Positions 1 to 43,784 of a DNA stretch of 43,784 nucleotides are shown piece by piece. Source of the stretch: a miscellaneous Crenarchaeota group-6 archaeon AD8-1 (GTDB lineage: Archaea > Thermoproteota > Bathyarchaeia > Bathyarchaeales > Bathycorpusculaceae); assembly GCA_001273385.1 (NCBI GenBank), contig LFWW01000024.1, positions 1-43,784 on the forward strand, in the 5' to 3' direction. The translations under genes and the position numbers were made by a program. The notes beneath the pieces are model-generated. The model was not told the DNA's origin. It searched no databases and saw only the letters and a list, made by a program, of their open reading frames with translations. Numbering within the stretch: the stretch's first letter is position 1; the number at the start of each line of letters is the position of its first letter.

Positions 1-8
1 CATTCAAT

Positions 9-1478
9 ATGAGCTTCCTTCTTGGAGCTGATATACCTCCAGGAGCAACTAGTTCCACAATTAGAATTCTAGATGGGTATTTAGCCATTGGTATTGATCT
101 AACTGTTAATGTTCCCGGAGGACCTTCAAGAACTAACGGTAATCCTGATAATCTCAGTGAAATAGGGGAAAATGTTCCCCCGTGGATGGATTTGGGTGTC
201 TGTAACAACGGTGCAATATGGATACCATTAATGACCAGAAGAATTCGTGAGATGATCGAAACTTCTCTTGAGGGTCAGGAAATCACACTTATCAGCCTTA
301 ACTTAACACTCAAGGAAGGACGAATCCATATTTCAGGTGAAGCTAAAAAAGACCCTGGTTCAGCTAAATTTGAAATGGATGCTATTCCTATTTTTAGACA
401 ACGACCGCCACTTCCACATGAAATACCTGAAAACATGCCTGAAGAACTGGTGTTCCAAATTACAAATGTCTCAGTTGATATTGACCTTCCATGGTGGGCT
501 AGTTTTTTTCAGGTGTTATTTGGTATATTAACTTACGGTGTCGCGGCATTAGTTTCTGAATCTCTAATTAGTTCATTTCGGAATCAAGCTATAAGGCATA
601 TCAATTCAGTTGGTGGATTTGATATAAGTGAGAGGAACCATGTATTCACTATTTCTGGTGATACTAATAATATAAGTACGATTATGAGAATTGAACTTTT
701 TCATTGTCATCCTTATGGCCTTTTCAGTATGGTTTCGCTAACTCATCTATTTCCAGCTCCTAGAATTATTGGAAATACACTTCTGGATATTGAAGAATTG
801 GTTCGTGGAACTCCAACATCTTTAAGACTTCAATTACCAGTCAATGTTCATGAAGATGATCCACAACTAAAAACGCGTTGGACACTTAGGAGAACAGATA
901 ATAATAGTATAATTCGAAATATTGATAGTTCTCTACAGATGATTTTTGAGCTTACTCCTTCGGATGCATTGTCTTTCTTAAATGCTCCTATCCTTAAGCT
1001 TAATTGTCGAGTTTACAGAACATTAGGAGATGAGATAACAGATTTATCTAATCTATATACAACAATTTCTCTATCTGATCGTGTAGATAAATCTCATCCA
1101 TATTTTTACTGGTCGCATTGGGTGTACACTAATAATGTTCGCGTTGAACAAAATGGAACAAAAACAATTATTGGATTTGTTTTGAAACGTCGTATCTCTC
1201 GTATTCATCGTACTGATCTTCCTCATAGATGTAGAATGGCATCAAAATACTCAATTTCCTATCCTTTAGGATTTTACAATATCAAGAAAACTCCAAAAGA
1301 AGAAGCTCTCTCAAACCAAATCAAAGATACAACATTTATTAAATATCTAGATCAATTACCCTTCCCTCAAAGTGAACTCAGCTTAAGGACACAACTTGCC
1401 TATAATCGCGATAAAGTATGTGATTATTGTTTCTTTGGAGGTCCTGATAAAAATGAACCAGTTAATCTACCAGAATAG
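9..1478 (+). CDS. Unrecognised large protein, possibly 5'-partial
   Basis: I do not recognise this 489-residue protein. It begins with ATG eight bases into the window and the frame is open to the window edge, so the true start may lie outside. The N-terminal half is hydrophilic with many beta-prone stretches. A hydrophobic, tryptophan-rich segment at about residues 162-186 could be one membrane-spanning or membrane-associated helix. The C-terminal third is rich in basic and aromatic residues and ends with a CxxC pair (CDYC) about 20 residues from the end. The stop is followed by a long gene-poor gap containing an orphan tRNA 3' half, so it may belong to an integrated or decaying element. The coding sequence looks less A-rich than most genes further along. 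The reading frame is solid; the function is unknown. Confidence 0.7.
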   Translation: MSFLLGADIPPGATSSTIRILDGYLAIGIDLTVNVPGGPSRTNGNPDNLSEIGENVPPWMDLGVCNNGAIWIPLMTRRIREMIETSLEGQEITLISLNLTLKEGRIHISGEAKKDPGSAKFEMDAIPIFRQRPPLPHEIPENMPEELVFQITNVSVDIDLPWWASFFQVLFGILTYGVAALVSESLISSFRNQAIRHINSVGGFDISERNHVFTISGDTNNISTIMRIELFHCHPYGLFSMVSLTHLFPAPRIIGNTLLDIEELVRGTPTSLRLQLPVNVHEDDPQLKTRWTLRRTDNNSIIRNIDSSLQMIFELTPSDALSFLNAPILKLNCRVYRTLGDEITDLSNLYTTISLSDRVDKSHPYFYWSHWVYTNNVRVEQNGTKTIIGFVLKRRISRIHRTDLPHRCRMASKYSISYPLGFYNIKKTPKEEALSNQIKDTTFIKYLDQLPFPQSELSLRTQLAYNRDKVCDYCFFGGPDKNEPVNLPE

Positions 1479-2044
1479 CGGCAAACTTCAAATATGGATT
1501 TATTGATCTTATTTAATGAAACAGACTGTTTTATGGAGAGTTTTAATTGAAAAAGCAAATTAAACAAACAGAGGATATTTTGTCTTCTTATAAGGCGGCG
1601 GTCGCGGGATCAAAGCCCGCCCGAGGCTCTAGTATTTTGCTAAAATCATCAAATACAATTTCCATGCTGAACAAGATCTCTAAATTTAATCTAGTATTAG
1701 TTTTTAACATAGAAATTTCTAATCAAGATGAGCAAAATAAAAAAATACACAACCAAATTTAATAACAAATCATAAAATCTACCAGTATATATGGGTCTTA
1801 GAAATGATCCTAATTATATCAAGTCATTAAATGAAAAAATTATTAATATGGAAGCAGAAAAATCGCTATCGATGTATAACCATGCAAACCTAAAATCATT
1901 GAAAACATGAAAATAATGCGTATACCTAATTCCGAAAGCTGAATTATATTTTAGAACAAAAAAACCAGCTTTAAAATCTTTGGTACAAATTTATGGTATA
2001 TTAATTTATATATATACCAAAATCTATCAAATACAGAGGATACT
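1479..2044. other. 566-base gene-poor gap
   Basis: This is the only stretch over 300 bases without a convincing gene. It holds a GC-rich tRNA-like 3' half at 1594-1628 and a run of AT-rich sequence. Near its end, GGTATA at 1995-2000 and TATACC at 2013-2018 form an imperfectly placed inverted repeat around an AT-rich core, about 30-50 bases upstream of the ATG at 2045. This is a plausible TATA/regulatory region for that gene. The short frame at 1547-1762 runs through the tRNA-like piece and shows no protein character. Confidence 0.6.
1594..1628 (+). pseudogene. Orphan tRNA 3' half (T arm and acceptor 3' strand)
   Basis: The piece reads as an anticodon-stem 3' strand GGCGG (1594-1598), variable region CGGTC, T-stem GCGGG (1604-1608), seven-base loop ATCAAAG, T-stem CCCGC (1616-1620), acceptor 3' strand CCGAGGC (1621-1627) and discriminator T. 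The T-stem pairs perfectly. The preceding bases CTTATAA could be an anticodon loop with anticodon TAT, but no matching 5' stem (CCGCC) or 5' acceptor strand (GCCTCGG) lies upstream or elsewhere in the window. It could be an integration scar at a tRNA 3' end, a degenerate tRNA gene, or the 3' half of a split tRNA. The AT-rich sequence just upstream argues against a typical split-tRNA leader. No CCA is encoded. Confidence 0.5.
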
Positions 2045-2740
2045 ATGGCTTTGGTTGACCCTATAACGCTAATAGTAGTTGTAATAGTGGTAGCTTTCTC
2101 TTCAATTGTAATAATCTTAGCAATGCGAAAAAGAGAGGAAAAGCCAAAAACAATAAAGGAAACCAAAGCTCAACCAGACTTAAGCGGTTTACCTTTTAGA
2201 ATCACAAAAAGTATTCCAAAAACTGAAGCGAATGAAGCGAAAGATGAACTTAGAATCCTTGATGTAGAAAGAGAAATTCTAAGTGATGCAATAAGAAGAC
2301 TATATGAGGCTCATGCAGAAGGAAAAATTTCAGAATCAGAAAGAGATCGTCTTGCTGGGACATATAAAACAAGAATGATGAATATACGAGACTCAATATC
2401 GAAAGATGAAAAGGTTGTAGCCCTTCATGAACTTGAGAATATGCAAGAAGATCTGGTTAAACTTTTTAGTGAAAGATTTGGAGACCTAAATTTCAAAGTT
2501 GAAGAATTGCGTTCTAAAATCGATGTGGAACCTGTTAAAGAGGTAAAAATCAGAACTAAATCATTAGAATCATTGGAAGAACAAGAAGAAGAAATAAAAG
2601 TAGATAAAAAGAGAAAACGTCGTAAATCAACAACTGAACTACCAACTCCTAAGAGCGAAGCAGAAAAAAGAATAGAAGCAATAACAAGCGAAGTAGAAAA
2701 AGTTTTGGACAAATTAGGGCAGATAGAAATTGACTCATAA
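2045..2740 (+). CDS. Membrane-anchored coiled-coil protein
   Basis: The protein has 231 residues. An N-terminal hydrophobic helix at about residues 8-27 is followed by a positively charged stop (RKREEK), which fits a single membrane anchor with the rest in the cytoplasm. Residues about 70-165 are charged and heptad-like (coiled coil), with a motif resembling short helical-hairpin domains (EGKISESERDRL). The tail is lysine- and arginine-rich (about 180-200) and ends in another short helix. I recall similar proteins beside rpiA in uncultured TACK archaea, but no function is known to me. Its stop overlaps the rpiA start by 11 bases, indicating one transcript. An inverted repeat and AT-rich box upstream may be its promoter. 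Confidence 0.8.
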   Translation: MALVDPITLIVVVIVVAFSSIVIILAMRKREEKPKTIKETKAQPDLSGLPFRITKSIPKTEANEAKDELRILDVEREILSDAIRRLYEAHAEGKISESERDRLAGTYKTRMMNIRDSISKDEKVVALHELENMQEDLVKLFSERFGDLNFKVEELRSKIDVEPVKEVKIRTKSLESLEEQEEEIKVDKKRKRRKSTTELPTPKSEAEKRIEAITSEVEKVLDKLGQIEIDS

Positions 2741-3437
2741 TAGAGATTGGATAGATAATGCAAAGAAAAATGCAGCAAAAGTGGCAATTACACATGTTAA
2801 AGACAAATATATTATTGGATTGGGAAGTGGAAGCACTGTTGCATATGCCATTAAAGAGTTAGGTGAAAAAGTAAAAATAGAAAAACTTGAAATTTTTGGA
2901 ATTCCAACCTCATATCAAGCTTTCTTATTAGCAACAAAATATGGGATTAAAATTACTACCTTCGAAGAGCATCCTATTATTGATTTAACAATTGACGGAG
3001 CAGATCAAATTGATCCCAAATTAAATTTGATAAAAGGGATGGGAGCTGCACTAACAAGAGAAAAAATTGTTGCATCGGCTTCAAAAACAAATATAATAAT
3101 AGCTGACAAAAGAAAAAAAGTAACATGCCTAGGTATTCATGATCATCCAGTTCCTGTTGAAGTAATTCCTTTTGCTCTAACTCAGGTTGAGAATCAAATC
3201 AAAAAAATCGGAGGAAAAACTGTTTTACGCAAAGGTACAGGAAAAGTAGGACCCGTAATAACAGATAATGGAAATGTAATACTTGATGCTTTTTTTGGGT
3301 TAATAAAAAATCCCTCACAACTAAATCACCTTCTAAAAATGATTAGCGGCGTTGTTGAAACGGGCCTTTTTATTGATCAAACAGATCTAGTATATTTAGG
3401 TACACCAGATCAAACTGAAAAAATTGAGAAAAAATAA
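2730..3437 (+). CDS. rpiA: Ribose-5-phosphate isomerase A
   Basis: RpiA interconverts ribose 5-phosphate and ribulose 5-phosphate in the cytoplasm, supplying pentose for nucleotides. The 235 residues match the family length. The phosphate-binding loop GLGSGST lies at residues 30-36, the catalytic DGAD motif at about 89, and KGMGAALTREK follows near 103-113. The start is TTG at 2730, which keeps the usual N-terminal helix and overlaps the upstream gene by 11 bases; no ATG fits better. It is the distal gene of a two-gene unit that ends before tRNA-Met. Identification is firm. Confidence 0.95.
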   Translation: MTHNRDWIDNAKKNAAKVAITHVKDKYIIGLGSGSTVAYAIKELGEKVKIEKLEIFGIPTSYQAFLLATKYGIKITTFEEHPIIDLTIDGADQIDPKLNLIKGMGAALTREKIVASASKTNIIIADKRKKVTCLGIHDHPVPVEVIPFALTQVENQIKKIGGKTVLRKGTGKVGPVITDNGNVILDAFFGLIKNPSQLNHLLKMISGVVETGLFIDQTDLVYLGTPDQTEKIEKK

Positions 3438-3486
3438 TCTTCTAGCTAATCCAACTATCAAACTCGCAAATAAACTTTAATAAATA

Positions 3487-3498
3487 ACCTTAAATTTA
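3487..3498 (+). promoter_or_regulatory. Possible TATA box of the tRNA-Met gene
   Basis: ACCTTAAATTTA lies about 38 bases upstream of the mature tRNA 5' end. This is the position expected for an archaeal TATA element if transcription starts roughly 10 bases before the tRNA. The surroundings are AT-rich, so the call rests on position as much as on sequence. Confidence 0.35.
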
Positions 3499-3531
3499 GC
3501 CAAGATTATCAGAAATAAACTGAAATAAATA

Positions 3532-3639
3532 GCCGGGGTAGCCTAGCTTGGCTTAGGGCGCCAGACTCATAATCTGGAGAACAAAGGAGGCCAAACGCCC
3601 AATGTCCAGAAGTCGCGGGCTCGAATCCCGCCCCCGGCA
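3532..3639 (+). tRNA. tRNA-Met (CAT), elongator type, with intron
   Basis: Acceptor GCCGGGG (3532-3538) pairs with CCCCGGC (3632-3638), discriminator A at 3639. The D stem is GCCT/GGGC. The anticodon stem CCAGA/TCTGG (3561-3565, 3573-3577) closes loop CTCATAA with anticodon CAT at 3568-3570. The T stem GCGGG/CCCGC closes loop CTCGAAT. A 32-base insertion (3580-3611) interrupts the variable loop; removing it leaves AGGTC, a standard five-base variable loop. G1-C72 pairing fits elongator rather than initiator tRNA-Met; a tRNA-Ile2 that reads AUA after C34 modification is the less likely alternative. CCA is not encoded. Confidence 0.93.
3580..3611 (+). other. Non-canonical tRNA intron at position 45/46 (variable loop)
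   Basis: The splice sites fit a bulge-helix-bulge motif recognised by archaeal tRNA endonuclease. Exon bases CTGG (3574-3577) pair with intron bases CCAG (3606-3609). The 5' bulge is AG^A and the 3' bulge AA^G, each cut after the second base. The inner helix begins with ACA paired to TGT, and a GGC/GCC hairpin sits deeper in the intron. The outer helix is weak, so this is a relaxed form of the motif. The intron is too short to encode a protein. Confidence 0.85.
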
Positions 3640-3795
3640 CTAATTAGCACTTTTATTAAAAATTTATTCGCTAATTTTGAAAAATTAAACCAGATTAAAG
3701 ATTGATTATCTTTATATCATTAAACTTCAATTCTTGTTTAGATAATGCTTAATTAAGAGCCTTGCTTATTGCAGTGCAGACGGATAGAATGTAAT

Positions 3796-4158
3796 ATGAG
3801 TGATCAAATTTCAAAGTTACCACCTCAAGTTCAGGAACGTCTTTTGAGATTTCAACAGTTGCAACAAACAATGCAATCAGTGCTTGCTCAAAAACAACAA
3901 GTAGAAATGGAGAAAACGGAAGTTGAGCAAACATTAAAGGAACTTCAAAAATCATCAGATGATGCAGTTATTTATAAAACAGCAGGATCTCTTTTAATAA
4001 AAGCTGAGAAAACTAAATTAACTGAAGAACTTGTTGAAAGAAAAGAACTTCTTAACACAAGAAGTTTAGTATTAGCAAAACAAGAGGAAAGAATACGTTC
4101 TCAAGTAAAAGAGGCTCAAACTAAGCTTCAGGCTGATTTACAACCAGTTTCATTATAA
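3796..4158 (+). CDS. pfdB: Prefoldin beta subunit
   Basis: Prefoldin is a jellyfish-shaped hexamer (two alpha, four beta) that captures unfolded proteins and hands them to the group II chaperonin. The 120-residue length is typical of the beta subunit. Two long glutamine/glutamate/lysine-rich coiled-coil helices (about 5-50 and 70-112) flank a short beta hairpin containing VYKTAG and LLIK, the family signature. I chose ATG 3796; an in-frame upstream start at 3769 adds nine residues not seen in the family. The DUF3194 gene that follows is a common archaeal neighbour of pfdB. Confidence 0.92.
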   Translation: MSDQISKLPPQVQERLLRFQQLQQTMQSVLAQKQQVEMEKTEVEQTLKELQKSSDDAVIYKTAGSLLIKAEKTKLTEELVERKELLNTRSLVLAKQEERIRSQVKEAQTKLQADLQPVSL

Positions 4159-4189
4159 ATAGCAATACCAGCCTTTCTGGGTGAATTAA

Positions 4190-4477
4190 GTGGAAGCGCT
4201 AGGAATAACCAAGCTGACCACTGATCAAATGGAAGTTTTGTGTAAAGTTACTGAAAATTCTGCAAAAAACTATATTCTTTCAAGAATCCCTATAAAAAAA
4301 GTGGAAAAATTAAATATAATCGTGGAGGCTTCTGGAGAGAGCCCCTTGATTGTAAATGTTGAGGTAGATTTAGTATTATCCACAAAAATTATAGAAATAA
4401 ACCCTGAAACTTTAGCAAAAGGAGCACTAAAGGAAGCACTCAAAACCTCTGATAATTTTTTGAGACAACTAACATGA
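4190..4477 (+). CDS. DUF3194 family protein
   Basis: A 95-residue acidic/basic alpha-beta protein of unknown role. I assign it to DUF3194 on length, its EASGESPLIVNVEVDL-like beta region, and its position between prefoldin beta and a DHH phosphoesterase, an arrangement I recall from many archaea. The start is GTG at 4190 behind a GGGTGA ribosome-binding site. Its stop codon overlaps the next ATG (ATGA), so translation is probably coupled. The similarity of its overall fold pattern to the KEOPS subunit Pcc1 is only superficial. Confidence 0.75.
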   Translation: MEALGITKLTTDQMEVLCKVTENSAKNYILSRIPIKKVEKLNIIVEASGESPLIVNVEVDLVLSTKIIEINPETLAKGALKEALKTSDNFLRQLT

Positions 4478-5469
4478 AATTTAATGATATCCTCTCACTA
4501 ACAGATGAGAGAAAAGCGACCTCTGCTCTTATACTATGTCATAGCAGGGCTGATCCTGATGCTATTGGTTCAGCATATGCCCTTCAAGGATTGTTAAAAA
4601 AACTCAAACCAGAATTGAAAGTTATTATTGGAACTGAAAAAGAAATAAACCGGTTGTCAAAAAATGTTATTGAATATGTTCCAATTTCTCTTGATTATGA
4701 CCCAGAATTAGATCAAACTGATATTATAATTTTGATAGATACGAATACAATTCAACAACTTGGGAATCTATCTAAAAAACTTGCAAAAATTCCTGTTCCT
4801 ATAATAGTGATTGATCATCATACAATAAACCCAAAGACAGGCAAAATAGCAATAATGTCTATAATAGATGAATCAGCACCATCGACTTGCGAAATCGTCT
4901 ATGGATTCTATAAGAAATTGAAATTAAAGCCAGACATGAACGAATCTAAAGCCCTCTTTATCGGAATAGCCTCTGATACTCGACATTTTTTATTAGGAAA
5001 ATCATCAACTTTTAAAATAATTTCTGAACTATGTGAAATTGGTGTAAATCCTCAAGAAGCATTAACCCACCTCGCAATTCCAATGAGTTTTTCAGAGAGG
5101 ATCGCTAGAATAAAAGCTTGCAAACGTGTAAGAATAATAAATATTAATAAATGGATTATCGGGCTTTCAACTGTAAGTTCATATCAATCTTCTTCAGCAC
5201 GTGCAATTATGGATCTTGGAGCTCATTTAGCAATAGTAGCTGGAAAAAAGGGAAAAAAAATTGAGATAAGTTTACGTTCTACAAAAGAATTTAACAAAAA
5301 AACAGGTATTCATCTAGGAAAAGATATCGCACAACCTTTAGGTGATTATCTCTCAGGAATCGGTGGTGGTCATGCTTCTGCGGCAGGTGTAAATGGCGCA
5401 GGGAAAATAGAAGATTCACTAAACGAGTGCTTAGCAATAATAAGAAAAATTTTAACAAATCTAACTTAA
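4474..5469 (+). CDS. DHH/DHHA1 family phosphoesterase
   Basis: The 331-residue protein has the N-terminal DHH domain, with RADPDAIGSA at about 25-34 (metal-binding aspartates), DTN at about 89 and the hallmark DHH at 114-116. A C-terminal DHHA1 domain contains GGGHASAAG near 297-305. Enzymes of this family (NrnA, RecJ-like, cyclic dinucleotide phosphodiesterases) hydrolyse short oligonucleotides or nucleotide phosphodiesters with Mn2+. The short two-domain form is closest to NrnA/nanoRNase-like archaeal proteins, but the exact substrate cannot be read from sequence. Coupled by ATGA overlap to the DUF3194 gene. Confidence 0.88.
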   Translation: MKFNDILSLTDERKATSALILCHSRADPDAIGSAYALQGLLKKLKPELKVIIGTEKEINRLSKNVIEYVPISLDYDPELDQTDIIILIDTNTIQQLGNLSKKLAKIPVPIIVIDHHTINPKTGKIAIMSIIDESAPSTCEIVYGFYKKLKLKPDMNESKALFIGIASDTRHFLLGKSSTFKIISELCEIGVNPQEALTHLAIPMSFSERIARIKACKRVRIININKWIIGLSTVSSYQSSSARAIMDLGAHLAIVAGKKGKKIEISLRSTKEFNKKTGIHLGKDIAQPLGDYLSGIGGGHASAAGVNGAGKIEDSLNECLAIIRKILTNLT

Positions 5470-5519
5470 TAATTATAACATCATTTAAAAAAGATGCTTT
5501 ATTAAAACAGGCAAGAAAC

Positions 5520-6371
5520 ATGTCCATAATTGAAACTAAAGATCTTACATACACTTACCCAGGAGGAAAATTCCCTTCTATAAAAAATATTTCGATGGAA
5601 ATAAGGAAGGGCGAATTTGTTTTAATAACCGGTCCTAGTGGATGTGGAAAAACAACACTCTGCAGATGTTTTAATGGACTTATTCCCAATTTCTACCAGG
5701 GCGAAATCAAAGGAGAAATAATCGTAACAGGATTAAATCCTTTGAAAAAGCAAACCCATGAAATGGCAAAAAATGTTGGATTAGTTTTTCAAAATCCAGA
5801 AAATCAACTCTTTGCTCTTTCTGTTGAGAAGGACGTTGCTTTTGGATTAGAAAATATTGGAATGAGAAGGGAAGAAATTCGCCAAAGAGTCGATTGGGCT
5901 TTAAAACAAGTAGAAATTTATGATCTAAGGGAAAGATCTCCACATGAAATTTCGGGAGGACAACAACAACGTGTTGCAATTGCATCAGTTCTAGCGATGC
6001 AACCTAAACTAATTGTTTTGGATGAACCTACTTCATTTCTAGATCCTTTAAGTGCAGAGAAAATATTTTCAATAATTTATGAAATGAATAAAAAATTAGG
6101 AATAACAGTTGTTTTAGTTGAACACAGATTGGACTTAACAGCAAAATATGCTAGTAGAATAATAATTATGGATCAAGGAAAAATTTGTCTTGATGGAAAA
6201 CCCAGAAAAATATTGAACACCCAAGAGACTAGACTTCTTGGAGTAGGAATTCCAAAAGCTACTCTTCTTTACCAAGAATTATTGGAGGATAAAATAGCTC
6301 TTTCAAATGAAATCCCTCTTTGTTCAGAAGAATTAGCGAATTTCTTAAAGGAGCAGCTGAAAGCAAAATGA
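5520..6371 (+). CDS. ecfA1: ECF transporter ATPase, first (EcfA/CbiO-type)
   Basis: The cytoplasmic ATPase of an energy-coupling factor transporter for a vitamin or metal. Walker A GPSGCGKTT is at 38-46, the Q-loop in VFQNPENQLF, signature SGGQQQR at about 145 and Walker B LIVLDEP at about 164-170. VFQNPENQLF is typical of EcfA rather than ordinary ABC importers. I chose ATG 5520, which starts the usual N-terminal strand; earlier in-frame codons overlap the DHH gene and add unrelated sequence. Its stop overlaps the second ATPase start (ATGA). The two different ATPases presumably pair as a heterodimer with the T protein that follows. Confidence 0.92.
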   Translation: MSIIETKDLTYTYPGGKFPSIKNISMEIRKGEFVLITGPSGCGKTTLCRCFNGLIPNFYQGEIKGEIIVTGLNPLKKQTHEMAKNVGLVFQNPENQLFALSVEKDVAFGLENIGMRREEIRQRVDWALKQVEIYDLRERSPHEISGGQQQRVAIASVLAMQPKLIVLDEPTSFLDPLSAEKIFSIIYEMNKKLGITVVLVEHRLDLTAKYASRIIIMDQGKICLDGKPRKILNTQETRLLGVGIPKATLLYQELLEDKIALSNEIPLCSEELANFLKEQLKAK

Positions 6372-7189
6372 TTGAAGTTGAAAATCTTCATTTTATTTAT
6401 CCAAGCAATGTCGAGGCATTAAAAGGAATCTCGCTAAACATCAGAGATGGTGAGTTTGTTGCTATAATGGGACAAAATGGAGCTGGAAAGACAACCCTTG
6501 TTAAACATTTTAATGGACTACTAAAACCTTCCAGGGGATTTGTGAAAATAAATAGCATTGAAACTACTAAAACTAGTGTGGCTGAATTAGCAAAAAATAT
6601 AGGCTTTGTTTTTCAAAATCCAGATCATCAGCTTTTCAGTGAGACAGTTGAAGAAGAAATCGCTTTTGCATTAAAGAATTTTGGCTTTAAAGAAGAAGTT
6701 GTCAAGAAGCGAATTGATTGGGCTATGAATCTTTTAGGTTTATCTCAATATCGCGATACTTCTCCTTTTCTTCTTAGTGGAGGTGAAAGAAAAAGAGTTG
6801 CTTTAGCGTCTGTGTTAGCATGGAATCCCAACACATTGATTTTGGATGAACCTACAATCGGTCAAGATCATAGACAAAAAGAGAATTTGCGTCAGTTTAT
6901 TATTCAAATGCAGACTCAAAAAAAAACTATTGTGATGGTTACTCATGATGTGGAATTCGTAGCTGAATGTAATCCACGAGTTTTGCTAATGAGAGATGGT
7001 GAAATTATTGCTGATGGCAAGGGTACAGACATACTCACCAATCAAGAATTATTGACAAAATCATCTATTGTTTTACCCCAAATTGCTCAAATATTTCAAG
7101 AACTCTCCTGTTTTGGCCTTCCCCAAAACATTATTGACATCTATGATGCTAAAAACATCTTGATACAAATTTTGGAGAAAAAGAAATGA
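6368..7189 (+). CDS. ecfA2: ECF transporter ATPase, second (EcfA'/CbiO-type)
   Basis: The second ATPase has 273 residues. It shows Walker A GQNGAGKTT at 35-43, Q-loop VFQNPDHQLF, signature LSGGERKR and Walker B LILDEP followed by TIGQD. The last motif, where TxGLD is common, is typical of one member of EcfAA' heterodimers. The true start is ATG 6368, overlapping the previous stop and preceded by AAGGAG. Its own stop overlaps the ecfT start, so the three genes form one coupled unit. No substrate-binding S component lies in the window, so the substrate is unknown; a shared module serving several S components is likely. Confidence 0.92.
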   Translation: MIEVENLHFIYPSNVEALKGISLNIRDGEFVAIMGQNGAGKTTLVKHFNGLLKPSRGFVKINSIETTKTSVAELAKNIGFVFQNPDHQLFSETVEEEIAFALKNFGFKEEVVKKRIDWAMNLLGLSQYRDTSPFLLSGGERKRVALASVLAWNPNTLILDEPTIGQDHRQKENLRQFIIQMQTQKKTIVMVTHDVEFVAECNPRVLLMRDGEIIADGKGTDILTNQELLTKSSIVLPQIAQIFQELSCFGLPQNIIDIYDAKNILIQILEKKK

Positions 7190-7827
7190 GCGTTTTTGAT
7201 GGGTTAAAATTTCGTAAGGTCAGTTCTCCAATTCACAATCTTGATCCTAGAATAAAATTCTTCTATGTTATCGTAATTTTCTTTTCAGCTATTCTCTTTA
7301 ATCAAATTATAGTTCTATTAACCCTTTTTTTGATGACTATTCCATTTGTTCTATTAGCGCATGTGCAAAAAGAATGGCTCAGGTCATTACGTGGAGCAGC
7401 CTTTCTAGCGTTTTTTATATTCATAGTAAACATTGCTTCAAGCTATTTCACTTCAGGATATTCATTAACTGCGAATCAAATTGAATCTGCTATCGCCATG
7501 ACTCTACGGTTTATTGTGTTAGCCGGATCTTTTTCCGTTTTCTTTTTAACCACCTCTCCAGACCATCTTGGATTGGCTTTAGAACAATCTCATGTTCCTT
7601 ACGAATTTGCATTTGCTTTTACAACAGCTGTACGCTTCGTTCCAGTTTTAGCTGAAGAGGCACAAACTATAATGGATGCTCAAAAAGCAAGAGGTTTGGA
7701 GATGGAAAAAGGAAGTTTTTTAAAAAAAATTCGTAATTACATTCCAGTTTTAATCCCACTCATAGTGAGTTCTATTCGAAGAAGTCTTGAATTGGCTGAA
7801 GCAATGGAATCGTCTATTGATCATTAG
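7186..7827 (+). CDS. ecfT: ECF transporter T component, apparently C-terminally truncated
   Basis: EcfT is the membrane scaffold joining the two ATPases to the S component. The 213-residue protein has several hydrophobic helices between about 25 and 135, and the first coupling motif in DAQKARGLEM. The second coupling helix starts normally (LELAEAMES) but the expected ARG-type motif and last membrane helix are missing; the frame stops after SIDH. A hydrophobic stretch continues in another frame to 7909. Usual family length is about 250-270. This looks like a deletion plus frameshift, or an assembly error. The gene is the last of the ecf unit, with T-rich sequence after it. Confidence 0.85.
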   Translation: MSVFDGLKFRKVSSPIHNLDPRIKFFYVIVIFFSAILFNQIIVLLTLFLMTIPFVLLAHVQKEWLRSLRGAAFLAFFIFIVNIASSYFTSGYSLTANQIESAIAMTLRFIVLAGSFSVFFLTTSPDHLGLALEQSHVPYEFAFAFTTAVRFVPVLAEEAQTIMDAQKARGLEMEKGSFLKKIRNYIPVLIPLIVSSIRRSLELAEAMESSIDH

Positions 7828-7909
7828 TATTATGATATTAATAGCTGCTGTATTTACGCACTTTTATGTTACTATTCCTTCAATTAGTCAGATTTTATTC
7901 GGAACTTAA
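7811..7909 (+). pseudogene. Out-of-frame remnant of the EcfT C-terminal helix
   Basis: Reading one base off the ecfT frame from 7811 gives RLLIISIMILIAAVF, then a short polar tail and a stop at 7907-7909. This is a convincing transmembrane helix at the place where EcfT proteins carry their last membrane segment. I infer that it is the detached end of ecfT. A chance hydrophobic frame in T-rich DNA is the alternative. Confidence 0.4.
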
Positions 7910-7919
7910 CATGAATACT

Positions 7920-7948
7920 ATCTTTTTTATCTTTTATCTATTTTTTAT
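7920..7948 (+). terminator. T-rich tract after the ecf unit
   Basis: Three runs of T (TCTTTTTTATCTTTTATC and a further TTTTTT) lie 90-120 bases after ecfT. Archaeal RNA polymerase stops at such oligo-T tracts on the non-template strand without needing a hairpin. It separates the ecf unit from the endonuclease IV-like gene. Confidence 0.4.
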
Positions 7949-8014
7949 ATAGGATCAAATTTTTTAATCTGTGTAACTACTCTGACATTCATCCATCTTT
8001 GCAAAGTGAACTTC

Positions 8015-8878
8015 ATGGCGGATCGTACACGTTTTGGCCCAGCTGGAATTCCAGATAGATTCAAAACTTTAATAGAAACAGTATCTGATGTTCCCATGCT
8101 TTTGCATGCAGAAGGACTTGATGCCTTTGAGTATCCAGCTGTTAGATGGGGTCAAACAGCTCAAATAAAAAAGGAAAATGCCGAATTATTAGGCATTAGA
8201 GCTAAAGAAAATGATGTAATATTAAGCATTCATGGGTCTTATTATCTTAACCTTTTTGGAAAAAAAGAAATTGTAGAAGCAAGCAAACGCAGAATTATTG
8301 CTTGCGCTCAGGCAGCTCATTGGATGAATGCATACGTCTTGGTTTTTCATTCAGGTTTTTATGGCAAACTGGAAAAACGTTTTGCACTCAAAAAATGTAT
8401 CAGAGAATTAGAAAATATAGTAGAATTAATGGAAAGCTATGGAATAAAAGATGTTCTTATTGGGCCTGAAACTATGGGTAAAGCCTCACAATTTGGATCA
8501 CTAGAAGAAATTATAACAATCTGCGAGACAATTAAACAAACTAAATTAGTGATAGATTGGGGGCACCTACATGCACGTGGAAAAGGAAGCTTTAAGGAAA
8601 AAAGTGATTTTCGTGATATCTTCAACAAAATTGAATATCGATTGGGTACTAAAGCTTTAAGAAATATGCATTGTCATTTTTCCAAAGTTGAATTCTCTGA
8701 AAAAGGTGAAAAACGTCATCATATTTTGGGGAATAGTGATTTTGGTCCTGATTTTAGATTGTTATCTGAGCTAATTTCTGAATATGAAATGCATCCAGTG
8801 ATAATATGCGAAACCCCTTTGCTTGATTATGATGCTATAGAAATGCGAGATACTCTTCAATTAACATTAAAGCTTTAG
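8015..8878 (+). CDS. Endonuclease IV-like TIM-barrel protein (AP endonuclease family 2)
   Basis: The protein has 287 residues, the usual length of endonuclease IV, which cuts DNA 5' of abasic sites using zinc. Metal ligands are visible in order along the barrel: SIHGSYYLNL, FHSGFYG, GPETMGK, DWGHLHARG, HCHFS, and ICETP near the C-terminus. The D-x-GH and ETP motifs are typical of the Nfo/xylose-isomerase-like barrel. ATG 8015 is preferred over the in-frame GTG 8006. It stands alone between a T-rich tract and moeA. A sugar isomerase of the same fold is possible, but the histidine/glutamate spacing favours an Nfo-type deoxyribonuclease IV. Confidence 0.8.
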   Translation: MADRTRFGPAGIPDRFKTLIETVSDVPMLLHAEGLDAFEYPAVRWGQTAQIKKENAELLGIRAKENDVILSIHGSYYLNLFGKKEIVEASKRRIIACAQAAHWMNAYVLVFHSGFYGKLEKRFALKKCIRELENIVELMESYGIKDVLIGPETMGKASQFGSLEEIITICETIKQTKLVIDWGHLHARGKGSFKEKSDFRDIFNKIEYRLGTKALRNMHCHFSKVEFSEKGEKRHHILGNSDFGPDFRLLSELISEYEMHPVIICETPLLDYDAIEMRDTLQLTLKL

Positions 8879-8930
8879 TATATGAGATACATTTTTTATT
8901 TTAAGTACTTATCATTTCCTGTGAAATCTG

Positions 8931-10175
8931 TTGGCAAGATTGAAGGGATTTAAAAAGCTCACAATACCAAGTGAAGCTTTGAAGAAATGGTTGACTATTT
9001 TAAATCCTAGAAAATGTGAAGAATTGGAAATTTCAGTTAATGAAGCTTTAAATCGGGTAATATCTTCAGATATTTTTGCAAGAGAAGACTTACCTAGATT
9101 TGACAAATCAGCTGTTGATGGTTATGCTCTTCTATCTACTGATACTGCTGGAGCATCACAATTTGAACCTATAAAATTTAAGCTACCCGGTATCAATACG
9201 ATTTCTTATCCGCAAGCCTTTCCAATTTGGACCGGAAATCCGATTCCTAAAAATACTGATACTGTGGTAATGATTGAGAATACAAAAAAAACAAAATCTC
9301 ATTTAGAGGTCTATATTCAATTGCCAAAAGGTGCAAATGTCTCAAAAAAAGGAGAGGATGTGAAAGCAGGAGAATTAGCAATTAGATCTGGTACCCTTTT
9401 AAAACCACAACATTTGGCTTTAATATCTGCATTAGGCTACGAATCAGTTAATGTCTCCAGAAAACCAATGATAGGTATTCTAGCAACAGGAGATGAACTA
9501 GTACCCCTAACGGAATCTCCTTCCAAAGGTCAAATTTTTGAGTCAAACAGAGTCATGTTAGCAGGATTATGCAAAGAACTTGGTTGTAAAATTTTAGATT
9601 TGGGAATATCAAAAGACGATCCAAAAAATATTTCAGATAAAATAAGATTAGCTCTGGAAAATTGTGATTGCATTATTACTACAGGTGGAACCAGCGTTGG
9701 AAAATTAGATTTTGTACCTGAAGTAATCAATAAAATTGGGACTCCTGGTGTTATAGTTCATGGGATAGCCTTAAGACCTGGAATGCCAACGGGTTTAGCA
9801 ATAGTCGAGAAAAAACCGATCCTTATTCTCTCAGGAAATCCAGTTGCTGCAATGGTCGGCTTTGAAGTGTTTATGAAGCCCCTTTTATTCAAAATGATTG
9901 GATTAAATATTGATGATCGAGTTATAATCAAAGGAACATTAATTAGAAAAGCAGCTACAAGACTAGGAAGGCAAACTTATCTTCGAGTTAGAGTTTTTAA
10001 AACAAATGGCCAAAACTTTGTAGAACCAATTAGTGCTCGAGGATCAAGCATTATCTCATCGCTAACTAAAGCTAATGGATTTGTTATAGTTCCAGCAAAT
10101 CGAGAGGGTGTTAGAAAAGGAGAAATTGTATCTGTATTATTATTTGGACCTTTGGAAAGTGAAAAAGATGTTTAG
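8931..10175 (+). CDS. moeA: Molybdopterin molybdenumtransferase MoeA, copy 1
   Basis: MoeA inserts molybdate or tungstate into adenylylated molybdopterin. The 414 residues carry the expected domains: RFDKSAVDGYA at 56-66 (family PFDxSAxDGYA), the KKGEDVKAGE beta segment near 140-150, the MoCF-binding domain with TGDELV and TTGGTSVGKLD at about 250, SGNPVAA near 300, and a C-terminal beta barrel. The start is TTG 8931 (or TTG 8940); an in-frame stop lies just upstream and no ATG is near. It overlaps a second moeA by eight bases. Many archaea carry two MoeA paralogs, often explained by Mo/W discrimination or step specialisation. Confidence 0.92.
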   Translation: MARLKGFKKLTIPSEALKKWLTILNPRKCEELEISVNEALNRVISSDIFAREDLPRFDKSAVDGYALLSTDTAGASQFEPIKFKLPGINTISYPQAFPIWTGNPIPKNTDTVVMIENTKKTKSHLEVYIQLPKGANVSKKGEDVKAGELAIRSGTLLKPQHLALISALGYESVNVSRKPMIGILATGDELVPLTESPSKGQIFESNRVMLAGLCKELGCKILDLGISKDDPKNISDKIRLALENCDCIITTGGTSVGKLDFVPEVINKIGTPGVIVHGIALRPGMPTGLAIVEKKPILILSGNPVAAMVGFEVFMKPLLFKMIGLNIDDRVIIKGTLIRKAATRLGRQTYLRVRVFKTNGQNFVEPISARGSSIISSLTKANGFVIVPANREGVRKGEIVSVLLFGPLESEKDV

Positions 10176-11412
10176 AGAACTAATGACTTATAATCAAGCA
10201 AAGAAATTGATTTTTAACGAGATTAATCCAAAACCGTTGGGTAATGAAAAAATTTCCTTAATTGATGCTTATTCTAGAATTTTATATGAAGATATTATTT
10301 CAAATATGGACATTCCACCTTTTGACCGATCAACCGTCGATGGTTATGCAGTAATTGCAAAGGATACTTTTGCAGCAGAAGAAATCAGTCCAATTGAACT
10401 TAAAGTGATTGGTGAAGTCAAAGTAGGAATTTATCCAAAAATTAAACTTAAAAAAGGTGAAGCAACTGAAATCGTCACTGGAGCTCCTATTCCTATAGGT
10501 GCCGATGCTGTAGTTATGGTTGAAAATACACAAAAGCAAAAAAATCGACTCTTTATTTATCGCGCAGTAACTCAAAGCGAGAATATAATGAAGAAAGGTG
10601 CTGATATAAAAAAAGACGAAATTATTCTTAAAGCTGGTAAGATTCTAGAAGCTTCAGATATAGGAGTTATAGCCGCACTAGGTTTTACTTCTGTCAAAGT
10701 ATTTAAAATACCAACAATTGCGGTTATTTCAACAGGTGCAGAAATAATTGAACCTGGAAAAGCCTTGATACCTGGAAAAATTTACGACATTAATGCTTAC
10801 AGTCTTAGTGCCGCTATATTAGATAGTGGAGGAAAACCAATCATTCTAGGAGTTGTACCTGATGATGAAGTCGAACTTGGAAAAACTTTGAAAAAAGCAT
10901 TGATATCTTCAGATATTATAATAACTTCAGGTGGAGTTTCTGTAGGTCCAAAAGATTATACCCCTAAAGTAATCAATTCTTTAGGTAAACCAGGTGTTGT
11001 TATATCTGGCATCGCTGTGAAACCAGGAAAACCCACAACAGTTGCGGTCATAGGAAACAAACCAGTGTTTTCTCTTCCTGGGCATCCCGCATCTGCATTG
11101 TTGGTTTTTTATCTTATTGTTAGTCCTATTATTCAAAGAATTGCTGGCAGAAAATTAATCTCAGAAAAAAAGGTTATAGCTACATTAGGATCCAGATTGT
11201 TTTCAGCGAAAGGTAGAAAGACCTATGTAACAGTCAAGCTCTCTAGAGATAAAAATCAAAAACTCATAGCTTATCCGATCAAGTCTGGAATGTCAGGAGC
11301 TATAACCACTTTATCCAAAGCTGATGGATTTATTGAAATCCCAGCAGATCAACAATTTATTGACTCAAATGAAAAAGTTATTGTAACTCTTTTAAAAAAC
11401 AAAAAGGTTTAG
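10168..11412 (+). CDS. moeA: Molybdopterin molybdenumtransferase MoeA, copy 2
   Basis: A 414-residue paralog of the preceding gene. It has PFDRSTVDGYA near 51-61, a KKGADIKKDE segment, STGAEI, and SGGVSVGPKDY. It has LPGHPASA where copy 1 has SGNPVAA; the asparagine-to-histidine change lies in the cofactor-binding region and may reflect division of labour. ATG 10168 overlaps the copy 1 stop; in-frame upstream codons lie inside copy 1 and are rejected. The two are probably co-translated. Agmatinase follows after 33 bases, possibly on the same transcript. Confidence 0.92.
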   Translation: MFRELMTYNQAKKLIFNEINPKPLGNEKISLIDAYSRILYEDIISNMDIPPFDRSTVDGYAVIAKDTFAAEEISPIELKVIGEVKVGIYPKIKLKKGEATEIVTGAPIPIGADAVVMVENTQKQKNRLFIYRAVTQSENIMKKGADIKKDEIILKAGKILEASDIGVIAALGFTSVKVFKIPTIAVISTGAEIIEPGKALIPGKIYDINAYSLSAAILDSGGKPIILGVVPDDEVELGKTLKKALISSDIIITSGGVSVGPKDYTPKVINSLGKPGVVISGIAVKPGKPTTVAVIGNKPVFSLPGHPASALLVFYLIVSPIIQRIAGRKLISEKKVIATLGSRLFSAKGRKTYVTVKLSRDKNQKLIAYPIKSGMSGAITTLSKADGFIEIPADQQFIDSNEKVIVTLLKNKKV

Positions 11413-11445
11413 AGCAACTCTTAACTAACTATTATAGAAAAAATC

Positions 11446-12348
11446 ATGAGCAATGCTGACCTTTATGTTTCACAGTCAAATGTTTTTAATGGTATTCAGC
11501 GACCTTTAGAGAAATCAAAATATGTGATACTTGGAGTTCCCTTTGATGCAACAAGTACCTATAGAACAGGGGCTAGATTTGGACCCAATGCTATTCGACA
11601 AGCCTCCCTTAATATAGAAACATTTAGTTTTCGTTCGAATTTTGACTCTGAAAATCTTCCCTTAATTGATTTAGGTGATTTGCATGTATCTAGTGATGCA
11701 AAGAAAACTCTTGATATGTTAAGTCTTGTTTGCAGAGAGCTTTTTGAAAAAGAAAAATTGCCAATAACAATAGGCGGTGAGCACACTCTTACTTTAGGTG
11801 TACTTAAAGGACTTAAATCGCGATCCAAAAAGACTGCTTTAGTTGTATTTGATGCTCATCTAGATATGAGAAAAGAATTTTTGGGATTAAATCTTTCTCA
11901 TACTACATTCATGAGATTAATAAATGAAAATATAAAACCAGCAACAATCATTGAAGTTGGAACCCGGGCAATATGCGAGGAAGAATTAAATTATTCAAAA
12001 AAAAATGGAATCGAAATTATAACGTCAAATCAAATAAGAAAAAAAGGATGTAATGAAGTAAAAAATGAAATTAAAAAAGCCATATCATCATATGATAACA
12101 TTTACCTATCAGTGGATATGGATGTTCTCGATCCTGCATACGCTCCCGGAGTTCAGAATCCTGAACCTGAAGGAATCGAAACATATAGACTTCTTGATAT
12201 AGTATGTTCATTATGTGATAACCGAACTATTGGTTTTGATATTGTAGAAGTCACACCTATTTATGATAATGGAATATCAGCTATTACAGCTTCAAAAATA
12301 ATTCTAGAAATTCTCTGTGCACTAGAAAATAATCGGCAGTTATCCTAA
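11446..12348 (+). CDS. speB: Agmatinase/arginase-type ureohydrolase
   Basis: A binuclear Mn2+ hydrolase that removes urea from agmatine in polyamine synthesis (or a related guanidino compound). Metal ligands are all visible: GGEH at 110-113, DAHLD at 136-140 and DMD at 224-226 followed by VLDPAYAPG. The 300-residue length fits archaeal agmatinases. The substrate loop reads SHTTFMR where many agmatinases have a histidine-glycine motif, so the substrate is not certain. It converges with the RNA methyltransferase, with only 15 bases between the stops. Confidence 0.88.
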   Translation: MSNADLYVSQSNVFNGIQRPLEKSKYVILGVPFDATSTYRTGARFGPNAIRQASLNIETFSFRSNFDSENLPLIDLGDLHVSSDAKKTLDMLSLVCRELFEKEKLPITIGGEHTLTLGVLKGLKSRSKKTALVVFDAHLDMRKEFLGLNLSHTTFMRLINENIKPATIIEVGTRAICEEELNYSKKNGIEIITSNQIRKKGCNEVKNEIKKAISSYDNIYLSVDMDVLDPAYAPGVQNPEPEGIETYRLLDIVCSLCDNRTIGFDIVEVTPIYDNGISAITASKIILEILCALENNRQLS

Positions 12349-12363
12349 GTTATCTAAAATTAA

Positions 12364-13710
12364 TTATTGCCTGATGAGTTTCGCTACAAAAAAACCATTG
12401 CTCCTATGAATATTTGGATAAAAGCGTTGACATTTATCCAAATTTTTTAGACCAGGAAGACCGATTTTAGGCTCAATATTAGCTAGGTAAAAATCCGAAT
12501 ATTTTTTCAGGAATTTTCCAATAATATCCTCATTTTCTTCAATTGTAACACTGCAAGTGGAGTAAATTATTGTTCCTCCGGATTTAACTTTGCAAGCACA
12601 TTTAGATAATATCTGCCATTGAATATCTGCCATTTTTTTAATTGATTGCATTGTAATGCGCCACTTTGCTGATGGTTGCTTGCTGAAAACTCCTGTGCTT
12701 GTGCAGGGAGGATCTAAAACAATAATATCCGCTGAGACATCAAGAGGTAATGAAATGCATACATCAGCTATTATTGGAAAAGCGATTTTTACTCCCATTT
12801 GCCTCATTTCATTTTTCCAAATCTTAGTTCTTCTTTTTGAATAATCAATTGAATAAATGATACCTTGGTTTTTCATAAGTTGTGCTAAATATGATGTTTT
12901 AGTTCCAGGTGCCGAACAAACATCTAATACAATATTTCCTGGTTTTGGATCAGCAATTTCAGCTGCAAAAGAACTTGCTTTATCTTGAATATAGAATAGC
13001 CTCTTCTTAAAGCTATTAATCTTAGTTAATGCGTGCTTTGAATATAAGACTTCATAAATACATTTTAAGGATTTAATTTTCTTTAATTCAACCCCTTCAT
13101 AATGAAGGCTATTTAGAATTTCACTCTCTGATCCTTTAATTGTATTCAATCTAAGATAAGTTGGTAGCTGATCATTATTTGCTTGAAGAAAATTTAACCC
13201 TTGTTTTTTTCCCAAAAGATCTAAAATATATTTAACAAACCATTTTGGGTGAAATGATTGAAGGGCCTCTCTCTCTAAATCATCTGCTCCTTCGAAAATT
13301 ACGGATAATTCTTGAGTTAGTAAAAAACCTAAAATATACTCAATTTGTCTAAAAAATTTCCAGCCAAAAATAAATCTTCCAAGATCAGCTATTTTCTCAG
13401 CTTCTCTTAAATAAATTTTGGACCAATTTTTTGTTATTCTTGTCTGGTAAATATAAAGTCGCAAAAATGACCATAAATCAAAACTTAATTTATTGATATT
13501 TTCTGAGTTAAGAACATGATTGATAAATTTATCAATTTGATTTTTACGTCTTATTGTTTCGATAATTAGCGAATATGCTAATCTAATTGAATTAGGATTT
13601 TTTGCCTGTATTTTTTCAATAGTTTTTGCAAAAGCCATTTGCTCACTAAGCTTTTGCATTTCTATCAGACTTAATGTTTCAATAGCAACTTTCCAGGCTT
13701 CCTTTAACAT
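12364..13710 (-). CDS. RNA cytosine-C5 methyltransferase (NOL1/NOP2/Sun family)
   Basis: This SAM-dependent enzyme makes m5C in rRNA or tRNA. The 448 residues comprise an N-terminal NusB-like helical domain (about 15-150), as in bacterial RsmB, and a C-terminal Rossmann methyltransferase. SAM-binding DVCSAPGTKTSY lies near 260, the DPPCTSTGVF motif with its cysteine near 334, and the catalytic TCS cysteine in YSTCSVTIEENE near 390. The presence of the NusB-like domain makes it RsmB-like, but the target base in archaea cannot be stated. It is transcribed from the divergent 171-base region shared with thioredoxin reductase. Confidence 0.9.
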   Translation of the reverse strand: MLKEAWKVAIETLSLIEMQKLSEQMAFAKTIEKIQAKNPNSIRLAYSLIIETIRRKNQIDKFINHVLNSENINKLSFDLWSFLRLYIYQTRITKNWSKIYLREAEKIADLGRFIFGWKFFRQIEYILGFLLTQELSVIFEGADDLEREALQSFHPKWFVKYILDLLGKKQGLNFLQANNDQLPTYLRLNTIKGSESEILNSLHYEGVELKKIKSLKCIYEVLYSKHALTKINSFKKRLFYIQDKASSFAAEIADPKPGNIVLDVCSAPGTKTSYLAQLMKNQGIIYSIDYSKRRTKIWKNEMRQMGVKIAFPIIADVCISLPLDVSADIIVLDPPCTSTGVFSKQPSAKWRITMQSIKKMADIQWQILSKCACKVKSGGTIIYSTCSVTIEENEDIIGKFLKKYSDFYLANIEPKIGLPGLKNLDKCQRFYPNIHRSNGFFVAKLIRQ

Positions 13711-13881
13711 CCTATATCACAACGATTATTGATTTCCAAGCTTAATTATAATCTCTATGTTTTAATTGAAAATTATCTATCTCACAATATTCAGATATTA
13801 ATTTCACAATTGTATTATTTTATCCGAATCATTCATAAATTTCTTAATATCAAAATACTTGATTAATGGACTTGAATTAAT

Positions 13882-14814
13882 ATGCAAGAATGGGAGCTCG
13901 TAATCGTTGGGGCTGGTCCTGCAGGTTTAGCTGCTGGAATCTACGCAGCAAGAAGTGGGTTGCAAACTCTTATAATAGATGAGAAAATGGCTGGGGGTAC
14001 AACTGCTGATGCACCAATTGTTGAGAATTATCCCGGGTTTATTAAAATTGATGGTAGAGAGTTAGCTGAGAAAATGGTTCTTCAATGCAGAAGACTTGGA
14101 GTTACAGTGCATGAATTAGAGTCAGCAACTAAATTAATAATCAAAGAGAAAAATAGAATTTTAGAAACAAACACAACCTCTTATCATTGCAAAGCAATAA
14201 TCTTGGCAACGGGATCACATTACCGAATTCTCGGGGTTAAAGGCGAAAACGAATTCAAAGGAAGAGGTGTTAGCTATTGTGGAGTATGTGATGGTCCCTT
14301 ATTCAAAGGAAAAAAAGTAATGGTTGTCGGTGGAGGGAATACTGCAGCCACTACAACCTTGTATTTATCAGATATTGTATCTGAAGTTTTAGTAGTTCAT
14401 CGACGTGACTCTTTTCGCTCTGAACAAACTCTAATAACTGAGATAACATCCAAAAAAAATGTAAAAATATTATGGAACACGGAACTTCAAGAAATATTAG
14501 GAGTAAAAATCGTAAACGCGGCCATTGTGATAAATAATAAAAGTAAGGAAAAGAAAAAAATTCCTGTTGATGCAGTTTTTGTACAAATAGGCGAAGCTCC
14601 CAATAATCAAATAACCCAAAATACAGGTATTGAATTAGATAACAAAGGACACGTTATAGTTGATTTATACCAAAGAACCAATGTTCCTGGGGTTTTTTCA
14701 GCCGGAGACCTTACAAATCAACCTGTAAAACAAATCGGTACTGCGGTTGGACAAGGTATAACAGCCGCGCTAGAAGCTTATAGCTACATTAAACGACCGT
14801 ATTATCGAAAATAG
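13882..14814 (+). CDS. trxB: Thioredoxin reductase (NAD(P)H:disulfide oxidoreductase)
   Basis: The flavoprotein moves electrons from NAD(P)H to thioredoxin-like disulfides. FAD-binding GAGPAGLAAG is at about 9-18. The redox-active CGVC pair is C133/C136 in SYCGVCDGP, and NAD(P)-binding GGGNTAA follows. HRRDSFRSE resembles the NADPH-preferring HRRxxFRA motif. The C-terminal FAD motif is SAGDLTNQPVKQI. The 310-residue length is typical. It precedes the ferredoxin/MvhD-Nfn operon by about 100 bases, including a likely promoter, so it is probably a separate unit. Confidence 0.93.
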   Translation: MQEWELVIVGAGPAGLAAGIYAARSGLQTLIIDEKMAGGTTADAPIVENYPGFIKIDGRELAEKMVLQCRRLGVTVHELESATKLIIKEKNRILETNTTSYHCKAIILATGSHYRILGVKGENEFKGRGVSYCGVCDGPLFKGKKVMVVGGGNTAATTTLYLSDIVSEVLVVHRRDSFRSEQTLITEITSKKNVKILWNTELQEILGVKIVNAAIVINNKSKEKKKIPVDAVFVQIGEAPNNQITQNTGIELDNKGHVIVDLYQRTNVPGVFSAGDLTNQPVKQIGTAVGQGITAALEAYSYIKRPYYRK

Positions 14815-14914
14815 AGGGAAAACATTATATCATTAAAAACCCTTTTTCATGCTTTCATAGGCTTAGCTAGTATGCTTACAGCTTCAAAAAACCTAAAAAA
14901 TGGAGACTTTCATA

Positions 14915-16132
14915 ATGAGTGAAGAATGTCTAGCTGTAGTAAACATTAACCAAGATCTTTGTAGTAGATGTGGTGTTTGTTATTCCATTTGTCCTTATGA
15001 TGCAATAAAACGTGATTCTGAATCAGGTGAAGTTGCAATTGATATTCAAGAATGTCAAGTTTGTGGCATTTGTTCGAGTGCTTGTCCTGTAGCAGCAATA
15101 GATATGAACTATTATGATTATGAGCATCTTTTGGATTATGTTGAAAGTGCAAAAAAGGAAAATCCCAGTGAAACATTAGTTTTAATGTGTAGAGGAAACT
15201 CCCCTTCAACCTGTGAAACCGAAGAAATATTTGCAGATAAAGGTATTAAAGTTGAAAATTATATTCCTTTAAGACTACCTTGTTCAGGTAGAATTCCAAC
15301 TGATTTTATTTTTAAAACCTTAAACTCAGGTATTAAGAATATCCTCTCAATACAATGTGAAGATAAATTCTGCAGATATAAAGAAGGCACAAAAATAAAC
15401 ACAAGAAGGATTCAATTAAGTAAAAACATACTTGAACAACTTGGATACGATAAAAATACACTAACAATAGTAAAATTCTCTAGAAAAGCCGTATATAATA
15501 CGGATAAATGCGTGGGTTGCGATAAATGTGTATTTATTTGTCCTTATGAAGCTATTAAAGCAGAACCTTTTGCAACACCAGCTATAATCGAAGAAGAATG
15601 TGTCGGATGTGGTGCATGTGCTTTAGTTTGTCCTCATCAAGCTATAGAAGTGAAGGGTTTTGAGTTTGAAGAAGTTATTGAACGTTATGCAAAAGCAGCA
15701 GCTAGGATTAAATCTGATAATAATAAACCTGGACTCTTAGCTTTTATTTGTCAGTGGTCAGAATTTTCTGCATTAGACGATCCAAATAGTGTTTTTTCAG
15801 GAAAAAATGCAATGGTTTTAGAAATTCCCTGTTTTAAAGCTTTGGATCCAGTACATGTTATTAATGCTTTAAAATGTGGATTTGATGGAGTAATGGGTGT
15901 TGTTTGTTCTTCTGAAGATTGTAAACTTGAAGAAGGCAGAGATGTGGCAGAGCGAAATCTAGATGTTTTAAAAAAAGTTTTAAAGAACATGGATTTACTT
16001 GATCGTTTTCAATATTATGAAACTTCGCCAAGATGTGCCGATGAGCTTAAAAAGAAAGTTGACGACTTTTACCAAAAATTATCCGTTATCCCTATGTGTT
16101 GTGTTACAAAGGAGGAGAAAAATGATTTATAA
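14915..16132 (+). CDS. Duplicated ferredoxin-MvhD fusion protein
   Basis: The 405-residue cytoplasmic iron-sulfur protein is built as two repeats. Repeat 1 has 4Fe-4S motifs at C16/19/22/26 and C47/50/53/57, then an MvhD/FlpD-like domain (about 80-190) with several cysteines (LMCRG, LPCSG, QCEDKFC). Repeat 2 has motifs at C199/202/205/209 and C229/232/235/239, then a second MvhD-like domain (about 270-395) with FICQW, IPCFK and VVCSSEDC. MvhD passes electrons between hydrogenase and heterodisulfide reductase in methanogens. ATG 14915 follows a GGAG; an upstream in-frame ATG at 14900 is less well placed. The stop overlaps nfnA by 11 bases, pointing to a complex with the Nfn pair. Confidence 0.88.
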   Translation: MSEECLAVVNINQDLCSRCGVCYSICPYDAIKRDSESGEVAIDIQECQVCGICSSACPVAAIDMNYYDYEHLLDYVESAKKENPSETLVLMCRGNSPSTCETEEIFADKGIKVENYIPLRLPCSGRIPTDFIFKTLNSGIKNILSIQCEDKFCRYKEGTKINTRRIQLSKNILEQLGYDKNTLTIVKFSRKAVYNTDKCVGCDKCVFICPYEAIKAEPFATPAIIEEECVGCGACALVCPHQAIEVKGFEFEEVIERYAKAAARIKSDNNKPGLLAFICQWSEFSALDDPNSVFSGKNAMVLEIPCFKALDPVHVINALKCGFDGVMGVVCSSEDCKLEEGRDVAERNLDVLKKVLKNMDLLDRFQYYETSPRCADELKKKVDDFYQKLSVIPMCCVTKEEKNDL

Positions 16133-16973
16133 AATAATCTCTACTGAGGAACTTGCTCCAAAAACAAAGATGTTTGAGGTTTTAGCACCAGATATAGCTG
16201 CAAAAGCAAAACCTGGCCAGTTTCTAATAGTTATTATAAGTGTCAAAGGTGAGCGGATACCCTTAACAATTTGTGATTATAATAGAGAAAAAGGAACAGT
16301 ATCCTTTGCTTTTCATGAAGTAGGTAAAACAACAAAAGAACTTGGTCAGATGCAAGCTGGGGACACTTTAGAAAACGTCACAGGACCACTAGGAAATCCC
16401 TCAGAAATCAAAAATTTTGGAAAGATCTTATGTATAGGAGGAGGCGTATTTATTGCTCCTCTTTTATTACAAGTAAAAGCTATGAAGCAAACAGGCAACA
16501 AAGTTACTACTATTTTAGGTGCACGAATAAAAGAAGAATTATTTATGGAAGAAAAAGCAAAAACTCTAAGCGATAAGATCTATACCGCTTCTGATGACGG
16601 ATCTATTGGATATAAAGGTCTAGATTTCTTAAAAGAAATTTTAAAAACAGAAAAGTTCGATCATTGTGTTGTTATGGGACCTGTTGTTATGATGAAGGAA
16701 GTTAGTGAAATAACAAAACCTTATGGAATTCCTACAATTGTGACAACCACTCCAATAATGATGGATGGTATGGGCATGTGTGGTGTTTGTCGTGTTACAG
16801 TTGGAGGAAAAATGCTTTTTGGATGTGTTGATGGGCCAGAATTTGATGGACATCAAGTTGATTTTGAAGAACTAGTTCAACGTCAACGGTTATTCCTACC
16901 CGAAGAAAGAGTAGCTTCCCTTATGTGGGAAAAAAATATAGGAGGTTGTAGATGTGACAGAAAGAAAGCCTAA
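16122..16973 (+). CDS. nfnA: NfnA/SudB-like FAD-[2Fe-2S] subunit
   Basis: The small subunit of NADH-dependent ferredoxin:NADP+ oxidoreductase (also called sulfide dehydrogenase beta), related to the electron-transfer subunit of dihydroorotate dehydrogenase. A ferredoxin-reductase-like FAD domain (PGQFLIV, RIPLTICDY) precedes an NAD-binding domain (GGGVFIAPLLLQ, LGARIKEEL). The C-terminal cluster segment has D215, C220, C223 and C235 in MDGMGMCGVC and FGCVDGPEFDGH. One aspartate plus three cysteines is the ligand set I recall from characterised Nfn. ATG 16122 sits behind a strong GGAGGAG site. It overlaps nfnB. Confidence 0.9.
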   Translation: MIYKIISTEELAPKTKMFEVLAPDIAAKAKPGQFLIVIISVKGERIPLTICDYNREKGTVSFAFHEVGKTTKELGQMQAGDTLENVTGPLGNPSEIKNFGKILCIGGGVFIAPLLLQVKAMKQTGNKVTTILGARIKEELFMEEKAKTLSDKIYTASDDGSIGYKGLDFLKEILKTEKFDHCVVMGPVVMMKEVSEITKPYGIPTIVTTTPIMMDGMGMCGVCRVTVGGKMLFGCVDGPEFDGHQVDFEELVQRQRLFLPEERVASLMWEKNIGGCRCDRKKA

Positions 16974-18363
16974 ACCTAAAATCAAAAAAGAAGAAGTAAA
17001 AATGCCAAAGCAAGATCCCAAAGTTAGGGTTAAGAATTTTAACGAAGTTGCTTTGGGTTACACTGAGGAACAAGCACTTGAAGAAGCTGCTCGTTGCTTA
17101 CAATGCGTAAAACCCCAATGTGTTGATGGATGTCCAGTTGAAGTGCCAATTCCCGAGTTTATAAAATGTATTAAAGAAAAGAAATATGCTGAAGGCATAA
17201 TAACAATAAAATCGAAAAATGCACTTCCTGCTGTTTGTGGTAGAGTATGTCCACAAGAAGAGCAATGTCAAGTAAAATGTGTTCTAGGAAAAATTGGGGA
17301 TCCAGTTAGTATAGGACGATTAGAAAGATATCTTGCTGATTGGGAAAGAGATCATGGATTTCAAATTCCTGAAAAAGCTCCACCTACAGGAAAAAAAGTA
17401 GCCGTAGTTGGTGCTGGTCCAGCAGGACTCACAGCTGCAGCTGATTTAATACAACTAGGTCATAAAGTGACTATGTATGAAGCTCTCCACTTACCCGGTG
17501 GAGTTTTAATCTATGGCATACCTGAATTTCGGCTTCCTAAAGCTATTGTAAGGAATGAAGTAGCATATATTGAAAAACTAGGCGTAGAATTGCGAGTAGG
17601 AAATTTAGTTGGCCGAATTCATACTATTCCTGAACTTCTGAAAACAGACACTAATGCGGTATTTATTGGATCAGGTGCTGGATTGCCTAGATTTATGGGC
17701 GTTGAAGGAGAAAATCTAGGAGGAATTTATTCGGCAAATGAATTCCTAATCCGAAATAATTTAATGAAATCATTTGATTTTCCAGAATATGATACACCAG
17801 TTCGAATAGGAAAACATGTTGTAGTTATCGGAGGTGGCAACGTTGCTATGGATTGTGCTCGTTCATCAATGCGTTTAGGTGCGGAAGTTTGTCTGTTATA
17901 CAGAAGATCTCGTGATGAGTTACCAGCAAGGCAAGAAGAAATTGAAAACGCCGAAGAAGAAGGCCTTGTTTGTAAATTCCTTGCTGCCCCTCTTAAATTT
18001 AATGGGGATGAAAAAGGTTGGGTAAAATCCATGGAATGTATTGCAATGGAACTTGGACCTCCAGACGAATCAGGTAGAAGAAGACCAATTCCAATGAAAG
18101 GTTCCGAATTTACTATGGAAACAGACACTGTCATAATAGCGATCGGGCAAACTCCAAATCCCATTATTCAAAGAACTACTACTGGTCTTGAAGTAAACCT
18201 AAAACGTGGTACGATACTTGTCGATGAGAATGGAAAAACAAGCATCCAAGGCGTATATGCAGGAGGAGATGTAGTAACTGGAGCTGCTACTGTGATAAGC
18301 GCGATGGGAGCAGGAAAAACAGCAGCCAAAGCAATGCACAAATTTCTATCAGAAAAAAAATAA
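16954..18363 (+). CDS. nfnB: NfnB/SudA-like (GltD-related) FAD and 4Fe-4S subunit
   Basis: The large subunit, homologous to glutamate synthase small subunit. The N-terminal cysteine-rich domain (CLQCVKPQCVDGCPV and CGRVCPQEEQCQVKC) should hold two 4Fe-4S clusters. GAGPAGLTAAADL near 152 binds FAD and GGGNVAMDCARSS binds NADP(H), with YRRSRDELPAR. The 469-residue length fits NfnB. GTG 16954 is preferred: it lies behind AGGAGG and overlaps nfnA by 20 bases. No glutamate synthase large subunit is present, and pairing with nfnA supports the Nfn role: bifurcation between NADPH, NAD+ and ferredoxin. Confidence 0.9.
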   Translation: MTERKPKPKIKKEEVKMPKQDPKVRVKNFNEVALGYTEEQALEEAARCLQCVKPQCVDGCPVEVPIPEFIKCIKEKKYAEGIITIKSKNALPAVCGRVCPQEEQCQVKCVLGKIGDPVSIGRLERYLADWERDHGFQIPEKAPPTGKKVAVVGAGPAGLTAAADLIQLGHKVTMYEALHLPGGVLIYGIPEFRLPKAIVRNEVAYIEKLGVELRVGNLVGRIHTIPELLKTDTNAVFIGSGAGLPRFMGVEGENLGGIYSANEFLIRNNLMKSFDFPEYDTPVRIGKHVVVIGGGNVAMDCARSSMRLGAEVCLLYRRSRDELPARQEEIENAEEEGLVCKFLAAPLKFNGDEKGWVKSMECIAMELGPPDESGRRRPIPMKGSEFTMETDTVIIAIGQTPNPIIQRTTTGLEVNLKRGTILVDENGKTSIQGVYAGGDVVTGAATVISAMGAGKTAAKAMHKFLSEKK

Positions 18364-18365
18364 AC

Positions 18366-18410
18366 TAATTTTTTTAATTTATTTTAAAATCATTATCTTG
18401 ATTTTTTTTA
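18366..18410 (+). terminator. T-rich tracts after nfnB
   Basis: A run of seven T at 18369-18375 and a run of eight at 18402-18409 directly follow the nfnB stop, the pattern of intrinsic archaeal termination. It marks the end of the three-gene electron-transfer operon. Confidence 0.45.
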
Positions 18411-18474
18411 AAATAACTATTTAATAATGAGATTATAGTAAAACCTTTATCTTAAATGTTCTAATCCGATTTAT

Positions 18475-19164
18475 TTGTGTTCACAAGTGAAATTTGACTT
18501 CGGTAGAGATATCCTTAAGATAATTGCCATTTTATCAATGACAATAGATCATATTGGAGTAATATTATATCCCGAGTTCATTTTTCTTAGAATTATCGGG
18601 AGACTCGCTTTTCCCATTTTTGGATATTTAATAGCTATAGGACTTAGAAGCACAAAAAAACCAAAAAAATATTTTATCACATTACTCATTTTTGGGTTAA
18701 TATCTCAAATTCCATACTACCTAGCTTTTAATATTCAACCTTTTGAACGACTAAATATCTTCTTTTCTTTATTATTAGGCGCCTTAACAATTTATTTTTT
18801 TAAAAAGAAAAATTATATTGCCATTATTCCCCTAGTTTTATCATTACTCCCTATTTTTGAAGGTTCTTTTTATGGAGTATTAACAATACTGTTTATGGAC
18901 ATTTTATTAGATAACAAAAAAACTGGGATTTTAGCTTTATTGGCTCTAAACAGCTTATTCTTATTCGAATCTAATATTCAAGCAAAAATCCAAATATTCT
19001 CGTTAGCAGCATTAGCAATAATTCTTCTGCATGTTACAAATAGATTGAAATTTGAAATTATTATTCCTAATCATTCATTCTTTTATATAATAAGGAAATA
19101 TTTCTTTTACTTTTACTATCCATTACATTTAGTATTGCTATTCTTAATTTCTAATTCTATTTAA
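18475..19164 (+). CDS. TraX-family membrane protein
   Basis: The protein has about 229 residues and is almost entirely hydrophobic, with about seven membrane helices. The N-terminus ILKIIAILSMTIDHIGVIL followed by RIIGRLAFPIFGYLIAIGL matches the conserved start of the TraX family. TraX of F plasmids acetylates pilin; the broad family is acyltransferase-like and its role in archaea is unknown. The start is uncertain: TTG 18475 or GTG 18487, the latter giving KFDFGRDILKI, closer to family starts. It stands between the Nfn operon terminator and the acyl-CoA synthetase and may share a promoter with neither. Confidence 0.75.
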   Translation: MCSQVKFDFGRDILKIIAILSMTIDHIGVILYPEFIFLRIIGRLAFPIFGYLIAIGLRSTKKPKKYFITLLIFGLISQIPYYLAFNIQPFERLNIFFSLLLGALTIYFFKKKNYIAIIPLVLSLLPIFEGSFYGVLTILFMDILLDNKKTGILALLALNSLFLFESNIQAKIQIFSLAALAIILLHVTNRLKFEIIIPNHSFFYIIRKYFFYFYYPLHLVLLFLISNSI

Positions 19165-19231
19165 AAATCAATAAACCAAAAAAATATAACCCATAAATTA
19201 AAAAAAAGTATTTAAAATTTGGCCTTCTAGT

Positions 19232-20863
19232 ATGCCTAAAGAAATTGTCTATCCTAAAATATCTCTTCATGAAATTCTAATCAAAACAGCAAAAGAATAT
19301 CCTAATAATATAGCTATAGATTATTTAGATAATGAAATTACCTACAAGGAATTAAATATTTTTTCTGATCAATTTGCAATAGGATTAAGAAAACTTGGCG
19401 TGAAAAAACAAGACCCAATAGCTCTTTTTCTTCCGAATAATCCACAATTTATCATAGCTTATTTTGGGATATTAAAATTGGGAGCTATTGTTACCTCAAT
19501 AAACCCACTTTATAGAGAACGTGAAGTAAAATATCAACTTGTAAACTCGGGAGCAAAAATTATCATAACATTAGAATCTCTTTATCCAATTATTCAAAAA
19601 GTTAGTCAAAGAACTAAATTGGAAAATGTAATACTTGCAAAACCAACTTGGAATTTCCCTAGTGTTGATGCTTCTGAAATTAATATTATACATAAGCATA
19701 ATATTTTGTGTTTTGAAAAGATAATCCTAGAGAATTCGAATTTAACTATTCCTTCCATAAAAATTGATCCAAAAATTGATCTTGCAGCTTTGCAATACAC
19801 AGGCGGAACTACAGGTGTAGTTAAAGGTGCTATGTTAACCCATTTTAATTTGGTTTCAAACACGTTAATGTTTAAAACTTGGATAAAAGCAAAACCTGCA
19901 TCTGAAAATTTTTTGACTGCCTTACCGCTTTTTCACATTTATGGTATGACAACAAGCATGACTGTGCCAATTGCATCGGCAGCAAAAATGGTTTTAATTC
20001 CTAAATTTGATCCTAAAAAAATATTACATCTTATACAGAGCAAAAAAATCACAGTTTTTTGCGGAGTACCAACAATGTATTCAATATTATTAACAAATAA
20101 AGATCTTGAAAAATTTGATCTTACAAGCATTCGAATATGCATTTCTGGTGCATCTCCGCTTCCACCCCAAGTGCAAAAGAAATTTATGAAAATAACAAAA
20201 GGACTTTTAGCTGAAGGATATGGTCTTACAGAAGCATCACCTGTAACTCACTGTAACCCTATTGATAATACAACGGAAACCGTTCGAATAGGTTCCATAG
20301 GAATTCCCTTGCCCGATACAGACGCAAAAATAGTTAATTTACAACACCATGAAAAAGAAGTTCCAGTAGGTGAAAAAGGTGAATTAGCCATAAAAGGACC
20401 TCAAATAATGCGAGGTTATTGGAAGAATTCAATTGAAACTAAATTAGTGCTCAAAGATGGTTGGCTATTGACTGGTGATATAGGAAAAATGGATAAAGAT
20501 GGTTTTTTTTACATAACTGATCGTAAAAAAGATTTAATTAAATACAAAGATTATAGCATATACCCTAGGGAACTTGAAGATATAATCTACGAAAATTCAA
20601 AAATAAAAATTTGTGCAGTTATAGGAAAACCAGCTCCAATTGTAGGAGAAATTCCAAAAGCTTTTATAGTATTAAAAGAAAACGAAAAAATTACTGAAGA
20701 AGAAATAAAAGCTTTTGTAAATAATAGAGTTGCCTCTTACAAAGCTATAAGAGAAGTAGAATTTAGAAAAGATTTACCTATAAGTTCCGTGGGAAAAGTT
20801 CTCAGAAGAATTCTTCAAGATGAGGAAAAACAAAAAATAGCTAAAATCAAATTAAAAAATTAA
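19232..20863 (+). CDS. Long-chain acyl-CoA synthetase (AMP-forming)
   Basis: The enzyme activates a carboxylic acid with ATP and CoA. The 543 residues carry the P-loop YTGGTTGVVKGAMLTH near 188-203, the adenylation core GYGLTEASPVTH, LTGDIGKMDKDGFFYITDR with the hinge, and the catalytic lysine in SSVGKVLRR near the C-terminus. The overall pattern is closest to FadD-like fatty-acid ligases, but chain length cannot be read. No other fatty-acid genes are adjacent. An AT-rich stretch with TATTTAAAA directly upstream may contain the promoter. Confidence 0.9.
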   Translation: MPKEIVYPKISLHEILIKTAKEYPNNIAIDYLDNEITYKELNIFSDQFAIGLRKLGVKKQDPIALFLPNNPQFIIAYFGILKLGAIVTSINPLYREREVKYQLVNSGAKIIITLESLYPIIQKVSQRTKLENVILAKPTWNFPSVDASEINIIHKHNILCFEKIILENSNLTIPSIKIDPKIDLAALQYTGGTTGVVKGAMLTHFNLVSNTLMFKTWIKAKPASENFLTALPLFHIYGMTTSMTVPIASAAKMVLIPKFDPKKILHLIQSKKITVFCGVPTMYSILLTNKDLEKFDLTSIRICISGASPLPPQVQKKFMKITKGLLAEGYGLTEASPVTHCNPIDNTTETVRIGSIGIPLPDTDAKIVNLQHHEKEVPVGEKGELAIKGPQIMRGYWKNSIETKLVLKDGWLLTGDIGKMDKDGFFYITDRKKDLIKYKDYSIYPRELEDIIYENSKIKICAVIGKPAPIVGEIPKAFIVLKENEKITEEEIKAFVNNRVASYKAIREVEFRKDLPISSVGKVLRRILQDEEKQKIAKIKLKN

Positions 20864-21114
20864 TCCTATACTCTCCAAGATTACTTTTTCCTCATATCAA
20901 TAAAACTAGCATGACAACGAATACAAACTTATCTAAAATATATTTTTTAAAATATTATAAAAATTACTTACCGTTTTATTTAATTATAGCCACCTCTTCC
21001 ACTAGAAGAAAATATGAGAAAGAAGTAAAGATTCAATAAGGTATATGATTAATGATCTCGAAATTAGCCATCTTATTAGAATAATTATTTCTTTTATTTC
21101 AAGAAGGTTTACAA
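20864..21114. other. 251-base intergenic region before hypF
   Basis: AT-rich sequence with a self-complementary stretch around AAAATATATTTTTTAAAATATT (about 20936-20957). It probably holds the acyl-CoA synthetase terminator and the hypF promoter. I see no gene or RNA with support. Confidence 0.4.
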
Positions 21115-23376
21115 TTGCGCATAAAAATCAACGTAACAGGAGTAGTACAGGGAGTTGGTTTTCGTCCATTTATTTATCGGATAGCAATTAAGCATAACTT
21201 GAATGGTTTTGTTAAAAATAAGGGTGATGCAGGAGTAGAAATTCTTCTAGAAGGAAAACAAAAAAACATTGCCTCTTTCATCTCCGAGCTAAAAACAAAC
21301 CTACCGCCATTAGCACAAATCTATGATATAATAACTACTAAAATTAAAGGTAACAACCAATACACAGATTTTAGAATTGAAAAAAGCTCTTTAAAAACCA
21401 AACTATTTGGATCAATAATTCCCCCAGATATAGCAATATGTGACAGCTGTCTCAATGAATTACGCGATCCAAAAAATCATAGACATAACTATTTTTTTAT
21501 TACTTGCACCGATTGTGGCCCAAGATTTACAATAATAGAAAAATTACCCTATGATCGCGTCAATACAACAATGTCAACCTTTCCCCTAATAGGCAAATGC
21601 AAAAAAGACTATTTTAATTCAAAAAACAGACGGTTTCACGCTCAAACAGTTGCTTGTTCTGATTGTGGTCCTGAAGTATACTTAGTTTCAAACGATGGCA
21701 CGTTGCTTTATCAAAAAAATCCAATACACGAAGCGGGAAAACTCATCTCTGAAGGATCAATAGTAGCAATCAAGGGTCTTGGGGGTTTTCATCTTGCCTC
21801 TTCTTCAAGCAAAATTTCTCCACTGAAAAGACTTCGTACAGTTAAGCATAGAACTTCAAAACCATTTGCAATTATGGCCAAAAATATAGAAACAGCAAAA
21901 AACTTAACTGAGATAAATTCCAAAGAAGAAGCACTTCTTAAATCACCTTCTCGTCCAATAGTTTTACTAAATAAAAAGACAAAAGCCAAGATTTCACCTC
22001 TGGTAGCTCCAAATCTTCATAATTTAGGCATTATGCTTCCTTATACAGCATTACATCACATGTTATTTGATAAAACTTCAGATGAAGCTTTTGTTATGAC
22101 AAGTGCAAACCCTCCGAATCAACCTATAATTAAAGATAACGAAGAAGCTCAAAAAAAGCTAAACAAAGTCGTCGATTATTTCCTATTTCATAATCGAAAA
22201 ATTGCAAATCGTTGTGATGATTCTGTCCTTAGAGTTCATGGAAATAATTCAGTTTTTATAAGAAGAAGTAGAGGATATTCACCAAAACCAATAATTCTGA
22301 AAGAAAAAACCAAACTCAATGTTTTGGGAATAGGTGGAGAACTTAATATTACATCGTGTATCCTTTCGGGGAATAAAGCATTTATTAGTCAACATATTGG
22401 TGATGTTGAAAATATCGAAACAAGAAATTTTCTTGAAAAAGCCACAAATCATTTGATACGCTTAACTAACAGTAAAATAGATATCATTGTATGTGATCTT
22501 CACCCTAAATTCATAACCACTCAAATAGCAAAAGACCTATCAAATAAAAATGGGTGGGATTTGGTTCAACTACAACATCATCACTCACATATTGCCGGAT
22601 TGATGGTTGAACATTCTATAAATGAAATAGTGGGCATTGTGTGTGATGGGTATGGTTATGGAATTAATGGTGAGGCTTGGGGTGGAGAAATTTTTCTATC
22701 TGTTGGTAAATCAAATGAGATTAAAAGAATTGGACATTTGGAAAAACAACCTCTGATTGGAGGAGATCTGGCTACTCGATATCCCACTCGTATAGTAGCA
22801 GGAATATTGAATAAAGAAATAGATATGTCAAATTGGCTATTAACAAATTCTAAAAATCTGCCTTATGGAGAAACTGAAGCAAAATTAATTTTACATCAAA
22901 TGAAAAGTCAAATTAATGCAATAGAAACAACTAGCTGTGGAAGAGTTTTGGATGCAGCAGCTGCAATATTAGGAATCTGCTTCGAACGGACTTATGAAGG
23001 GGAGCCTGCAATTAAACTTGAGTCTGTTGCAATAAAAGGCAAGGATGTATTAAATCTAAAACCGCTTTTTAAGAACAATAGTTTGCTTACCACTCCTCTT
23101 CTTCTGAATGTTTTTAATAATAAAGGGCGGTATTCGCAAAAAGATTTGGCTTATTCTGTTCATAAATATCTTGCTGAAGGTTTAGCTGAATTAGCGATAA
23201 ACGAGGCTAAGGAAGAGAATATTGATTATGTTGGTTTTTCTGGTGGAGTTGCATGCAAAATTGGGAAAAAAATTGAATCTGAGGGATTACAATTCCTTGT
23301 ACATAGACAGATTCCACCGGGTGACGGTGGAATATCTTTTGGACAAGCAGTTGCAGGAGGCTTTTTCAGCTTTTAA
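21115..23376 (+). CDS. hypF: Carbamoyltransferase HypF
   Basis: HypF makes the thiocarboxamide on HypE from carbamoyl phosphate, the first step of cyanide ligand synthesis for [NiFe]-hydrogenases. Domains in order: acylphosphatase (VQGVGFRPFIYR, about 10-21), two zinc-finger-like motifs (CDSC...CTDC near 110-136; CKKD...CSDC near 163-188), a YrdC-like domain (about 200-385), and a Kae1-like carbamoyltransferase domain with LQHHHSHIAG and VCDGYGYG. The 753 residues match the family. The start is TTG 21115 after AAGAAGG. It leads the hypF-hypC-hypD set. Confidence 0.95.
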   Translation: MRIKINVTGVVQGVGFRPFIYRIAIKHNLNGFVKNKGDAGVEILLEGKQKNIASFISELKTNLPPLAQIYDIITTKIKGNNQYTDFRIEKSSLKTKLFGSIIPPDIAICDSCLNELRDPKNHRHNYFFITCTDCGPRFTIIEKLPYDRVNTTMSTFPLIGKCKKDYFNSKNRRFHAQTVACSDCGPEVYLVSNDGTLLYQKNPIHEAGKLISEGSIVAIKGLGGFHLASSSSKISPLKRLRTVKHRTSKPFAIMAKNIETAKNLTEINSKEEALLKSPSRPIVLLNKKTKAKISPLVAPNLHNLGIMLPYTALHHMLFDKTSDEAFVMTSANPPNQPIIKDNEEAQKKLNKVVDYFLFHNRKIANRCDDSVLRVHGNNSVFIRRSRGYSPKPIILKEKTKLNVLGIGGELNITSCILSGNKAFISQHIGDVENIETRNFLEKATNHLIRLTNSKIDIIVCDLHPKFITTQIAKDLSNKNGWDLVQLQHHHSHIAGLMVEHSINEIVGIVCDGYGYGINGEAWGGEIFLSVGKSNEIKRIGHLEKQPLIGGDLATRYPTRIVAGILNKEIDMSNWLLTNSKNLPYGETEAKLILHQMKSQINAIETTSCGRVLDAAAAILGICFERTYEGEPAIKLESVAIKGKDVLNLKPLFKNNSLLTTPLLLNVFNNKGRYSQKDLAYSVHKYLAEGLAELAINEAKEENIDYVGFSGGVACKIGKKIESEGLQFLVHRQIPPGDGGISFGQAVAGGFFSF

Positions 23377-23425
23377 ACCATAACCATTTTATCACGGTTT
23401 TTTCCTCGTTTTAGATTGATATATT

Positions 23426-23650
23426 ATGTGTCTAGCGATTCCAGCTCTTGTTGTAAAGATTGAAGGTGATACAGCCCAAGTTGATTTCGGACAAGGTGTT
23501 TTAAGGCATGTTAATATATCTTTAGTTGACACCCGGGTAGGAGGTTATGTTCTAATCCACGCGGGTTATGCTATTCAAACGATAAATGACAATGAAGCTC
23601 TTGAAACAATAAAACTATGGAAAGAGATATTGTCAAAAGAAATCGAATGA
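23426..23650 (+). CDS. hypC: Hydrogenase maturation chaperone HypC
   Basis: A 74-residue HypC/HybG chaperone that carries the Fe(CN)2CO group with HypD to the hydrogenase large subunit. The invariant N-terminus MCLAIP, with Cys2 exposed after methionine removal, is present, as are the HVNISLVDT and GGYVLIHAGYAI segments. It lies 49 bases after hypF and 22 before hypD, probably on one transcript, although a T-rich run sits between hypF and hypC. Confidence 0.95.
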   Translation: MCLAIPALVVKIEGDTAQVDFGQGVLRHVNISLVDTRVGGYVLIHAGYAIQTINDNEALETIKLWKEILSKEIE

Positions 23651-23672
23651 TTGTATATAAGCTGATTTTTAT

Positions 23673-24764
23673 ATGACAGAGAAATTTAGGTTTAGAGAAC
23701 CGGAATTAGCCAAAAAAATAGCACGAAAAATAGCCAACATAGCACCTGCGGATGAATTGATAAAATTTTGCCATGTTTGTGGTACACATGAATGGAGCAT
23801 AACTCATTATGGTCTACGGAGTCTTTTGCCTAAAAATATTGAAGTAATAGCTGGTCCTGGATGCCCTGTTTGCATTGTTCCTGCTTCGGAAATTGATGAA
23901 GCTGTCCAGATTGCTCAAAAAGGAGCTGTAATAACTAGTTTTGGGGATGTTTTGCGAGTTCCTGGAAGTGAAAAATCTCTTTTAGAAGCAAAATCAGAAG
24001 GTGCTGATGTTAGAATTGTGTATGGATTATCAGATGCAATTCAATTAGCAAAAAATGAGCCAAATAAAGAATTTGTATTTTTTGCAGTGGGATTCGAAAC
24101 GACTGCTCCAACGACAGCAATTGAAATTTTAAAAAATCCCCCAGCTAATTTTAGTTTTTTAGTCTCACACCGGCTAATACCGCCAGCTATGGAACTACTT
24201 TTAGGATTAGGTGACCTACAAATAGATGGTTTCATCGCACCAGGTCATGTGAGTGTAATAATTGGATTAAAACCCTATGAACTTTTTCCAAGAGTTTACC
24301 GTATGCCAACGGTAATAGCAGGTTTTGAACCCAATGATGTTCTAATGGGGATTTATATGCTTCTAAAACAACATAAAGAAAATGAAGCAAAGCTAGAAAA
24401 CGAATATTCTCGAATGGTTAAATGGCAAGGTAATTTGAAAGCATTAGATGTAATGAATAAAGCATTTAATATTGTATCCTCAAACTGGAGGGGTATCGGG
24501 AGATTACCTAATTCAGCTCTTAAGCTTAAAGATGTATTTGAAAATTATAATGCTAATAAAAAATATGATATTAAAGTAGAACAAGGAAGGGATATCTTGC
24601 TTGGATGTGAGTGCCACCTTGTAATAATTGGCAAAATAAAACCAAATGAGTGTCCTATGTTTATGAAAACTTGTACCCCTCAAAACCCTGTAGGTGCTTG
24701 TATGGTTAGTAGTGAGGGTACATGTCGAGTATGGGCAATAAGTTCTGAACTATCTTTTTTATAA
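23673..24764 (+). CDS. hypD: Hydrogenase maturation factor HypD
   Basis: HypD is the 4Fe-4S scaffold on which the Fe(CN)2CO unit is assembled. The 363 residues show the conserved cysteine motifs CHVCGTHE (about 33-40) and GPGCPVC (about 68-74), the GFETTAPTTA motif, and the C-terminal cluster motifs GCECH, CPMF, CTPQNPVGACMVSSEGTC. All expected cysteines appear present. With hypF, hypC and the opposite-strand hypE it implies a [NiFe]-hydrogenase elsewhere. hypA and hypB are not in the window. Confidence 0.95.
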   Translation: MTEKFRFREPELAKKIARKIANIAPADELIKFCHVCGTHEWSITHYGLRSLLPKNIEVIAGPGCPVCIVPASEIDEAVQIAQKGAVITSFGDVLRVPGSEKSLLEAKSEGADVRIVYGLSDAIQLAKNEPNKEFVFFAVGFETTAPTTAIEILKNPPANFSFLVSHRLIPPAMELLLGLGDLQIDGFIAPGHVSVIIGLKPYELFPRVYRMPTVIAGFEPNDVLMGIYMLLKQHKENEAKLENEYSRMVKWQGNLKALDVMNKAFNIVSSNWRGIGRLPNSALKLKDVFENYNANKKYDIKVEQGRDILLGCECHLVIIGKIKPNECPMFMKTCTPQNPVGACMVSSEGTCRVWAISSELSFL

Positions 24765-24850
24765 ATTAATTTATACTCTAAATAACTATTCCATTTTTCT
24801 GATAAAGTATAAAGGTTAAAAGCTATTTATCAAATTACAAGTGATCAAGC

Positions 24851-25060
24851 ATGAGCGATCAATCGGAGAAAAGATATATTGGAACTTGTATTGATTGTAA
24901 ATCAACTTTAGAATTATTTGAAGTTGATTTTGAAAAAGGAAAAAGAATAATGCACTGCAAAAACTGTAATTTATATCACTTTTATAAAAAAGACTTTTTT
25001 GGAAATTGGAAACTAAAAAAAGCTGGAAGAGTAAATGATCTCTGGAAGAATTCCAAATAA
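24851..25060 (+). CDS. Small zinc-ribbon protein
   Basis: A 69-residue protein with two CxxC knuckles (C13/C16 and C36/C39) spaced as a rubredoxin-like zinc ribbon, followed by a basic, aromatic tail. I do not recognise a named family. It lies between hypD and the convergent hypE; position alone does not make it a maturation factor, since HypA is larger and carries an N-terminal MHE motif not seen here. Start ATG 24851; an alternative role is a nucleic-acid-binding ribbon. Confidence 0.7.
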   Translation: MSDQSEKRYIGTCIDCKSTLELFEVDFEKGKRIMHCKNCNLYHFYKKDFFGNWKLKKAGRVNDLWKNSK

Positions 25061-25083
25061 ATACTTAAACTTATGTTATATGA

Positions 25084-26151
25084 TTAACAAATTCTGGGAA
25101 TAGGATCCCCAACAGGTCTAGCGATAATTCTCTTTCCTCCTACAGTAGTTTTCATAGCTACTCCTGCAAAATCTTTAGTGACTTTGCCTATTATTTCAGC
25201 ATCTTTTCCTTCATCGGTCTCTCTGAGAAGTTCCAAAATCTGATTTGCTTTATTCTCTATAACTCCTATAACTATTTTTCCTTCATTTCCAATTTCGAGG
25301 GGATCTAAACCTAACATTTCACATGCAGCTTTAACATCCTTTCTAATTGGTATTTTTTCTTCATGAATTAAGATGCCTACTTTTGATTTTTCACCAAACT
25401 CATTTAAGCAATCAGCCAATCCACCCCTAGTTGGATCTTTAATTGCTACAATTCCGCCTACTTCCCGTAGCAGTTTTTGAATAATAAGATTAAGAGGTTT
25501 CACATCAGATTCTATTTTGCTACCAAAATTCAGACCCTGTTGAGATGATAATATTGCAATTCCATGTTCACCTATAGTTCCCGAAAGAATAATTTTGTTG
25601 TTTATCCTTAAATTAGAATCAAGAAGCCATCTAGATTTGAAATTATTTTGAAAGCTCCTCACAATTTTAAGATTATTTTCAGTCGCTATTGTTCTTTTAC
25701 CTATCCCAGAGACGTTTATAACACATCCTCCCATGCTACCCTTTTCAATTACTTTAGTGTCTCCTGTGACTATATCCACTTCTGCTTTACTACATGTTTT
25801 TTGCATAGTTAATAAAATCCGATCAAAATCAGATAAGCCAAATCCTTCTTCCAAAATAACCCCACAAGCTAGTGCGTAAGGCTCAGCACCTAAAGCTGCA
25901 ATATCATTCACAGTTCCAGATATGGCAATATTTCCAATATTACCACCCGGAAAGAATAAAGGCTTAACTGCATGGGAATCACTCTTTAAAACTATATCTC
26001 CTATAGCTGCAGCATCATCCATCGCTTCAAGAGGCACTTCAGCTTTTCTGGTGTTCTTAAAATATTTTGCAATATGATTTTTGATTAAATCATGCATAAC
26101 CGTTCCTCCAGCTCCATGCATCATGGTAATTTTTTCATCAATATTATTCAA
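25084..26151 (-). CDS. hypE: Hydrogenase maturation protein HypE
   Basis: HypE dehydrates the carbamoyl group placed by HypF on its C-terminal cysteine, producing the cyano group. The 355 residues have the PurM-like ATP-binding fold: HGAGGTVMHDLI near 12-23, AMDDAAAIGD, SGTVNDIAALGA, DPTRGGLAD, and the essential C-terminal PRIC with Cys355. The start is TTG at 26151; the first ATG at 26124 would delete the strand preceding HGAGG. It is on the strand opposite to hypFCD and diverges from the ribosomal operon. Confidence 0.95.
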   Translation of the reverse strand: MNNIDEKITMMHGAGGTVMHDLIKNHIAKYFKNTRKAEVPLEAMDDAAAIGDIVLKSDSHAVKPLFFPGGNIGNIAISGTVNDIAALGAEPYALACGVILEEGFGLSDFDRILLTMQKTCSKAEVDIVTGDTKVIEKGSMGGCVINVSGIGKRTIATENNLKIVRSFQNNFKSRWLLDSNLRINNKIILSGTIGEHGIAILSSQQGLNFGSKIESDVKPLNLIIQKLLREVGGIVAIKDPTRGGLADCLNEFGEKSKVGILIHEEKIPIRKDVKAACEMLGLDPLEIGNEGKIVIGVIENKANQILELLRETDEGKDAEIIGKVTKDFAGVAMKTTVGGKRIIARPVGDPIPRIC

Positions 26152-26374
26152 TTAGTTATCCGCTCCTTTTTCTTTAATAATACAAAAGAGTTGAAAATAA
26201 ACAGATCGAAGGAACAAATAAAAAATATTCTTAAATAATTACCCTCTAGATTTTTTTAAATAATCTGCCAAAAATAGAAAAGAATCTTTTTATCAGTTTA
26301 AAACTAGATCAGGGTATGGAAAGCCATATAAATCGCCCTTACGCTGTTGAATTGCACAATTGGAGAGGTAAGAA

Positions 26375-26863
26375 GTGCCAAAATGGGGATACTCTATAAT
26401 AGCAGAGGAATTAGATCCTGAAAAAACAGCGAAAGCCAGTGGACGCGAGATTAGAGTGTCCCAAAAATCAGCCAGAGAAGTATGTGCAGCCATAAAAGGA
26501 ATGAAATTAACATTAGCAAAACAATATCTTAGACAAGTCATCAAAAAAGAAAAACCAGTTCCATTTAGGAGACATAAAAAGAAGGTCGCACATCGTCATG
26601 GACTTAAGAACACTTTTGCAGGTAGATATCCCATAAAAGCTGCAAGCAAAATTCTCCGAGTTATTGAAAATGCTGAAGCAAATGCCGAGAATAAAGGTTT
26701 GGATGTGGATGAACTCAAGATATATCATGCAGCTGCTTATCCAGGAATTAAGATTAAACGATTTACTCCAAGAGCTCATGGAAGAGCTTCTCCAAAAAAT
26801 GAAACTACAACTCATATTGAAATTGTATTGACTGAGAAACTTAGACAAGGAGAAGGATTTTAA
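26375..26863 (+). CDS. rpl22: 50S ribosomal protein L22
   Basis: L22 lines the peptide exit tunnel. The 162-residue archaeal form shows SGREIRVSQKSAREV and the long hairpin ending in PRAHGRASP near 135-145, the L22 signature. The start is GTG 26375 behind GGAGAGGT. It is the first gene of this superoperon; the usual upstream L3-L4-L23-L2-S19 genes are absent and hypE lies divergently 223 bases away. Its stop overlaps the S3 start by one base (TAATG). Confidence 0.95.
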   Translation: MPKWGYSIIAEELDPEKTAKASGREIRVSQKSAREVCAAIKGMKLTLAKQYLRQVIKKEKPVPFRRHKKKVAHRHGLKNTFAGRYPIKAASKILRVIENAEANAENKGLDVDELKIYHAAAYPGIKIKRFTPRAHGRASPKNETTTHIEIVLTEKLRQGEGF

Positions 26864-27687
26864 TGTCTATTGTTAGAAGATTTATAACTGAGGCTATAAA
26901 AAAAACAGAAATCGATGAATTTTTGCAAAAGAAGCTTGAAAGAGCAGGTTATGGCGGAGTTGATATTTCTAAAACTCCATTAGGAACTCATATTGTAATC
27001 TATGCCATGCGTCCAGGATTAGTTATTGGACGTGGAGGAGAGACTATAAAGGAACTTGCAGTAACCCTAGAACAAAATTTTAAATTACCCAATCCCCAAA
27101 TCTCCGTTTCAGAAATCGAAGTTCCAGAATTCAATGCTTTTGTTGTAGCTTCTCGCGTTGCTTCAGCTCTGCAGAGAGGAATTCATTTTAGAAGAGCAGG
27201 TTATTGGGCTCTTAACCAAGTAATGGATGCTGGAGCACTCGGAGTTGAAATAGTAATAAGTGGAAAATTGCGAACTGAAAGAGCAAGGTTTGAAAAATTT
27301 AGAGCAGGATATTTTCCCAGATGTGGCGATCCTGCATTAAAAAATATGAAAAAAGCTGAAGTTCATGTTCAACTCAAACCAGGGATATTAGGTGTCCGAG
27401 TAAAAATTATGCCTTCTGATGTTCAATTTCCCGATAAAATCAACATTATAGAACCTCCGCCTATAGACGAAATGCCTATTATTGAAGAGAAAAAAATTGA
27501 AACTCTTCCTGATTCCAAAGTAAAAATTCAAGAAATCTCTCCAGAAAAAAAAGAAACCCATATTCCATCAAAGGTTGAGGTTCCTAAGGTTGAGGTTCCT
27601 AAGGTTGAGGTTCCTAAGGTTGAGGTTCCTAAGGTTGAGGTTCCTAAGGTTGAGGTTCCTAAGGGGTTCCTAATCCAAAATTATTAA
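26863..27687 (+). CDS. rps3: 30S ribosomal protein S3, C-terminal tail frameshifted
   Basis: S3 forms part of the mRNA entry channel. The KH domain has VIGRGGETIKEL near 52-63, and the C-terminal S3 domain runs to about residue 205 with complete conserved sequence. Residues 237-266 are six exact KVEVP repeats. Then the frame ends KGFLIQNY at 274. Another frame from about 27666 gives PNPKLLKKSVN and a lysine/glutamate-rich tail stopping at 27759-27761, where TAATG overlaps the L29 start exactly as at other junctions here. A four-base loss in a seventh repeat unit would explain the shift. The core protein is intact either way. Confidence 0.93.
   Translation: MSIVRRFITEAIKKTEIDEFLQKKLERAGYGGVDISKTPLGTHIVIYAMRPGLVIGRGGETIKELAVTLEQNFKLPNPQISVSEIEVPEFNAFVVASRVASALQRGIHFRRAGYWALNQVMDAGALGVEIVISGKLRTERARFEKFRAGYFPRCGDPALKNMKKAEVHVQLKPGILGVRVKIMPSDVQFPDKINIIEPPPIDEMPIIEEKKIETLPDSKVKIQEISPEKKETHIPSKVEVPKVEVPKVEVPKVEVPKVEVPKVEVPKGFLIQNY
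27571..27671 (+). repeat. 15-base tandem array in the S3 tail
   Basis: Six exact copies of AAGGTTGAGGTTCCT run from 27571 to 27660. They are followed by an 11-base partial unit AAGGGGTTCCT (27661-27671) that lacks four bases of the repeat. Full copies keep the frame; the short unit breaks it. Exact identity of all copies suggests recent expansion or slippage. Confidence 0.97.
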
Positions 27688-27760
27688 AAAAATCAGTTAA
27701 TAGTTCCGACAAAGAAACCGAAAAAACTGAAAAAACAACTGCAAAAGAGGCTAAAAAATA

Positions 27761-28012
27761 ATGCCAATATTAAGAATGAAAAATATTAGCAAAATGTCTT
27801 CTAAAGAACGTCTCAAGAATCTCTCGGATTTGAGAATTGAATTAGCTAGATTAAAAACTATGGTTCGAGCAGGTGGTGCAGTTGAGAAACCTGGAAAAAT
27901 ACGGGAGTTACGTAAAACTATTGCTCAAATACTCACAGTTGAAAATGAATATAAATTAGGCATTAGGGCAAAAAAAGAAAAAAAAGTGAAAAAAACTAAA
28001 AAGGAGAAATAA
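27761..28012 (+). CDS. rpl29: 50S ribosomal protein L29
   Basis: The 83-residue protein has the two-helix L29 core (SSKERLKNLSDLRIELARL and GKIRELRKTIAQILT) and a lysine-rich tail. L29 sits near the exit tunnel. Its ATG shares the A of a TAA that closes the alternative S3 frame. That overlap is what would be expected if S3 originally ended there. A four-base gap leads to rnp1; the eIF1-like gene sometimes found here is missing. Confidence 0.93.
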   Translation: MPILRMKNISKMSSKERLKNLSDLRIELARLKTMVRAGGAVEKPGKIRELRKTIAQILTVENEYKLGIRAKKEKKVKKTKKEK

Positions 28013-28016
28013 AATA

Positions 28017-28298
28017 GTGAAGATAACCCCCAATATTATAAAACAGGAATTCATTGGAAGCCAAATTGAAATTTTTCGAAGCAATCATGCTGATTATGTA
28101 GGCCTCAATGGCAGGATCGTAAATGAAAGCAAAAACACCTTCTCTATTTTGCATAAAAATAAAATTAAAAAAATAATCAAAAATTCCGCAATTTTTAGAA
28201 TACAGTTCTTTGATGGAACAACAGCCGAGATTGATGGAAATCTTCTTGTCGGTAGACCTGAAGATCGCCTCAAGAAAAATATTAAGAGGTTATGGTAA
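28017..28298 (+). CDS. rnp1: RNase P protein component 1 (Rpp29/Pop4 homolog)
   Basis: Archaeal RNase P protein that helps process tRNA 5' ends. The 93 residues form a Sm-like beta barrel; NESKNTFSI and the core GLNGRIV and RIQFF segments match the Rpp29 family. Position between L29 and S17 is the classic archaeal location. The start is GTG 28017. The stop overlaps the S17 start (TAATG). Confidence 0.9.
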   Translation: MKITPNIIKQEFIGSQIEIFRSNHADYVGLNGRIVNESKNTFSILHKNKIKKIIKNSAIFRIQFFDGTTAEIDGNLLVGRPEDRLKKNIKRLW

Positions 28299-28615
28299 TG
28301 TCTTTGACTTTTAAGAAACCGAAAAAATCCTGCAAGGATAGAAATTGTCCCTTTCATGGAACTCTTTCAGTAAGAGGTCGTGTTTTTGAAGGAATTGTAG
28401 TAACTTCGAAAATGGATAAAACTGTTATTGTAAAACGTGAATACTTACAATTTTCACCAAAATTTGTTAGATATGAAAAAAGACGAGGGCATATTGCTTC
28501 CCATAATCCTCCTTGCTTAGATGTAAAAGAAGGACAGCATGTGAAAATTGCTGAGTGTCGTCCAATAAGCAAAACTGTTTCATTTGTTGTTGTAGAGAAA
28601 TTGGAGAAGAAGTAG
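28298..28615 (+). CDS. rps17: 30S ribosomal protein S17
   Basis: The 105-residue archaeal S17 carries the cysteine-containing N-terminus CKDRNCPFHG and the OB-fold core GIVVTSKMDKTVIVKREY with ARCH-type HNPPCLDVKEG. ATG 28298 shares a base with the rnp1 stop; an ATG two codons earlier is in frame but lies inside rnp1. Confidence 0.94.
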   Translation: MSLTFKKPKKSCKDRNCPFHGTLSVRGRVFEGIVVTSKMDKTVIVKREYLQFSPKFVRYEKRRGHIASHNPPCLDVKEGQHVKIAECRPISKTVSFVVVEKLEKK

Positions 28616-28616
28616 A

Positions 28617-29057
28617 ATGGCTGCAAAAGCAAAACAAAGAGCTCTCGTTGCAAAAGGCATGCTTTCTCATGGTGTTAAGCTATCAAAAGGACTTCTTCCT
28701 GGCACAATTTTAAAATGTGCTGATAATACAGGTGCACGTATATTACGATTAGTTCAAGTTATAGGTTACAAAGGAAGACTTAGACGCTATCCTTCAGCAA
28801 CAGTAGGTGATAGAATTACAATATCTGTTAGGCAAGGTTCACCAGAAATGCGAAAGAAAATGTTTCAAGCAGTAGTAGTAAGGCAAAGAAAACCCTATCG
28901 AAGAACAGATGGAGTTTGGATTCAATTCGAAGATAATGCTGCTGCAATAATTACGCCTGACGGAGAAATGAAAGGATCGGAAATTCGTGGACCAGTAGCC
29001 AGAGAAGCAGCTGAGAGATGGCCTAGAGTAGCTAGTGCTGCAAGAATAATAGTATAG
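28617..29057 (+). CDS. rpl14: 50S ribosomal protein L14
   Basis: The 146-residue protein has the L14 core (ILKCADNTGARILRLVQVIG, ATVGDRITISV, VVVRQRKPYRR, NAAAIITPDGEMKGSEIRGPVA) with a slightly long basic N-terminal extension. L14 lies at the subunit interface and the factor-binding region. ATG 28617 follows GGAGAAG. Confidence 0.95.
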   Translation: MAAKAKQRALVAKGMLSHGVKLSKGLLPGTILKCADNTGARILRLVQVIGYKGRLRRYPSATVGDRITISVRQGSPEMRKKMFQAVVVRQRKPYRRTDGVWIQFEDNAAAIITPDGEMKGSEIRGPVAREAAERWPRVASAARIIV

Positions 29058-29069
29058 GTGATATATTTT

Positions 29070-29657
29070 ATGCCCAAGAATTTGCCTGTGAAAAAACCTG
29101 GAAAACAAAGAAAACTTCATTATAATGCTCCACAACATATTCGCCAAAAAAAAATGGCTGCTCCCCTTTCCCCAGAACTTATTGCTTCAAAATCTATTAA
29201 TTCTCTTCCCGTTCGCAAAGGCGATACTGTACAAGTAACTCGTGGTGACCATATAGGTTTTGAAGGCAAAATAAATAGATTAGATTTAAATCAATATCGA
29301 ATATTCATTGAAGGATTAACCCGAGAGAAAGTCGATGGAACTAATATATTTGTTCCAATTCATCCTTCAAAAGTGATGATAAAAAAGCTAAAACTTGATG
29401 ATAAATGGCGTAAAGCTATTATTGAAAGGAAAAAAATTCTGAGCCAAGCAGAAGCAGAAAAAAAAGTTGATAAAAAAACTAAAAAATCAGAGAAACCTTC
29501 TCTGGATGAAAAGGCAGAGAAAGAGCTGAAGTTGAATAATTCTAACAAAAAAGTGCAAAAGAAAAAGAAAGATAAAATAGCCACAAATAAAGAACAGGAC
29601 AATAGTACAATTAAGAAAACCTCTAAAAAAATAAATAAAAACAAAGTAGGTAAGTAA
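29070..29657 (+). CDS. rpl24: 50S ribosomal protein L24 with long lysine-rich tail
   Basis: The KOW-domain protein L24 starts 50S assembly. The core (KGDTVQVTRGDHIGFEGKIN, and IEGLTREKVDGTNIFVPIHPSKV) ends by about residue 115. A lysine/glutamate-rich, low-complexity tail of about 75 residues follows, making the protein 195 residues instead of roughly 120. ATG 29070 is well spaced from TAGGTGAT; an in-frame GTG at 29058 is less likely. Confidence 0.93.
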   Translation: MPKNLPVKKPGKQRKLHYNAPQHIRQKKMAAPLSPELIASKSINSLPVRKGDTVQVTRGDHIGFEGKINRLDLNQYRIFIEGLTREKVDGTNIFVPIHPSKVMIKKLKLDDKWRKAIIERKKILSQAEAEKKVDKKTKKSEKPSLDEKAEKELKLNNSNKKVQKKKKDKIATNKEQDNSTIKKTSKKINKNKVGK

Positions 29658-29659
29658 AT

Positions 29660-30430
29660 TTGGGTACGAAAGGAAAAACTGGAAGATTAAAACGAAATCC
29701 GGCTCCAAGATTTTGGCCGATCCCAAGGAAACAATATACTTGGGTTATTAAACCCTCATCTGGACCTCACTCTCTCAAAAACTGTTTACCTCTATCACTT
29801 CTAATTCGTGATATTCTCGAGCTAGCCAAAACTAGAAAAGAGGCAAAAAAAATAGTTACTCAGGGAAAAGTTTGTGTTGATGGTAAAATCAGATTAAAAG
29901 ATGATTTTCCTGTAGGTTTGATGGATGTAATTTCATTTCCAGAAATTAATGAACACTATAGAATTGTGCCTTCTCACAAAGGGTTATCTGTCAATCCTAT
30001 TGATAGTGAAGAGGCAAAATTTAAACTCTTTAGAGTTGAAGGAAAAACTATACTAAAAAATAAAAACATTCAATTTGCTTTGCATGATGGTTCTAATCTA
30101 CTTTTTAAATCAAAAGATTCAAAAATGCTTCCAGAAGTTGATTATGAAACCTTTGATGTTTTGAAGCTCAGTATTCCTGAAAAGGAATTTATTGAAAAAA
30201 TCGAAACCAAGAAAGAAAATTTTGCTATTATAATCGGTGGAAAAAATATTGGCAAAAATGGAAGAATAACTGAAATTGAAAAAACAATTGATAAAAAACG
30301 GCGAAATGCTTTGGTTATGATAAAGGATGACGAAAATCACCAATATAAAACAATAATGGATTTCATATTTGTAATAGGCAAAACTAAATCTCAAATATCA
30401 TTATCAGAGGAGGCGCCTTTAAATGCCTGA
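29660..30430 (+). CDS. rps4e: 30S ribosomal protein S4e
   Basis: The 256-residue protein has an N-terminal KTGRLKRNPAPRFWPI segment, an S4 RNA-binding motif (ILELAKTRKEAKKIVTQGKV) and a C-terminal KOW region containing IIGGKNIGKNGRI. S4e is found only in archaea and eukaryotes. The start is TTG 29660, two bases after the L24 stop; its end overlaps L5 by eight bases. Confidence 0.94.
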   Translation: MGTKGKTGRLKRNPAPRFWPIPRKQYTWVIKPSSGPHSLKNCLPLSLLIRDILELAKTRKEAKKIVTQGKVCVDGKIRLKDDFPVGLMDVISFPEINEHYRIVPSHKGLSVNPIDSEEAKFKLFRVEGKTILKNKNIQFALHDGSNLLFKSKDSKMLPEVDYETFDVLKLSIPEKEFIEKIETKKENFAIIIGGKNIGKNGRITEIEKTIDKKRRNALVMIKDDENHQYKTIMDFIFVIGKTKSQISLSEEAPLNA

Positions 30431-30962
30431 GGAACAAACAGCCAAAACTTGGGAAACACAACCAATGCTAAAACCCAGGATAGAAAAGATCGTAGTTAAT
30501 CTTAATGTAGGAAAATCAGGATCTCCTCTAGAGAATGCCTTTAATGTTTTATTAGATCTGACCGGTCAAAAACCTGCAAAAAGAAAAGCAAAAAAAACAA
30601 TAAGAGACTTTGGAATAAGGCAAGGTGAACCGATTTCTTGTGTAGTTACATTGCGAAAACAAGCTGCAATTGACTTCCTAAAAAAAGTTCTACCAGTTGT
30701 TGATAACAAACTATCTCAGTCCTCTTTTGATAAACAAGGCAATTTCTCTTTTGGATTAAAGGAGCATATTGAAATTGTGGGTGTAAAATACGATCCCACT
30801 GTGGGTATTTTTGGTATGGATATTTGTGTGTCAATAAATCGTCCAGGTAATAGGGTTAAAACTAGAAGAAAACACAAGACACATATTGGTAACAAACATC
30901 TGCTTTCTCCCGATGACTCAATTGCTTTTATCAAACAAATTCTAGAGGTTGAAATTGTTTAG
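30423..30962 (+). CDS. rpl5: 50S ribosomal protein L5
   Basis: The 179-residue protein contacts 5S rRNA and P-site tRNA. It shows [45 protein letters not shown] and [12 protein letters not shown], all typical of archaeal L5. ATG 30423 follows GAGGAGG and overlaps the S4e end. Confidence 0.95.
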
Positions 30963-30978
30963 AAGGAAAGGATGGTTT

Positions 30979-31143
30979 ATGGCTAAACAAAAATTGAAAA
31001 AAGAAAGAAAGTATGGAAAAGGGTCGCGCCCTTGCATTAGATGTGGATCATATGGACCAGTAATTCGTCGTTATAATCTGTATCTATGCAGACATTGTTT
31101 CAGAGAGGCGGCACAAAGACTTGGATTTAACAAGTATGAGTAG
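30979..31143 (+). CDS. rps14: 30S ribosomal protein S14, zinc-binding form
   Basis: The 54-residue protein has four cysteines C19, C22, C37 and C40 forming the zinc site (CIRC and CRHC) and the [14 protein letters not shown] tail. ATG 30979 gives the usual short archaeal form; an earlier ATG at 30949 lies inside L5 and is rejected. Confidence 0.94.
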
Positions 31144-31154
31144 GTGAAAGTAAT

Positions 31155-31538
31155 ATGGACACCCTTACAAATGGTTTAGTAACAATTAAAAATAATGAAA
31201 TGCGAAATAAACGTGATTGTATTATTAGCCCAGCCTCTAAATTATTAGGACAAGTATTAAGAATTATGCAGCTTAATGGTTATCTAGGCGAATTTGAATT
31301 TATTGATGATGGACGATCTGGAAAATTTAAAGTACAACTTCTAGGTCGAATAAACAAGTGTGGAGCTATTAGACCGAGATTTGCAGTAAAAGCTGGCGCA
31401 TTCGAAAACTGGGAAAAGAAATTCTTACCGTCAAGAGATTTTGGAATTATGATAGTAACTACTTCACAAGGTATAATTTCTCATAGACTTGCTGAAGAAA
31501 AAAATATCGGAGGCCGTTTATTGGCCTTCGTTTATTAG
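31155..31538 (+). CDS. rps8: 30S ribosomal protein S8
   Basis: The 127-residue S8 binds 16S rRNA helix 21 and helps platform assembly. It shows LGQVLRIMQLNGYLGEFE, GRINKCGAIRPRFAV, and the C-terminal STSxG-like region as TTSQGIISHRLAEEKNIGGRLLAFVY. Confidence 0.94.
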   Translation: MDTLTNGLVTIKNNEMRNKRDCIISPASKLLGQVLRIMQLNGYLGEFEFIDDGRSGKFKVQLLGRINKCGAIRPRFAVKAGAFENWEKKFLPSRDFGIMIVTTSQGIISHRLAEEKNIGGRLLAFVY

Positions 31539-31548
31539 AGGGAACCTA

Positions 31549-32094
31549 ATGCGATTGCCGGAAATTTCTAAAACAATTCAAGTTCCCGATGGTGTTGAGA
31601 TTAACGTCATTCAAAGAAAAGTTACTGTTACGGGTAATAAGGGAACTCTTATTAGGGATTTTTCACATGCTGCAATTTCAATTAGCTGTAATGACGGACT
31701 ACTTAGTGTATGGGCAGAATGGCCTCGCAAAAAAGAAGCGTCTTTAGTAGGCACTATTTATTCTCATATATTAAATATGATAACTGGTGTGGAAAAGGGA
31801 TTTACATATAAATTAAAAATTGTTTTCTCTCATTTTCCAATATCTGTAAAAGTTCAGGACAAATTAATAATAATTGAAAACTTCACTGGAGAGAGACAAT
31901 CTAGGAAATCAAAGATAATTGGTGATACTAAAGTTAAAGTCCAAGGTGAAGATATAATCGTAGAGGGTATTAACTTAGAAAATGTAAGTCAGACCGCTGC
32001 CAATATTGAACAAGCAACCAAGGTAAAGAATAAAGATCCACGTGTTTTCTTGGATGGAATTTATGTTTTTGAAAAAAATGAGGGAATGATATAA
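31549..32094 (+). CDS. rpl6: 50S ribosomal protein L6
   Basis: The 181-residue protein consists of two related alpha-beta domains. It begins PEISKTIQVPDGVEINV, with the conserved MITGVEKGFTYKLKIVFSHFP and a C-terminal NKDPRVFLDGIYVF. ATG 31549 follows GAGGGA; the longer frame from 31489 lies within S8. The TAATG junction couples it to L32e. Confidence 0.95.
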   Translation: MRLPEISKTIQVPDGVEINVIQRKVTVTGNKGTLIRDFSHAAISISCNDGLLSVWAEWPRKKEASLVGTIYSHILNMITGVEKGFTYKLKIVFSHFPISVKVQDKLIIIENFTGERQSRKSKIIGDTKVKVQGEDIIVEGINLENVSQTAANIEQATKVKNKDPRVFLDGIYVFEKNEGMI

Positions 32095-32606
32095 TGACTG
32101 AAAAGAAAATATCACCTCAAAAACCTATAAAATTAAGGAAACGTGCAAAACATAAAAAACCAAGTTTTGTTAGACCTGAAAGTTGGCGATATATAAGAAT
32201 TGGGGAAAGCTGGCGTAAACCTCGTGGATTAGATCATAAAGTTCGTAGGAAAATTAAGGGCTGGCCACCAGCTGTTAGTGTTGGTTATAAGGGACAAAAA
32301 ATTGCTAGGTATCTCCATCCTTCGGGTTATCGAGAAGTATTGGTTCACAATATAACTGAACTGTCTTGTGTTGATCCGAAAACTGAGGCTGCTCGTATTG
32401 CACACACTTTGGGTAAAAGAAAAAGACTTCACTTAATGAAAGAAGCTGAAATTCGTAATATATATGTTTTAAACGTAAAGTTGTATGCTAAAGAACCTCA
32501 AGAAGAAGAATCTGTTGATGAAGAGAAATTGATAACTGAAGATACAACAGAACAGGTGGAAGAAGATATTCTGGAAGAAAATGAAATTGATGGAGAAAAG
32601 GAATAA
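32094..32606 (+). CDS. rpl32e: 50S ribosomal protein L32e with acidic tail
   Basis: Archaeal/eukaryal L32e core: RRAKHKKPSFVRPESWRYIR-like start, SWRKPRGLDHKVRRK, and GYREVLVHNITEL. From about residue 136 the protein changes to an unusually acidic tail of about 35 residues rich in Glu and Asp, lacking in shorter homologs. The total is 170 residues. Confidence 0.93.
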   Translation: MTEKKISPQKPIKLRKRAKHKKPSFVRPESWRYIRIGESWRKPRGLDHKVRRKIKGWPPAVSVGYKGQKIARYLHPSGYREVLVHNITELSCVDPKTEAARIAHTLGKRKRLHLMKEAEIRNIYVLNVKLYAKEPQEEESVDEEKLITEDTTEQVEEDILEENEIDGEKE

Positions 32607-32608
32607 AG

Positions 32609-33064
32609 ATGACAAGTCTCAGTAGTCAAAGAAGATTAGCAGCTAAAATATTAAAAGTGGGTCAAAATAGGGTATGGATTGATCCCGAGAGATTAGATGA
32701 TGTTGATGTAGCCATAACTCGAGAGGAGATTAGAAAGCTAATTCATGAAAAGGTTATACTTTCTTTGCCAGAAAAAGGGGTGAGTCGTTCTAGAGCAAAA
32801 CTAATAATTGAAAAAAAACGCAAAGGGCGACGTAAGGGTTCGGGAAGCAAAACTGGAAGCCCAAGAGCTACTATAACTAAAAAAGAAGCTTGGATGACAA
32901 GAATTCGTTCTCTTAGAAAAAGACTCCGTGAACTAAAATCGAGTAGAATCATTACTGAGTCAACCTATAGAAAAATCTACATGGTTGCTGGGAGTGGAAA
33001 ATTTGAGTCAATTGCAGATCTGGAAAGGTATTTGAAAACAAATGATTTATGGAGAAATCGTTAA
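32609..33064 (+). CDS. rpl19e: 50S ribosomal protein L19e
   Basis: The 151-residue protein is highly basic. It shows LAAKILKVGQNRVWIDPE, KKRKGRRKGSGSKTG and the long helix around WMTRIRSLRKRLRELKSS. It is restricted to archaea and eukaryotes. It overlaps L18 by TAATG. Confidence 0.95.
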   Translation: MTSLSSQRRLAAKILKVGQNRVWIDPERLDDVDVAITREEIRKLIHEKVILSLPEKGVSRSRAKLIIEKKRKGRRKGSGSKTGSPRATITKKEAWMTRIRSLRKRLRELKSSRIITESTYRKIYMVAGSGKFESIADLERYLKTNDLWRNR

Positions 33065-33669
33065 TGGCTCGTAATTCTAATTATCGTGTTAAATTAAGGA
33101 GAAGAAGAGAGGGAAAAACTGATTATCATGCTCGCAAAGCTATGGTAATCTCAGGATTACCTAGACTTGTTCCCAGATTCTCTTCCAGGAATGTATCAGT
33201 TCAAATCATAACTTCCAAAGTAAAGGGTGATGAGGTAGTATCTGCTGCCCATAGCCGAGAATTAAAGAAAAGATATGATTGGAAGTTTCCAACTGGAAAT
33301 ATTCCAACTGCTTACTTAACTGGTCTAATCTGTGGTCTTAAAGCTAAGAATAAAGGTGTGAAATCTGCAATCTTGGATATTGGATTAATTAATCCTTCAA
33401 AAGGATCTAAAATTTTTGGAGCACTATGTGGGATTATAGATGCAGGAATTGATATACCTCATGATGAAAAAAAAATAATTAAAGAAAGACTAGATGGATT
33501 GCACATTGCAGCATATGGTTCTATCTTAGAATCTGACTCTGATGCATATTCTAGAAAATTTTCAAAATATGTTAGACAAAAAATATCTCCAAAAGATTTG
33601 CCTGAATATTTCTCGAAAATAAAATCTGAAATAATTAATTCATTCAATAATGGTGATAAAAAAACATGA
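33064..33669 (+). CDS. rpl18: 50S ribosomal protein L18
   Basis: The 201-residue archaeal L18 (L5e-like) binds 5S rRNA. It shows NYRVKLRRRREGKTDYHAR near the start, VSAAHSRELKK, and GLICGLKAK. ATG 33064 shares a base with the L19e stop. The end overlaps S5 as ATGA. Confidence 0.94.
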   Translation: MARNSNYRVKLRRRREGKTDYHARKAMVISGLPRLVPRFSSRNVSVQIITSKVKGDEVVSAAHSRELKKRYDWKFPTGNIPTAYLTGLICGLKAKNKGVKSAILDIGLINPSKGSKIFGALCGIIDAGIDIPHDEKKIIKERLDGLHIAAYGSILESDSDAYSRKFSKYVRQKISPKDLPEYFSKIKSEIINSFNNGDKKT

Positions 33670-34304
33670 GCTACAAACAAAGAGAACGAGAAAGTGAAGA
33701 ATGGATCCCAAAAACTAGACTAGGAAAACTAGTTCATGAAGGCAAAGTAACATCAATAGAGGAAGTTTTCTTGAGTGGTTTAAAAATCTCTGAACCTGAA
33801 ATTGTTAACTCACTACTCCCAGATTTGCAGGAAGAAGTAATTGATGTAAATTTGGTACAAAAACAAACTGATGCTGGTGAGAAATCAAGATTCAAAGCAA
33901 TAGTAGCTGTAGGAAATCGAGATGGATACATAGGTTTAGGTTCAGGTAAAGCTAGTCAAGTGAGAACTGCAATAGAAAAAGCAGCTGCTTCAGCTAGACT
34001 AAATATAATTCCGGTTAAACGTGGATGCGGAAGTTGGGAATGTAGTTGCGGTAAAACCCATTCAATTCCATTCCAAGTTGAAGGAAAATGTGGTGGAGTT
34101 AGAATAGTTATTGTTCCCGGTCCCAGAGGTTTAGGTTTAGCAGCTAGTCAAGTAGCAAAAACAATTCTAAGCTTAGCTGGAGTTAAAGATCTTTGGATTA
34201 GAAGTTATGGATCAACGAGAACTGTCCCATCCTATGCGGGTGCAGTTTTTGATGCTTTAAGAAAAACCTACAGTTTAATAACTCAAGAAGATTGGGTGAA
34301 ATAG
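33666..34304 (+). CDS. rps5: 30S ribosomal protein S5
   Basis: The 212-residue archaeal/eukaryal-type S5 (S2e-like) has WIPKTRLGKLVHEGK, the double-stranded RNA-binding fold RFKAIVAVGNRDGYIGLGSG, and VPGPRGLGLAASQVAKTIL. It contributes to decoding fidelity. The stop directly abuts the L30 start. Confidence 0.95.
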   Translation: MSYKQRERESEEWIPKTRLGKLVHEGKVTSIEEVFLSGLKISEPEIVNSLLPDLQEEVIDVNLVQKQTDAGEKSRFKAIVAVGNRDGYIGLGSGKASQVRTAIEKAAASARLNIIPVKRGCGSWECSCGKTHSIPFQVEGKCGGVRIVIVPGPRGLGLAASQVAKTILSLAGVKDLWIRSYGSTRTVPSYAGAVFDALRKTYSLITQEDWVK

Positions 34305-34793
34305 TTGACAAAAAAAGTTAGTAGTTATAAAAGTTTGGTTGCAATAAAAATGAGAGGGACAATAAGTGCTAAACGAGAAGCAAGAGAAACCCTTGATATG
34401 CTAAAAATGAAAAAAACTCATAACGCTGTTATTATAGATGATCGTCCTTCATTTGTTGGAATGTTATATCGTGTTCAAAATTATGTTACTTGGGGTGAAG
34501 TAACAAAAGAAATACTTTCAGAAATGATCAAGAAACGGGGAAGACTTGTTGGCAATAAAAAATTTACTGATGACTATGCTAAAGAACTTGGTTATGAATC
34601 GATAGATGAAATTGCAAACGCTATTGTAGAAGGTAAAGTTGAGTATAGTAAGCTAAATAAAGTAAGATCAGTTTTTAGGCTTCATCCTCCGAAAAAAGGA
34701 TTTAAGGGGAAAACCAAGAAAAGTTTTGCTACAGGTGGAGAAGCTGGATATCGTAGCGAAAAAATTAATGATCTTATAAAAAGGATGATCTAA
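34305..34793 (+). CDS. rpl30: 50S ribosomal protein L30
   Basis: The 162-residue archaeal L30 (L7e-like) has LVAIKMRGTISAKREARETL and the C-terminal RLHPPKKGFKGKTKKSF. The start is TTG 34305, immediately after the S5 stop. T-rich sequence follows, so it may end a transcript or subunit of the operon. Confidence 0.93.
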   Translation: MTKKVSSYKSLVAIKMRGTISAKREARETLDMLKMKKTHNAVIIDDRPSFVGMLYRVQNYVTWGEVTKEILSEMIKKRGRLVGNKKFTDDYAKELGYESIDEIANAIVEGKVEYSKLNKVRSVFRLHPPKKGFKGKTKKSFATGGEAGYRSEKINDLIKRMI

Positions 34794-34866
34794 ATTTTTT
34801 CTTCTAATATACTACGATACATTTTTAAAACAAATCTTAAACTGTCAATGTATTTGGGTGAATAAA
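34794..34866 (+). promoter_or_regulatory. Internal terminator/promoter region between L30 and the Hsp20 gene
   Basis: Directly after L30 come TTTTTTCTTCT (34796-34806), an archaeal-type T tract, then an AT-rich segment CATTTTTAAAAC (about 34820-34831) that could be a TATA element about 40 bases upstream of the ATG at 34867. Elsewhere in the cluster genes overlap or nearly touch, so this 73-base gap suggests an internal transcription boundary. Confidence 0.4.
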
Positions 34867-35304
34867 ATGAGTACTAAATGGCGAAGAAACAAAAAAAATC
34901 AAAAAGGGTCATCATTTAGGAATTTAGATGAAAATAAAGATAGGGATAATTTGAGAATTCCTCATCTTAATACTTTTAATACTGCAAAAATAACTTATTC
35001 TTCCAATTATCGATCCTCACAATTTTATAATAAGAGGAAGTGGAAATCACCCTCGCCCCTTATTGACATTTTTCAAGAAAAGGATTGGATAACTTTAATT
35101 ATTGAAATCGCAGGTTTTAATAAGGAAACTTTCAAAATACATGTGAAAGACCAGAAATTAACTTTGTCAGCAAAGGGAAATAACCAAAGATACTATAAAA
35201 GTTTAAATCTGCCAAAAGTAGTCATTCCCAACGAAATATCAACGAAGTATAATAATGGTGTACTTCAAATTAAGCTTAGAAAAGCAAAAGAAGTTAAATC
35301 TTGA
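34867..35304 (+). CDS. Hsp20/alpha-crystallin-like protein
   Basis: The 145-residue protein has a basic, low-complexity N-terminal third and a C-terminal alpha-crystallin-like domain (about 60-142): PLIDIFQEKDWITLIIEIAGF, FKIHVKDQKLTLSA, and NNGVLQIKLRK, the typical end of Hsp20 domains. The usual C-terminal IxI motif for oligomerisation is not evident, so it may be a divergent, perhaps dimeric, chaperone or a ribosome-associated cofactor. ATG 34867 is chosen over GTG 34858. Its site between L30 and L15 is unexpected. Confidence 0.82.
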   Translation: MSTKWRRNKKNQKGSSFRNLDENKDRDNLRIPHLNTFNTAKITYSSNYRSSQFYNKRKWKSPSPLIDIFQEKDWITLIIEIAGFNKETFKIHVKDQKLTLSAKGNNQRYYKSLNLPKVVIPNEISTKYNNGVLQIKLRKAKEVKS

Positions 35305-35323
35305 TAAATGAGCTGAATAAAAC

Positions 35324-35764
35324 ATGCCTCATAAACTAAGAAAAACGAGAAAGATGCGAGGTTCGAGAACTCATGGTTGGGGTAGAGTAGGTCAGCATCG
35401 AGGTGCTGGTTCTAGAGGGCACAGAAATGTTGGTCGCCATAAGCATTTATGGAGTTATGTTACTGCCCATGCACCAAATCATTTTGGTAAACATGGTTTC
35501 ACTTCGCATCATAGTTTTAATTCTAAAGAAAATTTGATTAATATCTCAGGGCTTGATGAAATATCTGAAAAAATATCAGTTGAGCAGGAGAAAGGAAAAT
35601 TTTTTGTTAATCTGACTACTTTAGGTTTTACTAAATTGTTGGGTTCTGGAAAATTAAATAAAAAATTAATAGTTCAAATTCCTTCTTGTTCAAAATCTGC
35701 AGCTGAGAAGATTAAGAATGCTGGTGGAGAATTAATACTTCAATCTCACGAACAGGGAGAGTAA
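35324..35764 (+). CDS. rpl15: 50S ribosomal protein L15
   Basis: The 146-residue archaeal L15 (L27a-like) has KLRKTRKMRGSRTHGWGRVG, the glycine/arginine/histidine-rich QHRGAGSRGHRNVGRHKH, and a C-terminal alpha-beta fold ending with AAEKIKNAGGELIL. It is 10 bases ahead of secY. Confidence 0.95.
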   Translation: MPHKLRKTRKMRGSRTHGWGRVGQHRGAGSRGHRNVGRHKHLWSYVTAHAPNHFGKHGFTSHHSFNSKENLINISGLDEISEKISVEQEKGKFFVNLTTLGFTKLLGSGKLNKKLIVQIPSCSKSAAEKIKNAGGELILQSHEQGE

Positions 35765-35774
35765 ATAATAAGCA

Positions 35775-37178
35775 ATGGCTGGCCGGTTTCTAAGTTTTTT
35801 TAAACCATTTGCGAGAATACTCCCTGAAATTAAGGTTCCTGAACGCAAAGTTGGTTTTAATGAGAAACTTTTCTGGACAGCTATAGTTCTCATAATCTAT
35901 TTGGTGATGACTGAAATTCCATTATATGGTATTTCTCCAGAAGCTAGTGATCAGTTTGGAGCTCTCAGAGTAATTTTTGCTTCAAATCGAGGTACCTTAA
36001 TGGAGTTGGGGATAGGACCTATAGTTACAGCAGGATTAATTCTTCAGCTATTAGTAGGATCCGCTATTATCCAAGCTGACATGTCCGATCATCAAGATAG
36101 AGGTTTATTTACCGTAGCTAGCAAATTCTTCTCCATTCTTCTTACAGGAATTCAAGCAGGAGCTTATATAATAAGCGGTATGTATGGATCGCTGCCTGTT
36201 ACTACAACAGTAATTATCTTCATTCAACTTATCCTTGCAGGAATAATTGTTATGTTGATGGATGAGTTGGTTCAGAAAGGGTGGGGATTGGGAAGTGGAA
36301 TAAGTTTATTCATTATGGCAGGAGTTGCACAAAATATTTTGTGGCAAACATTTAACCCAGGTACTGGATTATTCATCGGATCTCTTTCATTATTGCTTAA
36401 TGGCCAGATAACTTTAGCAAATTGGATTTTAGGTGCAGGTGTTTACCCATCTCTAATTGGATTCATAGCTACTATTGGTGCTTTTATTGTAATAATTTAC
36501 TTGGAAGGTGTAAGAATCGAACTACCTATAACTTATGCTGGTTATAAAGGGTTTAGAAGCAAATATCCAATCAAACTCTTGTACGTTTCTAATCTTCCAG
36601 TAATATTCGCTTCAGCCTTATTTGCAAATATATACTTCTTTGCCCAACTACTTTGGAGTACTATGGGACAGCCACCTCCAGGTACTAGTCTCCTATTCCA
36701 AATAATCGGTGATTTTAATTCAACGGAAACTGGAGTTCAAGTAGTTGGTGGGTTGGCCTACTATGTCACTGCACCAAGCGCATTACAAGGTGTTGCATCA
36801 GATCCTTTAAGATCTGCGGTATATCTTGGCATTCTAGTAGGTTTTTGTGCAGTTTTCTCCATGATCTGGCTAGAAGTTGGTGGTTTAGGGCCATCGAAAG
36901 TAGCCCAACAACTTATGGATTCAGGAATGCAAATTCCAGGATTTAGACGATCAAGAAGACCTATAGAAGCAATTCTAAAACGATATATACCCGTAGTTGC
37001 TGTTTTAGGTGGGATAATTGTTGGATTAATAGCAGGTATATCTGATTATCTAGGAGTCTTTGGAACTGGAACAGGAATTCTACTATCGGTTGGAATAATT
37101 TATCAATATTATGAATTATTGATGCGTGAACGAGCGGCAGAAATGTTTCCGGCTTTTAGACGAGTTCTAGGAGAATAA
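35775..37178 (+). CDS. secY: Protein translocase subunit SecY
   Basis: SecY (Sec61 alpha) forms the protein-conducting channel in the cytoplasmic membrane. The 467 residues contain ten hydrophobic helices. Features include the plug region after helix 1 (GISPEASDQFGALRVIFASNRGTLMELGIGP-like region), GSGISLFIMAGVAQNI, the cytoplasmic loop RIELPITYAGYKGFRSKYPIKLLY and the C-terminal GGLGPSKVAQQLMDSGMQIPGFR. Unlike most archaeal clusters, adk does not follow. Confidence 0.96.
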   Translation: MAGRFLSFFKPFARILPEIKVPERKVGFNEKLFWTAIVLIIYLVMTEIPLYGISPEASDQFGALRVIFASNRGTLMELGIGPIVTAGLILQLLVGSAIIQADMSDHQDRGLFTVASKFFSILLTGIQAGAYIISGMYGSLPVTTTVIIFIQLILAGIIVMLMDELVQKGWGLGSGISLFIMAGVAQNILWQTFNPGTGLFIGSLSLLLNGQITLANWILGAGVYPSLIGFIATIGAFIVIIYLEGVRIELPITYAGYKGFRSKYPIKLLYVSNLPVIFASALFANIYFFAQLLWSTMGQPPPGTSLLFQIIGDFNSTETGVQVVGGLAYYVTAPSALQGVASDPLRSAVYLGILVGFCAVFSMIWLEVGGLGPSKVAQQLMDSGMQIPGFRRSRRPIEAILKRYIPVVAVLGGIIVGLIAGISDYLGVFGTGTGILLSVGIIYQYYELLMRERAAEMFPAFRRVLGE

Positions 37179-37254
37179 ATTAAAGAGTGACAATAGTTAT
37201 TAATAGGGAACTAAGAAAAGCATCAAAAAGATAACGTTTGAGGAGAAATAAAAA

Positions 37255-37716
37255 ATGGACATAACTATAATTCCGCTTTCAACTTTAGTGATTATGTTAA
37301 TTGCTATAGCAATATCTTTTGTGAACATGGTAATAAATCGAATCTTAATAACTCGATTATGTGGTTGGAATGAATATAGGGTTATGCAAAAAGAGATCTC
37401 TGAATATCGATCTCAGTTGATGAAAGCTACAAGAGCAAAGGATCAAAAACTATTAACAAAACTGAAGAAAAAAGAAACTCAAATAAACAAAATGCAAACA
37501 AAAATAATGAAACCTCAAATGATTTTAATGCCTATTTCTTTTAGTTACATAATAATATGGTATCTTTTCTTGATTCCTACATTTGGAGGTACTCCAGTAG
37601 CTTATGTTCCCGGACTTGCTCCGGATGGAATACCAGTGGTTTGGTGGTACATGGCTTGTTCATTCTTTTTTGGGACACTCGCATCCCGAATAATAGGGAC
37701 TACACCCATTTCTTAG
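37255..37716 (+). CDS. DUF106 membrane protein (Oxa1/EMC3 superfamily)
   Basis: The 153-residue protein has one N-terminal hydrophobic helix (about 5-28), a lysine-rich coiled-coil hairpin (about 40-85: ISEYRSQLMKATRAKDQK, LLTKLKKKETQINKMQTKIM), then two further helices. This is the architecture of archaeal DUF106 (YidC-like/EMC3-related insertases), which assist membrane protein insertion. Location beside secY supports that. RBS GAGGAG lies upstream. Confidence 0.88.
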   Translation: MDITIIPLSTLVIMLIAIAISFVNMVINRILITRLCGWNEYRVMQKEISEYRSQLMKATRAKDQKLLTKLKKKETQINKMQTKIMKPQMILMPISFSYIIIWYLFLIPTFGGTPVAYVPGLAPDGIPVVWWYMACSFFFGTLASRIIGTTPIS

Positions 37717-37742
37717 AATTGATTTAATGAGTGACCTCTATT

Positions 37743-38360
37743 ATGAGCGAGAAAGAGCAAAAAGAGATAACTCCAGACAAAAGAATTGTTGTATGTGTTT
37801 CAGGATTAGCTGGAACTGGAAAAAGTACACTAGCAAAAAAAATCGCCCACAAATATAATTTAAAATATTATTCTGGTGGTGATGCACTTAAAGCTCTGGC
37901 TGCTGAAAAGGGTTATAACTCAAAATCTCAAGGATGGTGGGAAAGTTCAGAAGGGCTAGATTTTTTGGCAAAGAGAGAACAGGATCTGACATTTGATGAA
38001 TTAGTTGATAAAAAGCTAATAGAATATGCTCAAAACGGTAATGTGTTATTGGATAGCTGGACAATGCCTTGGTTAATTAATTATGGATTTAAAATATGGC
38101 TTGCTGCTTCAATAAAAAAAAGAACAGAAAGAATAGCTAGAAGAGATAAACTAAAAGAATCTAAAGCTTTAAAGGTTCTGAAAGAAAAAGAAGAAAAAAC
38201 AAAAAAAATTTACAAAAGATTATATGGATTTAATCTGGGCGAGGATTTTCAACCATTCCATATTATATTAGATACAGAAAAACTAAATGCAAATGAAGTC
38301 TTTGATGCTCTTTGTTTAATAATGGAAAAAATAATCCTTGCAGAAAAAGATTTGAAGTAA
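37743..38360 (+). CDS. cmk: Cytidylate kinase, archaeal type
   Basis: It phosphorylates CMP/dCMP. The 205-residue protein has the Walker A loop GLAGTGKST at 21-29, YYSGGDALKALA for the NMP-binding region and ARRDKLKESKAL in the lid region. ATG 37743 is preferred to GTG 37731. Adenylate kinase is the usual neighbour upstream but is absent. Convergent with the radical SAM gene. Confidence 0.92.
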   Translation: MSEKEQKEITPDKRIVVCVSGLAGTGKSTLAKKIAHKYNLKYYSGGDALKALAAEKGYNSKSQGWWESSEGLDFLAKREQDLTFDELVDKKLIEYAQNGNVLLDSWTMPWLINYGFKIWLAASIKKRTERIARRDKLKESKALKVLKEKEEKTKKIYKRLYGFNLGEDFQPFHIILDTEKLNANEVFDALCLIMEKIILAEKDLK

Positions 38361-38450
38361 TATTTAATGAAAATATATTGAATTCATAATCAACAATACA
38401 ATAATAACCTGAGAAAACAATTGAATTTTTCTTCTTCAAATTAATTGTGA

Positions 38451-39491
38451 TCAGTCTTTTGATATAAATAATTTCGCGTTTTTCCACTGATCTTTTACTA
38501 TTAACATGTTGCCAAAAGGACTTCCATGAAGAGAATACGCAATATAACAAAGATAATTACATTGAGAGCAATCATTATATGTTTTACGCAGTTCCTTAAA
38601 CTTTTTACTGTTCCATATTTTAGGCAAATCAAAAACAGTTCCGACATAATTTTGATTATGACAACCTGCAATTCGACCTAGATGGTCTAATACTAAAAAG
38701 TTTTTAAGTGCTTGACAATTCCAAACTCTTTTATCCTCTGAAAAAAGGCTACGCGTAACTTTTAATAATTTATCAGTGATCAAAATCCTGCTGTTTTTCT
38801 TTCTCATATCAATAAGGGAATCAAATAGTTTAACCATACCCTGCTTATCCTTAATTAAAAGATCATCATTAGGTTTCCCTATCCGGAAAAGTTGATTTTC
38901 ATCGCAACTTCGATCATAAGAATAAAGGCAATACCAAACTGGTATCCCCCTTTCTGTAAAATACTTTGTTATGTCTAAAATCTCATAGAGATTTAACTGA
39001 GAAATTGTAGGAGTTACACATACGTTTATTTTCTCTTCTTTTAATCCCTTCACAGCTTTCATAGCTCTTTTCCAAGCACCAGGAACATCTTTGATGAAAT
39101 CATTTTTTTTCTCATCCAAACTATCAATCGAGATTGCTACAAAATCTACATTTCTGAGGGCTTCAATTTTTTTTAAAGCCATACTTCCATTGTCATAAAC
39201 TGTTGTAATGAAACGATCAGTTGAAAAATTAATGATTTCTTTTGCATCCTCTCTTAAAAGCGGATCTCCTCCAGATAAAACAATTTCTACAACACCAATA
39301 TCTTTGAGAATATCTAATCCTCTTTTAACTTCTTGAGTTGAAAGTTCTTTTTGATCCTGTTCCTTCCAAACATTACATCCTCTACATCTATAGTTGCATT
39401 TTCTAGTAATCAGCCATTGAGCATGATGTGGCTTATTAGGGCTAAGTGCATTAATTGCAATTCTTGAAATCCTTCGAAGTTTCAAATCCAA
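38451..39491 (-). CDS. Radical SAM protein with SPASM-like C-terminus
   Basis: The 346-residue enzyme binds a 4Fe-4S cluster through C32, C36 and C39 (CNYRCRGC) and cleaves SAM to start radical chemistry. SGGDPLLR is the conserved GGxP-like SAM contact. A C-terminal cysteine cluster (CQALK, GRIAGCHNQ, CSQCNYLC) suggests an auxiliary cluster as in SPASM/Twitch enzymes that modify peptides or cofactors. No substrate peptide is evident nearby. The start is TTG 39491 (or TTG 39485). Its neighbours are glycosyltransferases on the other strand, so HpnH-like or peptide-modifying functions are only possibilities. Confidence 0.85.
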   Translation of the reverse strand: MDLKLRRISRIAINALSPNKPHHAQWLITRKCNYRCRGCNVWKEQDQKELSTQEVKRGLDILKDIGVVEIVLSGGDPLLREDAKEIINFSTDRFITTVYDNGSMALKKIEALRNVDFVAISIDSLDEKKNDFIKDVPGAWKRAMKAVKGLKEEKINVCVTPTISQLNLYEILDITKYFTERGIPVWYCLYSYDRSCDENQLFRIGKPNDDLLIKDKQGMVKLFDSLIDMRKKNSRILITDKLLKVTRSLFSEDKRVWNCQALKNFLVLDHLGRIAGCHNQNYVGTVFDLPKIWNSKKFKELRKTYNDCSQCNYLCYIAYSLHGSPFGNMLIVKDQWKNAKLFISKD

Positions 39492-39711
39492 TTGTATAAC
39501 ACCATTAATTTATGTTGGCTGTCTAAGAGATCTATTTGAACTTATATATAGATAATCAAATATGATATCATAAAATTTCAATGGTTATATTTAATGATTC
39601 GTTCCTTTATTGTATTTGATTAATAATTTTTTTCTATTATAAATCCTGTAAGAGTTTGTTTAACAAAAATTTTTTGAAAATAACGAATCTTAATTAATAC
39701 AAAAACATTCA

Positions 39712-40455
39712 ATGAATATTATGCTTATAGACGTTATAGTGTTAACAAAAAATAGTGAAGTTTATCTGGAAAGATGTCTAAAAGCAATTTATGAAAATAT
39801 TCCTATCAATAATTTGATAATTGTTGATGGATATTCAACTGATCTAACTATGAATATAGTTTTAGAATTTAAGAAAAAATATGATAACATATTAATCTTG
39901 AAAGATTTTGGTACTCGTGCTACTTCCAGACAAAAAGGGATAGAAAAAGTGAAAACTGATTGGTTTATGTTTGTGGATAGTGATGTTGTTTTATGCAAAA
40001 AATGGTATAATAAAGCTAAACCTCTTATTAAAAAAAATGTGGGATTGATTTGGGGGATTGAGGTTTGGTCCACAATTCGCAAAAATAAAACACTCAGGCT
40101 TTTTCTTTTAGTAACAAGAAAAATATTTGAAATCCGCGGAGGTACACATGATACACTGATTCGAACTGAATTGGTTAAAGATATTGTAATTCCTAAGGAA
40201 CTGCATGTTTTTGAAGATGCATATATCAAAGAATGGATCTCTAAGAAAGGCTATTTATCGATTCCATGTTACTCTCCTTTTTGTATTCATTTTCGTCCAA
40301 AAGAAGTTTGGACTATTAAAGGAGGATTAGAAATTATTTCAGAATCCCTAAAACTTGGAAGAATTTCTATAATAGCAAAGTTGACAATGGCATATGGATT
40401 TTATTTCATATATTCCATGTACCAAATATTTACTCGTAAAAAAATATCACAATAA
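39712..40455 (+). CDS. Family 2 glycosyltransferase, copy 1
   Basis: A GT-A-fold enzyme that transfers a sugar from a nucleotide donor. The 247 residues have DVIVLTKNSEVYLERCL, NLIIVDGYSTDLT, and the metal-binding DSD in FMFVDSDVVL; IRGGTHDTLIR is a distinctive shared segment with copy 2. A C-terminal hydrophobic helix (about 220-240) suggests membrane association. The ATG at 39712 or 39721 may serve as start. It is a clear tandem paralog of the following gene, probably for surface glycan or lipid glycosylation. Confidence 0.88.
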   Translation: MNIMLIDVIVLTKNSEVYLERCLKAIYENIPINNLIIVDGYSTDLTMNIVLEFKKKYDNILILKDFGTRATSRQKGIEKVKTDWFMFVDSDVVLCKKWYNKAKPLIKKNVGLIWGIEVWSTIRKNKTLRLFLLVTRKIFEIRGGTHDTLIRTELVKDIVIPKELHVFEDAYIKEWISKKGYLSIPCYSPFCIHFRPKEVWTIKGGLEIISESLKLGRISIIAKLTMAYGFYFIYSMYQIFTRKKISQ

Positions 40456-40576
40456 TTATTATTGCTTTTTTCTTGAATTAAATGTTTAAATATTAAATAA
40501 CTTCTTATTTGCTGTTTTGTTTTATATATTAAATCTAGCAAAGAACAAAATTTACTCAATTAAAAGAAGTGCTAAA

Positions 40577-41326
40577 ATGCAAACTATAGATGTCGTGATG
40601 ATTACCAAGAATAGCGAATTTATGCTCGAGAGAAGTATAGAATCCATATATGCTAATGTACCTGTTGAAAATTTAATAATTATTGATAGTTCCTCTTCTG
40701 ATCAAACTCTAAATATTATAAATAAATTGAAAAAAAAATATGAAAAAATTAAGGTTTTAAACTTAGAGGGTTCAAGAGCTATAGCTCGAGAAAAAGGTAT
40801 TAGTCTTGTCAGAACCGAGTGGTTTATGTTTATTGATAGTGACATCATCCTTAGTCAAAATTGGTTCAAAGTAGCTGAAAAACAGATTAAGGATGATATT
40901 GGTGCAATTTGGGGTGTAAATATTGATGTTGTTCCTGGTGTAAGAAATAAGCGGTTTGTAAGACTGCAGCATTTTGTAGCTAATTATTGTTTTAGCATTC
41001 GTGGCGGTACTCATGACACATTAATTCGGTACGAAACTGTAAAAGATATAAAAATACCCAATCATCTGCAAATGTATGAGGACTCTTTTATTCTAAATTG
41101 GATCAAAAAAAAGGGATATAAAGCAATAGTAGGTAAAGGTCTTTATTGTTTACACTATAAATCCTCAGCAAATTGGAATAAAGAAAAAGGATTATCCCAT
41201 GCTATTAATGAGGTAAGATGTGGTTTGGTATACTCCCATGCATACCGCTTTGCTCTTTTTTACCCATTTTTTATGTTTTTTTGGTTTCTTCAATTTTCAC
41301 TTCAATTCAAAAATAATATTTTATGA
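40577..41326 (+). CDS. Family 2 glycosyltransferase, copy 2
   Basis: The 249-residue paralog has DVVMITKNSEFMLERSI, NLIIIDSSSSDQT, the DSD in FMFIDSDIIL, and IRGGTHDTLIR followed by VKDIKIP and YEDSFI as in copy 1. The C-terminal end is strongly hydrophobic and aromatic (FYPFFMFFWFLQF). ATG 40577 aligns with copy 1; the longer frame from TTG 40517 adds unrelated residues. A possible TATA element GTTTAAATATT lies at 40484-40494. Its stop overlaps the convergent AIR-synthase gene by six bases. Confidence 0.88.
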   Translation: MQTIDVVMITKNSEFMLERSIESIYANVPVENLIIIDSSSSDQTLNIINKLKKKYEKIKVLNLEGSRAIAREKGISLVRTEWFMFIDSDIILSQNWFKVAEKQIKDDIGAIWGVNIDVVPGVRNKRFVRLQHFVANYCFSIRGGTHDTLIRYETVKDIKIPNHLQMYEDSFILNWIKKKGYKAIVGKGLYCLHYKSSANWNKEKGLSHAINEVRCGLVYSHAYRFALFYPFFMFFWFLQFSLQFKNNIL

Positions 41327-42328
41327 TTTAAGTGCCTTCCAAATATGATCAGATTCAGGATAGCTCAAATCTTCTGTTTTACCATTTTTTAGGACTATAA
41401 CCCTCTGGTTTATATTTTCTAAAAATTCACCAATAACTTTAGCTGGAATTCCAATCTTGTTTAATTCTTCAATAATATGGGATACTTGTTTTGGCTTAAC
41501 CGATAACAATAAAGCGCCAGAACTTATTAGCCTTAATGGATCAATTTGAAAATATTTACATATCTCAGCGGTTTCAGATTTAATTAGAATTTTATTTTCA
41601 TAAATTCTAACTCCCAATTTTGATGCATCTGCAAGTTCGAGAATTCCTCCTATGATTCCCCCCTCTGTAGGATCGTGCATTGCATGTACTCCTCCAATTT
41701 TATAAGCTGTTAGAGCCTCCTTCACTATGCTTATTTCTTTGTAGAATTTTTTTGCTTCTTGAACCATTCGATTGCTAATTGATTTCATTAGCTTTTCTTC
41801 TTTATCATTTGCTAGTATTGCTGTACCTTCGATACCTGCACTTTTGGTGAGTATAATTTTGTCTCCAGATTTTGCTCCTTCTGCGGTTATATACTTTTTT
41901 TTATCTGTAAAACCTAAAACACATCCCACAACAATAGGATTGGCTAATCCTAATGTTGATTCACAATGTCCACCAACAATTGCTATTCCTAATTCTTTTG
42001 CAGCTCTATCCATTTGAGAACTTATGATTTTGATAAGATTACTTTCTGCTTTTTCAGGAAGCAATATGCATGAAAAAATAAAAGATGGTTCAACTCCAAA
42101 AGTAGCTATGTCATTAGCATTAATATTCACAGCCAACCATCCAATATTTTCATTTGCTCCTGTAATAGGATCCATTGAGATGATAATCGATTTATCTCCT
42201 GTATCTATAACAGCTCCATCAATTCCAACTTTGGGTCCAACTACAACCTCACTGCGCTTTAAACCCAAATTCTGAAAAATAATCTTATTTAATAATTCAA
42301 TGGGAATTTTTCCTGGAGATAGCCTCAT
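41321..42328 (-). CDS. AIR synthase-related (HypE/PurM/SelD-like) protein
   Basis: The 335-residue protein has the ATP-binding fold of PurM, SelD, HypE and ThiL: GIDGAVID near 35, NANDIATFGVEP, GGHCESTLGLANPIVV, and DPTEGGIIGG. It lacks the N-terminal HGAGG of HypE and the C-terminal PRIC, so it is not a second functional HypE. Archaea often have such uncharacterised paralogs. It presumably activates a substrate with ATP, but which one is unknown. It diverges from the E1-like gene across 224 bases. Confidence 0.85.
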   Translation of the reverse strand: MRLSPGKIPIELLNKIIFQNLGLKRSEVVVGPKVGIDGAVIDTGDKSIIISMDPITGANENIGWLAVNINANDIATFGVEPSFIFSCILLPEKAESNLIKIISSQMDRAAKELGIAIVGGHCESTLGLANPIVVGCVLGFTDKKKYITAEGAKSGDKIILTKSAGIEGTAILANDKEEKLMKSISNRMVQEAKKFYKEISIVKEALTAYKIGGVHAMHDPTEGGIIGGILELADASKLGVRIYENKILIKSETAEICKYFQIDPLRLISSGALLLSVKPKQVSHIIEELNKIGIPAKVIGEFLENINQRVIVLKNGKTEDLSYPESDHIWKALKS

Positions 42329-42552
42329 TTTTTTAAACCTTTTAAGATATTTTTTCTATTTTAAAGCAAAATAAATTTCCCTTTATAGTTTTTTCGAAAT
42401 TTTAAAAGTAATTTTGATAGGTAATTATTCACTTCTTTTTTTGAAAATCAAACTATTTTTATAAGTTGTTAATTAAAGATGTTTGAACGTTGTTGTATTA
42501 AAACAGAAGCAAATATACAATACAAATAAAATTATTAATAATTGAAACTAAG

Positions 42553-43599
42553 ATGGAAAATTCGGAGAGCAATAAATTCATAACAGATTTTTATAGCAGA
42601 CAAATGACAATGAAAGAATTCACAGTAGCAAAACAAAAAAAATTACTAGAATCAAAAGTAGCTGTTGTGGGTGTTGGAGGATTAGGAACTATTTCATCCA
42701 TTTATCTAGCACTTGTAGGTGTAGGAAAACTAATACTTATAGATCAAGATACTGTTGAAATAAAAAACCTTCATAGACAAATTCTCTATAAAACTTCTGA
42801 TTTACATTATCCAAAAGCAGAAATTGCTTCTTATCAGCTTAAAAAAATGAATCCTCTTATCAAAATAGAAGCTTACTCAGATAATATTAACGCTAATAAT
42901 GTTGAAAAACTTTTAGACGGAGTTGATTGTGTAGTTGATGGTTTGGATAATATGTCAACGAGATATTTAGTAAATAGTGCATGTGTGAAGATGAAAATTC
43001 CATATGTTTTCGGCGCAGCAATAGGTTTAGAGGGAAATCTTTCAGTTTTTTCTTCTCCTGATACAGGCTGTTTGAAATGTTTATTACCAACTGTATCAGA
43101 TGAAGATTTGATGAATTGTGAAACTAGAGGAGTTATTGGGGCCACTCCAGGGATAATAGGTTCAATGCAAGCTATGGAAACAATCAAGATTCTCACTGGC
43201 ATAGGATCAACTCTTAAAGGAAAACTTTTGGTGTGTGATTTTAGTGATATGTATTTCACGATAATAGATATCTCCAAAAATAGTAATTGCCCTGTTTGTC
43301 AATTACCGGAAGGTATGAATAAGATTAAATCAGATAAACTTGTTTGGCTTTGTGGTAGAAATACTGCAAATATTAATCCAAAAATATCTTATAATTTGGA
43401 TTTAAATGAATTAGCCAAAGTTGTACAAAGAGAGTTTAATTTGAGATTGAAATCCAAACTTGCATTAATCTTCGATCATAACGGTTTAGAAGTAAGTCTA
43501 TTTAAAAGTGGTAGAATGCTAATTAAAAATGTTAATAACGAAAAAACAGCTTTTGAAGTCTATAGATTAATTTTTGAAAAATTAAAAATATCCAACTAA
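42553..43599 (+). CDS. ThiF/MoeB/HesA-like E1 adenylyltransferase
   Basis: It adenylates the C-terminus of a ubiquitin-like sulfur carrier. The 348 residues show GVGGLG at 40-45, LIDQD, NLHRQIL, DGLDNMSTRYLVN, and zinc cysteines CLKC and CPVC. A candidate active cysteine lies in NCETRG; in MoeB the segment after it (GVIGATPGIIGSMQAMETIK) is the conserved crossover loop. A C-terminal extension of about 80 residues may help substrate or carrier binding. With two moeA genes in the window, a molybdopterin role is plausible; thiamine or tRNA thiolation is equally possible. No ubiquitin-like partner ending in GG is in the window. Confidence 0.9.
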   Translation: MENSESNKFITDFYSRQMTMKEFTVAKQKKLLESKVAVVGVGGLGTISSIYLALVGVGKLILIDQDTVEIKNLHRQILYKTSDLHYPKAEIASYQLKKMNPLIKIEAYSDNINANNVEKLLDGVDCVVDGLDNMSTRYLVNSACVKMKIPYVFGAAIGLEGNLSVFSSPDTGCLKCLLPTVSDEDLMNCETRGVIGATPGIIGSMQAMETIKILTGIGSTLKGKLLVCDFSDMYFTIIDISKNSNCPVCQLPEGMNKIKSDKLVWLCGRNTANINPKISYNLDLNELAKVVQREFNLRLKSKLALIFDHNGLEVSLFKSGRMLIKNVNNEKTAFEVYRLIFEKLKISN

Positions 43600-43638
43600 A
43601 TTAAGCGGATTGCTGTATTTTTTGTAATTGATAATTAA

Positions 43639-43713
43639 TGCTCCGGCCGGGATTCGAACCCGGGTCCACGGCTCGAGAGGCCGTTATACTTGACCGGACT
43701 ATACTACCGGAGC
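43639..43713 (-). tRNA. tRNA-Glu (CTC)
   Basis: On the minus strand the acceptor GCTCCGG pairs with CCGGAGC, discriminator A. The D stem GTAT pairs with GTAT through G-T and A-T pairs. The anticodon stem ACGGC/GCCGT closes CTCTCGA with anticodon CTC (43675-43677 complement). The T stem CCGGG/CCCGG closes TTCGAAT. A four-base variable loop GGAC follows. No intron and no encoded CCA. Confidence 0.95.
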
Positions 43714-43719
43714 TTTAGT

Positions 43720-43771
43720 CTGTACTGATTCGTTTTTTCCTAAGATTGAGGTTTGACGTTTTTCAGTACAG
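43720..43771. repeat. Nine-base perfect inverted repeat
   Basis: CTGTACTGA at 43720-43728 is repeated in inverted form as TCAGTACAG at 43763-43771 with 34 bases between. It lies just upstream of the minus-strand tRNA-Glu gene. It may be an operator, a stem of an RNA or chance. Confidence 0.5.
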
Positions 43772-43784
43772 CGCACATATTGAA

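Follow-up and report, generated by a model that had tools for sequence, protein, structure and literature searches.

The only elongator tRNA-Met gene found in the genome of a Bathyarchaeota MAG is interrupted in its variable region by 32 bases that are, in all likelihood, an archaeal protein-spliced intron, cut by way of a relaxed bulge-helix-bulge (BHB) and processed by a two-gene EndA endonuclease together with RtcB. The gene lies in the window considered in this study, by which I mean the whole stretch of DNA that was analysed (43,784 nt). Comparison with close relatives points further: the intron appears to have changed its position many times within the same gene, its core still recognisable.

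An interrupted elongator tRNA-Met gene

The region from 3532 to 3639 on the forward strand matches the Rfam tRNA family (RF00005, 55.8 bits, E 1.8e-9), with the acceptor stem (GCCGGGG/CCCCGGC) and the T arm both present, and the Rfam alignment places a 33-nt insert 3' of the anticodon arm. ARAGORN did not find the tRNA-Met gene at these positions. An earlier note on this DNA had read the region as tRNA-Met with a complete anticodon stem-loop, which the Rfam match and the sequence bear out, and had set a 32-nt intron in the variable region, in agreement with the Rfam insert and with the same site in most relatives. The extra bases separate G45 (3579) from G46 (3612). Their removal yields the AGGUC variable loop that the note had expected, in a standard cloverleaf fold (-38.3 kcal/mol). 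The sequence shows both the insertion between 45 and 46 that defines a non-canonical intron at that site and the restoration of a canonical tRNA upon removal that marks archaeal BHB tRNA introns. The parts of the gene are listed in Table 1.

Table 1. Parts of the elongator tRNA-Met gene and of its intron (positions in the window).
Feature	Position	Strand	Basis
Whole gene for elongator tRNA-Met (CAU) with its intron; no encoded CCA	3532..3639	+	RF00005 match, sequence
5' exon, tRNA positions 1-45	3532..3579	+	near-invariant exons among relatives
Anticodon arm, complete	3561-3565 / 3573-3577	+	CCAGA-CUCAUAA-UCUGG
Anticodon CAT	3568..3570	+	sequence and Rfam
Central helix, 5' strand CUGG (tRNA 40-43, anticodon stem)	3574..3577	+	pairs with 3606-3609
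5' bulge AG^A with predicted 5' splice site	3578..3580	+	register from co-variation
Probable 32-nt intron, position 45/46	3580..3611	+	same site in relatives, variable interior; register set by co-variation
Inner helix, 5' strand ACA	3581..3583	+	co-variation with 3603-3605
Intron core GGAGGCC..., variant of GGGG(C/U) core	3586..3599	+	looser motif counts, fold
Small GGC/GCC hairpin within core	3589-3591 / 3597-3599	+	fold
Inner helix, 3' strand UGU	3603..3605	+	co-variation with 3581-3583
Central helix, 3' strand CCAG, copy of 5' anticodon-stem strand (CCAGA 3561-3565)	3606..3609	+	CCAG at -6..-3 in 77/77
3' bulge AA^G with predicted 3' splice site	3610..3612	+	register from co-variation
3' exon, tRNA positions 46-73	3612..3639	+	sequence, Rfam, relatives

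The host genome is a MAG of 1.58 Mb in 83 contigs, 93% complete. The note had described 45/46 as known mainly from some Crenarchaeota; in the strict sense the host lies outside that group, as judged by the closest named records with the same interrupted gene: these are Candidatus Bathyarchaeota or Bathycorpusculum MAGs, a few carrying only the label Nitrososphaerota or Crenarchaeota archaeon. A second elongator tRNA-Met was looked for among the genome's 31 tRNA matches and was not found. Since the two other CAU tRNAs are initiator-like (AGCGGGG...CCCCGCU, with A1:U72 and an intron in the anticodon loop) and Ile2-like (GGGCCCG), the gene in the window is the only elongator tRNA-Met found. Elsewhere in the genome, introns were recognised by inspection in tRNAs for His, initiator Met, Ser, Leu, and Trp, in each case in the anticodon loop. 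Only 31 tRNA matches were obtained from this 93% complete MAG, and further tRNAs whose introns are unusual or more than one in number may have escaped notice. The window also contains an ordinary tRNA-Glu(CUC) gene without intron (43639-43713, reverse strand) and, just upstream of tRNA-Met, a gene for ribose-5-phosphate isomerase A (2730-3437).

The splice motif and the splicing enzymes

The ends of the introns were compared in relatives selected by exon sequence alone, with 55 and subsequently 77 distinct introns, and helix pairs were counted at anchored positions (in Python), since MAFFT misaligned the CCAG of short introns. The exons are near-invariant, and the introns at 45/46 range from 21 to 41 nt, with variable interiors. 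Their last six bases are CCAGA(A/G/T), T being rare, in 77/77 cases. They share a motif in which 3-nt bulges, AG^N and AN^G, flank a central helix of 4 bp (CUGG/CCAG), with an inner helix within the intron. The inner pair +2/-7 is kept in all 77 introns by means of five pair types (AU, GC, CG, UA, and GU), and the pair +3/-8 in 76 of them, likewise with five standard pair types. Over the subset of 55, the three inner pairs sum to 148, as compared to a mean of 86 and a maximum of 105 in 2000 shuffles, a difference that is inflated because the shuffles ignore kinship; nonetheless, several distinct paired dinucleotides are seen, most of which require a change in both strands. In the central helix there is no co-variation, since the exon strand also serves as the anticodon stem, and the pairing there is therefore argued from conservation.

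It is very unlikely that the insert remains unspliced, giving a mature tRNA with a long variable arm like that of class II. The cloverleaf does fold with the insert retained, and the insert has a small hairpin, but its length varies from 21 to 41 nt with unrelated interiors, the splice motif co-varies at the exact junctions, and in some relatives the insert lies in the anticodon loop, where retention is impossible. Just as unlikely is that an intron is cut out in some other register, leaving a different variable loop. The outer helix is absent, as described below, and the tRNA-Met of S. tokodaii provides a case in which the predicted intron borders proved wrong (PMC4307357). Against this, AGGUC is recovered in every relative when just this stretch is taken out, and the inner helix pairs in one register only: starting at +2, the two pairs are found in 55 and 54 of the 55 introns, but with a shift of one base in 33 and 5, or in 4 and 12. 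Both bulges are thereby fixed at 3 nt, and if each cut follows the second base of its bulge, as the published rule has it (PMC4307357), the borders would be G45^A and A^G46. That the gene is a pseudogene or its insert an artefact is hardly conceivable: the MAG is split in 83 contigs, but the same gene with intact exons recurs in independent assemblies of many species, and the host genome yielded no other gene that could serve as elongator tRNA-Met.

The helices, bulges, and inner ACA/UGU that the earlier note had drawn are all correctly placed in the sequence (Table 1); its junctions at 45/46 are strongly supported by the co-variation, which gives 3-nt bulges, as in a BHB, for the 77 distinct introns. 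An exon-side outer helix by the 3' bulge is lacking, U39 and the anticodon loop being unpaired with U47-C48; the predicted fold offers only a distant 30-33/46-48 pairing and falls short of the strict hBHBh' form. With the outer helix missing, the motif counts as a relaxed BHB.

Two possible partners of identical sequence are available to the exon strand CUGG, the CCAGA at 3561-3565 and the CCAGA of the intron. The computed energies of the two conformers (mean -45.9 kcal/mol for the BHB and -46.8 kcal/mol for the anticodon arm) are nearly equal, and this makes it plausible that the strand can switch between them. In the precursor, tRNA bases 40-43 would quit the anticodon stem and pair with the CCAG close to the intron's 3' end, producing the relaxed BHB with its bulges AG^A and AA^G. 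An (alpha-beta)2 EndA made from two genes would cut 3' of the second base in both bulges, RtcB would ligate the exons to give the canonical AGGUC variable loop, and CUGG would then rejoin the anticodon stem.

The host genome has both of the enzymes called for, with two EndA paralogues (PF01974) and one match to RtcB (PF01139, 590.6 bits). One EndA protein (C37) is closest to the tRNA-splicing endonuclease 2cv8 of S. tokodaii (E 3e-40) and retains the histidine of EHAPY and a lysine, as in catalytic subunits, and the other (C4) lacks the catalytic histidine, with KNVAS where it would stand. The stretch GKPIGISKPK is identical to that of S. tokodaii and may include the conserved lysine of the crenarchaea-specific loop. 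The earlier note had expected a three-gene endonuclease of broad specificity and proposed that the subunits be typed. Because there are exactly two paralogues, one with the catalytic histidine, the three-gene enzyme is not supported. Broad specificity belongs to the two-gene heterotetramer (alpha-beta)2, the type linked to relaxed motifs (PMC6379350), and the pair fits such an endonuclease, into which the two proteins would assemble. Such a tRNA-splicing enzyme can very probably remove the 32-nt intron.

Intron position and core across the order

A pattern that included the insert, run on 398 genomes of the phylum, matched 39, all within the host's own order; because parts of the exons are fixed in this pattern, it could overlook divergent cases elsewhere. 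A pattern made from the 5' exon only, for which an intron is not required, was applied to 163 genomes from the order, 39 of which gave no match. Most of the genes found were then parsed, resulting in 95 tRNA-Met records (including a few repeated loci). The intron is at 45/46 in 79 of these, in the anticodon loop (about 37/38) in 15, and at both sites in one (G418, L237); none of the 95 is an intronless elongator tRNA-Met. A second two-intron gene, found separately (G428:C114:40291-40372, L384), also has introns in the anticodon loop and at 45/46. In both of the two-intron genes, the first intron is without a GGGG core and starts with ATCTG(G), as does the downstream exon; that of G428 starts with ATCTGG and includes CCAGA. 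Outside the order, some outgroups of the phylum have anticodon-loop introns and others have no intron. The anticodon-loop introns start with ATC, the same as the following exon, so that any border between 37/38 and 40/41 would fit; of these, 37/38 is favoured by BHB rules, with a mismatch in the central helix in all of the introns.

Position changes were counted on an rpoA1 tree of 40 genomes. (EF-2 was dropped as a marker on account of paralogues; several relatives have two adjacent divergent EF-2 genes, as at G174:C1:468970-473541, and other relatives have one.) The tree requires 8-9 changes of intron position, and well-supported branches alone force 7-8. In genus g28, G030 (L338, anticodon loop) and G437 (L339, 45/46) have identical mature tRNAs and are syntenic over the tRNA and about 1.3 kb downstream, hence at least one of the changes occurred without a change of locus, and transfer of a gene copy to a new place is rejected for at least this pair. 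Congeners in genus g9 also differ in intron position (L341 and L342 vs. L343 and L344), the mature tRNA of G431 being identical to those of G178 and G011, with two differences for G174. The ribose-5-phosphate isomerase A gene precedes tRNA-Met in several genomes, in several families, and with both intron positions. Change at the same locus may reflect either mutation in situ or recombination with the gene of a relative. A simple slide of one intron by eight bases is rejected, as the 37/38 introns have no terminal CCAGA before GTC.

Two kinds of irregularity were encountered along the way. One tRNA-Met-like gene (G444, L215) has an altered anticodon stem (CUCAUAC...) and a G+C-rich insert, and is a pseudogene or an assembly error. 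Three MAGs, G016 (contigs C37, C71, and C90), G460, and G428, contain more than one elongator tRNA-Met with different 45/46 introns, reflecting either duplication or a mixed bin.

The introns at the two positions have a core in common. With exon letters excluded for the anticodon-loop introns, GGGG(C/U), GGGUC, or GGGCC occurs in all 16 of them (shuffled mean 1.8), often followed by CAG(A), and in 59 of the 77 at 45/46 (mean 6.0). A looser core that covers the GGAGGCC of the window (3586-3592) is found in 69/77 and 16/16, respectively (shuffled means 12.1 and 3.0). In family f9, the two intron classes contain AGAAAAGGGUCAGAA and AGAAAAGGGUCCAGAA. None of the five other tRNA introns in the host genome has the core. 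Pairing of a GGGG core with the CCCC of the acceptor stem is rejected, given the GGGUC of the f9 introns. The retention of GGGG(C/U)-(n)-CAG suggests that selection acts on the intron and not on its position.

I would give an even chance to the general proposition that an essential, single tRNA gene of Bathyarchaeia never loses its intron, which repeatedly moves between 37/38 and 45/46 and leaves the mature tRNA unchanged. The route might be duplication followed by loss: if the block of ATCTGGAG and intron were duplicated in tandem, a new 37/38 intron would arise that contains a copy of the anticodon-stem strand, and the resulting two-intron state (as in G418 and G428) would return to a single intron once either was deleted. 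The repeats concerned are short and could be convergent.

Relation to known tRNA introns

The intron in the window belongs to a type already known, and 45/46 is among the published sites of archaeal introns (PMC4090602). The variable-arm introns of A. pernix tRNA-Lys count among the known cases at 45/46. The closest parallel in motif is the tRNA-Lys(CUU) of that species, whose variable-arm intron also lacks the exon-side flanking helix and whose splicing was confirmed by cDNA (PMC4307357); it concerns a different tRNA, in Crenarchaeota, and that report has no clade-wide survey and no switching of position. The tRNA-Thr(GGU) of Caldiarchaeum subterraneum has an intron at the same position, 45/46, with natural variants that contain one or two introns (PMC3293823), but what sets the variants apart is an additional intron at 24/25 and not a relocated one. 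The non-canonical introns of Thermoproteales (Pyrobaculum) likewise combine relaxed BHBs at many positions with an (alpha-beta)2 EndA (PMC4090602), but there transposition between different tRNA genes has been proposed, while here the changes are within one gene. Canonical introns at 37/38 of archaeal tRNA-Met affect the same tRNA, and those in relatives from the order share the GGGG(C/U)-type core, but their central helix uses the anticodon loop where the present one uses the anticodon stem. In the literature searched, coverage of which was incomplete, I found no description of a 45/46 intron in Bathyarchaeota tRNA-Met, nor of repeated relocation of an intron within one tRNA gene.

The origin of archaeal tRNA introns at odd positions is debated, the proposals being transposition between genes, integration of an element, and relics of split genes. 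The order examined here offers a natural series in one orthologous gene: among close relatives whose mature tRNAs are identical, the intron is found at 37/38, at 45/46, or at both. With this series, intron relocation can be put to a direct test, as can any function of the conserved core. Another lesson is that tRNA finders without handling of archaeal introns miss an essential tRNA in this lineage.
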